A stretch of 45,240 nt of DNA from Nitrospirota bacterium (GTDB lineage: Bacteria > Nitrospirota > UBA9217). The DNA is taken from assembly GCA_035516965.1 (NCBI GenBank), contig DATIZR010000030.1:1-45240 (forward strand). Reading direction: 5' to 3'. Below, in pieces: positions 1-45,240 of this stretch. Both the position numbers and the translations under genes were made by a program. The notes below the pieces were generated by a model that had not been told where the DNA came from, did not search any database, and saw nothing but the letters and a program-made list of their open reading frames with translations. Numbering within the stretch: position 1 is the first letter of the stretch; the number at the start of each line of letters is the position of its first letter.

Positions 1-2166
1 ACGATGAAGAGCGAGCCCGGAGGGCCGCTCAGAACGAATGTGCTGCTCGACCATGATATCCCCGCCATCGTGGAGAAATACGCCGATGCGGGGTATCCGG
101 CCGTGAAGCAGGGGGCCGTGGACGTCGGCTTCCGGGAGGGACAGGCCTTTGTTCTGATCGAGATCAAGGAGGGGCCGAAAGTGACGGTCGCCTTTTCGGG
201 AAACCGGGCCTTCAGCGACAGCGAACTGCGCAAGCAGCTCCTCATCTGGTCCGAGCGTGACGCATCGGACGCGATCATCGACGGAAGCTCCGACAAGATC
301 AGGAACCTGTACCAGGCCGACGGATATGACAATGTCAAGGTCACGGTGAAGCGGACCGCGCAGCCGGGGAGGCTCGATCTCGTGTTCGACATCCAGGAAG
401 GCAGACGGATCACGGTGGAGCGTATCACCGTGGACGGGAACCGCTATTTTCCGGCAAAGCAGATAAGGGGCGAGATGGCGCTCAAGGAACCGTGGTGGTG
501 GTTCTCGTCGAGCCCTTTCCGGCAGGATCTGCTTGACAAGGACGTGGAATACCTGCGGGACCGGTACCAGGATGCGGGTTTTCTCTCCGCGGAGGTCAAG
601 AGCAAGGTGGACCTCGCCGAGAGGGAGGGAAAGGCGAACGTCCACATCCTGATCTCGGAGGGCCCGCAGACCCGGATGGGGTCGATTGCCTTCGAGGGCA
701 ACAATGCCCTGACCGCCTCGCAGCTCCTGGAAAAGCTCAGCACGAAGCCGGGGTCGCCGTACAACGACCGCATGGTCGATGAGGACCGATACCGGATCCT
801 CTCCGCCTATTCCGACAAGGGGTATCTCTACGCCCGCGTCGAGGTCGACCGGAAACCGAATGACGGGACCATCGACGTTACCTACCGGATAACCGAGGAC
901 CAGCCGGTCAGGATCGGGCGGATCATCGTCCGCGGCAACGAAAGCACGAAGGAGAGCGCGATCAGGCGCGAGCTGCTCCTGAAGCCCGGCGATGCCTACG
1001 ACTACGAGAAGATCCTGAAGAGCCAGCAGCGGATCTACCGGTTCGGATACTTCAGCCGGGTGCGGTTCGAACCCTTGAATCCCGGCGAGAAGGAGTACGT
1101 GAAAGACATGCTCCTCTCCATCGAGGAGCGGCCCGCAGGCTCCGTGGAGTTCGGCGTGGGGTACGGCGATCTCGACCGTGCGCGCGGGTCCGTGGAAGTT
1201 TCCTACCGGAACCTGTGGGGGCTGGCCCATTATGCCGGCGTGCGCTTCGAAAAGAGCGACATCCTGACGCGGGCGATCCTGAATTACCAGCATCCCTGGT
1301 TCTTCGGGTACGATATGCAGGGGAAATTCGCGCTCGTCTGGTCCAATACGGAACATCTCAATTCCCAGACGCGCGAGATCTATTACAATACGCGCGAGGC
1401 CTCGGCTTCCTACGGGGTGGAAAAAAAGCTGGGAGCAATGAAAGCCTCGCTCACGTACGCGTACGAAAATGTGACGAACTATGACTTGGAGCCCGGGGTC
1501 ATTCTCTCATTCCAGGACATCGGCCACGTGCGCGTCAGCAGCCTGATCCCCGCCTTGGTCTGGGACCTACGCGACGATATCTTCAACCCGAAATCGGGGG
1601 CGATCCACGGCATTGTGCTCAAACAGGCCATGCACCAGATCGGATCGGAGGCCGACTTTACCAAGCTCTCGCTCCAGAGCAGCTGGTACATCCCCATGAG
1701 TCCATCGGTCTTGGCCGCGCTCTCGGCCCGCGGCGGCATGGCATGGCCGCATTATGAATCGACCGATATCCCGCTCCATGAACGATTTTACCTGGGCGGC
1801 AGCACCACGATCCGCGGGTATACGCAGGATTCCGTCGGCCCGAGCAACCTCAACCCGGACGGCACAACCACGCCGACCGGAGGCTCGGCCATGTGGCTGC
1901 TCAACGCGGAGGTCCGGGTCATGGCAACGGAAGGCTTTGGCTTTGTGCTGTTCTCCGACGCGGGCAGGGTCTGGCTTGACGAGAATGAGCAGATACTCAT
2001 CAACCAGCCCGACCAGCTCCGGCCGCCGGCGCGCGCGTCCTATGGCGCGGGCATCCGGTATGGAACGCCGGTCGGACCGCTCAGGATCGATTACGGGCTG
2101 AAAATAAACCGCCGGCCGGGAGAAAGCCGGGGTGAGCTCCACTTCAACATCGGGCACGCTTTTTAA
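1..2166 (+). CDS. BamA/Omp85-family outer membrane assembly protein, 5' partial
   Basis: An outer-membrane beta-barrel protein that folds and inserts other barrel proteins (or, if TamA-like, exports particular ones). The frame is open to the left edge, so the true start and signal peptide probably lie outside the window; the first ATG inside is at 4. Residues about 50-375 hold consecutive POTRA repeats, each with the pattern of a short strand followed by G-N-x-x-x (for example IAFEGNNALTASQL, IIVRGNESTKESAI) and 'YRFGYFSRVRFEP' closing the last one. The remainder is a 16-strand-type barrel with the conserved lid-loop motif GGSTTIRGY and the terminal segment GPLRIDYGLKIN, ending in a C-terminal Phe as outer-membrane barrels do. 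BamA and TamA cannot be separated without the N-terminus; four or more POTRAs favour BamA-like. No obvious partner gene follows in the next 600 bp. Confidence 0.9.
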   Translation, partial: TMKSEPGGPLRTNVLLDHDIPAIVEKYADAGYPAVKQGAVDVGFREGQAFVLIEIKEGPKVTVAFSGNRAFSDSELRKQLLIWSERDASDAIIDGSSDKIRNLYQADGYDNVKVTVKRTAQPGRLDLVFDIQEGRRITVERITVDGNRYFPAKQIRGEMALKEPWWWFSSSPFRQDLLDKDVEYLRDRYQDAGFLSAEVKSKVDLAEREGKANVHILISEGPQTRMGSIAFEGNNALTASQLLEKLSTKPGSPYNDRMVDEDRYRILSAYSDKGYLYARVEVDRKPNDGTIDVTYRITEDQPVRIGRIIVRGNESTKESAIRRELLLKPGDAYDYEKILKSQQRIYRFGYFSRVRFEPLNPGEKEYVKDMLLSIEERPAGSVEFGVGYGDLDRARGSVEVSYRNLWGLAHYAGVRFEKSDILTRAILNYQHPWFFGYDMQGKFALVWSNTEHLNSQTREIYYNTREASASYGVEKKLGAMKASLTYAYENVTNYDLEPGVILSFQDIGHVRVSSLIPALVWDLRDDIFNPKSGAIHGIVLKQAMHQIGSEADFTKLSLQSSWYIPMSPSVLAALSARGGMAWPHYESTDIPLHERFYLGGSTTIRGYTQDSVGPSNLNPDGTTTPTGGSAMWLLNAEVRVMATEGFGFVLFSDAGRVWLDENEQILINQPDQLRPPARASYGAGIRYGTPVGPLRIDYGLKINRRPGESRGELHFNIGHAF

Positions 2167-2766
2167 ATGCCCCTTCGCGGTCTGGGTCCGGACAACAGCG
2201 GCAGAGCGCGTCAAGGGCCGGGGTCCCCGTCGTGCTGGACCCCGAACCGGATGCTCCGCGCCGCCTGCCTGGTCTGGACGGAAACGCCGCACAGTGCTAT
2301 TATTGAACATGGCGTGGATGCGGAAAACACAATGCCGCTCTGTGTGCGATGTGGGCGGGCAATGAGGGCGCAAGGCGACGGTCCCGCTGGTCGTCACGGC
2401 ATTCGTACGGAAAACCGGCTGGTACTGGTGCATGATGTCTCTGAAAGATGCATCCGCTGCGGGTGCGGCGCATGCGCGTCGAGTTGCTGTCAAAAGTTAA
2501 ATGAAAACAGAGCATGAAGGACGAAACCACGGAGAGCCTTCAGGACTGCCCGGGTTAATTCTGAACACGAAAGGGCTGCTTTTTCATTTTGCTCTGCGCG
2601 CTCATCATTTTTTGAGAAACGGTGCAAGAGCGTAAGTCGCTATTAAAAAGAGGGCGCCGAGGGTGAGGTATTTCAAGAATGTTTGTATCCCTGAGATTCA
2701 AGAAGTTTTCTGTGGACTCTGTGGCCAGATTATGACAATTCGCGCCTTGAGAAAAGGCTTCATGGC
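2167..2766. other. 600-bp intergenic stretch without a convincing gene
   Basis: Between the barrel gene and the sensor gene. It holds a 7-bp inverted repeat (ggggtcc 2220-2226, ggacccc 2237-2243), pieces resembling the dispersed 'ccacagag' repeat (2523-2535 and 2710-2724), a short stem gcctt/aaggc just before the sensor gene, and a possible 23-codon membrane peptide on the minus strand (listed separately). A 116-codon frame directly after the barrel stop has no signal peptide, no family resemblance and a composition typical of GC-rich non-coding frames, so it is not called. Confidence 0.5.
2605..2676 (-). CDS. Possible 23-residue single-pass membrane peptide (speculative)
   Basis: Reading the minus strand from a TTG at 2676 gives 23 residues ending in two consecutive TGA stops. 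The product is almost entirely hydrophobic (LTLGALFLIATYALAPF core) with a Lys at position 2 and a terminal Lys-Lys, the charge pattern of a single transmembrane helix. A weak purine-rich stretch (aggga) lies about 11 bases upstream of the TTG. It could equally be a leftover of a decayed gene or chance. No family is recognised. Confidence 0.2.
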   Translation of the reverse strand: MKYLTLGALFLIATYALAPFLKK

Positions 2767-4695
2767 ATGAAAATCCATAAAAGACTGATGTTCCTCGTCG
2801 CGGCGGGCATGCTGGTGATCCTGGCGGTGACGGCGCTGTCGTTCGAGTACATCAATGCAGCCTTTTCCCGCACCAGTCGGCAGCTGGGAGCGTTCTCTGC
2901 CGATGCCGAGCGGATCTGGCTCATCGAACGGCAGCTCGACGAAATATCCATTGCCGTGCAGAATTTCGTGATGACCGGCGAACGGAGCTACTGGAACCGG
3001 TACGAGACCGCCCGAAACGAGGCGGACCGGGCGCTGGCCGGCTTCCCGGGGGGAGCTCCGGCAGCACGGGACGGGGCCGCGCCGTCGAGCCTCGTGGCGG
3101 ACCTGGACCTGATGAAAACAAAGGTGGAGCGTGTTTTTTCACTGCGGCCCACTGACCCCCGGCAGCGGATGCTTGCCACGGACCTGCTGGCCGAGCTGGA
3201 CAGCCTGCAGCTCTGGATGAAGCGCGACATCGAGAAGTATCAGCAGGCGAACGCGGCGCAGATGGGCATCGTCCTTGAGCAGCTCCACCGGAACAATCTG
3301 TGGATCAACGTCCTTCTCCTCGCGATCCTCATAACATCCCTGGGCGCCCTCTTCGCCTTCGTTCTGTACTTCCACCGCAAGGTCTCGGTTCCGCTCCTCG
3401 ATCTCTGGGAAGGAACGGAGGAAATCAGCCGGGGGAACCTCGATTACCAGGTGCAGGTGCACGGCGAAAACGACATCGCCAGGCTGGGAGAGCGATTCAA
3501 TGAGATGGCCCACCGGCTCCGGGTCTCCTATGCCGACCTCGAGCAGAAACTGTACGAGCGGACCCACGAGCTGGCGTCGCTCGACGCCGTCGCACTCACC
3601 CTGAGCCGGGCCGGCACGCTGAAGGACGTGCTGGACAAATCGCTGCTCAGGATCGTTGAGAGCCTTTCCGGGATCGATCCCAAGGGCGGGATCTTTCTGT
3701 GCGAACCGGACGGGGAGGTGCTGCGACTCGTCACCTCCCGGGGCCTTTCCCCCGAGTTCGTGCAGCAGGAGTCCGAGATCAGGATGGGGGAATGCCTCTG
3801 CGGCATCGCGGCCCAGAACGGGGAGCTCCTGTACACCGGGCACGGCTGTGACGACCCGCGCCACACGAGGCCCGACAGCGGGGAGGACCACTCCCACATC
3901 ATCATCCCGATCAAGTCCCGCGGGATCGTACTCGGCGTCGTCTTTCTCTATCCCCAGAAGGATTTTCAGCTGAAACCCTCCGATGTCCAGATGCTTGATG
4001 CCATGGGAGTGCAGCTGGGAATGGCGGTCGAGAACTTCCGTTTCTACGCCGAGGTAAAGGAATCGAGCGAGAAATACTGGGACCTCTTCGAGAATGCCAC
4101 GGACATCCTGTTCACCATGGACGCGTCGGGCAGGCTCACCGCCGTGAACAAGGCAGCCGAGACGTTCTCGGGCTATTCCAAGGTGGAGCTCACCGGCAAG
4201 AGCATCTTCGACTTTCTCTCCCCCGGGGGCGCAGAGGCCGCCCGTCGCCTGCTGCACAACGGGTTCAAGACCCGGGGGTGGACGGAGTTCGAGGTCGCCG
4301 GGAAGGAGGGGGGTCCGGTGTTCATCGAGGCGAGCGCCCGCAAGCTTATCAGGAACCGACAGTTCGCGGGATACCAGGTGACGGCACGCGACGTGACCGA
4401 GCAGAAACGCATGCGGGAGATGCTCGTGCAGGCCGAGCGGCTCGGGGCGATCGGCCAGGTGGTCGTGACCGTGCGGCACGAGATCAACAACCCCCTGACG
4501 ACCGTGATCGGGAATACGGAGCTCCTGATGGAGCGTTACGGGGAGAAGGACCCGGAGATGGCCGCGCGTCTCGAAGCGGTCCTGAGCAACGCGATCAGGA
4601 TCGCGGAGATCGTCAAGCAGCTGGAAGGCATCCGGAAGGACAGGGTCGTGGAATACCTGAAGGGGATCCCGATGACGGACCTGAAACAGGAGTAG
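2767..4695 (+). CDS. Membrane sensor protein HAMP-GAF-PAS-HisKA, no ATPase domain
   Basis: A signal-sensing membrane protein of the histidine-kinase type. Transmembrane helix 1 is at residues 8-28, a helical periplasmic sensor at 29-177, transmembrane helix 2 at 178-202, HAMP at about 204-257, a GAF domain at about 275-430 (contains ECLCGIAAQNGELL), a PAS domain at about 434-548, and a phospho-acceptor dimerisation domain with the H-box VRHEINNPLTT (His571). The protein stops about 70 residues after the H-box, at MTDLKQE, so the N, G1 and G2 boxes of the HATPase domain are absent. No continuation is seen in another frame, because the next gene starts across the stop codon. It therefore cannot autophosphorylate alone; it may act as a phospho-acceptor or as a scaffold for a separate kinase. 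No response regulator is adjacent; the nearest is at 13391. Confidence 0.88.
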   Translation: MKIHKRLMFLVAAGMLVILAVTALSFEYINAAFSRTSRQLGAFSADAERIWLIERQLDEISIAVQNFVMTGERSYWNRYETARNEADRALAGFPGGAPAARDGAAPSSLVADLDLMKTKVERVFSLRPTDPRQRMLATDLLAELDSLQLWMKRDIEKYQQANAAQMGIVLEQLHRNNLWINVLLLAILITSLGALFAFVLYFHRKVSVPLLDLWEGTEEISRGNLDYQVQVHGENDIARLGERFNEMAHRLRVSYADLEQKLYERTHELASLDAVALTLSRAGTLKDVLDKSLLRIVESLSGIDPKGGIFLCEPDGEVLRLVTSRGLSPEFVQQESEIRMGECLCGIAAQNGELLYTGHGCDDPRHTRPDSGEDHSHIIIPIKSRGIVLGVVFLYPQKDFQLKPSDVQMLDAMGVQLGMAVENFRFYAEVKESSEKYWDLFENATDILFTMDASGRLTAVNKAAETFSGYSKVELTGKSIFDFLSPGGAEAARRLLHNGFKTRGWTEFEVAGKEGGPVFIEASARKLIRNRQFAGYQVTARDVTEQKRMREMLVQAERLGAIGQVVVTVRHEINNPLTTVIGNTELLMERYGEKDPEMAARLEAVLSNAIRIAEIVKQLEGIRKDRVVEYLKGIPMTDLKQE

Positions 4696-4706
4696 GAGCA
4701 TCAGAC

Positions 4707-5411
4707 GTGTTGCAATTCCCGGCGACAAGAAAGGCGAAGGACGTGAAGCGCACGATGAGACCTGACCCGGCTTTTTTTTCGAGCCTGCCGCTCCGCCGCC
4801 CCGCGGCTCTCGTCCTGCCTCTGCTCATGCTCCTGATCCTGCTCCCTTGGCCGGTCCGGGCCGAACTGATCGACCGCGTGGTAGCGTCTGTAGGCCATGA
4901 TGTCATCACGCTGAGCGAACTGAACCAGGCGGTGGGTTTCAATGCGGCGCTCGGGGGAGGCAACACCGAGGCGATCCGGGCCGGGACACTGGAAGGCCTC
5001 ATCAACCGCGATCTTCTGGTCCAGGAGGCGCGGCGGCTCAAGTTCGTAGAGATCTCGGACCAGGACATCGCCGCGGAAATCGAAAAGCTCACTCAAAGGC
5101 TCGGCTCCGAAAAGGCGCTTGACGATTTTCTGGAGCGTCTGGACATGACCAGGGAACGGCTCGGCCGCATGCTGGGCGAGCGGCTGCTCGTGGAGCGGTT
5201 CGTCGAGAAAAAGATCAGCCTCTTCGTCCGGGTGGACCGGGACGAGGCTGAGGAGTTTTTCAACGCGCACCGGGACCGCTTCGAGGGAAAACGGTTCAGC
5301 GACGTCCAGAAGCAGATCACGGCCGGGTTGCAGAGGCAAAAGCTCGGACAGCAGATGTCCCGGTATCTCGCCGAGCTCAGGAGCAAGGCGGACGTGAAAA
5401 TCAACCAATGA
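4707..5411 (+). CDS. Exported SurA-N-type chaperone without a PPIase domain
   Basis: A periplasmic chaperone-like protein. A hydrophobic signal sequence (LVLPLLMLLILLPWPVRA) leads into the SurA N-domain opening ELIDRVVASVGHDVITLSELNQA, then the typical GLINRDLLVQEARRLKF and the helical FFNAHRDRFEGKRFSDVQ segment. The parvulin-type peptidyl-prolyl isomerase domains of full-length SurA (over 400 residues) are missing; the frame stops cleanly. The GTG at 4707 is chosen because taggag (4693-4698, overlapping the previous stop) lies 8 bases ahead; an ATG at 4755 would give a more compact signal peptide but has no clear ribosome site. It sits between the sensor and SppA, with other envelope functions nearby. 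Confidence 0.8.
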   Translation: MLQFPATRKAKDVKRTMRPDPAFFSSLPLRRPAALVLPLLMLLILLPWPVRAELIDRVVASVGHDVITLSELNQAVGFNAALGGGNTEAIRAGTLEGLINRDLLVQEARRLKFVEISDQDIAAEIEKLTQRLGSEKALDDFLERLDMTRERLGRMLGERLLVERFVEKKISLFVRVDRDEAEEFFNAHRDRFEGKRFSDVQKQITAGLQRQKLGQQMSRYLAELRSKADVKINQ

Positions 5412-5517
5412 GAGCGATACAAGGTATGATGAACAGGGTAAATTGCACTGCAACGAACAGGGCGTTTCACCGGTCAATCCTCTTTCCGGTCGCCCTTCAT
5501 TCCCGAGGAGGTTTGCC

Positions 5518-6465
5518 ATGCAAGGAGCCAAGAGAATTGTGTTACTCGCCGCTTTCCTGCCGCTGTTGTCCGGCTGTTTCGTCATCAAGGTCAACCTGCT
5601 TCCCGAGGCGCAGCCGCTGGAGGAACAGGTGATCTCGGGAGAGGGGAGGGACAAGATCGCGCTCGTGGACATAACCGGCGTGATCACGACCGAAGAGGGC
5701 GGGACGGCGCTCGGGGCAACCAAGGAGCCGGGCATGGTCGCCGTGCTGCGCGAGCAGCTTGACCGCGCTCGCTCGGATAAGAACGTCAAGGCCCTGGTGC
5801 TCAGGATCAACAGCCCCGGCGGCGGCGTGACGGCCTCGGACATGCTCTATCACGAGATCCGGAAATTCAGGAACGAGACGGGCGTGAAAGTCGTGGCCCA
5901 TTTCACGGACACGGGGGCGTCGGGCGCCTACTATACGGCGCTTGCCGCGGAGCGCATCACGGCGCAGCCGACGACCATCACGGGAAGCATCGGCGTCACC
6001 ATGCTGCGCGTCGACGCCACGGGCCTGATGCAGAAGATCGGCATCCAGGCCCTCGAGATATCGTCGGGTCCGGAGAAGGGCATGGGCTCTCCGTTCCGGG
6101 CGGTCACGCCGGAGGAGAAGAAGATATTCCAGTCCATGATCGACGATCTCTACGGCAGGTTCGTGGGACTGATCGTCGCCGAGCGGAAGCTGGCGCCCGA
6201 ACGGGTCCGGCAGCTTGCGGACGGGCGGATCTATACCAGCAGCGAGGCAAAGGACGCGGGCCTGATCGACGGCATCGGTTATCTCGAGGATGCCTTTTCC
6301 CAGGCGAGGAACCTCGCGGGCATCGACCGCGCTACCATCGTGACCTATCTGCGGCCCGGGGAATACCGTCCGAACATCTACTCTTTGAACATGAGCCTGT
6401 TCAATGTGAACCTCGGTGAACTGGCCAAGCCGGGGATGAAGTTCACCTATTTGTGGCTGCCATAG
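5518..6465 (+). CDS. sppA: Signal peptide peptidase SppA, lipoprotein form (S49 family)
   Basis: A membrane-attached serine protease that degrades cleaved signal peptides. The ATG at 5518 follows a strong ribosome site (cgaggagg) and gives a lipoprotein signal, MQGAKRIVLLAAFLPLLSGC, with lipobox LSGC, instead of the usual transmembrane anchor. The fold of the short (about 36 kDa) SppA type follows: the INSPGGGV oxyanion segment, catalytic Ser135 in TGASGAYY, TITGSIGV, and the general-base Lys187 in GPEKGMGSPFR. The Ser-Lys spacing of 52 residues equals that of Bacillus SppA. At 315 residues it is the normal length of a single-domain SppA. Confidence 0.92.
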   Translation: MQGAKRIVLLAAFLPLLSGCFVIKVNLLPEAQPLEEQVISGEGRDKIALVDITGVITTEEGGTALGATKEPGMVAVLREQLDRARSDKNVKALVLRINSPGGGVTASDMLYHEIRKFRNETGVKVVAHFTDTGASGAYYTALAAERITAQPTTITGSIGVTMLRVDATGLMQKIGIQALEISSGPEKGMGSPFRAVTPEEKKIFQSMIDDLYGRFVGLIVAERKLAPERVRQLADGRIYTSSEAKDAGLIDGIGYLEDAFSQARNLAGIDRATIVTYLRPGEYRPNIYSLNMSLFNVNLGELAKPGMKFTYLWLP

Positions 6466-6616
6466 CGCGATCGCGTGCGGCCCGGTGATGCTTTCAGTGA
6501 CCGCTCCGCGGCGAGCCGGACAGCGCCACGCCCAGTGAAAGATAAGTCTTGAAGAGACTCCCCTGTTTGTGGTAAATTTGCTACAGTTTTTCCTTCAAAT
6601 ACCGGGGGAGGTCCGC

Positions 6617-7177
6617 ATGGTAAAGAGCCCGTTGCTCTCACTCATCATCGTGCTTCTCCCGTGGTCCTTGCTGTGCGCCGCCGAACCCAATCCGGCCTCA
6701 CAGGACTATCTTACGGCAAAGAAGCTGTTCACTGCATCCCGGTTCCAGGACGCCCTTTCCCTGTATCAGAAGCTCCTCGAATCCCCGCCTGAGGGCGTGA
6801 CCCGGAGCGACATCCACTCACATATCGGAGACACGTGGTTCCGGCTCGGATCCTACGGGAACGCGCTCGACGCGTACCGCGCCGCGGTCAGGGGCCAGAA
6901 AGAAAGCGCGCGGCCCGAGACCCAGTACTGGATCGGTTTCTGCTGCTTTCTGCTCGGAAGGGACGCGGAGGCGGTCCAGGAGTTCCTGAAGATTCCCGGC
7001 CTCTATCCCTCGTCCGGCATGTGGGTGGGCACGGCGTATTACTGGGCAGGAAGGGCCTCAGAGCGCATGGGCAGGGCAGGCGATGCAGCGTCATACTACC
7101 GCCTCGCCGGAGGGAACGGCCGCTCGACCCAGGGCAGGTTCGCACTCAAGAAGGCCGAAGCAGCGGCGGGGAAATAA
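6617..7177 (+). CDS. Exported tetratricopeptide-repeat protein
   Basis: A 186-residue periplasmic protein. The ATG at 6617 follows gggggagg and starts a clean signal peptide (VKSPLLSLIIVLLPWSLLCAAEP). The mature part is built of TPR helices: DYLTAKKLFTASRFQDALSLYQKLLE, then the IHSHIGDTWFRLGSYGNALDAYRAAV pair, the TQYWIGFCCFLLGRDAEAVQEF pair, and the GTAYYWAGRASERMGRAGDAASYYR pair. Such proteins mediate protein contacts; a YbgF/CpoB-like or outer-membrane lipoprotein-scaffold role is possible but cannot be assigned. It lies 150 bp after sppA. Confidence 0.82.
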   Translation: MVKSPLLSLIIVLLPWSLLCAAEPNPASQDYLTAKKLFTASRFQDALSLYQKLLESPPEGVTRSDIHSHIGDTWFRLGSYGNALDAYRAAVRGQKESARPETQYWIGFCCFLLGRDAEAVQEFLKIPGLYPSSGMWVGTAYYWAGRASERMGRAGDAASYYRLAGGNGRSTQGRFALKKAEAAAGK

Positions 7178-7255
7178 GCGAAGGGCCCTGGGGAAACGGC
7201 AAAAAAGACCTTAGTATCTAACAAATCAAATTCTTTACAAAAGGGCAAGAAAATT

Positions 7256-7360
7256 TCTCGCAGAGGCGCAGAGCTCAGAGAAAATCAAAAAATAGTTCGC
7301 CATGAAAGACTTTCGGGTTTTGGTTTTAAACTCTGCGTCCTCCGCGTGCTCCGCGAGAGA
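7256..7360. repeat. Inverted pair of 'ctctgcg-tcc-tccgcg' type dispersed repeat
   Basis: Left arm 7256-7281 (tctcgcagaggcgcagag...) and right arm 7331-7360 (ctctgcgtcctccgcgtg...) are imperfect reverse complements separated by about 50 bases. The same simple word ('cgcagaggcgcagag') is known as a frequent intergenic repeat in many deltaproteobacterial and Nitrospirae-like genomes. It occupies most of the 230-bp gap before recN. Confidence 0.55.
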
Positions 7361-7407
7361 CGCCTTTAGCTTCTGGTTTTGATCCGGCTTGTCCGGGTCA
7401 GGTTCTT

Positions 7408-9108
7408 ATGCTAAAAGAACTGAACATTAAGAATTTTGCCATCATCGACCAGCTCCGCGTGGAGTTCGGACCGGGGCTGAACGTGCTCACGGGAGAGACC
7501 GGCGCGGGCAAATCGATCGTCGTCGACGCGCTCGGCCTGGCGCTCGGCGAGCGGGCAAGCTCGGACCTGATCCGGACGGGCTTCGAGGAAGCCGTGGTGG
7601 AAGCGGCGTTCGAGCTGAACGGGCGCGGCACGGAGGAGGTCAAGGGACTGCTTTCCGAGCAGGGCATCGAGTTCGACCCGGCCGAGGACCTGATCGTGCG
7701 CAGGGTGCTCGCGGCATCGGGCAAGAACAAGGTCTACATCAACGGGAGTTTGGCCAACCTCGCGACGCTCTCGGCGCTCGGCCAAAGCCTCGCCGACATC
7801 CACGGCCAGCATGAACACCAGTCGCTCCTGTCGCTGGAACGCCAGATGGACCTGCTCGACTCCTTCGGAGGACTCACGCCGCTCCGCGACGAGGTGGCTG
7901 CCGAGTACGGACGGCTGTCGGACGTCCGGAAGGCGCTTGCCGGGCTCGAGGCCGGGGAGCGGGACCGCGCCCAGCGCGAGGACATGCTGCGCTTCCAGAA
8001 GAACGAGATCGAGGCCGCCCTGCTGAAGCCCGGCGAGGACAACGAGCTCGCGAACGAGCAGAAGGTGATTGCCAGCTCGGAGAAGCTTGCCGCCGCCTCC
8101 GCCATGGTGGACGAGGTGCTTCACTCCTCCGACGATTCCGTGCTGGTGAACCTGAAAAAGGCGATCAACGGGCTGAAGGACATCAGCGCGATCGACAGCC
8201 GGATCTCCGGGGCCGTGGAATTGTGCGAGTCCGGGCGCGCGCAGGTGGAGGAGGCTGCCCGGGAGATCGCAGCCTACCGGGACCGGATCGAGTTCGACCC
8301 CCGGCGGCTGGAGCAGGTCGGCGACCGGCTGGACCTGATCCAGAAGCTGAAAAAGAAATATGGTAACACGGTCGAGGAGGTCATCGCATTCGGAGAGCGG
8401 GCGGCCGCCGATTTGGAGCGCATGGAAAAAGCGTCCGAGGAGATCGAGCAGCGGAAGTCCGAGATCCAGGCCATAAAGTTCGGACTGACCGACCGGGCGA
8501 GCGAGCTCACCGGGAAGCGCGGCGTTGCCGCGAAGGAGCTCGAAAAGAAGATCGAATCGGAACTGGGTCACCTGGGCATGAAGAAGACGACCTTTTCCAT
8601 TGCGATCATTCAGGAGCCGGGCGGCGATACCCTGAGCGGGCTCAGGCTGGGGCCCCGCGGAGCGGACCGGGTGGAGTTCCTGATCTCGCCCAACCCCGGC
8701 GAGGAGCCGAAGCCGCTCGCGAAGATCGCCTCGGGCGGCGAGCTGTCGAGGATCATGCTGGCGCTCAAGACGCTCCTCGTGGAGGGCGACAGCATCCCGA
8801 CGCTGGTCTTCGACGAGGTCGACGCCGGCATCGGCGGCGCGGTGGCGGAAGAGGTCGGGAAGAAGCTGCGGCGCATCTCGGCAAAGCGGCAGGTCTTCTG
8901 CATCACCCACCTGGCCCAGATCGCGAGCATGGCAACGAGCCACTACGGGGTGGCCAAGTCCGTGAAGAAGGACCGCACGAGCACGGAGGTCAGGCTGCTG
9001 GAAAAGCAGGAGCGCGTCGACGAGATCGCGCGCATGCTCGGCGGGAAGTCGATCACCGAGGCGACGATCAGGCACGCCGAGGAGATGATCGAGCGGGGAA
9101 GCGTGTGA
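7408..9108 (+). CDS. recN: DNA repair protein RecN
   Basis: An SMC-like ATPase that holds DNA ends together during repair of double-strand breaks. The N-terminus MLKELNIKNFAIIDQL is diagnostic. Walker A GETGAGKS is at residues 29-36, DIHGQHEHQSLL is at about 131-142, a long charged coiled-coil arm runs from about 150 to 370, the ABC signature ASGGELSRIMLALK lies near residue 445, and Walker B TLVFDEVDAGIGG near 468. FCITHLAQIA and the DEIARMLGG segment follow. Its 566 residues are the normal family length. The start has only a weak ribosome site (tcagg) but the N-terminus matches the family. Confidence 0.97.
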   Translation: MLKELNIKNFAIIDQLRVEFGPGLNVLTGETGAGKSIVVDALGLALGERASSDLIRTGFEEAVVEAAFELNGRGTEEVKGLLSEQGIEFDPAEDLIVRRVLAASGKNKVYINGSLANLATLSALGQSLADIHGQHEHQSLLSLERQMDLLDSFGGLTPLRDEVAAEYGRLSDVRKALAGLEAGERDRAQREDMLRFQKNEIEAALLKPGEDNELANEQKVIASSEKLAAASAMVDEVLHSSDDSVLVNLKKAINGLKDISAIDSRISGAVELCESGRAQVEEAAREIAAYRDRIEFDPRRLEQVGDRLDLIQKLKKKYGNTVEEVIAFGERAAADLERMEKASEEIEQRKSEIQAIKFGLTDRASELTGKRGVAAKELEKKIESELGHLGMKKTTFSIAIIQEPGGDTLSGLRLGPRGADRVEFLISPNPGEEPKPLAKIASGGELSRIMLALKTLLVEGDSIPTLVFDEVDAGIGGAVAEEVGKKLRRISAKRQVFCITHLAQIASMATSHYGVAKSVKKDRTSTEVRLLEKQERVDEIARMLGGKSITEATIRHAEEMIERGSV

Positions 9109-9134
9109 AACAGAATGGAGCGGGGCATAAGGGG

Positions 9135-9356
9135 ATGAAAGGAAAAACGAAGGGCAAGGTCGTCATCAACGGAGAATACTGCAAGGGTTGCGGGCTCTGC
9201 ACCACGGCATGCGCCAAAAAGCTGCTGAGGATCGGCGTGGAATTCAACAAGAACGGGTACTACACGGTCGAGTTCTGCGGCGGGGAAGACGATTGCACGG
9301 GCTGCGCGCTCTGCGCGGAGATGTGCCCCGATGTGGCCATCGAGGTGTGGAAGTAA
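9135..9356 (+). CDS. 2x[4Fe-4S] ferredoxin, 2-oxoacid oxidoreductase delta-type subunit
   Basis: A small electron carrier with two cysteine clusters, CKGCGLCTTAC and CTGCALCAEMCPD, each binding a [4Fe-4S] centre. The pattern, with VINGEYCKGCGLC near the N-terminus and 'PDVAIEVWK' at the end, is that of delta subunits of 2-oxoacid:ferredoxin oxidoreductases (VorD/KorD). Start uncertain: the ATG at 9135 gives a compact 73-residue protein, but a GTG at 9105 overlapping the recN stop is possible. The gene for the alpha subunit follows after 83 bp, so the two are probably one transcription unit. Confidence 0.85.
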   Translation: MKGKTKGKVVINGEYCKGCGLCTTACAKKLLRIGVEFNKNGYYTVEFCGGEDDCTGCALCAEMCPDVAIEVWK

Positions 9357-9439
9357 AAGAATCGTAAGGCATGAGGCGTAAGGAAGGACACCCCTCGAAC
9401 AGCTTCACGGGGACCGCCGGCGCCGGAGGAAGGTAAGCA

Positions 9440-10531
9440 ATGTCCAAGATTCTCATAACCGGCAACGAGGCGCTCGCCGAGGCGGCGGTGCGGGCCGGAT
9501 GCCGGCGTTATTTCGGCTACCCCATCACTCCGCAGAACGAGATCCCGGAGTACCTCGCCCGGCGCATGCCCGAGGTGGGCGGGACCTTCGTGCAGGCCGA
9601 GAGCGAGATCGCCGCGATCAATATGGTCTACGGCGCAGCGGCCGTGGGCGAGCGGGCGATGACCTCTTCGTCCAGTCCCGGCATCAGTCTGATGCAGGAG
9701 GCGCTGTCGTTCATGGCCGCGTCCGAGCTTCCCGCGGTGATCGTGAACATGCAGCGCGGCGGTCCGGGCCTTGGCAACATCTCACCCTCCCAGGCCGATT
9801 ATTTCCAGGCCGTGAAAGGCGGCGGCCACGGCGACTACAAGCTGCTCGTCTACGCGCCCTCCAACCTGCAGGAAATGGCGGACCTTACCGTGAAGGCCTT
9901 CGAGAAGGCCGATGAGTACCGCAATCCGGTGATGATCCTCGGAGACGGCGTCCTGGGCCAGATGATGGAGCCGGTGGAGCTGCCGGACATCCGGCCCGTG
10001 CAGACCGAGAAGCCCTGGGCGCTGTCCGGCGCGAAGGGCCGGCCCGGGAAGGTGATCCGGTCGCTCTTCATGCTGCCCGGGGAGGACGGGATGCTCGAGC
10101 AGCAGAATTATAAGATGAAGGCCAAGTACGACCGGATGAAAGAGCGCGAGGTGATGTGCGAAACGGTGATGCTCGACGACGCCGAGCTCGCGCTGGTGGC
10201 TTTCGGCACGGCGGCCCGCATCGCGAAGACGGCGGTCGGCCTTGCCCGCGCAGAAGGCATCCGGGTGGGGCTGATCAGGCCCGTTACGCTCTTCCCCTTC
10301 CCCGAGGAAATCATCGCCGGGGCCGCGGAGCGCATCGGTCGGTTCCTGGTGGTCGAGATGAACCTGGGGCAGATGGTGGAGGACGTCCGGCTGGCCGTGA
10401 ACGGCAGGGCCGGGGTCTCGTTCTTCGGAAGGCCCGGGGGAGCCCTGCTTGCCGTCGAGGACATCCTTGCCGCCATACGGAATGCCGGGCCCGGGGTGAG
10501 GACCCCGGCGCCAGCAGCGAAGAAAGGATGA
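9440..10531 (+). CDS. vorB: 2-oxoacid:ferredoxin oxidoreductase alpha subunit (VorB/KorA type)
   Basis: The subunit carrying the pyrimidine-binding half of the thiamine-diphosphate enzyme that oxidatively decarboxylates a 2-oxoacid to an acyl-CoA and reduces ferredoxin. Seen: GNEALAEAAVRAGCRRYFGYPITPQNE at the N-terminus, AESEIAAINMVYGAAAVGERAMTSSSSPG (the conserved Glu and SSPG loop), NMQRGGPGLGN, and a transketolase C-terminal domain from about residue 235. VorB-like features (VRAGC, MQRGGPGLGN) favour branched-chain 2-oxoacids, but 2-oxoglutarate is possible. Odd: the beta (TPP-binding) and gamma subunit genes that normally follow are absent; cysK starts three bases after the stop. Confidence 0.88.
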   Translation: MSKILITGNEALAEAAVRAGCRRYFGYPITPQNEIPEYLARRMPEVGGTFVQAESEIAAINMVYGAAAVGERAMTSSSSPGISLMQEALSFMAASELPAVIVNMQRGGPGLGNISPSQADYFQAVKGGGHGDYKLLVYAPSNLQEMADLTVKAFEKADEYRNPVMILGDGVLGQMMEPVELPDIRPVQTEKPWALSGAKGRPGKVIRSLFMLPGEDGMLEQQNYKMKAKYDRMKEREVMCETVMLDDAELALVAFGTAARIAKTAVGLARAEGIRVGLIRPVTLFPFPEEIIAGAAERIGRFLVVEMNLGQMVEDVRLAVNGRAGVSFFGRPGGALLAVEDILAAIRNAGPGVRTPAPAAKKG

Positions 10532-10534
10532 ACA

Positions 10535-11470
10535 ATGCCCAAGCCGAAGAATATCCTTGACCTTATCGGGAACACGCCGACACTGAAGATGAACAGGCTC
10601 GTGCCCGCAGGCTTTGCCGAGGTCTGGGCCAAGCTTGAGGGCCAGAACCCCGGCGGGAGCGTCAAGGACCGGCCCGCCCTCGCCATGATCGAGGACGCCG
10701 AGAAGGCCGGCAGGCTCAAGAAGGGCATGACCATCGTGGAGCCCACGAGCGGCAACACCGGCATCGGCCTCGCCCTGGTGGCCGCGGTCAAGGGATACCG
10801 TATCATCCTGACCATGCCCGAGTCCATGACCGTCGAACGCCGCAGGCTTCTGGAAGCATATGGAGCGGAGCTGGTCCTGACGCCGGCGGGCCAGGGGATG
10901 AAAGGCGCTGTCATGAAATGCGACGAGATCGTCGCGTCGGGCGGGCAATTTTACAAGCCCGACCAGTTCGGGAACCCCTCGAACCCGGCGGTCCATCGCA
11001 GGACCACGGCAAAGGAGATCCTTGCCTTCACGGGCGCGAAGAGGATCGACGCGTTCGTGGCCGGCATCGGCACGGGCGGCACGATCACGGGGGTCGGCGA
11101 GGTCCTGAGAAGGAAGTTCAAGAACATCAATATAATCGCCGTCGAGCCCGCGTCCTCGCCGCTCCTTTCCCGAGGACAGCCCGGCCCGCACACGATCCAG
11201 GGGCTCGGCCCGAACTTCGTACCGTCCATCCTGAACACGAAGATCTACGACGAGATCATCACCGTGACGAACGATGATGCGGCCGATATGACCGCCCGGC
11301 TTGCGCGCGAGGAGGGACTGCTTGTCGGCATATCCTCGGGAGCTGCCTGCTGGGCGGCAATGCAGGTCGCCGCGCGGCTCGGCAAGGGCAAACGCGTCGT
11401 AACCGTGTTCCCCGACGTGGGTGACCGGTACCTGACCACGGGCGTGTTCGACAGAAAGACAGGGGCATGA
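10535..11470 (+). CDS. cysK: Cysteine synthase A (O-acetylserine sulfhydrylase)
   Basis: A pyridoxal-phosphate enzyme that makes cysteine from O-acetylserine and sulfide. The PLP lysine is Lys44 in GSVKDRPA, the phosphate/substrate loop is PTSGNTGIGLA, and the second loop GIGTGGTITGVGEVL grips the PLP phosphate. The C-terminal GISSGAACWAA and VTVFPDVGDRYLTTG segments are standard. Length 311 residues, normal for CysK. An aaagga ribosome site precedes the ATG. It is three bases behind vorB and overlaps the next gene by four bases, so it is co-transcribed with both. Confidence 0.95.
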   Translation: MPKPKNILDLIGNTPTLKMNRLVPAGFAEVWAKLEGQNPGGSVKDRPALAMIEDAEKAGRLKKGMTIVEPTSGNTGIGLALVAAVKGYRIILTMPESMTVERRRLLEAYGAELVLTPAGQGMKGAVMKCDEIVASGGQFYKPDQFGNPSNPAVHRRTTAKEILAFTGAKRIDAFVAGIGTGGTITGVGEVLRRKFKNINIIAVEPASSPLLSRGQPGPHTIQGLGPNFVPSILNTKIYDEIITVTNDDAADMTARLAREEGLLVGISSGAACWAAMQVAARLGKGKRVVTVFPDVGDRYLTTGVFDRKTGA

Positions 11471-12060
11471 ATGCTCTTTTTCCGAGAGTGAAGAACATGC
11501 TCATCCGCCCCGGGCAGGAGTGGCAGGCGGTCAGGGACGAGGCAACAACGTATGACCGCATCCTGTTCCGCTATGTCGGCATCCTTGCAGTGATCCCCCC
11601 GGCGGCCGCCGTCACGGCACGGATGATCTTTGACGGCCCGGTGCCGAACGGCGCCCCCGGCTCCTCCCTGCTGTCCGCGGCACTCACGAACACGCTGTGG
11701 TACTGCATGTACGTCCTGAACGTTATGACGGCCGGTATGATCGTAACGGCGGTCATGGCGAGCCCCGGATCCCGGTGGGATGCGCTTCAAGGGTTCAAGA
11801 TCGCGGCATATTCATTCACCCCGCTTTTTATCGCCGGCTTCATTGCCGTTCTTCCCCGCATGGGCTGGATCATCGATGCGGCGATCCTCTACAGTGTCTA
11901 TCTTCTCTACCTGGGCATCAGGGAACTGGCGTCCCTCGGGAAGGGACGGGCCGCCTGGTATGCGCTCGGCTCATTTCTCTCGGCGGCGGTCATCGTCGGG
12001 GCGATGAACCTCCTGGAATATTATCTTGAATCCTTCGTCGTGAGCAAAATCGTCTCGTGA
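11467..12060 (+). CDS. Yip1-family integral membrane protein
   Basis: A 197-residue inner-membrane protein with about five hydrophobic helices. The N-terminus MNALFPRVKNMLIRPGQEWQAVRDE followed by the first helix (RILFRYVGILAVIPPAAAVTA) is typical of bacterial Yip1-domain proteins; their function is not known. The ATG overlaps the cysK stop (ATGA), showing translational coupling, and the cysteine desulfurase gene follows after 13 bases. Its place between two sulfur-amino-acid genes may be incidental. Confidence 0.8.
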   Translation: MNALFPRVKNMLIRPGQEWQAVRDEATTYDRILFRYVGILAVIPPAAAVTARMIFDGPVPNGAPGSSLLSAALTNTLWYCMYVLNVMTAGMIVTAVMASPGSRWDALQGFKIAAYSFTPLFIAGFIAVLPRMGWIIDAAILYSVYLLYLGIRELASLGKGRAAWYALGSFLSAAVIVGAMNLLEYYLESFVVSKIVS

Positions 12061-12073
12061 AGCGCGGAATCCC

Positions 12074-13195
12074 ATGAAACCCATCTATCTCGACTACAAC
12101 GCAAGCACTCCCGTCGATCCGCAGGTCCTCGACGAGATGCTGCCCTATCTCCGGGAACGGTTCGGCAACCCGTCGAGCAGCCATTCCTTCGGCGTCGCGA
12201 ACCGCGCGGCTATCGAGCAGGCGCGGGAGCGGCTGGCCCTCCTGCTCGGGTGCGGGGCCCCGGAGGTCATCTTCACGAGCGGCGCGACCGAGTCGAACAA
12301 CATGGTGATCAAGGGCGTTGCCAAGGCGGCGGGCAAGGGGAAGCATTTCATCACCTCGGCGATCGAGCACCCGGCGGTGCTTGAGCCCTGCCGCCATCTC
12401 GAACGCTTCGGGTACCGGGTGACCTATCTTCCGGTCGACCGGTTCGGGATGGTGGATCCCGTTGAGCTGGGAAAGGCCATCACCAAGGACACCGCGCTCG
12501 TCTCGATCATGCATTCGAACAACGAGGTCGGGACGATCCAGGATATTGCGGCCCTCGCGCGGGTCGCCTCGTCCCGGGGAGTGCTCTTCCACACCGACGC
12601 GGCCCAGAGCGCGGGCAAGGTCCGGGTCTCGGTGGAAGAGCTTGGCGTGGATTTCCTGACCGTGGCGGGCCACAAGTTCTATGCGCCGAAGGGGATCGGG
12701 GCCCTCTACATCAGGAACGGCCGGAAACTTCCCCCCCTGCTGAACGGAGCAGGACACGAGCGCGGCCTTCGTCCCGGGACCGAGAACACGGCCGCGATCG
12801 TCGGGCTCGGCGCGGCGGCCGTGATCGCCATGCCGATCCTTCAGGCCGAGGGGGCGCGTCTGGCAGGCCTGGGGACGCGGCTGTTCGAGGGCCTGCGGGC
12901 AGCGGGCCTCAGGGTGCATTTGAACGGACACCCGGAACATAAGCTTCCGAATACCTGGAACATCAGCTTTGGAGGCGCCAATGCCGTCTCGGTGATGGAG
13001 GCGCTTCCGGGAGTTGCCGTATCGCCGGGAGCCGCCTGCCACGGCGACCTCGTCGAGCCGTCGCACGTGCTGGCTGCGATGGGGACGGACCCGGAACTGG
13101 CGCGGGGGGCGATCCGCTTCAGCCTCGGGAGGGAGACCACGGAGGCGGAGATCGACGCGGTGGTCGAGAAGCTGAAGAGCGGACTGACTCGATAA
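12074..13195 (+). CDS. NifS/IscS-like cysteine desulfurase
   Basis: A PLP enzyme that removes sulfur from cysteine (or selenium from selenocysteine) and passes it on as a persulfide. The family start IYLDYNASTPVDP, FGNPSSSHSFG, the TSGATESNN loop, SAIEHPAVLEP, MHSNNEVGTIQD, HTDAAQSAGK and the PLP Lys201 in VAGHKFYAPKG are all present. The catalytic cysteine is Cys322 in SPGAACHGD rather than the SSGSACTS of housekeeping IscS; GAACH-type loops occur in the NifS branch. No IscU or IscR gene is next to it. With two selenoprotein genes in the window, supply of selenium to SelD is a possible extra role (inference). End of the cysK-Yip1-desulfurase run. Confidence 0.9.
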   Translation: MKPIYLDYNASTPVDPQVLDEMLPYLRERFGNPSSSHSFGVANRAAIEQARERLALLLGCGAPEVIFTSGATESNNMVIKGVAKAAGKGKHFITSAIEHPAVLEPCRHLERFGYRVTYLPVDRFGMVDPVELGKAITKDTALVSIMHSNNEVGTIQDIAALARVASSRGVLFHTDAAQSAGKVRVSVEELGVDFLTVAGHKFYAPKGIGALYIRNGRKLPPLLNGAGHERGLRPGTENTAAIVGLGAAAVIAMPILQAEGARLAGLGTRLFEGLRAAGLRVHLNGHPEHKLPNTWNISFGGANAVSVMEALPGVAVSPGAACHGDLVEPSHVLAAMGTDPELARGAIRFSLGRETTEAEIDAVVEKLKSGLTR

Positions 13196-13250
13196 ATTCC
13201 AGGCTCCCGAGAGCATACAAGCACCAGGCGCCAAAACACAGGTCAGACGC

Positions 13251-13280
13251 AGGTTGGGTAGAGCAAAGCGAAACCCGACA
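13251..13280. repeat. REP-like imperfect palindrome
   Basis: The stretch aggttgggta...gaaacccgaca pairs ttgggt with aaccc(g)a across a short agcaaagcg centre. It resembles the widespread 'gttgggtttcgc...acccaac' intergenic repeat. It lies in the 195-bp gap after the cysteine desulfurase, where no clear promoter or terminator was seen. Confidence 0.4.
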
Positions 13281-13390
13281 CACTGATTCAACGTGCAGGT
13301 CCTGTGGGCCGCTGGGAACCGCGCCCATCACCCGCTCGGTATACCTGAGGCCCATGCGTGACTCCGGATTTTGGAGTGTAAGGATGCCAG

Positions 13391-14776
<1,386 letters not shown>

Positions 14777-14910
14777 CAGGCTGTTGAGTTTTCGCCCTCC
14801 TTGCGAAAGGCCCCTCGCCTCCATTGCGAGCCGAAGGCGAAGGAATCTTGCTTTATGGCCGGGGAAAAGCTCCGCAATCCCGTTTTATTGAAAGATCACT
14901 CTTTTTTACC

Positions 14911-14938
14911 TTTGTCCGTGTTCATCCGCGGTATAAGT
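14911..14938. repeat. Copy of the 'gtccgtgttcatccgcgg' dispersed repeat
   Basis: cctttgtccgtgttcatccgcggtataa matches the repeat family clustered at 15801-16068. It lies in the leader of the ABC ATPase gene, 15-40 bases ahead of its ATG. Confidence 0.5.
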
Positions 14939-14952
14939 TTCCCGTTAGCTCT

Positions 14953-15792
14953 ATGATCGAGACCCGTAATCTCACAAGATACTTCGGCGCCGTAGGCGCG
15001 GTGCAGTCTGCCAGTTTCTCCGTCGGAAAAGGCGAGGTCTTCGGCCTGCTCGGCCCGAACGGAGCGGGCAAGACGACGACGATCCGGATGCTTACGACGC
15101 TCCTGGCGCCGACCTCCGGTTCGGCCGTGGTCGCGGGGAATGATGTGTCCGCCGATCCTCTGGGCGTCAAGCGTTCGATCGGCGTGGTGCCCCAGATGCT
15201 GAACCTCGACATCGACCTGACGTGCGCCGAGAACCTCGAGTACCACGGCAGGCTTCACCGGATGGACGCGGCGGACCGGCGTGCGCGATCCGAGGAGCTG
15301 CTGCGGTTTGTCGGGCTCTGGGAAAAGAAGGATACGCCGGTGGAGCACCTGTCGGGGGGCATGCGCAGGCGCCTGTTGATCGCGCGCGGGCTGATGCACC
15401 ATCCCGCGGTGGTCTTCATGGACGAACCGACCGTGGGGCTCGACCCGCAGGCCCGACGGCTGATCTGGGGCTTGATCGAATCGCTCAAGAAGAGCGGCAT
15501 CACGATCATGCTCACAACGCACTACATCGAGGAAGCAGACTTCCTCTGCGACCGGGTGGCCATCATGCGGGCCGGCAAGATCATGGCCCTCGGCGCCCCC
15601 GCGGACCTGAAGGCCCTGACGGGGAGGTATATCCTGGAATGCCTGGGAAGACACGACCTGCCGAGGCGTTTTTTCCACTCCCGCGAAGACGCGCTCGATT
15701 CCGGCAAGGACCTCGGCTGCAGCGTCGCGGTCCGCGACGTGACGCTGGAGGATGTGTTCATCGAGCTGACCGGGGAGAGGATCGAAGGGTAA
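14953..15792 (+). CDS. ABC-2 exporter ATP-binding protein
   Basis: The ATPase half of an ABC-2 type exporter (DrrA/NodI-like). The ATG at 14953 is chosen because the family sequence begins MIETRNLTRYFG; an in-frame extension upstream reads through a dispersed repeat. Walker A GPNGAGKT is at residues 34-41, the Q-loop in VVPQMLNLD, the signature LSGGMRRRLLIARGL, Walker B AVVFMDEPTVGLDP, and the switch histidine in MLTTHYIEEADFLCD. The permease gene at 16083 is on the same strand but separated by 290 bp of repeats. The substrate is unknown; drug or lipid efflux is usual for the family. Confidence 0.92.
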   Translation: MIETRNLTRYFGAVGAVQSASFSVGKGEVFGLLGPNGAGKTTTIRMLTTLLAPTSGSAVVAGNDVSADPLGVKRSIGVVPQMLNLDIDLTCAENLEYHGRLHRMDAADRRARSEELLRFVGLWEKKDTPVEHLSGGMRRRLLIARGLMHHPAVVFMDEPTVGLDPQARRLIWGLIESLKKSGITIMLTTHYIEEADFLCDRVAIMRAGKIMALGAPADLKALTGRYILECLGRHDLPRRFFHSREDALDSGKDLGCSVAVRDVTLEDVFIELTGERIEG

Positions 15793-15800
15793 TTATTATT

Positions 15801-16068
15801 AACCACAGATGAACACAGGTGAACACGGATACAGACGAAGGCAGTTACGATCACGAATGAACGGCAAGAACGAAAGAACAAAGCTTTGTCGTCCGTGTTT
15901 TTTCATGACTGACGCATGTTTCAACATCTGTGTTTACCGGTGGCCATCTGTGGTTTCATTATCATTTTCGTCCTATGTTTAACCGTGCTCACCCGTGGTT
16001 ATTAAAGGTTTCGCATCGGTTTCTTGCGGCGGGCTTTACCTGCGGTTATCCGTGTTCATCTGTGGTTC
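15801..16068. repeat. Cluster of 'cacagatgaacacgg' dispersed repeats between ABC genes
   Basis: At least four degenerate copies, in both orientations: 15801-15832 (accacagatgaacacagg...), 15925-15957 (acatctgtgtttaccgg...), 15980-16000 (accgtgctcacccgtgg) and 16041-16068 (gcggttatccgtgttcatc). The opposing copies can pair with each other. The cluster fills the 290-bp gap between the ATPase and permease genes; no gene is seen inside it. This word family recurs between genes in many environmental deltaproteobacterial and Nitrospirae genomes (general knowledge, not searched here). Confidence 0.65.
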
Positions 16069-16082
16069 GATAAAGGTTTATC

Positions 16083-16811
16083 ATGAACTTCTACCCCATC
16101 TTCTGGAAAGAAATAATGCTCGTCCGCAAGAAGCCCTGGCGCTTTCTGGCCTCGAGCCTGGTCATGCCGATCCTCTACCTCGTGACCTTCGGCTGGGGGC
16201 TCGGCCGGGGCATGAACGTCGGCAACGGACGGTATCTGGACTTCATCCTGCCCGGCATCCTCGCCCTCTCGGCCATGAACAACAGCTTCGGCCCGGTCTC
16301 CACATCGCTCAACATCAGCAAGCTCTACACCAAGACGCTCGAGGAGGTTCTCGTAGCGCCGCTCAGCCCCTGGGACATCGTGCTCGGCAGGACACTGACC
16401 GGCCTCGCCCGCGGCCTGTTCTCGGCGTTCATGCTGATGCTGGTCGGTCTTGCCTCCGGCGTGCGGATGCAGGTGACGCTGAACCTGTTCCTGGTCCTGG
16501 CGCTCACCGCGTTCTGTTTCGGCGCCGCCGGCGTTGCGGCAGCCATGCTCGCGCAGACCCATGAGGACATGGCCAACTTCAACAGCTTTTTCATCATCCC
16601 CATGTCGTTCCTGGCGGGCACCTTCTTTTCGCCCGACCGGCTGCCCGAGCCCTTTCAGAGCGCGGTCCTGGTCTATCCGCTCACGCACGCGAGCATGCTC
16701 CTGCGTGAACTCGCGTCAGGCAGGGAGCCGTCAGCGGCCTCGGTCCTCGTGCTGCTTGCCTATACCGTGCTGTTCTTCTGGCTTGCCGGCAGGCTGGTGA
16801 GGAGAGCGTGA
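16083..16811 (+). CDS. ABC-2 type transporter permease
   Basis: The membrane half of the exporter whose ATPase is at 14953. It has 242 residues and six hydrophobic segments. The N-terminus FYPIFWKEIMLVRKKPWRFLASSLVMPILYLVTFGWGLG (first helix) and the central TKTLEEVLVAPLSPWDIVLGRTLTGLARG are standard for ABC-2 permeases, as is the last-third SFFIIPMSFLAGTFFSPDRLPEP. Orientation and order match a DrrA-DrrB pair. Confidence 0.9.
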   Translation: MNFYPIFWKEIMLVRKKPWRFLASSLVMPILYLVTFGWGLGRGMNVGNGRYLDFILPGILALSAMNNSFGPVSTSLNISKLYTKTLEEVLVAPLSPWDIVLGRTLTGLARGLFSAFMLMLVGLASGVRMQVTLNLFLVLALTAFCFGAAGVAAAMLAQTHEDMANFNSFFIIPMSFLAGTFFSPDRLPEPFQSAVLVYPLTHASMLLRELASGREPSAASVLVLLAYTVLFFWLAGRLVRRA

Positions 16812-16879
16812 TGAGGACAAAAGAAATTTCAGGTTCATGCTGATGTGCCCTGCGAACTTCGGAGCTTGATGGAACTGCC

Positions 16880-17431
16880 ATGCCTTCAGCCTTCACGCAC
16901 ATATTCGTTGCAGAGATGCTCGGGAAGACGCGCTTCCCGCAAGAGCCGATGGCGCCGCGGTTCTGGGTCCTGACCGCCGTCTGTTCGATCCTTCCCGACG
17001 TGGACGTGGCCGGTTTTTATCTGGGCGTTAAATATGGGGACCTCTTCGGCCACCGGGGATTCTTTCATTCGCTCCTCTTCGCGCTGATCGTCGCCCTGCT
17101 GGTCGTCCTGTTCGCCTTTCCCGCGATCTCCCGGTTCTCCCGGCGGTGGTGGGCGCTGCTCGCCTTTTTCTTTGTCGTGACCGCCTCTCACGGATTACTC
17201 GACTCCATGACCGACAAGGGCATGGGCGTGGGGTTCTTCATCCCCTTCGACAACACCCGGTATTTCATGCTCTGGCGGCCGGTCGACGCCTCTCCCATGA
17301 GCATACCCCGATTCTTCGGCCACGCGGGGTTGCACGTCCTCTACAATGAGATAATCTGGATCTGGACCCCAATGATCGCGCTGTATGCGATCGTGCGGTT
17401 GTATCGGAGGGGACGAGAGCGGGCGATTTAG
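16880..17431 (+). CDS. YdjM-like membrane-bound metal-dependent hydrolase family protein
   Basis: A 183-residue membrane protein of the YdjM/DUF457 type. Seen: MPSAFTHIFVAEMLG (the conserved early His), SILPDVDVAGFYLGVKYGDLFGHRGFFHSLLFA (the D-x-D and GHRGFFHS metal-like motif), three or four transmembrane helices, and ASHGLLDSMTDKGMGVGFFIPFDNTRYF. The members carry conserved His and Asp residues that look like a metal site, but their substrate is not established; induction by DNA damage is known for E. coli YdjM. No operator of that kind is seen here. Confidence 0.87.
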   Translation: MPSAFTHIFVAEMLGKTRFPQEPMAPRFWVLTAVCSILPDVDVAGFYLGVKYGDLFGHRGFFHSLLFALIVALLVVLFAFPAISRFSRRWWALLAFFFVVTASHGLLDSMTDKGMGVGFFIPFDNTRYFMLWRPVDASPMSIPRFFGHAGLHVLYNEIIWIWTPMIALYAIVRLYRRGRERAI

Positions 17432-17635
17432 AATTCTGCTATTTTAAAACGTCCGTACGGTCACTCTGTTGAGTGGGGTGCTGCATCGACATTGTCCGGC
17501 CGGGAAAAACAACTCACGCTCTTCTTAGCATGCACAGACTCCATAATACCTCAAGCGGCTCCGGAGCCCCTCAGGGGAGGGGAACTCCGGCACGCCGCCC
17601 GCGTTCAGGCAATTCTTGCCGCGCGCATCTCCCGC

Positions 17636-18463
17636 TCAATAGCCGACGCTGTAGCCGCCTGCATTCCCGCCTGCGCTATTGCCCGCGCTCTCCATCTTGT
17701 GCATGAAGCTTCTGATCCGTTTTGCATTGGTCCCGATATCGCTCCCGCCGACGCGCGAAACCGAGCGGATATCGACCCTGCTCCCGCCGGGCAGCGCAGA
17801 TACGCGAACAATGACATCATCCTTGAACCCGAACCAGAAGGTCGTGGCAATTGCCTCGATCGTCCCGTCCCGTAAGTCGCTGCTCACGATCTGCCATCCC
17901 ATATCCCTTGCCGTTGCAAGAGATCGGTCAAAGGCGGACGCCGGCGGCATGGCAAGAACCAGCGGGTGGATATCGGGATACGCGGCAGTCTGCTTCATGG
18001 CGACCGATGGTCCTCCGTACTCCGCGGGATTTTCAGCGTTAGCCCTGAGCGGCATGATCGCATGGAATTCAGGCGGATTCACCATGTCCGTTGAAATGTC
18101 GTGGATCGCGGGCATCCGCTTTGCCGCCTGCATCCACGCTCCGGGAATTCCTGCCGTGATCAGGCCGATCACGATCCCAACGGATGCGACAAGATAGGCG
18201 TTTCGGTAGTGCTCATGTCTCGCCAGAAGGCCGCCGAGCAGTGATACCACCGCCGCCGCGAGGCCGATGACCGCTCCAATACGCAGAAGGGAGAAACCGG
18301 TCATGAAATACCACCAGCCCCAACGGTGGCCAAGGCCGGCAAGAACAGCTGTACCCGCCGCTCCCACGGCGAGCACCAGACCGGCCGGAGCGATATAGTG
18401 GACAAAAGTTGCGTGCTGAGCCAGTTCTGGCTCATGCTTCATGGTTTCCTGATGTGCGTTCAT
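17636..18463 (-). CDS. DUF1499-domain membrane protein
   Basis: A 275-residue protein on the minus strand. The first 115 residues hold three or four transmembrane helices (FVHYIAPAGLVLAVGAAGTA, FSLLRIGAVIGLAAAVVSLLGG, NAYLVASVGIVIGLITAG). The rest is a DUF1499 domain (IHDISTDMVNPPEFHAIMPLR, YPDIHPLVL, RSVSRVGGSDIGTNAKRIRSFM). The function of DUF1499 is unknown. A strong aaaggagg ribosome site precedes the ATG. Its promoter, overlapped by a perfect palindrome, is listed separately. The C-terminal tail is Gly/Ser-rich. Confidence 0.87.
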   Translation of the reverse strand: MNAHQETMKHEPELAQHATFVHYIAPAGLVLAVGAAGTAVLAGLGHRWGWWYFMTGFSLLRIGAVIGLAAAVVSLLGGLLARHEHYRNAYLVASVGIVIGLITAGIPGAWMQAAKRMPAIHDISTDMVNPPEFHAIMPLRANAENPAEYGGPSVAMKQTAAYPDIHPLVLAMPPASAFDRSLATARDMGWQIVSSDLRDGTIEAIATTFWFGFKDDVIVRVSALPGGSRVDIRSVSRVGGSDIGTNAKRIRSFMHKMESAGNSAGGNAGGYSVGY

Positions 18464-18564
18464 AGTAAACCTCCTTTCCTGATGCGCCCTCCCTCATTGC
18501 CCGGAGTTCTTTCGAACAAACCCTCAGGTTTTATGTCCTCGCCGGGCAGAGGGCTAAAAAAGCT

Positions 18565-18610
18565 CAATTTAATCTTGATTAAATTGTAGCACGGCTTCCG
18601 GAATCTCAAA
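18565..18610 (-). promoter_or_regulatory. Promoter of the DUF1499 gene with an operator-like palindrome
   Basis: On the minus strand a -10 hexamer TACAAT (18583-18588) lies 15-16 bases from TTGAGA/TTTGAG (18604-18610). A perfect inverted repeat, 10-base arms caatttaatc and gattaaattg (18565-18574 and 18577-18586) with a 2-base centre, covers the -10 box and the expected start site. This is the position where a repressor of the MarR, ArsR or TetR kind would bind. A second 8-bp inverted repeat (gcttccgg/ccggaagc, 18594-18601 and 18613-18620) overlaps the -35 box. Confidence 0.5.
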
Positions 18611-18831
18611 TGCCGGAAGCGGCGGGTACTATAGGATTACTGCAGCTCTTGAGCTTAGCCGTCGTTCCCGGCTTGACCCGGAATCCATTGGCTTTTTACT
18701 GCAACATTCTACAGCTTAATGTATCCATACCCCAAAAATACCCCGCTCTTTTTTTATCCAATATTCTAATCTATTGCGCATGCTTTCCACAGATTGAATT
18801 AGCTTTTAAGCCGTAGGAAAGAATTTTTTTC
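18611..18831. other. AT-rich intergenic stretch with a REP-like word
   Basis: Between the divergent DUF1499 promoter and the promoter of the secreted-protein run. It holds a REP-like imperfect palindrome (ttcccggcttgacccggaa, 18666-18684) and then a strongly AT-rich tract where the base composition changes from the GC-rich core to the accessory region. No gene is supported. Confidence 0.4.
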
Positions 18832-18861
18832 TTGACGCAAATCTTACAGTGTTGGTATAGT
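18832..18861 (+). promoter_or_regulatory. Sigma-70-type promoter before the secreted-protein run
   Basis: TTGACG (18832-18837) and TATAGT (18856-18861) are separated by 18 bases in an AT-rich tract. The expected transcript would have a leader of about 80 bases and begin with the gene at 18946. Confidence 0.55.
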
Positions 18862-18945
18862 CGTCCTCCATTACTCCTTTAGTAGCTATTCTTATTTTTT
18901 TAGATATGGGATGATCTGTCCTTTTCACGTCTAGGGGGGGGATTG

Positions 18946-19683
18946 GTGGGATTTTCTCGCATGCGATTGCTAAGTGTTACGGAAGGCACAGCCGGGGAGC
19001 AGGCCCTTTCATCACCCCTCTGTCTGCATCGTCCGCCGCGGGTACTTGCCCTGTTGTTCCTCGTTTATTCTCTTTTTATTCTTTCTCCTGTTTCCGCTGA
19101 CACATCCGATGACGATATTGAAGGAGATCTCCAGAAGGACCTCGGTAGGAGCAAGATCGTCGCACACAGCGGCAAGGCCGATCTCACACAGGGGATTGCA
19201 GCGCTGGCGCAGCTGTCGCGACTCAGGACTGTCGCGGTACGGATTCCTGCAACATATCTTCTGCCCGAAGAACGGTTTACACTGCAGGAAAAAAACACGT
19301 ATCTCCACGGCTTGTCGGCAGTCGACCAAGACCGCGCCGTGTCGGATGGCTACCGCAAGGCGCTCAGAGATTATTTGAGTCTTGTCAAAAGCCATTTCCC
19401 CATGGACGATCCTTCCATCAACGCAAAACCTCCCGTTAATGTTCTCAACATCCCTGCCGATACCATCTGTCTGAAAAAGACTGACACTCTCATCATCGGT
19501 AGTCTCCTGAATATACTTCTTAATGGGGCCTTGGAGCCGGCCGGATCTCCAGGCATTTTGGCTACCCGTCAAGTCGGCTACAAAACCATCAATATATCGC
19601 AGCAGAATCAAAATTTGAACATACATCATGCTATCCGGAAGATGGGGAGGACAAGATGGGGGACCATACCCAACGTCGCTTAA
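18946..19683 (+). CDS. Secreted hypothetical protein ahead of the RCC1-repeat gene
   Basis: Not recognised. About 245 residues with a signal peptide after a long charged leader (RVLALLFLVYSLFILSPVSADTSD). The mature part begins acidic and contains a possibly helical segment (YRKALRDYLSLVKSHFPMDD). A run of eight G bases (18934-18941) serves as ribosome site; the GTG at 18946 fits best, a TTG at 18943 and an ATG at 18961 are alternatives. It overlaps the start of the giant RCC1 gene by 28 bases, so the two are probably translated from one message. Its role may be linked to that protein. Confidence 0.6.
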   Translation: MGFSRMRLLSVTEGTAGEQALSSPLCLHRPPRVLALLFLVYSLFILSPVSADTSDDDIEGDLQKDLGRSKIVAHSGKADLTQGIAALAQLSRLRTVAVRIPATYLLPEERFTLQEKNTYLHGLSAVDQDRAVSDGYRKALRDYLSLVKSHFPMDDPSINAKPPVNVLNIPADTICLKKTDTLIIGSLLNILLNGALEPAGSPGILATRQVGYKTINISQQNQNLNIHHAIRKMGRTRWGTIPNVA

Positions 19684-22600
19684 TCCAGAGCAGCAACCGC
19701 CTTATACTCTTTTCCATCATCTTCTGGTATTCCGTCCTTCTGAATGTCTTCTTAATGCCAACCGTTTCATGGGCTGCTGGCCAGACTGTTGCTAGCCAAG
19801 TCGGCTATTACTCGATAAACGACGGGACTCTGTTCACGAGATCTTTAGCTCCGACGAGCGCAGCAGTCGGGAACGGTACTGTATCACAAACTACCAAAAC
19901 CGACGGTGCAGTGCAGTTAACCATCAGCAATTCCCCTGGTTATGCCGATTGTGGTTTTTATTTTAATGCCGGGACGCTCGGAGATTTCAGCGGTCTGGAT
20001 ATCGTGACCGCGGCCGGGTCCGATCCGGTGAGTGTCAATATCTGGTTTGACGTGGATAATAACGGCGAGTTCTTTACGTGGAGCGGGAACGTTTTATCGG
20101 GGTTGAGCAGCGACAAGTACATCCTGGGTCCCGCCAGCGTCCAGAATGTGTTGAATGTCGACGCGAACAGCACGTTTAACTCCCTGATCCCCGGCGGCGG
20201 TAATTATACGCTGGCTCAGTTGAAGAACGGTGCAGCACCTGGAATAACGAGCGGTACCAAAATAGCGATCTGGGTCGGCATTGCCACGGGTGGAGGCAGT
20301 CTAAACGCAACGGTCAGCTCTCTTACGGTAAACCCGGCATCGGTGTCGAGTCACGTGGGATATTACTCGACGAACGACGGAACGCAGTTTACACGGTCAC
20401 TTACTCCGGCGACCACGCCGGTAGGGAGCGGCACGGTGTCGCAGACGGTAAACGCGGACGGCTCAGTGAGGCTGACCATCAACAACTCCCCCGGTTACGC
20501 CGACATCGGTTTCTACCTGCCCGTGGGGACGCTCGGAGATTTCAACGGTCTGGATTTTGTAACCTCGACCGGGTCCGATCCGGTAAGCATCAATATCTGG
20601 TTTGACGCGGACAACAACGGCGAGTTCTTCACGTGGAGCGGGAACGTTTTATCGGACTTGGGCAGCGACAAGTACATCCTGGGTCCTGCCAGCGTCCAGA
20701 ACGTGCTGAATGTCGACGCGAACAGCACGTTTAACTCCCTGATCCCCGGTGGCGGCAATTATACGCTGGCTCAGTTGAAAAATGGAGCAGTTGCAGGCAT
20801 AACCAGCGCCACCAAAATAGCAATCTGGGTCGGAATTGCCACGGGTGGGGGCAGTCTCAGCGCCACGGTCAGCTCTCTTTCAATTAATTCGGCCAATGCC
20901 GGACCGCCGTCAATGGCGATCAACCCGGTCGTGACCCCGACTAACCAGTCCAGCCAGACGATCACCGGGACCATGGACGCCGGCGCGACTATAATCGTCA
21001 CCTGTCCGACAGCGTCGATTAATCCAGTGTCCTACCCGACGACCACGACCTGGCAGGCCATGCTTACGAACATGACCGAGGGGAGCAACGCCATAAGTGT
21101 AACAGCCACAAACCAGGCAGGGAACTCGGACCCGGTGGTAACAGCGATTGTGCTCGACGCCACGCCTCCGGTAACGACGGCCACGCCGCCAGGAGGTGTC
21201 TATCCTCCCGGCATCTCAGTAACGCTCGTATCAAGCGAAACAGCCACGATCTACTTTACGACCGATGGCACTACGCCTACGACGGGTTCCCCGGTCTATA
21301 CGGTGCCTTTCAATTTCTTGGCCTCGACGATACTCAAGTATTTCGCCATAGACAGGGCTGGCAACAGCGAGACGGTGAAGACGGCAGCGTATGTGATTAA
21401 TACCGTGCCGCCTGTGAGAAGCATTGCGATCAACACTGGCGCGGCATATACGAACAGCCAAGCGGTAACCCTCGCACTCAGTTGTTCAAACGTGTCGAGC
21501 CCGTGCGCCCAGATGGCATTCAGCACTGACAATCTATCATGGACACCGTTGGAAGCGTATGCTCAAACCAGGACATGGCAGCTCTCGTCTGGAGACGGGC
21601 AGAAGAATATATATGTGAAATATATAGACACTAATAGCAATACGTCTGTAACAAGCGCAGCAATCATACTTGATACTGAGCCGCCGCTGACGGGGAAAAT
21701 GCCGAAATTGTCAAAACTCTCGGCGGGTGATGCTCATTCGGTGGCTATCGCCGCGAACGGCGCTTTGTGGGTCTGGGGGATGAACGACGAAGGAGAACTC
21801 GGCGACGGAACGTATGCGCCAGACTCCTATCCCGAACAGATCGGCACGGACAAAGCCTGGAGTTCCGTCTCAGCCGGCTTGAGCAGCACTCTGGCCCTGA
21901 AAAACGACGGCACGCTGTGGGCGTGGGGAGATAATTCATACGGTCAATTGGGGGATGGGACAACGGATGCGAAATACGCTCTCGTTTCGATCGGCACGGG
22001 CAGCGATTGGCAAATGATTTCTACGAGCGGACAGCACAGCGTGGCCATCAAAAGGGATGGGACTTTGTGGGCATGGGGCTTCAACTCGAACGGACAGTTA
22101 GGCGACGGAAGCCAGGACGATACATATGTCCCGACCCGGATCGGATCAGACAGTGATTGGGTGTCCGTTTCAGCAGGTTTCTATCATACTGTCGCGCTTA
22201 AATCCAACGGCACCCTCTGGGCCTGGGGATACAACGGTGATGGTCAACTGGGAGACGGTACGAGCGACGATGAATATACCCCTGTGCAGATTGGCGGAGA
22301 GACAGATTGGACCGCCATATCGGCAGGCGCCGATCATACTGTGGCCCTTAAGAGCAATGGCACGATATGGGCATGGGGAGCCAATTGTCATGGCCAGCTT
22401 GGAGACGGCACCGGCGGCGGGTGCTGGGACGGAATTTATGATAACAAGTATGAACCGGTTCAAGTAGGAAGTGATACGAACTGGGTTTCAGTCTCTTCGC
22501 AATACTACGACACCATGGCGCTCAAATCCAATGGCAGCTTGTGGGCTTGGGGAGCAAATTGGAACGGCCAGCTAGGAGACGGGACAACTGACGATCAACA

Positions 22601-25600
22601 TACTCCTGTTCAGATCGGTACGGGGAATACTTGGGTCGCCGTCGCTCCGGGAGTAAGCCACAGCCTTGCGCTATCCGCTGATGGGTCCCTGGTGACATGG
22701 GGATGGAACGGCTACGGACAGCTTGGTGACGGGTCTACAAATGATAGCATAATGCCGCATGTGATAGCTTCGATTCAGGGCTCAGACAACCCATTCGTTA
22801 TTAATGATTGGGATTATATGACGAGCAACGCCTCCGTCAGGCTCACGATGAACGCATGGGATATAACAAGCGGAGTGGCCTTCATGCGGTTCAGCAACGA
22901 CGGGTCAACGTGGTCCGATCCCGAACCGTATGCAGCGACCAGGAACTGGACCCTGAGCGCCGGAGACGGCGTAAAGACCATGTACGCAATGTTCCAGGAT
23001 GCCGCAGGGAACTGGTCGGCTGCCTACAGCAACTGGATTGTTCTCGAATCCGGACCGCCGGTTGTGACTATTAAGACACCTAGCGCTGGTTTTACGACCA
23101 GTAATACGTTCGTGTTGAATTACAGCGTCAGCCAGGATACTTGGGACACCGTGTTTTTGGACGGAGTTGAAACGGACTTTGGCAATGGCGATCTCATTGG
23201 CCCCTTGGATATCGGGACGCATACATTACATATTGATGCAGAGAACGATTTTGATACAGTTGGCTCCGCTGAGGTCACCTTTAGTATCGTTAATACGCCC
23301 ATGACAGTCAACATCACTTCACCAACAGCCGGGATAATTACTGTTAACAACCCGTTGCTCACATATTCCGTGAACTATGGCACAGTAACGGTATTGGTGG
23401 ATGGTTCACCCGTAAATACGGCCTCAGGGGATCATCTGAATCCCTTGACGGAAGGGCCCCATACAATACAGGTTGTGTCTACCGATGCTGCTGCTCAAAC
23501 TGTTTCCAGTGCCGTATCCGTCACAGTCGTATCGCAGCCGACATTTGGATCGGCAGGGCTCTCATTTGTACATCTTGCCGCAGGAAACAACGAGGCGATA
23601 GCGGTTACTGCAGATGGTAATCTTTGGCAGTGGGGCGCGGTCTTTGTCGGCGGTGGAGAGGTGCCTTGGGTGCCTATGGCTTGGCCCAAGGGAATAGTGA
23701 CCAATCATTCCTGGGCGACTGTAGCAGCGGGTGTCACGAGTAATCTCGCGCTGAAAACCGACGGCTCACTATGGGCCTGGGGAAGCAACGACTTTGGGCA
23801 GTTGGGTGACGGTACCGATACCAACTATACCGTTCCCATTCGCATCGGCACGGCAAACGACTGGAAAGTGATTGCAACGGGCGGATTCCACAGCCTTGCT
23901 ATCAAAAAAGACGGCACCTTATGGGCATGGGGACTCAACTCCTACGGTGAGTTGGGCGACAGTACCGACAACTGGAGATATGCACCGGTAAAGATCGGCA
24001 ATGATAAGGATTGGGTGGCGGTAGCCGCTGGATATTATCACAGCGTGGCGCTTAAGTCGGACGGTACTTTATGGGCTTGGGGCGCCAATTGGGACGGGGA
24101 GCTGGGAGACGGTTCGGGAGAAGATCAGTCTGTTCCCGTGCAGGTTAACGGCGATCAAGACTGGGCGATGGTCACTGCCGGTGCTTATCACACGGTAGCC
24201 ATCAAACGCGACGGAACCTTGTGGACATGGGGTGCGAATTGGAACGGCCAACTGGGTGATGGAACCACGGACAGTCGTCCTGCGACGGAATGGATAGAGC
24301 GAAACGCGACGTGGAAGGCAGTTTCGGCCGGGCTTGCCTATACTGTTGCAATCAAGAGCGACGGAACATTATGGGCATGGGGGGGGAATTCAAACGGGCA
24401 ATTAGGCGACGGGACCACGGATGACAAGTATGCGCCTGTGCCGATAGGCTCTGATAATACATGGTCGTCGATCGAAGCAGGAGACAAATTCACGTTGGCA
24501 ATGAAGGCAGACGGTACGTTATGGTCTTGGGGTTTGAACAACTACGGACAGTTGGGCGATGGGACCACCCAGTCTTCGAGCGTGCCTCATTCGTCAAGCA
24601 ATGCCCTTACTCTGAACAATACTATCACCATCAATGAGGGAGCCTATGCTACAAACAACGTAAATGTTGTGCTGAAAATGAATGTCTGGGACGTCTATGG
24701 ACCTGATTTTATCGCTTTTATGAAATTCAGTAACGACGGCGCCACTTGGACTGCTCAGGAGCCGTACGGAATATTCAAAGACTGGATGATAACCTCTGGA
24801 GACGGGGAAAAGACGGTGTACGCCATGTTCCAGGACATCGGCGGCAACTGGTCTGCGCCATTCCGAGCGACTATTCTTCTCGATACAACGCCACCCGTGG
24901 TGACGATACTGTCCCCTGCCGCGGGCCACACGAACAACAATATGCCCTTATTGCGGTATACCGTATCCGATGGAACTGTGGTCGTCTATCTTGACAGCAA
25001 CGGAACCCAAAAATTGTCAGGAGGAGTTCTTGATCCTCAGCCTACAGGCACTCACACGGTGCGGGTGGAGGCAACTGATGCCGCGGGCAATGTTGGGTCT
25101 GCGGAAGTTAGCTTCACGATTGATCCCATCTCGTCCGGACAGGGCAGCTACCTGTTCTCCGATGTGGCCATCAGCAGCAACACGCTGAATACGGCTGCCT
25201 CGGAACAGAGCAGCATCTTCTTTACGATAAACGGACCGAGCACTGTCGCCCTCAAGATCATCCCTGAGAAACTGGGTCCGAATGGGGCGCCCGTGTATGA
25301 GATGTCACAGGTATGTCCGGCTGCCGGTCCCTATCTTTTCACTTGGGATGGACACGACGGCCAGGGGAATATCGTGCCCGATGAGGCGTATCTGTATGTC
25401 TTAGTGGCTTCAGACGGATCAAACACAGTTCTCTATAATCCGCCGGTACCGACGGGAACCGGTAATATAAGCTGTTCTCAAGGTGAAGGCTATGATCCCT
25501 ACCGGAACGAGCCCTTGACCGTTAGTTACAGTGTTTCTCAGCCGGCAAGGGTGAATCTTAGCATTAACTGGTCAGGAAGTGTATTCAAGGTGCTGACCGG

Positions 25601-26072
25601 TGTTCCGAGGGCTGCAAACAGCTATTCTTTTGACTGGAACGGAAGAAGTCCGGAGGGAAGGATCCTTGCCGGAGGAACAGCAACGGCAGTATGCGAGGTT
25701 GCATCGCTTCTGGGAGAGAACGTGATTATCGCGAGCGGCAATACCCCGTTTGTGTCACAACTGAAGACAGATCCGTATGGCATTCAGCTTTCGTATGGCG
25801 AATTCACTCGGATAAGTTATGCATTATCCCGCGATGCGAATATTTCAATCCAGTTAATTTCTCCTTGGGGTTCTGCTGTCAATATACTGAACGGAGAACT
25901 TCAGTCTGCCGGAGTTCATATCGTTCAGTGGAACGGGATTGACCCATCGGATGCATCAGGGAAAAAACTGCAGGTCTTGACAGAGGGGGATTATACGGTT
26001 TCTGTTCAAGCTGTGAATCTGGAAACAGGTGCGAGTTCGAATGCAAAGGGCGTGCTCAAGATATTGAATTAA
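19656..26072 (+). CDS. Giant secreted protein with two RCC1 propellers and FlgD-like C-terminus
   Basis: A 2138-residue exported protein. After a signal peptide (LILFSIIFWYSVLLNVFLMPTVSWAAG) come two near-identical tandem modules of about 180 residues (about 45-225 and 230-415; VGYYS-NDGT-FTRSL start, GNYTLAQLKNGA end). Bacterial Ig-like and chitobiase-C-terminal-like segments follow (IYFTTDGTTPTTGSPVYT, about 506-580). Then seven RCC1-type repeats (about 688-1033) of the form 'HSVALKSDGTLWAWGxNxxGQLGDGT', Ig-like domains, a second set of seven repeats (about 1307-1645), more Ig-like modules, and a C-terminal FlgD/T9SS-like fold (FTWDGHDGQGN, YSFDWNGRSPEG, VQWNGIDPSD). Seven repeats make one complete RCC1 propeller, so it should carry two. 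A surface adhesion or binding role is likely but unproven. The ggggagg ribosome site supports the ATG at 19656. Confidence 0.88.
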   Translation: MGDHTQRRLIQSSNRLILFSIIFWYSVLLNVFLMPTVSWAAGQTVASQVGYYSINDGTLFTRSLAPTSAAVGNGTVSQTTKTDGAVQLTISNSPGYADCGFYFNAGTLGDFSGLDIVTAAGSDPVSVNIWFDVDNNGEFFTWSGNVLSGLSSDKYILGPASVQNVLNVDANSTFNSLIPGGGNYTLAQLKNGAAPGITSGTKIAIWVGIATGGGSLNATVSSLTVNPASVSSHVGYYSTNDGTQFTRSLTPATTPVGSGTVSQTVNADGSVRLTINNSPGYADIGFYLPVGTLGDFNGLDFVTSTGSDPVSINIWFDADNNGEFFTWSGNVLSDLGSDKYILGPASVQNVLNVDANSTFNSLIPGGGNYTLAQLKNGAVAGITSATKIAIWVGIATGGGSLSATVSSLSINSANAGPPSMAINPVVTPTNQSSQTITGTMDAGATIIVTCPTASINPVSYPTTTTWQAMLTNMTEGSNAISVTATNQAGNSDPVVTAIVLDATPPVTTATPPGGVYPPGISVTLVSSETATIYFTTDGTTPTTGSPVYTVPFNFLASTILKYFAIDRAGNSETVKTAAYVINTVPPVRSIAINTGAAYTNSQAVTLALSCSNVSSPCAQMAFSTDNLSWTPLEAYAQTRTWQLSSGDGQKNIYVKYIDTNSNTSVTSAAIILDTEPPLTGKMPKLSKLSAGDAHSVAIAANGALWVWGMNDEGELGDGTYAPDSYPEQIGTDKAWSSVSAGLSSTLALKNDGTLWAWGDNSYGQLGDGTTDAKYALVSIGTGSDWQMISTSGQHSVAIKRDGTLWAWGFNSNGQLGDGSQDDTYVPTRIGSDSDWVSVSAGFYHTVALKSNGTLWAWGYNGDGQLGDGTSDDEYTPVQIGGETDWTAISAGADHTVALKSNGTIWAWGANCHGQLGDGTGGGCWDGIYDNKYEPVQVGSDTNWVSVSSQYYDTMALKSNGSLWAWGANWNGQLGDGTTDDQHTPVQIGTGNTWVAVAPGVSHSLALSADGSLVTWGWNGYGQLGDGSTNDSIMPHVIASIQGSDNPFVINDWDYMTSNASVRLTMNAWDITSGVAFMRFSNDGSTWSDPEPYAATRNWTLSAGDGVKTMYAMFQDAAGNWSAAYSNWIVLESGPPVVTIKTPSAGFTTSNTFVLNYSVSQDTWDTVFLDGVETDFGNGDLIGPLDIGTHTLHIDAENDFDTVGSAEVTFSIVNTPMTVNITSPTAGIITVNNPLLTYSVNYGTVTVLVDGSPVNTASGDHLNPLTEGPHTIQVVSTDAAAQTVSSAVSVTVVSQPTFGSAGLSFVHLAAGNNEAIAVTADGNLWQWGAVFVGGGEVPWVPMAWPKGIVTNHSWATVAAGVTSNLALKTDGSLWAWGSNDFGQLGDGTDTNYTVPIRIGTANDWKVIATGGFHSLAIKKDGTLWAWGLNSYGELGDSTDNWRYAPVKIGNDKDWVAVAAGYYHSVALKSDGTLWAWGANWDGELGDGSGEDQSVPVQVNGDQDWAMVTAGAYHTVAIKRDGTLWTWGANWNGQLGDGTTDSRPATEWIERNATWKAVSAGLAYTVAIKSDGTLWAWGGNSNGQLGDGTTDDKYAPVPIGSDNTWSSIEAGDKFTLAMKADGTLWSWGLNNYGQLGDGTTQSSSVPHSSSNALTLNNTITINEGAYATNNVNVVLKMNVWDVYGPDFIAFMKFSNDGATWTAQEPYGIFKDWMITSGDGEKTVYAMFQDIGGNWSAPFRATILLDTTPPVVTILSPAAGHTNNNMPLLRYTVSDGTVVVYLDSNGTQKLSGGVLDPQPTGTHTVRVEATDAAGNVGSAEVSFTIDPISSGQGSYLFSDVAISSNTLNTAASEQSSIFFTINGPSTVALKIIPEKLGPNGAPVYEMSQVCPAAGPYLFTWDGHDGQGNIVPDEAYLYVLVASDGSNTVLYNPPVPTGTGNISCSQGEGYDPYRNEPLTVSYSVSQPARVNLSINWSGSVFKVLTGVPRAANSYSFDWNGRSPEGRILAGGTATAVCEVASLLGENVIIASGNTPFVSQLKTDPYGIQLSYGEFTRISYALSRDANISIQLISPWGSAVNILNGELQSAGVHIVQWNGIDPSDASGKKLQVLTEGDYTVSVQAVNLETGASSNAKGVLKILN

Positions 26073-26187
26073 TCTTGCTATCTCCTTAAATTGAGGATTG
26101 CTTCGAGGTGCAGATATCATTTTTTAGAAAGCCATAATTTGTATTAAGATCACCAGGGCGACAGATATTAGCCGGGAAGGAAGAAAT

Positions 26188-27576
26188 GTGAAAATAAAAG
26201 CGGTTATTATAATGATAAGTACATTGCTTGCCGCCATAGTTTTGATATTCATACCCGCAGAAGTTCGTGCTGTAACCGAATGCTGTGCCGATTATTGGTG
26301 CGGAGTTAGAGATCGCAATGTATGGGCTGGAGGAGAAACATGGACTCTACCTGGCTATGACCCGTGCATTCCGGGGTATCAATGCTATTGGCAAAAATAT
26401 GCAGTCGGCGGATATTCGCTAAATGTATTAGAAACAAAAGTATTGACGTCGGGTGACGAAAGGTTGGATGTCGTTCATGCCAATAGGACATACACATTCC
26501 CAACCGATCATCACGCATATTCTATTGTGCTTTTATGGGGTCTGAATTGGTGGCCAGGATATGACTACGGGCAAGGACCACTTGTATTTCCAGACCTTTC
26601 GTATCCTGGATCATTTCCCGCATGTATAGACAGCACTATTCCTGCCGAAGCCGTCGATATCATTTGGTCTTGTGTAGCAAATATTCCAGATGGAATATTT
26701 TATCCATGGTTTGTTGATGAAGCTTTTGCAAGTTGTGGGGTATATGCAGTTGTTCCAATATATAATTGTCAAGATGGAGAAACAATGTCATGCTATGATG
26801 GGATAGGCGGTCTCGGCCAAGGTATTTGTAAAAGCGGTATAAAAACGTGTTCAAATCACGAGTGGGATGGGCCATGTGTAGGGCAGGTACTACCGCAGCT
26901 AGATTCATGCGATTTAGAGTTAAGTTGTGGGGTGATGGGCTCAAATTGTGAGTGCTTCAACGGAGAAACTAAGCCATGCTATTACGGGCCTGATTCGACA
27001 CGAGGTAAGGGCATCTGTCATGATGGGACCCAGACGTGTATAGGCGGGAGGTGGGACCCTACCTGCAATGGAGAAGTCTTACCAGAAGCAGAACAATGTG
27101 ACAATCTGGATCATAATTGTAATGGTCTGATTGCGGATGGGTTTGAATGCAAACCCGGCGATACAAAACACTGCTACGAAGGACCTGGTGGAACAGAGGG
27201 CAGGGGGATCTGCCGAGGTGGAACTCAGTCATGCATGAACTGCCAATGGGACCCTACCTGCATTGGAGAAGTCCTGCCTGAAGAGGAACAGTGTGACGAC
27301 AAGGATCATAACTGCAATGGCGAGACTGCGGATGGGTTTGAATGCAAACCGGGCGAGACGAGGCATTGCTACACCGGACCGGATGGAACAGAAAACAAGG
27401 GGATCTGCCGCGGCGGCAGCCAAGCATGTAACTTTTGCCAATGGGACACGGATTGTAAAGGGCAGGTATTGCCTGAGGATACCGAGAAATGCGATGGAAA
27501 AAATCACTTATGCGCGGAGAAGCCGGATACCGGCTGCGATCCTTGTTTAGATAACACTGGAAAGAGTACAACATAA
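26188..27576 (+). CDS. Secreted cysteine-rich repeat protein (MopE-like motif)
   Basis: A 462-residue exported protein with 41 cysteines. Signal peptide: VIIMISTLLAAIVLIFIPAEVRA. The N-terminal 180 residues are unique and rich in Trp, Tyr and Pro. The C-terminal half is built of about four repeats of roughly 60 residues with the pattern CY-GP-GT-G-GIC-GTQ-C-W-P-C-GEVLPE-EQCD-DHNCNG-ADGFECKPG. The CD-x-x-DHNCNG word resembles the MopE-type 'putative metal-binding' repeats of deltaproteobacterial surface proteins. The GTG at 26188 follows gggaagg. More AT-rich than the core genes. It lies between the RCC1 and RHS genes in the same direction; the many cysteines would need a disulfide system, and two such enzymes lie 5-8 kb downstream. 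Confidence 0.78.
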   Translation: MKIKAVIIMISTLLAAIVLIFIPAEVRAVTECCADYWCGVRDRNVWAGGETWTLPGYDPCIPGYQCYWQKYAVGGYSLNVLETKVLTSGDERLDVVHANRTYTFPTDHHAYSIVLLWGLNWWPGYDYGQGPLVFPDLSYPGSFPACIDSTIPAEAVDIIWSCVANIPDGIFYPWFVDEAFASCGVYAVVPIYNCQDGETMSCYDGIGGLGQGICKSGIKTCSNHEWDGPCVGQVLPQLDSCDLELSCGVMGSNCECFNGETKPCYYGPDSTRGKGICHDGTQTCIGGRWDPTCNGEVLPEAEQCDNLDHNCNGLIADGFECKPGDTKHCYEGPGGTEGRGICRGGTQSCMNCQWDPTCIGEVLPEEEQCDDKDHNCNGETADGFECKPGETRHCYTGPDGTENKGICRGGSQACNFCQWDTDCKGQVLPEDTEKCDGKNHLCAEKPDTGCDPCLDNTGKSTT

Positions 27577-27634
27577 TAATAGTAACGAGCAATGACTGGT
27601 GGAAAATAATGATTATAGCGATAGTGGGGGGAGT

Positions 27635-30600
27635 ATGTCAGGGTCTCTAAAAAAGAACCAGAAAATAAGATATCATGGACTTGCACCATTAATTCTTATC
27701 TTGTTTTTGTTGACTTGTTATGCGTCTCCTCTCTTTGCAGACGAGATTATTGATAGGTACGAAGAAACCAGTTGCTCTGACGGTTCATCAGACGGCAGCG
27801 GCAAAAGCATGGCAGGAAAGCCCGTAAATCTTTTTACCGGGTCCGAAACAATGACAAAGACCGATCTTTCCGTCGGCAACCTCTACCCCATAACCATCCA
27901 GCGTCAGTATAACAGCACATCGGCCTATGACAGTTCGCTTGGTTATGGTTGGTCCCTGAATTACGACAAGAGGATCTACACCTATCCCGACAACTCGGTC
28001 ATTGTGCGTAAGGATTGCGGACGGAAATTGCGGTTCATCCGGAGTGGCTCGGGTTTTACTTCACCATCTGGGGAATATGGTTCTATCGTTCAGAATATAG
28101 ATGGTACGTACACCTATACCGATATTAACGGATCAAGGGAAATTTACGATTTGCACGGCAGGATCGCATATGTTGTGAGCCCAAAAGGCAACTCCCTTGT
28201 CTTTACTTACGGGTCCGACGTTCGCGGCCCCATGACAGGCCTCTCCCTCTTCAACCTGGACCAGACGAATCCTCAAATCGTATCCTATGACTACCGGCTG
28301 AGTATGATCGAGGAACGAGACAGTACGAGTAATCCCACCGGCAACAGGGTCTCGTTTTCCTATGATCCGTCCACAGGAAGATTGAACGGCCTCTGGGATA
28401 ATACCGGCCGTTCCGTTATCTACACCCACGACACTATCGGCAACCTGAACGGGATCAGCGGTCCTTCAACAGTCGCCACTTACGGCTACAACAGCCCGGT
28501 CAACCGGCACAGTCTTACCGACATTGACGAAGGCCAGGGTACTTACATCAATGCCTACGACAATCAAGGACGGGTCACTAAACAAACACACGGCACAGGC
28601 GTGATCGATATCGCGTACTGGCCGAATCGGACGGTCAACATTACCACTACGGTGACGGGCCCCGATGGAACAACCCTTAATACCCAGACCCGGACGGTGG
28701 AATTCAGCGGCTTGGGAATGGTGAACAAAAATACCGATACTTTTGGCAACGTTACCAACTACATTCGGGATTCGCAATCATCCAAGCTTCTTCGCGAAGA
28801 ATACTGGGAGAATACGGGAACGGTCGATTCCCCGAACCTCGTGCTCAGAACCGCAAATAACTACACTTATGACAGCAAGGGCAACATGCTGACCAAGACC
28901 GAGGCTCAGGGCACGCCGCAGGAAAGGACCACAACGTACACATACCATCCCACGTTCAACGGTGTACTGACAACGACCGTCAAAAGCGTAGTAGATCCCA
29001 ACCAGAACAAGGTTACGACCAATACTTACGATGACACGACTGGCAATCTCCTCACAACCAACGAGGCCGGACTTCTGGGAGACGGGACGCCCTATTCTTA
29101 CACAACAGCATATACGTACGATTCAAACGGTCGCTTGGCGACCATCGACGGGCCGCGAACCGACGTCCAGGACATAACGAACTATTACTATGATTCGAGT
29201 ACCGGATACCTCACCAGCATGACCCAGCCCCTCGCGGGAACGACCACCTACGCCAACTTTGACGCCCTCGGCGAACCGCAGACCGTAACCGACCCGAACG
29301 GAAACAGCACGACCTATACCTATGACACAATGGGCAGAGTGCTGACCGTCAAAGCGCCGGGAGATACGAGCGCAACGCAGTATTTCTATACATCCGGCGG
29401 ATGCCCATCCTGCGGCGCGAGCAGAATTGACCATATAACGCTGCCTGAAGGGAACACGATTAATTATCACTACGATGATGGTTTAGGCAACCTCACTTCG
29501 ATCAGTGACAGCCTCGGCAACAGCATCAACTATACCTACGACTCGGAAGGGAACAAGCTGAAGGAAGACATTAGAGATTCGAGTGGAAGCCTCCAGAAGA
29601 CGCTCAGTTATCAGTACGATGTGTTCAATCGTCTTGCCCAGATCATAAACCCCGATTCTACCTTCACTCAGATTGGATATGACTCTAGGGGCAATCGCGC
29701 TAGTACGCTGAACCCAAATGGGAACAGCACGTCCTATCAATACGACGCTTTAAACAGACTCACTACCGTGATCCAGCCCGGCAGCGTCACGACGTCCTAT
29801 AGCTACAACTCGAACAACAATTTAACCTCTGTAACCGACGCCAATAACAATGCAACAACCTACAAGTACGACGACCAAGGAAGGGTTTATCAGGTCATTT
29901 CGCCGGATACCGGGAATACAACTTACCAATATGACCCTGCAGGAAATCTAACGAGGAAAACCGATGCGAAGGGTATCTCCATCGCCTACATATACGACGC
30001 AGCGAATCGGCTGACAAAGATCGACTTCCAGACAGATACCGACATCATTTATGTCTACGATACGTGCCTGAACGGCAAGGGCAGGCTGTGCTCAATGTCA
30101 GATGCCTCAGGTACGACTACCTACGTGTACTCACCCAAAGGACAAGTTAATAAAGAAACGAAGACAATCGATAGCATTCAGCACGTCACTCAATATACTT
30201 ACGATCAGAACGGCAACGTTAAGACCATGACCTATCCCTCCGGCAAGGTGATCACATACAACTACACGAACGATAATGCAGTGAGTGTCCTGAACGGCGT
30301 GACCAATCTCGCAACGAACATCAACTACAAACCTTTCGGCGGGATGAGTTCGATCACGTATGGAAATGGATTGGCTGGCAGCATCGGCTATGACAATCAC
30401 TACCGTATCGTTTCCATGGCTACCGGGACCCTCCAAAATCTGATCTATGCCGACGACGCAAACGGGAACATCACCGGCGTAACGAACAACCTCGATGCGA
30501 CAAAGAATAAGACATTTACGTATGATGCCCTTGATCGTCTTGCGAGCGCTAATGGCTCATGGGGCGCACTCGGCTGGACCTATGACGGGGTAGGGAACAG

Positions 30601-31645
30601 GCAGGCCGAAAATTCGAGTAGCTATGCCTATGCAGCGAATACGAATAAATTGACTGATGCCAATGCAATTTCCTTCGGATACGATAGTAATGGGAATACG
30701 ACAACCGAAGGCTCGAAACAATACATTTACAATCAGAATCAAAGGTTGATCCAGGTAAACAATGGCGGCACAACTGCTTATTACACTTACAACGGCAATG
30801 GCCAGCGGGTGAAGAAGATCGTGAACGGAACAACGACCATCTTCCATTACAATCAAAACGGCCAGATCATCGCAGAATCAAATAGCTCTGGAACTATTAC
30901 CGCGGAATATGTATACTTGAATGGTCAGCCGCTCGCGAAGATCGGAGGAGTAAACACTTACTATTACCACAACGATCATCTCGGGGCCCCGAACAAGATG
31001 ACGGACAGTTCTGGAACCGTCGTATGGTCTGCAGACTACAAACCCTTCGGTGAAGCGACTGTCACCGTATCAACAATCACGAACAACCTGAGATTTCCGG
31101 GGCAGTATTTCGATACGGAGACTGGGAATCACTACAATTACTTCAGAGATTACAACCCTTCTCTTGGCAGATATATCCAAGCTGATCCAATTGGCATAAG
31201 GAAAGGGGAAAATCATATATATGCCTATGCTAGCAGCAGTCCTCTCAGGCGAGTTGATCCTCAAGGGCTGCTAAGTACAGTTGAAACTGCATTTTATAAG
31301 GCGCTGGCCGCGGGGAGTTTGGCTGAAGCTGCCATGATACTTGAGGAAGCAGGAAGTTGTATTAACGCTGAAACTAGAGCAGCGATGTCAGAAGCGCTCG
31401 CACTGGCTAACAAACTTCATCATATATTTGATAATGTAGATCATAATTTAGACCCCCTTATTAACATATTCGGCAGTGAATCACAAGCATACTCAGCGAT
31501 TGTAGAGGCGACTACAAATGTCATTAACGAATTACATCTTACTGGTATCTTTGAAGTTGTGGTAAATGTCGGCGGACAGAACGTTACAGTGCGTGGAAAT
31601 GTTGTCAATGGCGTTGCACAAATTGGAACGGCATTTATAAAGTAA
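27635..31645 (+). CDS. RHS-repeat polymorphic-toxin-type protein
   Basis: About 1336 residues. A signal peptide (HGLAPLILILFLLTCYASPLFADE) is followed by the DUF6531-type start (GKPVNLFTGSETMTKTDL) and a long array of RHS/YD repeats (for example YDSEGNKLKE, YDALNRLTTVIQPG), which form a hollow shell round the C-terminal payload. The RHS core ends at YFRDYNPSLGRYIQADPIGI and VDPQGL (near residue 1208). The last roughly 128 residues are unlike the core and visibly AT-richer, containing HHIFDNVDHNLDPLINIFGS and VVVNVGGQNVTVRG: a variable tip, probably a toxin, with histidines that could be catalytic. The family of the tip is not recognised. The ATG at 27635 follows gggggag; a GTG at 27599 is an alternative. 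The immunity candidate follows 16 bases later. Confidence 0.88.
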   Translation: MSGSLKKNQKIRYHGLAPLILILFLLTCYASPLFADEIIDRYEETSCSDGSSDGSGKSMAGKPVNLFTGSETMTKTDLSVGNLYPITIQRQYNSTSAYDSSLGYGWSLNYDKRIYTYPDNSVIVRKDCGRKLRFIRSGSGFTSPSGEYGSIVQNIDGTYTYTDINGSREIYDLHGRIAYVVSPKGNSLVFTYGSDVRGPMTGLSLFNLDQTNPQIVSYDYRLSMIEERDSTSNPTGNRVSFSYDPSTGRLNGLWDNTGRSVIYTHDTIGNLNGISGPSTVATYGYNSPVNRHSLTDIDEGQGTYINAYDNQGRVTKQTHGTGVIDIAYWPNRTVNITTTVTGPDGTTLNTQTRTVEFSGLGMVNKNTDTFGNVTNYIRDSQSSKLLREEYWENTGTVDSPNLVLRTANNYTYDSKGNMLTKTEAQGTPQERTTTYTYHPTFNGVLTTTVKSVVDPNQNKVTTNTYDDTTGNLLTTNEAGLLGDGTPYSYTTAYTYDSNGRLATIDGPRTDVQDITNYYYDSSTGYLTSMTQPLAGTTTYANFDALGEPQTVTDPNGNSTTYTYDTMGRVLTVKAPGDTSATQYFYTSGGCPSCGASRIDHITLPEGNTINYHYDDGLGNLTSISDSLGNSINYTYDSEGNKLKEDIRDSSGSLQKTLSYQYDVFNRLAQIINPDSTFTQIGYDSRGNRASTLNPNGNSTSYQYDALNRLTTVIQPGSVTTSYSYNSNNNLTSVTDANNNATTYKYDDQGRVYQVISPDTGNTTYQYDPAGNLTRKTDAKGISIAYIYDAANRLTKIDFQTDTDIIYVYDTCLNGKGRLCSMSDASGTTTYVYSPKGQVNKETKTIDSIQHVTQYTYDQNGNVKTMTYPSGKVITYNYTNDNAVSVLNGVTNLATNINYKPFGGMSSITYGNGLAGSIGYDNHYRIVSMATGTLQNLIYADDANGNITGVTNNLDATKNKTFTYDALDRLASANGSWGALGWTYDGVGNRQAENSSSYAYAANTNKLTDANAISFGYDSNGNTTTEGSKQYIYNQNQRLIQVNNGGTTAYYTYNGNGQRVKKIVNGTTTIFHYNQNGQIIAESNSSGTITAEYVYLNGQPLAKIGGVNTYYYHNDHLGAPNKMTDSSGTVVWSADYKPFGEATVTVSTITNNLRFPGQYFDTETGNHYNYFRDYNPSLGRYIQADPIGIRKGENHIYAYASSSPLRRVDPQGLLSTVETAFYKALAAGSLAEAAMILEEAGSCINAETRAAMSEALALANKLHHIFDNVDHNLDPLINIFGSESQAYSAIVEATTNVINELHLTGIFEVVVNVGGQNVTVRGNVVNGVAQIGTAFIK

Positions 31646-31661
31646 GCCAAGAGGTTAAAAA

Positions 31662-32042
31662 ATGGATAAAGAGATGAGCTCACTTGAAAAAGATGTAATG
31701 CTCCATCTTCTAGCAGGCAAAAATAATACATTATCCGTGCTAAGGCAACAATATTTGTCTGCGGTTGTCAAATCAAAAGAATATACAGGTGCTGGTTTTT
31801 TTATATACTTTACTATACCTAAAGACGCTCCAAAGCTTTCAAGCGAACAATCATTTGATATTGGTGATGTGGCTGCCCGTATAGATGGACTTCAGAATGG
31901 TGCAGGTTTTATTTTGTATATTAATAAAGGTACGATACGAATGCTTGAAGGGTATACCTTTGGCGAAGAGATATGGCCAAAATCAGTTGAACATTATGAG
32001 CTCTATTACACTACTAACGGAAAACGAAATTTACCCTTTTAA
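31662..32042 (+). CDS. Presumed immunity protein of the RHS toxin tip
   Basis: A 126-residue cytosolic protein with no signal peptide: EKDVMLHLLAGKNNTLSVLRQQYLSAVV, then EYTGAGFFIYFTIP, DIGDVAARIDGLQNGAGFILYINKGTIRMLEGYTFGEEIWP and a C-terminal YELYY. Proteins of this shape ('LL-G-x-x-x-L--LR-Q ... TG-GFF--F--P ... MLEGYT') are common orphan-looking genes next to toxin and RHS loci. The family function is not known to me with certainty. Position directly after the RHS gene and the low GC content support an immunity role (inference). Confidence 0.65.
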   Translation: MDKEMSSLEKDVMLHLLAGKNNTLSVLRQQYLSAVVKSKEYTGAGFFIYFTIPKDAPKLSSEQSFDIGDVAARIDGLQNGAGFILYINKGTIRMLEGYTFGEEIWPKSVEHYELYYTTNGKRNLPF

Positions 32043-32048
32043 AAAGAT

Positions 32049-32156
32049 CTAGAGACTTTGTTTCCTTGTCTTATTCGCCTTCTCACTTCCGAGGAAGTCA
32101 TCGAGAATCTGCACCATCTGCGTGCGCTTCGGCGGTAGGAGTTTTATTCGCCACAC
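32049..32156 (-). pseudogene. Short coding-like remnant on the minus strand
   Basis: Reading the minus strand gives 35 residues (LLPPKRTQMVQILDDFLGSE and a basic tail KANKTRKQ) before a TAG. A stop lies two codons upstream of the only GTG, so no longer frame exists. It looks like the end of a former gene rather than a working one. Family unknown. Confidence 0.2.
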
Positions 32157-32216
32157 TCTAGGGCATGCTGAAACTGAAGACCCGTAGGTGTCAAACGGTC
32201 TAAAGGAGTAAATTTC

Positions 32217-33068
32217 ATGGATACTAAGAAAATTCTATCGTCTATATTTATTCTGACTGCTTTTCTGTTTCAGCTCGTGCACCCCTGCTATGCCGATGTC
32301 GAATGGAACATAAAAAAGCAGCTCAGTCTCGATGCCGCCCCCATTGATGTTGCTTCCTCACCGGACGGCCAATGGATATACGTCCTTGCTTCGGGAGAGA
32401 TCCTCGTCTATTCCGTGCCGGAAGATAAAATCGTCAATCGTATTCCCGTGGATAAATCATTCGACAGGATAGCGCATTCCGCGCCGGACAACACGCTCAT
32501 CGTCACGAGTTCTTCGGGAAAGACCCTCAAGCTTATCCAGTTGGACGTTGTTTACAAGTTCGACCTTGCAGGCCTTCCCTTCAAAGGCCCGGAGAAGGCC
32601 CCGGTCACGATCGCTGTGTTCAGCGACTACCAATGACCCTATTGCGCCCGGCTTGAGCCGGCACTCCAGCAGTTGCTGGAGAAATACCCCAGAGACGTCA
32701 AGCTCGTGTTCAAGAACTTACCGCTACCCATGCATCAGTTCGCAAGGAAAGCTTCCCTTGCCGCCCTGGCCGCGAACCGTCAGGGGAAATTCTGGGAATA
32801 TCACCAAAAATTGTTTGAGGCAGGTTCGTCCCTGAGCGATGCGAAGATGCAGGATATCGCCAAAGAACTGGGTCTCGACCTTGAGAAGTTCAACAAGGAT
32901 CTAAAAGACCCGGCCATCGAAAATATCATTAACCGGGATATAAAAGATGGCAGCCAGGCAGACGTGCGCGGAACGCCCACGATGTTCATGAACGGAAAGC
33001 TTGTTAAAATTCGCTCTCTCGAAGGTTTTCAGCAAATTGTCGATGCGGAGCTGAAGAAAAAGAAATAG
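32217..33068 (+). CDS. Selenocysteine DsbA-like thiol oxidoreductase, copy 1 (UGA read through)
   Basis: An exported thioredoxin-fold oxidoreductase of 283 residues, if the in-frame TGA at 32634-32636 is read as selenocysteine. Signal peptide: ILSSIFILTAFLFQLVHPCYA. Residues 25-125 look like a short beta-propeller-like module (DVASSPDGQWIYVLASGEILVYSVPEDKIVNRI). The DsbA-like domain follows: FSDYQ-U140-P-Y-C143, where relatives have FSDYQCPYC, so Sec replaces the first active-site cysteine. Then come the helical insertion (LPMHQFARKASLAALAANRQGKFWEYHQKLF) and the cis-proline loop RGTPTMF (Pro254). Frame and homology continue unbroken past the TGA, and a second copy at 35397 keeps the same TGA. 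Ribosome site taaaggag is 8 bases before the ATG. A standard gene caller would report two fragments, 32217-32636 and 32673-33068. Confidence 0.88.
32637..32681 (+). promoter_or_regulatory. Candidate bacterial SECIS hairpins after the UGA (copy 1)
   Basis: Two hairpins follow the UGA. Hairpin 1 is ccggc-ttga-gccgg (32648-32661), its loop 16 bases after the UGA. Hairpin 2 is ctccagc-agtt-gctggag (32664-32681), its loop 34 bases after the UGA and containing GU as SelB-bound loops do. Both distances fall in the range used by bacterial SECIS elements. Which one binds SelB cannot be decided by eye. Confidence 0.55.
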
Positions 33069-33103
33069 AATATGGCGTCCGAAGTTTTAGCTCAGGGGAC
33101 CGT

Positions 33104-34131
33104 ATTGGGTCAGGCTTAGATAATTAGTTATTGGCGCCGCCCTCCTCTTCTGATAATCTCTGTTCATGCCACGGAAGCCCCGGATAGAATTCGAAGGCGC
33201 GTTTTACCATGTCATCACCCGCGGCAACCAGAGACAGAAGATATTCAAATCTCTCGCCGATTACCAGAAATACCTTCAACTGCTCACCATCTACAAGAAC
33301 CGCTATCACTGCTCTATCTATGCCTATATCCTCATGGGCAACCACGTCCACATCCTGATCGAAACGAAGGACACGCCGCTTTCGAAGGTCTTCCAGGGGA
33401 TCAACCAGAGCTATACCGTGTATTTCAATAAGAAGTATCATACCGTCGGCCACCTCTTTCAAGGCAGGTATAAAGCCGTGCTCTGTGACCGGGAGAACTA
33501 TCTCCTGGCACTTCTCAAGTACATCCATTATAACCCCGTCCGGGCCAAGATCGCAGAGACGCTTGCCGACCATCCCTGGAGCAGCCACCATGCTTACACC
33601 GGAAAGAGCAACCTGCTGGGTCTTGTCGACACGGAGCAGGTCCTTCGTCTGTTCTCGGAGAGGAAGGGAAGGGCGCGCAAACTGTATCGAGCGTTTATCG
33701 AGGAAGCAGGCGGACTCAAGAAAGACGAGGTGTATGCCACGATCGACCAGCGTGTCCAGGGAAGCGATGAATTTGCCGAAGAAGTGCTGAGAAAATACGA
33801 AAAGACACCGGTAAAACCGTGGAGAAAAGCGTACACGTTGGACCGGATAGCAGAAGGGGTCACGGAACTCTATGGGATAAGCCCACAGTTGCTTCGTTCT
33901 TCGGGAAGAACGAGACCGTTGTCGTCTGGTCGCTGTTTGTTCAGTCTCGCGGCAAAGGATCAGGGGTATAAGGGCGTCGAGATCGCAGTATACCTTGAGA
34001 AAGAGCCGCCGTCGATATCTGCATATGACCGGAAGCGGGACCTCTTCACCGGAGACCTGACGGCATTGCAGGGGCACCTCACGCGCGGGAATAAAAACTA
34101 ATAAACTTAGCCTGACCCCATTGGTGCTCCC
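33104..34131 (+). mobile_element. RAYT/REP-type element with imperfect inverted ends
   Basis: The transposase gene at 33166 is bordered by related sequences in opposite orientation: left 33104-33132 (attgggtcaggcttag...) and right 34093-34122 (...aacttagcctgacccc). Both contain 'cttag/ctaag-cctgaccc' and an 'actaat' word, as REP sequences flanking REP-associated transposases do. The right end is repeated as 31-bp units (see 34101-34162). The element begins about 10 bp after the end of the duplicated selenoprotein segment. Confidence 0.6.
33166..34101 (+). CDS. REP-associated tyrosine (Y1/HUH) transposase
   Basis: A 311-residue single-strand transposase of the RAYT/TnpA-REP type, related to IS200/IS605 TnpA. 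Start MPRKPRIEFEGAFYHVITRGNQRQKIF is diagnostic. The metal-binding HUH motif is GNHVHILIE (His60, His62); the nucleophile tyrosine lies in the YIHYNPVRAK segment (Tyr119 or Tyr122). LFQGRYKAVL lies between them. An extra C-terminal domain ends with a DnaA-like helix-turn-helix (GVEIAVYLEKEPPSISAYDRKRD). Such proteins act on REP hairpins and usually do not move themselves. The gene looks intact. Confidence 0.93.
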   Translation: MPRKPRIEFEGAFYHVITRGNQRQKIFKSLADYQKYLQLLTIYKNRYHCSIYAYILMGNHVHILIETKDTPLSKVFQGINQSYTVYFNKKYHTVGHLFQGRYKAVLCDRENYLLALLKYIHYNPVRAKIAETLADHPWSSHHAYTGKSNLLGLVDTEQVLRLFSERKGRARKLYRAFIEEAGGLKKDEVYATIDQRVQGSDEFAEEVLRKYEKTPVKPWRKAYTLDRIAEGVTELYGISPQLLRSSGRTRPLSSGRCLFSLAAKDQGYKGVEIAVYLEKEPPSISAYDRKRDLFTGDLTALQGHLTRGNKN

Positions 34132-34162
34132 ATAAACTTAGCCTGACCCCATTGGTGCTCCC
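34101..34162. repeat. Tandem 31-bp repeats at the right end of the RAYT element
   Basis: Two exact units of ataaacttagcctgacccca plus 11 bases (34101-34131 and 34132-34162); a third copy of the first 30 bases stands at 34460-34489 behind the transposase remnant. The unit contains the cttagcctgaccc word shared with the element's left end. Confidence 0.8.
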
Positions 34163-34460
34163 GGGCCCTGTGAAGCCATGGAAGAAGGAGCACACCCTGG
34201 ACCAGATCGCGGAAGGAGTCGCGAAACTCTATGAGTTACATTCGCAGGCGCTGCGTTCCCGGGAAAGGACCAGGTCATTATCGGCCGGACGGTGTCTCTT
34301 CACGCTTGCAGCAAAAGCGCATGGGTATAGAGGGATCGAGATTGCAGGATATCTGGATAAAGAGCCGCCGTCGATATCTGCATATGACCGGAAGCGGGAC
34401 CTCTTCACCGGAGACCTGACGGCATTGCAGGGGCACCTCACGCGCGGGAATAAAAACTAA
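34163..34460 (+). pseudogene. C-terminal remnant of a second RAYT transposase
   Basis: This stretch encodes only the last third of a RAYT protein (PVKPWKKEHTLDQIAEGVAKLYE onward), matching residues about 215-311 of the intact transposase. The catalytic HUH/Y1 domain is missing and no start is present. The first 200 bp differ at many positions from the intact gene, but the last 131 bp (34359-34489) are identical to 34000-34130, ending with the 30-bp repeat unit. It is probably a leftover of an older insertion whose tail was homogenised. Confidence 0.8.
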
Positions 34461-34618
34461 TAAACTTAGCCTGACCCCATTGGTGCTCCAGACTAAATGC
34501 ACGTCGCGTATCAACGTCCCGTATGTTCCCCCCAAAATCAAACCGCAAGACCTGAACACTCCCCGCCAGAGGCGCGTGTCTTGAGTCCTGCTTTTTTGTC
34601 CTGCATGCTATTTTGTGC

Positions 34619-34647
34619 TTGCTCCCAATTCGGGAGCCTAGTATAAT
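34619..34647 (+). promoter_or_regulatory. higBA promoter with an operator-like palindrome in the spacer
   Basis: TTGCTC (34619-34624), a 17-base spacer and a consensus TATAAT (34642-34647). The spacer carries an inverted repeat gctccc-aattc-gggagc (34621-34637), a likely HigA binding site. The expected start site, 34653-34655, falls on the GTG start codon of higB, so the message would be leaderless. Confidence 0.65.
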
Positions 34648-34652
34648 CTCTT

Positions 34653-34946
34653 GTGCGTATCATATCGCGAAAAACACTTCGTGAGTTCTGGGCGATACAT
34701 GCTGATGCCGAACAGCCGTTACAGGCATGGTACCATGACGTCAAACATGCCGACTGGCAGAGTCCGGCAGATATCAAGGCGGTTTATCGGAATGCCAGCT
34801 TTCTAGCCAAAAACAGGGTCGTATTCAACATCAAGGGGAATAAATACCGGCTCGTTACTGCCGTACAATATGACTTTGGCATAGTCTTTATCCGGTTTGT
34901 CCGTACGCATAAGGATTACGATACTATCGCTGCCGGAAGCATATAA
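34653..34946 (+). CDS. higB: HigB-type mRNA interferase toxin
   Basis: A 97-residue ribosome-dependent mRNA-cutting toxin. The family N-terminus RIISRKTLREFWAIHADAEQPLQAWY is complete from the GTG at 34653, so this start is right even though no ribosome site precedes it. Then VKHADWQSPADIKAVYRNASFLAKNRVVFNIKGNKYRLV and FIRFVRTHKDYDTI, the RelE-fold core and end. The toxin precedes the antitoxin, the usual HigBA order, with a 13-bp gap. Confidence 0.93.
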   Translation: MRIISRKTLREFWAIHADAEQPLQAWYHDVKHADWQSPADIKAVYRNASFLAKNRVVFNIKGNKYRLVTAVQYDFGIVFIRFVRTHKDYDTIAAGSI

Positions 34947-34959
34947 TGGTGAGGTACTC

Positions 34960-35337
34960 ATGGAAATCAAACCTATAAAAACAAAGAGAGACTACGAAGC
35001 CGCTCTGAAAGAAACCGAGCGCCTTTTTGATGCTAAGCCTGGCACCGCTGATGGCGATCGTCTCGAGGTCCTGACAGCGCTGATAAGTGTCTATGAAGAA
35101 AAGCATCATGCCGTCCCCCTTCCGAATCCCATCGATGCCATTCAGTATTACATGGAAAGCAGGGGACTGACGCGTCGCGACCTGGAAAAATTTCTCGGAA
35201 GCCGTGCGCGCGTTTCCGAAGTGCTCAACCGAAAGCGAGCGATCACGATGGAGATGATCCGTAATCTGCACAGAGGGTTGGGTATTCCGGCGGAAGTTTT
35301 GATTCAACCCTATCGCACAGTCAAGAAGGCGGCATGA
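34960..35337 (+). CDS. higA: HigA-type antitoxin (XRE helix-turn-helix)
   Basis: A 125-residue antitoxin that binds HigB and represses the higBA promoter. N-terminal MEIKPIKTKRDYEAALKETERLFDA and ADGDRLEVLTALISVYEEKHHAVPLPNPIDAIQYYME are family hallmarks; the helix-turn-helix is GLTRRDLEKFLGSRARVSEVLNRKRAITMEMIRNLHRGLGIPAEVLIQ. The ATG at 34960 follows gtgagg. It is 60 bp upstream of the second selenoprotein gene. Confidence 0.93.
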   Translation: MEIKPIKTKRDYEAALKETERLFDAKPGTADGDRLEVLTALISVYEEKHHAVPLPNPIDAIQYYMESRGLTRRDLEKFLGSRARVSEVLNRKRAITMEMIRNLHRGLGIPAEVLIQPYRTVKKAA

Positions 35338-35396
35338 AGAGGAGACATGAAAATATGAGCAGGTGGACGTGGTTCCTATCAAAAGGAGTGAATGCC

Positions 35397-36248
35397 ATGA
35401 GCAATAAAAAAAACATAGCGCTTGTATTTCTTCTGGCGGCTTTTCTGTTTCAGTTCGTGAGCCCCTGCTACGCAGATATCGAATGGAACCTCAAAAAGCA
35501 GCTGAGCCTCGAGGCTGCCCCGATTGATGTTGCTTCCTCACCGGACGGTCAATGGATATACGTCCTTGCTTCGGGAGAGATACTTGTCTATTCCGTGCCG
35601 GAAGATAAAATCGTCAATCGTATTCCCGTGGATAAATCATTCGACAGGATAGCGCATTCGGCGCCGGACAACACGCTCATCATCACGAGTTCTTCGGGAA
35701 AAACGCTCAAACTTGTCCAGTTGGACGTAGTGTACAAGTTCGACCTTGCAGGCCTTCCCTTCAAAGGCCCGGAGAAGGCCCCGGTCACGATCGCTGTGTT
35801 CAGCGACTACCAATGACCCTACTGCGCCCGGCTTGAGCCGGCACTCCAGCAGTTGCTGGAGAAATACCCCAGAGACGTCAAGCTCGTGTTCAAGAACTTT
35901 CCGCTACCCATGCATCAGTTCGCAAGGAAAGCTTCCCTTGCCGCCCTGGCCGCGAACCGGCAAGGCAAGTTCTGGGAGTATCACCAGAAGTTGTTTGAGG
36001 CAGGTCCGTCCCTGAACGATGCAAAGATTCAGGACATTGCCAAAGAACTGGGCCTCGATCTCGAGAAGTTCAACAGGGATCTAAAAGACCCGGCCATCGA
36101 AAATATCATTAATCGGGACATAAAAGATGGCAGCCAGGCAGACGTGCGCGGAACGCCCACGATGTTCATGAACGGAAAGCTTGTTAAAATTCGCTCTCTC
36201 GAAGACTTCCAGCAAATTATCGATGCGGAGCTGAAGAAAAAGAAATAG
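35397..36248 (+). CDS. Selenocysteine DsbA-like thiol oxidoreductase, copy 2 (UGA read through)
   Basis: Paralogue of the gene at 32217, again 283 residues, with the in-frame TGA at 35814-35816 as residue 140. Signal peptide: IALVFLLAAFLFQFVSPCYA. The propeller-like N-module, FSDYQ-U-P-Y-C and RGTPTMF are kept. Differences from copy 1 are mostly conservative (for example VHPCYADVEW to VSPCYADIEW, KNLPLP to KNFPLP, SSLSDAKMQ to PSLNDAKIQ). The ATG at 35397 follows aaaaggag with 8-9 bases spacing; in-frame upstream ATGs lack one. Retention of the TGA, with purifying-type changes on both sides, argues that both copies are translated through it. A standard gene caller would report two fragments, 35334-35816 and 35853-36248. 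Confidence 0.88.
35817..35861 (+). promoter_or_regulatory. Candidate bacterial SECIS hairpins after the UGA (copy 2)
   Basis: Same two hairpins as in copy 1: ccggc-ttga-gccgg (35828-35841) and ctccagc-agtt-gctggag (35844-35861). Across this 45-base stretch the two genes differ at one base only, a silent change in the Tyr codon. Confidence 0.55.
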
Positions 36249-36588
36249 AATATGGCGTCCCAAGTTTTAGCTCACGAGAGATGATGGGTATGCAACCTCG
36301 ACCAACGGCTGCGGAGTGACGAAGGGTTCGTCGGAGAAGACCCCGTGTCGGTAACAATGTATTCGCGGCCTGACCGGGTGATAAAGAAAGCCGTGGACGA
36401 TCTTTTGCAGAATCTCGATAACCTCAAAAATGCCAATAGTGAAGTCTGATGCCGGACGCCCACTGGTATGGCTTCATCGCACATCCGCATGAGAGGAGAC
36501 CGGCGGCCTCTTTCTAAATTTATATGATAAAGGCCCCGGATTCTTGACCGCAGATGACCTCCTCCACCCTCGAACCCCTCCTTTTCCA
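36249..36588. other. Intergenic stretch with a short coding-like remnant
   Basis: The first 26 bases repeat the sequence after selenoprotein copy 1 (up to gttttagctca), which marks the end of the duplicated segment (33094 and 36274). A 30-codon frame at 36358-36450 (MYSRPDRVIKKAVDDLLQNLDNLKNANSEV in two parts: MYSRPDRVIKKAV and DDLLQNLDNLKNANSEV) has plausible codon use and an open frame for 19 codons upstream without a start. It may be the end of a lost gene. Nothing else is seen. Confidence 0.35.
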
Positions 36589-36617
36589 TTGACTTTTTAC
36601 CCCGGTGAGGCTAACAT
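36589..36617 (+). promoter_or_regulatory. Promoter of the first methyltransferase gene
   Basis: TTGACT (36589-36594), 17-base spacer ending tgaggc, TAACAT (36612-36617). The layout and the sequence gaggcTAA-AT closely match the promoter at 38539. It would give a leader of about 225 bases before the ATG at 36848. Confidence 0.55.
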
Positions 36618-36847
36618 TTCTTTCCGTAAATGCATCTGGAGGTAACAGCTCACGGTGCGTTCCGCTGCAGAGAAAATGCCGATGCTGTCCTCATAGCTCC
36701 TCCGGTGGAAAGCGAAAAAAGGCTTGTTCACAAGCTACGGGATCGGCTCAATTTACCGACACTTTTCATCAGGTCACTAAAAAAGCACAATTCTCAACCG
36801 CATACTTTCCGGGTACGCGGTGTGGCGCCTATCACGAAGGAATGTCC

Positions 36848-37663
36848 ATGCTGTTTCGAAGGAAGCGAATAAAAAAACTTTCGCTCTACGCTGAGTCTCT
36901 GAACGGGAAGAACGGGCTCGAGATTGGCGGACCTTCGCACATCTTTACCGATCGCGGACTGATCCCGCTCTACCGGGTCATGGGAGGCATTGACGGCTGT
37001 AACTTCTGTGAACAGACAATATGGCAGGGAACGCTTAAGCAGGGGGCCGGAAATTACCAATATCACAATAAGAGGCCCGGCGGGTATCAATACCTGCTCG
37101 AGGCGACAGGCCTGCACGGCATTGCCCCGGGAACATATGACGCAGTACTGTCGAGCCACTGTATCGAGCATAGCGCAAATCCAATCAAGGCCCTGTCTGA
37201 GTGGATCAGGGTCTTGAAGACCGGCGGCATGCTGGTGCTGGTTGTTCCTCATAAGGACGGGACCTTCGATCATAAGAGGCCCCTGACGACGCTGGAACAT
37301 CTTATTTTGGATTATGATCGGTCGACCGGGGAGGGCGACCTCGGACATCTCCCGGAGATACTGGAACATCATGATCTGGCTATGGACCCGCCCTCGGGAG
37401 ATTTCGAATCATTCCGGCGGCGGTCCCTGCAGAACATTGAGAACCGCTGCCTGCATCAGCATGTGTTCGATACCGATCTCGTCGTACGCATTGTGGACTA
37501 CTCGGGTCTTGAGATCCTGGACCTGCAAACAGTCCTGCCCTATCACATCATCGTGCTCGCACGGAAGAATTCCGGCATCAGGCACGACAACTCGTCCTTT
37601 CTGTCGTCATCGGCTTCGTACCAGAGAACATCCCCGTTCTCGTCAGACAGGAATGCGCGGTAA
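36848..37663 (+). CDS. SAM-dependent methyltransferase-like protein (Methyltransf_11 type)
   Basis: A 271-residue class I methyltransferase-like protein. GKNGLEIGGPSHIF is the glycine-rich SAM loop (GxEIGxGxG-like but with Pro in place of the third Gly). DAVLSSHCIEHSANPIKALSEWIRVLKTGGMLVLVVPHKDGTFD is the standard motif II-III block of Methyltransf_11. A CNFCEQTIW segment is unusual. The ATG at 36848 has a gaagga site 7 bases ahead; an ATG two codons earlier is too close. The C-terminal 30 residues are Ser-rich and low in complexity. Substrate unknown; such genes often lie in glycan clusters, but no glycosyltransferase is seen here. Confidence 0.8.
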   Translation: MLFRRKRIKKLSLYAESLNGKNGLEIGGPSHIFTDRGLIPLYRVMGGIDGCNFCEQTIWQGTLKQGAGNYQYHNKRPGGYQYLLEATGLHGIAPGTYDAVLSSHCIEHSANPIKALSEWIRVLKTGGMLVLVVPHKDGTFDHKRPLTTLEHLILDYDRSTGEGDLGHLPEILEHHDLAMDPPSGDFESFRRRSLQNIENRCLHQHVFDTDLVVRIVDYSGLEILDLQTVLPYHIIVLARKNSGIRHDNSSFLSSSASYQRTSPFSSDRNAR

Positions 37664-37740
37664 TGTGCAGAGCGCCGAGCATCCTGCACTGAATTATTCT
37701 ACTGTCATCACGTGAAAAGTCTGATCAAAGGGCGCCTTCG

Positions 37741-38451
37741 ATGACCACAGAGAACGAATACTATTCTAATATAAGAAAAGATATTTTGCCGTTGTTGCCT
37801 GCTCAGCTCAATCGGGTCCTGGAAGTCGGCTGCGGTACCGGGAACACTTTAGCATGGCTGAAGGAAAATCGCGGGTGCGAGTGGATTGGCGGTGTGGAAA
37901 TGAACCGTGCGGCCGCAACTCAAGCAGCGGCCAAACTGGATGCTTTATACCAGGGGAACATCGAACAACTCGATCTTCCGATACTCCCTTCAACGTTGGA
38001 CCTCATTCTCTGCCTGGATGTTCTTGAACACCTGGTAGATCCCTGGCAGGTCACCTCGAGTCTCCAGAGGTTACTCAAGCCCGGCGGCTCGCTGATCATT
38101 AGTGTTCCAAACATCAGGAACAGAAGGATCCTCTTCCCGCTTCTGTTCAAGGGAAAATGGGAATATACTGAAGCTGGGATTCTCGATAAAACGCATTTGC
38201 GGTTTTTTGTTCGGGAAACCGCAATAAAGCTTGTTGAATCTGCAGGTTTTGATGTCGATATGATTCGTACTACCGGTCTGGAGCGCAAAACAAAAAAATC
38301 GAGGATCTTTATTTCCCTGCTTCCGGAATCGATCCGGTCCTTTCTTATACTTCAATATGTCATACGAGGAATCAAGCCTCTCTCAGGGGGACCTCCGTTG
38401 AAGGGCCATTTGAAAAGAGAACACTCGTCCATGCGGTTTTCCCGCCTTTAA
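37741..38451 (+). CDS. Class I SAM-dependent methyltransferase
   Basis: A 236-residue methyltransferase. Motif I is VLEVGCGTGNTLAWL, the acidic second strand GVEMN, LDLILCLDVLEHLVDPWQV is motif II, and RLLKPGGSLIISVPNIRN motif III; 'DKTHLRFF' follows as in Methyltransf_23/UbiG-like proteins acting on O-antigen or glycan substrates. It begins 77 bp after the first methyltransferase and on the same strand. Substrate unknown. Confidence 0.88.
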   Translation: MTTENEYYSNIRKDILPLLPAQLNRVLEVGCGTGNTLAWLKENRGCEWIGGVEMNRAAATQAAAKLDALYQGNIEQLDLPILPSTLDLILCLDVLEHLVDPWQVTSSLQRLLKPGGSLIISVPNIRNRRILFPLLFKGKWEYTEAGILDKTHLRFFVRETAIKLVESAGFDVDMIRTTGLERKTKKSRIFISLLPESIRSFLILQYVIRGIKPLSGGPPLKGHLKREHSSMRFSRL

Positions 38452-38538
38452 GCGATCTTGAGATCTGCCGGCTATTATTCAGCCATAGATTTGTAGATAA
38501 AAATCAAGTCCTTTCCTTGCCGCTTTCCCCCTTTTCGA

Positions 38539-38567
38539 TTGACTTTTCGCGCCCATGAGGCTAATAT
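38539..38567 (+). promoter_or_regulatory. Promoter of the GH57 gene
   Basis: TTGACT (38539-38544), 17-base spacer ending tgaggc, TAATAT (38562-38567). The expected start lies about 55 bases before the ATG at 38628. The two flanks (ccttttcgattgact..., ...gaggctaatatttc) match the promoter at 36589. Confidence 0.6.
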
Positions 38568-38627
38568 TTCAATCTATTTTCGGTCTGCCCGCGGGTCAAA
38601 ACACCATGAAAATAGAGGATTTCCAGA

Positions 38628-40808
38628 ATGCCCAAAGTCCAATTCATCTTTGCGATCCACAACCATCAGCCCGTCGGGAACTTCGATTTCGTTGCGGAAG
38701 AGGCGTATCGCAAGTCCTACCTTCCGTTCATTGAACTGCTGGAGCGCCACCCGCGGATCAGGGTAACCCTTCACTACACGGGCATTCTCTATCGCTACTT
38801 TGAGAAGCATCATCCCGATTTCATCGACCGGCTCAAGCGGCTCGCGGCGGACGGAAGGGCGGAGATCCTCTCCGGCGGGTTCTACGAACCGATCCTCGCC
38901 GTGCTGCCCGACGAAGACAAGGTCGGCCAGATCCGCGCGCTGTCGGCTTATATCGGCCGCGTGATCGGCCGGCAGCCGGAAGGCATGTGGCTCGCGGAGC
39001 GCGTCTGGGAGCCGCATATGCCCAAGTTCATTTCAGCGGCCGGCATCAATCACGTTGTGGTGGACGACTTCCACTTCAAGATGGCCGGCCTCCACGACGA
39101 CGAGCTCGACGGCTATTATCTGACGGAAGAGCAGGACGCGGTGGTGCGTATCTTCCCGGGGAGCGAGCGGTTGCGCTACCTGATCCCGTTCCATCAGCCC
39201 GAGGAGACGATCGCCCATCTTTCCGGGCTCCGCTCCCCGGAGCGGAACAGGCTGGCGGTCATGGCCGATGACGGGGAAAAGTTCGGCGTCTGGCCGGAGA
39301 CCTACCGGTCCGTATACGAAGAAGGCTGGCTCGAGCGGTTCTTTACCCTGATCGAGCAGAATGCCGGCTGGCTCGAGACCACGACCTTTTCCGGGTATTT
39401 GCAGAAGGAGCCGGCGCTTGGAAGGATCTACCTGCCCACGGCATCCTACATGGAAATGGGCGAGTGGTCGCTCCCGCCGCGTGCCATGAAGGAGTACGAC
39501 GACGTCCTGGCCAGGGCGAAGAGCGGCCCTGACTTCGATTTGATCCGTCCCTTCATCAAGGGCGGTTTCTGGCGGAATTTTCTCTCCAAGTACCCGGAAA
39601 GCAACCACATGCACAAGCGCATGCTGATGGTGAGCCGCAAGGTGCGCGAGGCGATCGATACGGGAAGGAAAGGCTCCGAGGCATCGCGCATGGTCGACCA
39701 TTTGTACCAGTCCCAGTGCAATGACGCGTACTGGCACGGCGTGTTCGGGGGGCTCTACCTGCCCCACCTGAGGTCGGCCGTGTACGAGCATCTGATCCAG
39801 GCGGAGTATCTTGCGGACAAGGCGCTCAAGACGGGCAGGGCGGAAGGGGCAGGGGGCAAGGGGACAACCCGGAAAGAAAAGGCGTCCTGGCTCGATATCG
39901 AGGCCGGGGATTTCGACGCGGACGGCCGCGAAGAAGTGATGCTGAACTCCGAGCTCCTGAACCTCTTTGTCGATCCGGCAGACGGCGGCAGGCTCGCCGA
40001 GCTGGACTGGAAGCCCCGCTCCTTCAACCTTGCGAATACGCTGACCCGGAGGAACGAGGTCTATCACGAGAAACTGCTCCAGCTGGCAAGGGACGCTGCG
40101 GCAGGCCAGTCCGGGGGCGGCGCGAAAACGATCCATGAGCGGGTTGCCGTGAAGGAGGAGGGGCTTCAGGACCACCTCACGTACGACCGGTACAGCCGCG
40201 GGTCGCTCCTCGACCATTTCCTGGGATCGGGCGCGGACCTCGAGGGCTTCATGCGGTCCGACTATCCCGAGGCCGGCGATTTTCTCACCGGCGCGTACGT
40301 GATGCGATCGAAAAAGACGGGCTCCCGGTCATCGGTGGTCCTTGAGCGCGACGGAGCCGTTTCCGGGCTGGCCGTGAAGCTCCACAAAGAGATCTCGCTC
40401 GCCGGCGGAGCTCCGGAGTTCACGGTCCACTACGAGATCACGAACCGCAGCAAAGAAGAATTGAATGCCAGTTTCGGCTCGGAGTTCAACATTTCGCTCC
40501 TTGCCGGGAACGCCCCCGACCGCTACTACGACATCCCGGGGCATGTGCTGGACAGGAGGAACCTCGCGTCCACGGGCGAAACGAACAATGTGAGCCGGGT
40601 GAGCCTCGTCGACGAGTGGCTCAAGCTCAAGCTGACGCTCGCCTTCAGCCAGCCGGCCGCGCTCTGGCGGGCGCCGGTGGAGACCGTCTCTCAGTCCGAA
40701 GCGGGATTCGAGCGCGTGTACCAGAGCTCGATGGTGATGCCTCTCTGGCGCATATCGCTCAGGCCGGGCGCGGCCTGGGAAACGACGATCACGGTTGCCA
40801 TCGAGTAA
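38628..40808 (+). CDS. GH57 4-alpha-glucanotransferase/alpha-amylase-type enzyme
   Basis: A 726-residue cytosolic enzyme that acts on alpha-1,4-glucans such as glycogen. The GH57 barrel begins QFIFAIHNHQPVGNFDFV; the catalytic nucleophile is Glu124 in MWLAERVWEP, and the acid/base lies in VMADDGEKFG (Asp214 or Asp215), positions that match Glu123 and Asp214 of the Thermococcus litoralis 4-alpha-glucanotransferase. The GH57 C-terminal domains (DUF1925/DUF1926-like; DFLTGAYVMRS, EFTVHYEITNRSKEELNASFGSEFNISLLAG) follow. Between them, residues 404-420 (GRAEGAGGKGTTRKEK) form a low-complexity linker. No glycogen genes are adjacent; it has its own promoter. Confidence 0.92.
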   Translation: MPKVQFIFAIHNHQPVGNFDFVAEEAYRKSYLPFIELLERHPRIRVTLHYTGILYRYFEKHHPDFIDRLKRLAADGRAEILSGGFYEPILAVLPDEDKVGQIRALSAYIGRVIGRQPEGMWLAERVWEPHMPKFISAAGINHVVVDDFHFKMAGLHDDELDGYYLTEEQDAVVRIFPGSERLRYLIPFHQPEETIAHLSGLRSPERNRLAVMADDGEKFGVWPETYRSVYEEGWLERFFTLIEQNAGWLETTTFSGYLQKEPALGRIYLPTASYMEMGEWSLPPRAMKEYDDVLARAKSGPDFDLIRPFIKGGFWRNFLSKYPESNHMHKRMLMVSRKVREAIDTGRKGSEASRMVDHLYQSQCNDAYWHGVFGGLYLPHLRSAVYEHLIQAEYLADKALKTGRAEGAGGKGTTRKEKASWLDIEAGDFDADGREEVMLNSELLNLFVDPADGGRLAELDWKPRSFNLANTLTRRNEVYHEKLLQLARDAAAGQSGGGAKTIHERVAVKEEGLQDHLTYDRYSRGSLLDHFLGSGADLEGFMRSDYPEAGDFLTGAYVMRSKKTGSRSSVVLERDGAVSGLAVKLHKEISLAGGAPEFTVHYEITNRSKEELNASFGSEFNISLLAGNAPDRYYDIPGHVLDRRNLASTGETNNVSRVSLVDEWLKLKLTLAFSQPAALWRAPVETVSQSEAGFERVYQSSMVMPLWRISLRPGAAWETTITVAIE

Positions 40809-40870
40809 CGAATGGACAATGAAAAATGAAGAAGGGTCATAAAGGTCAGAGAAGCGAGGTTGTAATAAGC

Positions 40871-42673
40871 ATGAAGAAGATCATAGTTCTGTTTCTGTTC
40901 GTCCTGTTCCTCGGTTCAGCAGCAATCGCCGCGGACAAGCCGCTCGGCGTCGAGGAGTTCACGTCGGTGGAGGAGCTCGCCGTGTCCCTGTCGACGTACT
41001 TCCCCAAGGCCCAGGGCGACGTGAAGGCCGTTCAGGGCGACCGTCTGACGCTGTCGCTCGCGAAGAAGGACGGCATCATCCCCGGCATGATGCTCACGCT
41101 CTGGCGCGACGGCAAGGAGATCCTGCACCCCGTGACGAACGCGGTGATCGGAAGGGCCGAGGACGAGATCGGCACGATCGAGGTGACCAGCGTCGGCGAG
41201 GCGTCCTCGACGGCAATCATGAAGAAAAAGCTGAAGGACCCGGCGGTCGGAGACCGGGCGCGGATCACTCCCCGGCGGATCAACCTCGCGGTCCTTCCGA
41301 TCCAGCCGGACCATCCGGAGATCGTCCGGACCCTCGTCGAGCGGTTGAACGAGTTCGGCAGGTTCAACGTGCTCGACCCGGACAAAGTGTATGCCTTCGT
41401 GAGGAACAGCAAGACCATGGGCACCTCCACGGTGAAGGAACTGGGGACCGCCTTCGGCCTGGACGCCGTCATTTCCCTCGGCATGTATCCTTCCGAGGGC
41501 AGGCTCATGGTGACCGCGCGGATCTTCTACACCGAGGACGCGAGCCAGCTCGACACGATCGTGGCCATGCTCAATCTCCAGTCCAAAAAGACTTCGCTCG
41601 GCGAGATCAAGCCCTACTTCGTCCCCGTGAAGGAGGAAAGTACGATCAGCGCGGAACTGCCCTTTGTGGCACAGTCCTTTGTTTCCGCGGATTTCGAAGG
41701 CGACGGCAGACTGGAATATGCCTTTTCCGACGGGACCAGGGTCCATGTGTACCGGAACGAACCCTCGGGCTGGCGCGAGGTATGGACCGAGATCCCCGCG
41801 CACAAGCCTGGCGCAGTCATGGAGTGGCAGGGCCAGACCACGGTCACCGAGGAAATCAATGCGATCCAGCTCATCAATCTCGATGCCGCGGACATCAACG
41901 GCAATGGACGGCCGGAGCTTTTCGTGACGGCCATGGTGAACGGAAAGGTCGTCTCGTGGGTCATCGAGTTCCAGGACGGCGCCTACCGCCGCAGTGCCGA
42001 TGTTCCGGGTTTCCTGCGCGTCGTCAACTACCCGGGCAAGGGTACGATCCTGCTCGGACAGGCGTACGATCCGGCGACCTTCTATGCCGGACAGCCGAGG
42101 CAGTATGTCTGGTCCCAGGGGAAATACACGCCCGGCGAGGAACTCGCATTGCCGAAGGGACTGCCGCTCTACGGATGGACCTACGCGAATGTCGGAGAGC
42201 GCCAGCCGCTGCTCGTCGCGCTCGACGAAGATGACCGGCTGGTTGTCTATTCCGGCGATATGATGGCATGGAAGAGCGCGGACACCTATCCCATCATGGA
42301 CTTTTATGTGTACAAGCCCGTTACGGGCATCTCCGCGGCGCTCGGGAAACAGCCGGACAAGGGCCAGCGTGAGCGGCTCAGAGGCAGGGTGGTGGCTCTC
42401 GACCTGAACGGAGACGGCAAGGATGAGATCCTCGTGCCCAAGAACACAACCTCGCTGCTCCTCGGCGGGTTCACGGGCGCTGAACTGTACGGCATGGGCT
42501 GGACCGGGGCGCGGTTCGACACGGTCTGGAGCAACAAGGGCGTGCCCGGCCCCGTCTACGACTTCCGCGCCCTGCCCTCGGGCCAGGGAGCCGGGATCGC
42601 GGCGCTGGTCAGGACGAAGGGCGGCCTGTTCACCAAGGACCAGCAGCAGGTGATGACCTTTACCATAAAGTGA
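40871..42673 (+). CDS. Exported protein with CsgG/FlgT-like region and FG-GAP/VCBS-type repeats
   Basis: A 600-residue periplasmic or surface protein. Signal peptide: MKKIIVLFLFVLFLGSAAIA. Residues about 40-130 contain KAVQGDRLTLSLAKKDGIIPGMMLTLWRDG, a FlgT-like middle domain. Residues 137-240 (NLAVLPIQPDHPEIVRTLVERLNEFGRFNVLDPDKV) resemble the nucleotide-free GlnD-like fold of CsgG/TolB-N. Then integrin-like FG-GAP elements follow: DFEGDGRLEYAF, LDAADINGNGRPELFVTA, LDLNGDGKDEILVPKN, each with the D-x-x-G-D/N-G-x-x-E calcium-type loop. The ATG at 40871 is chosen because it starts the signal peptide. Function unknown. Confidence 0.8.
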   Translation: MKKIIVLFLFVLFLGSAAIAADKPLGVEEFTSVEELAVSLSTYFPKAQGDVKAVQGDRLTLSLAKKDGIIPGMMLTLWRDGKEILHPVTNAVIGRAEDEIGTIEVTSVGEASSTAIMKKKLKDPAVGDRARITPRRINLAVLPIQPDHPEIVRTLVERLNEFGRFNVLDPDKVYAFVRNSKTMGTSTVKELGTAFGLDAVISLGMYPSEGRLMVTARIFYTEDASQLDTIVAMLNLQSKKTSLGEIKPYFVPVKEESTISAELPFVAQSFVSADFEGDGRLEYAFSDGTRVHVYRNEPSGWREVWTEIPAHKPGAVMEWQGQTTVTEEINAIQLINLDAADINGNGRPELFVTAMVNGKVVSWVIEFQDGAYRRSADVPGFLRVVNYPGKGTILLGQAYDPATFYAGQPRQYVWSQGKYTPGEELALPKGLPLYGWTYANVGERQPLLVALDEDDRLVVYSGDMMAWKSADTYPIMDFYVYKPVTGISAALGKQPDKGQRERLRGRVVALDLNGDGKDEILVPKNTTSLLLGGFTGAELYGMGWTGARFDTVWSNKGVPGPVYDFRALPSGQGAGIAALVRTKGGLFTKDQQQVMTFTIK

Positions 42674-42731
42674 GGGAGGCCGGGTGCGCGAGGCGCCGCA
42701 GGCTGAGGGCGACCGGAAACCCGGCAGAGGA

Positions 42732-43490
42732 ATGAAGACAAAACATCCGACGATTGAAGAACTGCGCGCCCGGGTCGATGGGGCCGGACTTCCGAAGCAT
42801 GTCGCGATCATCATGGACGGCAACGGGCGTTGGGCGCTGCGAAAAGGGCTGCCGCGGCTCGCGGGGCACAAGCGCGGCGTCGAGACCGTGCGGCGCGTGA
42901 CCGAAGAGTGCAGGCGGCTCGGCATATCGGTGCTGACGCTCTATGCCTTTTCCGACGAGAACTGGGGCAGGCCCAAGGAGGAGGTGGGATTCCTCATGGA
43001 CCTGCTCGGCACATTCCTGAAGGCCGAGATCACCACGATGAAGACGAACGGCATCCGGTTCCGGGCCATCGGCAGGATCGAACGCCTGCCGGCATCGGCC
43101 AGGACCTGGATCGAGAAGGCCATGGCGGAGACCGCGGACAACACGGGAATGGTGCTGAACCTGGCGCTCTCCTACGGCGGCCGCGGCGAGATCCTCGAGG
43201 CGATCAGGCGGCTGTGGTCCGCAAACGGATCGGCATTGGTCGTCACCGAGGAGGCTTTTTCGGCATGCCTCGACACCGCGGGCCTGCCCGATCCCGACCT
43301 CATCATCCGAACGAGCGGCGAAAAGCGCATCAGCAACTTCCTTCTATGGCAGGCCGCCTATGCCGAGCTTTATTTCACCGACACGCTCTGGCCTGACTTC
43401 GCAGAGATGGACCTCCTGGCCGCGCTCGCGGACTACCAGGGCAGGCAGCGGCGTTTCGGTCTGACCCAGGACCAGCTCGTCCGCAAGTAG
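42732..43490 (+). CDS. uppS: Undecaprenyl diphosphate synthase
   Basis: Condenses isopentenyl diphosphate units onto farnesyl diphosphate to make the C55 carrier lipid for peptidoglycan and O-antigen. IIMDGNGRWALRKG (catalytic Asp29) is the phosphate-binding motif, then AGHKRGVETVRRV, LTLYAFSDENWGRPKEEV, the LALSYGGRGEIL block, and the C-terminal DLIIRTSGEKRISNFLLWQAAYAELYFTDTLWPDF. Normal length, 252 residues. The ATG at 42732 is used; the open frame runs to a GTG at 42684. First gene of the uppS-cdsA-dxr set. Confidence 0.97.
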   Translation: MKTKHPTIEELRARVDGAGLPKHVAIIMDGNGRWALRKGLPRLAGHKRGVETVRRVTEECRRLGISVLTLYAFSDENWGRPKEEVGFLMDLLGTFLKAEITTMKTNGIRFRAIGRIERLPASARTWIEKAMAETADNTGMVLNLALSYGGRGEILEAIRRLWSANGSALVVTEEAFSACLDTAGLPDPDLIIRTSGEKRISNFLLWQAAYAELYFTDTLWPDFAEMDLLAALADYQGRQRRFGLTQDQLVRK

Positions 43491-43540
43491 CCGGCGCGGG
43501 CAATCCACCTGTTCCGGACCCCGGTCCGGGGAGAACAAGA

Positions 43541-44338
43541 ATGCTCACACAAAGGATACTCTCGGGCCTGCTGTTCCTTCCGGTCTTCTACCTCGTGACG
43601 TGGAGGCTGCACCCCGTCTACTTCACGGCGCTCGTGCTCGTGGCTGTTGTTGTCGGGCAGCATGAATTCTACCGGATGGCGAAGGCGCGGGGGATCACGC
43701 CCGACAGCGTGCTCGGAATGATCCTCGGCGCGCTTGTGGTCCTGGAGTCCTATCATCCGGTCCCCGCCGGCGAACTCCGGTATTCCCTTGCGGCCATCAT
43801 GCTCGCGGTCATGATCGGCAGGCTTTTTTCGCCCCGGTCCGTGGACGGAGCCCTGGAGGACATCTCGGTGACCGCCCTGGGCGTTTTCTACGTGGCCTTT
43901 CTCTTCAGCTTCCAGGTGGCGGTCCGCATGCTGGCGGACGGGAAACAATGGCTCGTGTTCCTGTTCTTCATCATCTGGGCGTCCGATATCGGCGCCTATT
44001 CCATAGGGATCCCCTTCGGGAAGCACCGGCTGTACGTAAAGGTGAGCCCGAAGAAGAGCGTCGAGGGGTTCCTGGGCGCGCTGGCCGCAGCGGCGGGGAT
44101 GGCGCTCATCTGCAGGTCCTGGTTCATGCCGTCCCTCGGCGTCACGGAGGCGGTCGGCATTGCCCTGGCGCTTGCCGCAATCGGCACCGCCGGGGACCTG
44201 GTGGAATCGCTCATCAAGCGCGCGGCCGGGGTCAAGGATTCGGGAAGCATTATTCCCGGCCATGGCGGCATCCTGGACCGCATGGACAGCATGCTGTTCG
44301 CCGCGCCGGTGCTGTACTATTATTTGAAGATGAGATGA
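43541..44338 (+). CDS. cdsA: Phosphatidate cytidylyltransferase
   Basis: Makes CDP-diacylglycerol from phosphatidic acid and CTP in the inner membrane, feeding phospholipid synthesis. Seven or eight hydrophobic helices; the CDP-diacylglycerol synthase signature is at the C-terminal side: SDIGAYSIGIPFGKHRLYVKVSPKKSVEGFLGA, GDLVESLIKRAAGVKDSGSIIPGHGGILDRMDS. Length 265, normal. It follows uppS by 50 bp in the widely conserved uppS-cdsA-dxr order. Confidence 0.97.
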   Translation: MLTQRILSGLLFLPVFYLVTWRLHPVYFTALVLVAVVVGQHEFYRMAKARGITPDSVLGMILGALVVLESYHPVPAGELRYSLAAIMLAVMIGRLFSPRSVDGALEDISVTALGVFYVAFLFSFQVAVRMLADGKQWLVFLFFIIWASDIGAYSIGIPFGKHRLYVKVSPKKSVEGFLGALAAAAGMALICRSWFMPSLGVTEAVGIALALAAIGTAGDLVESLIKRAAGVKDSGSIIPGHGGILDRMDSMLFAAPVLYYYLKMR

Positions 44339-44439
44339 AGCATTTGGAAGAGGGGAGCCGCGAGGCAGAATACGGAAGAACGGTCTTTGCGCTGTTGTCC
44401 GTAACCTGTCTCCCGGCTGCCAACTCCTGACTCCTCACT

Positions 44440-45240
44440 ATGGTCAAGCAGATCTCCATCCTCGGTTCCACCGGGTCCATCGGGCAATCCACGCTCTCGG
44501 TCGTCGAAAAGTTCCCCGACCGGTACCGCGTTGTCGCTCTTGCGGCGGGGAACAACATCGAGATGCTCGAGCGTCAGGTCCGCCGCTTCCGGCCGGAGAG
44601 CGTCGCGGTCGCAAGCGCCGAAGCGGCAGGGATGCTGCGACAGCGCTGCTCGGACGTGAAGGTCCGTATCTTTTCCGGGGTCGAAGGCATGATCCAGGTC
44701 GCGGCTGCCGAGGCCGCGGACATCACGGTCTCGGCCATCGTCGGCACGGCCGGGCTGGTGCCGACCATGGCGGCGATCCGTGCGGGGAAAACGATCGCGC
44801 TCGCGAACAAGGAAGTGCTGGTCACGGCGGGCGAACTGGTCATGGCCGAGTGCCGGTCCCGGGGCGTGGCGCTCCTTCCCGTGGACAGCGAGCACAGCGC
44901 GATCTTCCAGTGCCTGCGGGCCGGCGCGAACCAGGACGTCAGGAACCTCATCCTGACCGCGTCGGGCGGCCCCTTCAGGAACTTTACGAAAAAGGACCTG
45001 GCCGGCGTGACCCTGGCGCAGGCCCTCAAGCACCCCAACTGGAGCATGGGCAGGAAGATCACCATCGATTCTGCAACCATGATGAACAAGGGCCTTGAGG
45101 TTATAGAGGCAAAGTGGCTATTCGCTATGCCGCCCGAGAATATATCCGTACATATCCATCCCCAGAGCATAATCCATTCCATGGTGGAGTACATCGACGG
45201 CTGCGTCATGGCCCAGCTTGGCGTTCCCGACATGAAGGCA
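44440..45240 (+). CDS. dxr: 1-deoxy-D-xylulose 5-phosphate reductoisomerase, 3' partial
   Basis: Second step of the non-mevalonate isoprenoid pathway: NADPH-dependent conversion of DXP to 2-C-methyl-D-erythritol 4-phosphate. The window ends inside the gene; 267 codons are present with no stop. Seen: NADPH-binding [37 protein letters not shown] (metal-binding Asp and Glu), [45 protein letters not shown]. It supplies the precursor that UppS uses, consistent with the cluster. It starts 101 bp after cdsA. Confidence 0.97.

What the first reader, a model, noticed from the sequence alone, without database searches (positions are those of the whole stretch)
31250..32042. RHS variable tip and presumed immunity gene of unrecognised type
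After the core end at VDPQGL the composition changes and a roughly 128-residue tip begins, with HHIFDNVDHNLD and VVNVGGQNVTVRG; a small cytosolic protein gene follows at once. This is the layout of a polymorphic toxin-immunity pair. I could not name the toxin family with confidence. The carrier has a Sec-type signal peptide rather than a PAAR/VgrG context, so delivery differs from T6SS RHS toxins.
Basis: partly seen in the sequence, partly recalled or inferred. Interest (0 to 1): 0.58.

Follow-up and report, generated by a model that had tools for sequence, protein, structure and literature searches.

The report
RHS-borne RNase toxin with immunity gene
A secreted bacterial protein ends in a swappable toxin tip that probably cuts RNA in rival cells, and the next gene encodes a small, so far unnamed protein that probably protects the producer; the same pair occurs in many bacterial phyla.

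Summary
The RHS core of the 1348-aa carrier (27599-31645) ends at VDPQGL. A 124-aa tip (31271-31642) follows, and 16 bp after its stop codon a 126-aa gene begins (31662-32042). Tip and gene are unusually AT-rich. The toxin-immunity reading is strongly supported: a scan with the tip alone gave 22 loci from many phyla, and 21 of 22 carry a relative of the 126-aa gene directly 3'. The pair rides on RHS, filamentous-haemagglutinin, pretoxin-HINT and probably Mu-F carriers. In family relatives the same RHS carrier ends in unrelated tips. The tip can be placed: its last 78 residues form a divergent sister clade of Ntox35 (PF15534), a predicted BECR-fold RNase. The window tip scores below Pfam's cut-off, but two relatives pass it, and a standalone protein is matched by both profiles. 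The predicted Ntox35 active-site residues (two N-terminal histidines, a C-terminal Ser/Thr) are conserved. A confident AlphaFold model aligns, weakly (Z 5.2), with the tRNase CdiA-CT EC3006. The immunity family has no credible Pfam, NCBIfam, PADLOC or PDB match; the 2012 survey lists none for Ntox35. Activity, target, neutralisation and delivery are inferred.

The parts
27599..31270 (+). RHS carrier: signal-peptide-like start, DUF6531, RHS repeats, RHS core ending at VDPQGL
   Evidence: PF20148, 12 stretches of PF05593, PF03527; TIGR03696 1-76 of 76 ending at residue 1224; same carrier with 59-71% identical core and other tips in G048 and G041
31271..31408 (+). Tip residues 1-46: helical linker between RHS core and toxin domain
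   Evidence: three predicted helices; not part of the conserved domain in relatives
31409..31642 (+). Toxin domain (tip residues 47-124), Ntox35-like BECR-type RNase, predicted site K48, H51, H58, R108, T120
   Evidence: relatives in 22 genome loci and Komagataeibacter plasmid; PF15534 link; model pLDDT 95; VIA-align to CdiA-CT EC3006 Z 5.2
31662..32042 (+). Cognate immunity gene, 126 aa, unnamed family
   Evidence: same family directly 3' of the tip in 21 of 22 loci and in the Komagataeibacter plasmid; correlated divergence r 0.78 over 19 pairs; model pLDDT 93.5

Best explanation
This is a polymorphic toxin-immunity cassette on a secreted RHS carrier. The last 78 residues are an RNase of the Barnase-EndoU-Colicin-RelE (BECR) type, a divergent sister clade of Ntox35. 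The RHS shell carries the domain to the outside, it enters a neighbouring cell, and it cleaves RNA there (tRNA most likely), using K48/H51/H58 from the helical part with R108/T120 from the last strands. The small protein made from the next gene stays in the cytosol and binds the toxin domain, probably over its active site, so that the producer and its kin are spared. Shown: the cassette, its conservation and exchange, and the relation to Ntox35. Inferred: secretion, RNase activity, RNA target, neutralisation and mode of entry.
For: Tip-only scan: 22 loci, 21 with the immunity family directly 3'. 199 Planctomycetota genomes: tip in 3, immunity in 8, all 3 among the 8, P 4.3e-5, or 1.1e-3 without the seed genome. 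Correlated divergence r 0.78, 0 of 9,999 permutations. Same carrier with unrelated tips in relatives. Several carrier types: RHS, haemagglutinin repeat, pretoxin HINT. Ntox35: 9 of 20 tips at E<=1; L020 23.7 bits against cut-off 23.6; 3 of 23 genomes over the cut-off, two of them at tip loci, the third a free 91-aa protein that the tip profile also finds at 3e-8. Two N-terminal His (20/20, 18/20) and Ser/Thr 120 (20/20) as described for Ntox35 (PMC3482391). Fold: VIA-align to CdiA-CT EC3006 Z 5.2 over 77 residues.
Against: The window tip itself has no Pfam match at E<=1. Foldseek finds nothing significant (best E 0.58), and Z 3-5 may be only a common arrangement by the tool's own note; the model has three strands where BECR is described with four. 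H58 is R in 2 of 20 and R108 is not R in 5 of 20. K48-F53 were partly fixed by the scan patterns. The immunity family also occurs without this tip. No experiment.
Confidence: 0.8

Rival explanations
1. It is a toxin-immunity pair, but the toxin is not an RNase: a RelE/ParE-like fold put to another use, such as gyrase poisoning, or another nucleic-acid enzyme.
For: ParE2 (8c26) is among the fold rows, Z 3.5; no activity is known for any Ntox35 member in the library searched.
Against: Conserved His/Lys/Thr set as expected of a catalytic RNase site; best domain-wide fold row is a tRNase; Ntox35 is predicted as RNase.
Confidence: 0.14
2. The tip is a structural or decayed RHS end and the next gene has an unrelated role.
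For: A degenerate tip lacking the N-terminal histidines with a frameshifted immunity gene exists in G483 (L062), so decay does happen in this family.
Against: The window copies are open and keep all predicted active-site residues; the pair is conserved on non-RHS carriers and swapped on the same carrier.
Confidence: 0.04
3. The domain acts inside the producer, as a toxin-antitoxin module that happens to be fused to a carrier.
For: A free-standing 91-aa Ntox35-like protein exists in G310.
Against: Here and in several relatives it is the C-terminus of a large carrier, here with a signal-peptide-like start; PADLOC gives no match.
Confidence: 0.05

Closest known systems
Ntox35 (Pfam PF15534), Zhang et al. 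2012, PMC3482391
   Same: Length and layout of the domain, two N-terminal histidines, Ser/Thr in the last strand, RHS carriers; relatives of the window tip pass the Pfam cut-off
   Different: The window tip scores below any threshold; this clade has one dedicated immunity family, none being listed for Ntox35; it also occurs on haemagglutinin-repeat, HINT and perhaps Mu-F carriers
BECR-fold CDI tRNases CdiA-CT EC3006 and Kp342 (PMC9086364)
   Same: Best domain-wide fold row is EC3006 (Z 5.2); K/Y/H/R/T active sites resemble K48/H51/H58/R108/T120
   Different: No sequence similarity detected in PDB; His in place of Tyr; different immunity proteins
Komagataeibacter oboediens pKOB1 haemagglutinin-repeat protein and its 3' gene (NZ_CP117859.1)
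   Same: Homologous toxin domain (31% identity) and homologous immunity gene in the same order
   Different: Haemagglutinin-repeat (two-partner-secretion type) carrier instead of RHS

Membership tests
Polymorphic toxin-immunity system | Large carrier with exchangeable C-terminal tips | tested here: met
   Core 59-71% identical, unrelated tips after the core end in L081, L082, L083
Polymorphic toxin-immunity system | Dedicated small gene directly 3' of the tip, moving with it | tested here: met
   21 of 22 loci; r 0.78
Polymorphic toxin-immunity system | Toxicity of the tip and neutralisation by the 3' gene product | not testable with these tools
   needs expression assay
Ntox35 (PF15534) | Score over Pfam's curated cut-off (23.6 bits) | tested here: not met
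   Window tip no match at E<=1; relatives L020 23.7 bits, G301/L012 tip 25.5 bits pass. Hence filed as sister clade, not as member
Ntox35 (PF15534) | Two N-terminal histidines plus Ser/Thr in the C-terminal strand | tested here: met
   H51, H58, T120 in the window tip; 20/20, 18/20, 20/20 in the alignment
BECR-fold RNases | N-terminal helical segment followed by a four-stranded meander | tested here: inconclusive
   Helices then three strands; Foldseek nothing significant; VIA-align Z 5.2 to 6cp8
BECR-fold RNases | RNase activity | not testable with these tools
   needs biochemistry
T6SS-delivered RHS effectors | PAAR/VgrG context or T6SS in the genome | not tested
   No T6SS family was searched; the carrier itself shows only DUF6531, RHS repeats and RHS core

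The most novel reading that the evidence does not exclude
A cross-phylum clade of Ntox35-like RNase toxins exists with one dedicated, so far unnamed immunity family (about 110-135 aa, two helices then six strands) that has no recognisable relative by sequence or fold; it would be the first immunity family assigned to Ntox35-like toxins.
Probability: 0.65. Interest if true: 0.5.

Novelty: new member of a known kind. Interest (0 to 1): 0.42.

Why it matters
It turns an unnamed RHS tip into a defined toxin clade with candidate catalytic residues and a matching immunity family, so that both can be recognised in genomes of many phyla. Ntox35 was described from sequence in 2012 without an immunity protein, and in the library searched its name appears in that paper only. 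A constant partner gives a ready means to purify, solve and test these toxins.

Tried and rejected
Sequence searches that gave nothing: PDB by single sequence for tip and immunity and by profile (best E 0.34 and 0.23, unrelated proteins); NCBIfam for both families (only chance hits, apart from the RHS core in front of the tip); PADLOC; PHROGs, where weak hits of the tip to tape-measure and of L020 to tail-fibre models were set aside as unrelated; plasmids with the tip; phages with the immunity protein; viral contigs. The weak Ecotin hit of the 126-aa protein (E 0.043, under the cut-off, 1 of 23 members) was rejected.

Structure searches: no fold match for the immunity protein (Foldseek E >= 0.17; best Z 3.1); this does not show a new fold. 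In one search most top rows concern the helical linker 1-47 (Z up to 7.2) and are read as common helix arrangements.

Family PF15534 in 198 genomes of the window's phylum: 2 weak partial matches below cut-off, not used. In 199 Planctomycetota: none, although the tip profile found 3 there; the Pfam model misses most of this clade. In one search six of 14 control genomes ring at E<=1, none over the cut-off, so only matches over the cut-off were used as evidence.

Rows dropped: the broken or truncated tips L021, L022, L024, L025 were left out of the tip alignment A3 (18 of 22 loci used, plus window and L004). From the immunity alignment A4 were left out L009 (frame runs on into other sequence), L021 (none found) and L024 (broken).

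Papers: PMC3482391 read as passages; PMC9086364 as passages; all others seen only as search listings. 'Ntox35' occurs in 1 paper, 'PF15534' and 'toxin type 35' in none.

Full report
What is there. The carrier gene 27599-31645 encodes 1348 residues from a GTG start, with a hydrophobic signal-peptide-like start (by eye), DUF6531, 12 matched stretches of RHS repeat and the RHS core. The core profile ends exactly at VDPQGL (31253-31270; TIGR03696 positions 1-76 of 76). The tip is 124 residues. The 126-aa ORF begins 16 bp after the stop codon. GC3 falls from 0.596 in the core to 0.315 in the tip (0.295 in its last 78 residues) and 0.262 in the 126-aa gene; the DsbA-like gene further on is back at 0.618.

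Relatives. Neither protein has a Pfam or NCBIfam family by single sequence. The 126-aa protein found two plasmid relatives. One of them, on Komagataeibacter oboediens pKOB1, overlaps the end of a gene annotated as a haemagglutinin-repeat protein. The C-terminus of that gene is 31% identical to the window tip over 75 residues. A two-sequence tip alignment then found 22 loci in one scan of the genome collection, with record titles naming Acidobacteria, Bacteroidetes, Planctomycetota, Lentisphaerae, Gammaproteobacteria, Sporomusa, Bacillaceae, Hyphomicrobiales, Spirochaetales and others. In 21 of 22 an immunity-family gene lies directly 3'. The exception, L021, has a truncated tip. L024 has a broken first copy and a second, open copy further on. 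L022 and L025 have broken tips but open immunity genes.

Is the pairing more than chance? The scan used only the tip, so the 3' gene was not selected for. In 199 Planctomycetota genomes searched with both profiles the tip is in 3 and the immunity family in 8, and all 3 tip genomes are among the 8. Fisher P is 4.3e-5, or 1.1e-3 after removing the seed genome. Distances within tips and within immunity proteins correlate over 19 pairs (r 0.78, 0 of 9,999 permutations; r 0.74 after dropping two near-duplicates). The other 5 of the 8 genomes have the immunity family without a recognisable tip in the fetched stretch. Orphans also occur in G053 (L005), in Deinococcus (L003) and beside the L015 cassette (L052). 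Orphan immunity genes are usual in polymorphic systems (general knowledge), but they also mean that the immunity family may have further partners.

Is the tip exchangeable? A search of 14 genomes of the window's family with the core alone found carriers with 59-71% identical cores in G048 and G041. Right after the core end they carry unrelated tips and different 3' genes (L081, L082, L083). Conversely, the toxin domain rides on several carriers: RHS repeats (L016, L017), pretoxin HINT (L012, L021), a Mu-F-like domain slightly under its cut-off (L019), a protein with a dockerin domain (L008) and haemagglutinin repeats (L004). For 10 of the 17 related ORFs scanned no carrier domain was found at E<=1e-4; several of these are cut short by contig ends.

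What is the toxin? Scanning every member of the 20-row tip alignment, PF15534 (Ntox35) is the only family that recurs widely: 9 of 20 members at E<=1, best 7e-5, the next family 2 of 20. The window tip itself does not match. L020 scores 23.7 against a cut-off of 23.6, aligned over 4-74 of 78 positions. Over whole genomes 3 of 23 pass: the tips of L020 and L012, and a 91-aa free-standing protein of G310. The tip profile finds that same free protein at E 3e-8 over its whole length. That links the clade to Ntox35 through intermediates. The 2012 survey describes Ntox35 as a predicted BECR-fold RNase with two N-terminal histidines and a Ser/Thr from the C-terminal strand, and lists no immunity protein for it (PMC3482391, passages). 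In the alignment K48 and H51 are 20 of 20, H58 18 of 20 (R in two), G109 20 of 20, T/S120 20 of 20, R108 15 of 20. The scan patterns covered residues 47-54 and 55-63, so the invariance of K48-F53 is partly built in, while G109 and T/S120 are free of that bias. L058, reached through its immunity gene, keeps K, both H, R and T, with HHVF in place of HHIF.

Structure. From 19 sequences AlphaFold gives pLDDT 95 and pTM 0.82 for the tip: five helices, then strands 92-100, 103-112 and 115-122. Foldseek finds no significant match (best E 0.58), though several weak hits are coronavirus Nsp15 EndoU chains. VIA-align rows that cover the toxin domain include CdiA-CT EC3006 (6cp8, Z 5.2, 77 residues, 3.4 A), CdiA-CT Ykris (5e3e, 4.1), STEC_O31 (5hkq, 3.9), 7m5f (3.7), ParE2 (8c26, 3.5) and RelE (4fxe, 3.2). 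Unrelated rows (4k8l 3.9, 2ret 3.2, 3cfi 3.2) are among them. By the tool's own caution these scores suggest and do not prove the fold. EC3006 and Kp342 cut tRNA-Ile and use K/Y/H/R/T sets (PMC9086364 Table 1, passages) that resemble K48/H51/H58/R108/T120. BECR immunity proteins generally bind the toxin's active site (same paper), which is why I infer occlusion here. The immunity model (pLDDT 93.5; two helices, six strands) has no fold match of note.

Mechanism and confidence. Toxin-immunity cassette: about 0.95. BECR-type RNase of an Ntox35 sister clade: about 0.8. tRNA as the target: about 0.55, resting only on the fold relatives. Delivery from a signal-peptide RHS carrier is inferred; secretion and entry genes were not searched.

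Novelty. The architecture is a known kind. The toxin clade is a sister of a known predicted toxin. The immunity family is without a model in the Pfam, NCBIfam and PADLOC copies searched and is not assigned to Ntox35 in the survey; 'Ntox35' occurs in one paper of the library.

Noticed in passing
window 32217-33068 and 35334-36248 (+): Two DsbA-like genes (88% identical DNA over 300 nt), each with an in-frame TGA where the first Cys of the CxxC motif is expected; the same hairpin lies 12 nt 3' of both TGAs. Probable selenoproteins; machinery not searched.
   Followed up: partly
window 33166-34107 and 34152-34466 (+): REP-type transposase-like ORF (by eye) and a partial copy of its end, 80% identical over 300 nt.
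   Followed up: no
window 19656-26072 (+): 2138-aa protein with RCC1 repeats, FlgD Ig-like and bacterial Ig-like domains, upstream of the RHS gene.
   Followed up: no
window 26188-27576 (+): 462-aa Cys-rich protein with repeated CDxxxHNCNG-like motifs just upstream of the RHS gene.
   Followed up: no
L062 1099-1785 (genome G483): Degenerate tip without the N-terminal histidines next to a frameshifted immunity gene.
   Followed up: no
L005 1267-1686 (-), genome G053, same family as the window's genome: Immunity-family gene (42% identical) without the tip, in a cluster of small unrelated genes; possibly an orphan-immunity array.
   Followed up: no
L068 873-1148 (-), genome G310: Free-standing 91-aa Ntox35-like protein with no immunity-family gene in that genome.
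   Followed up: no
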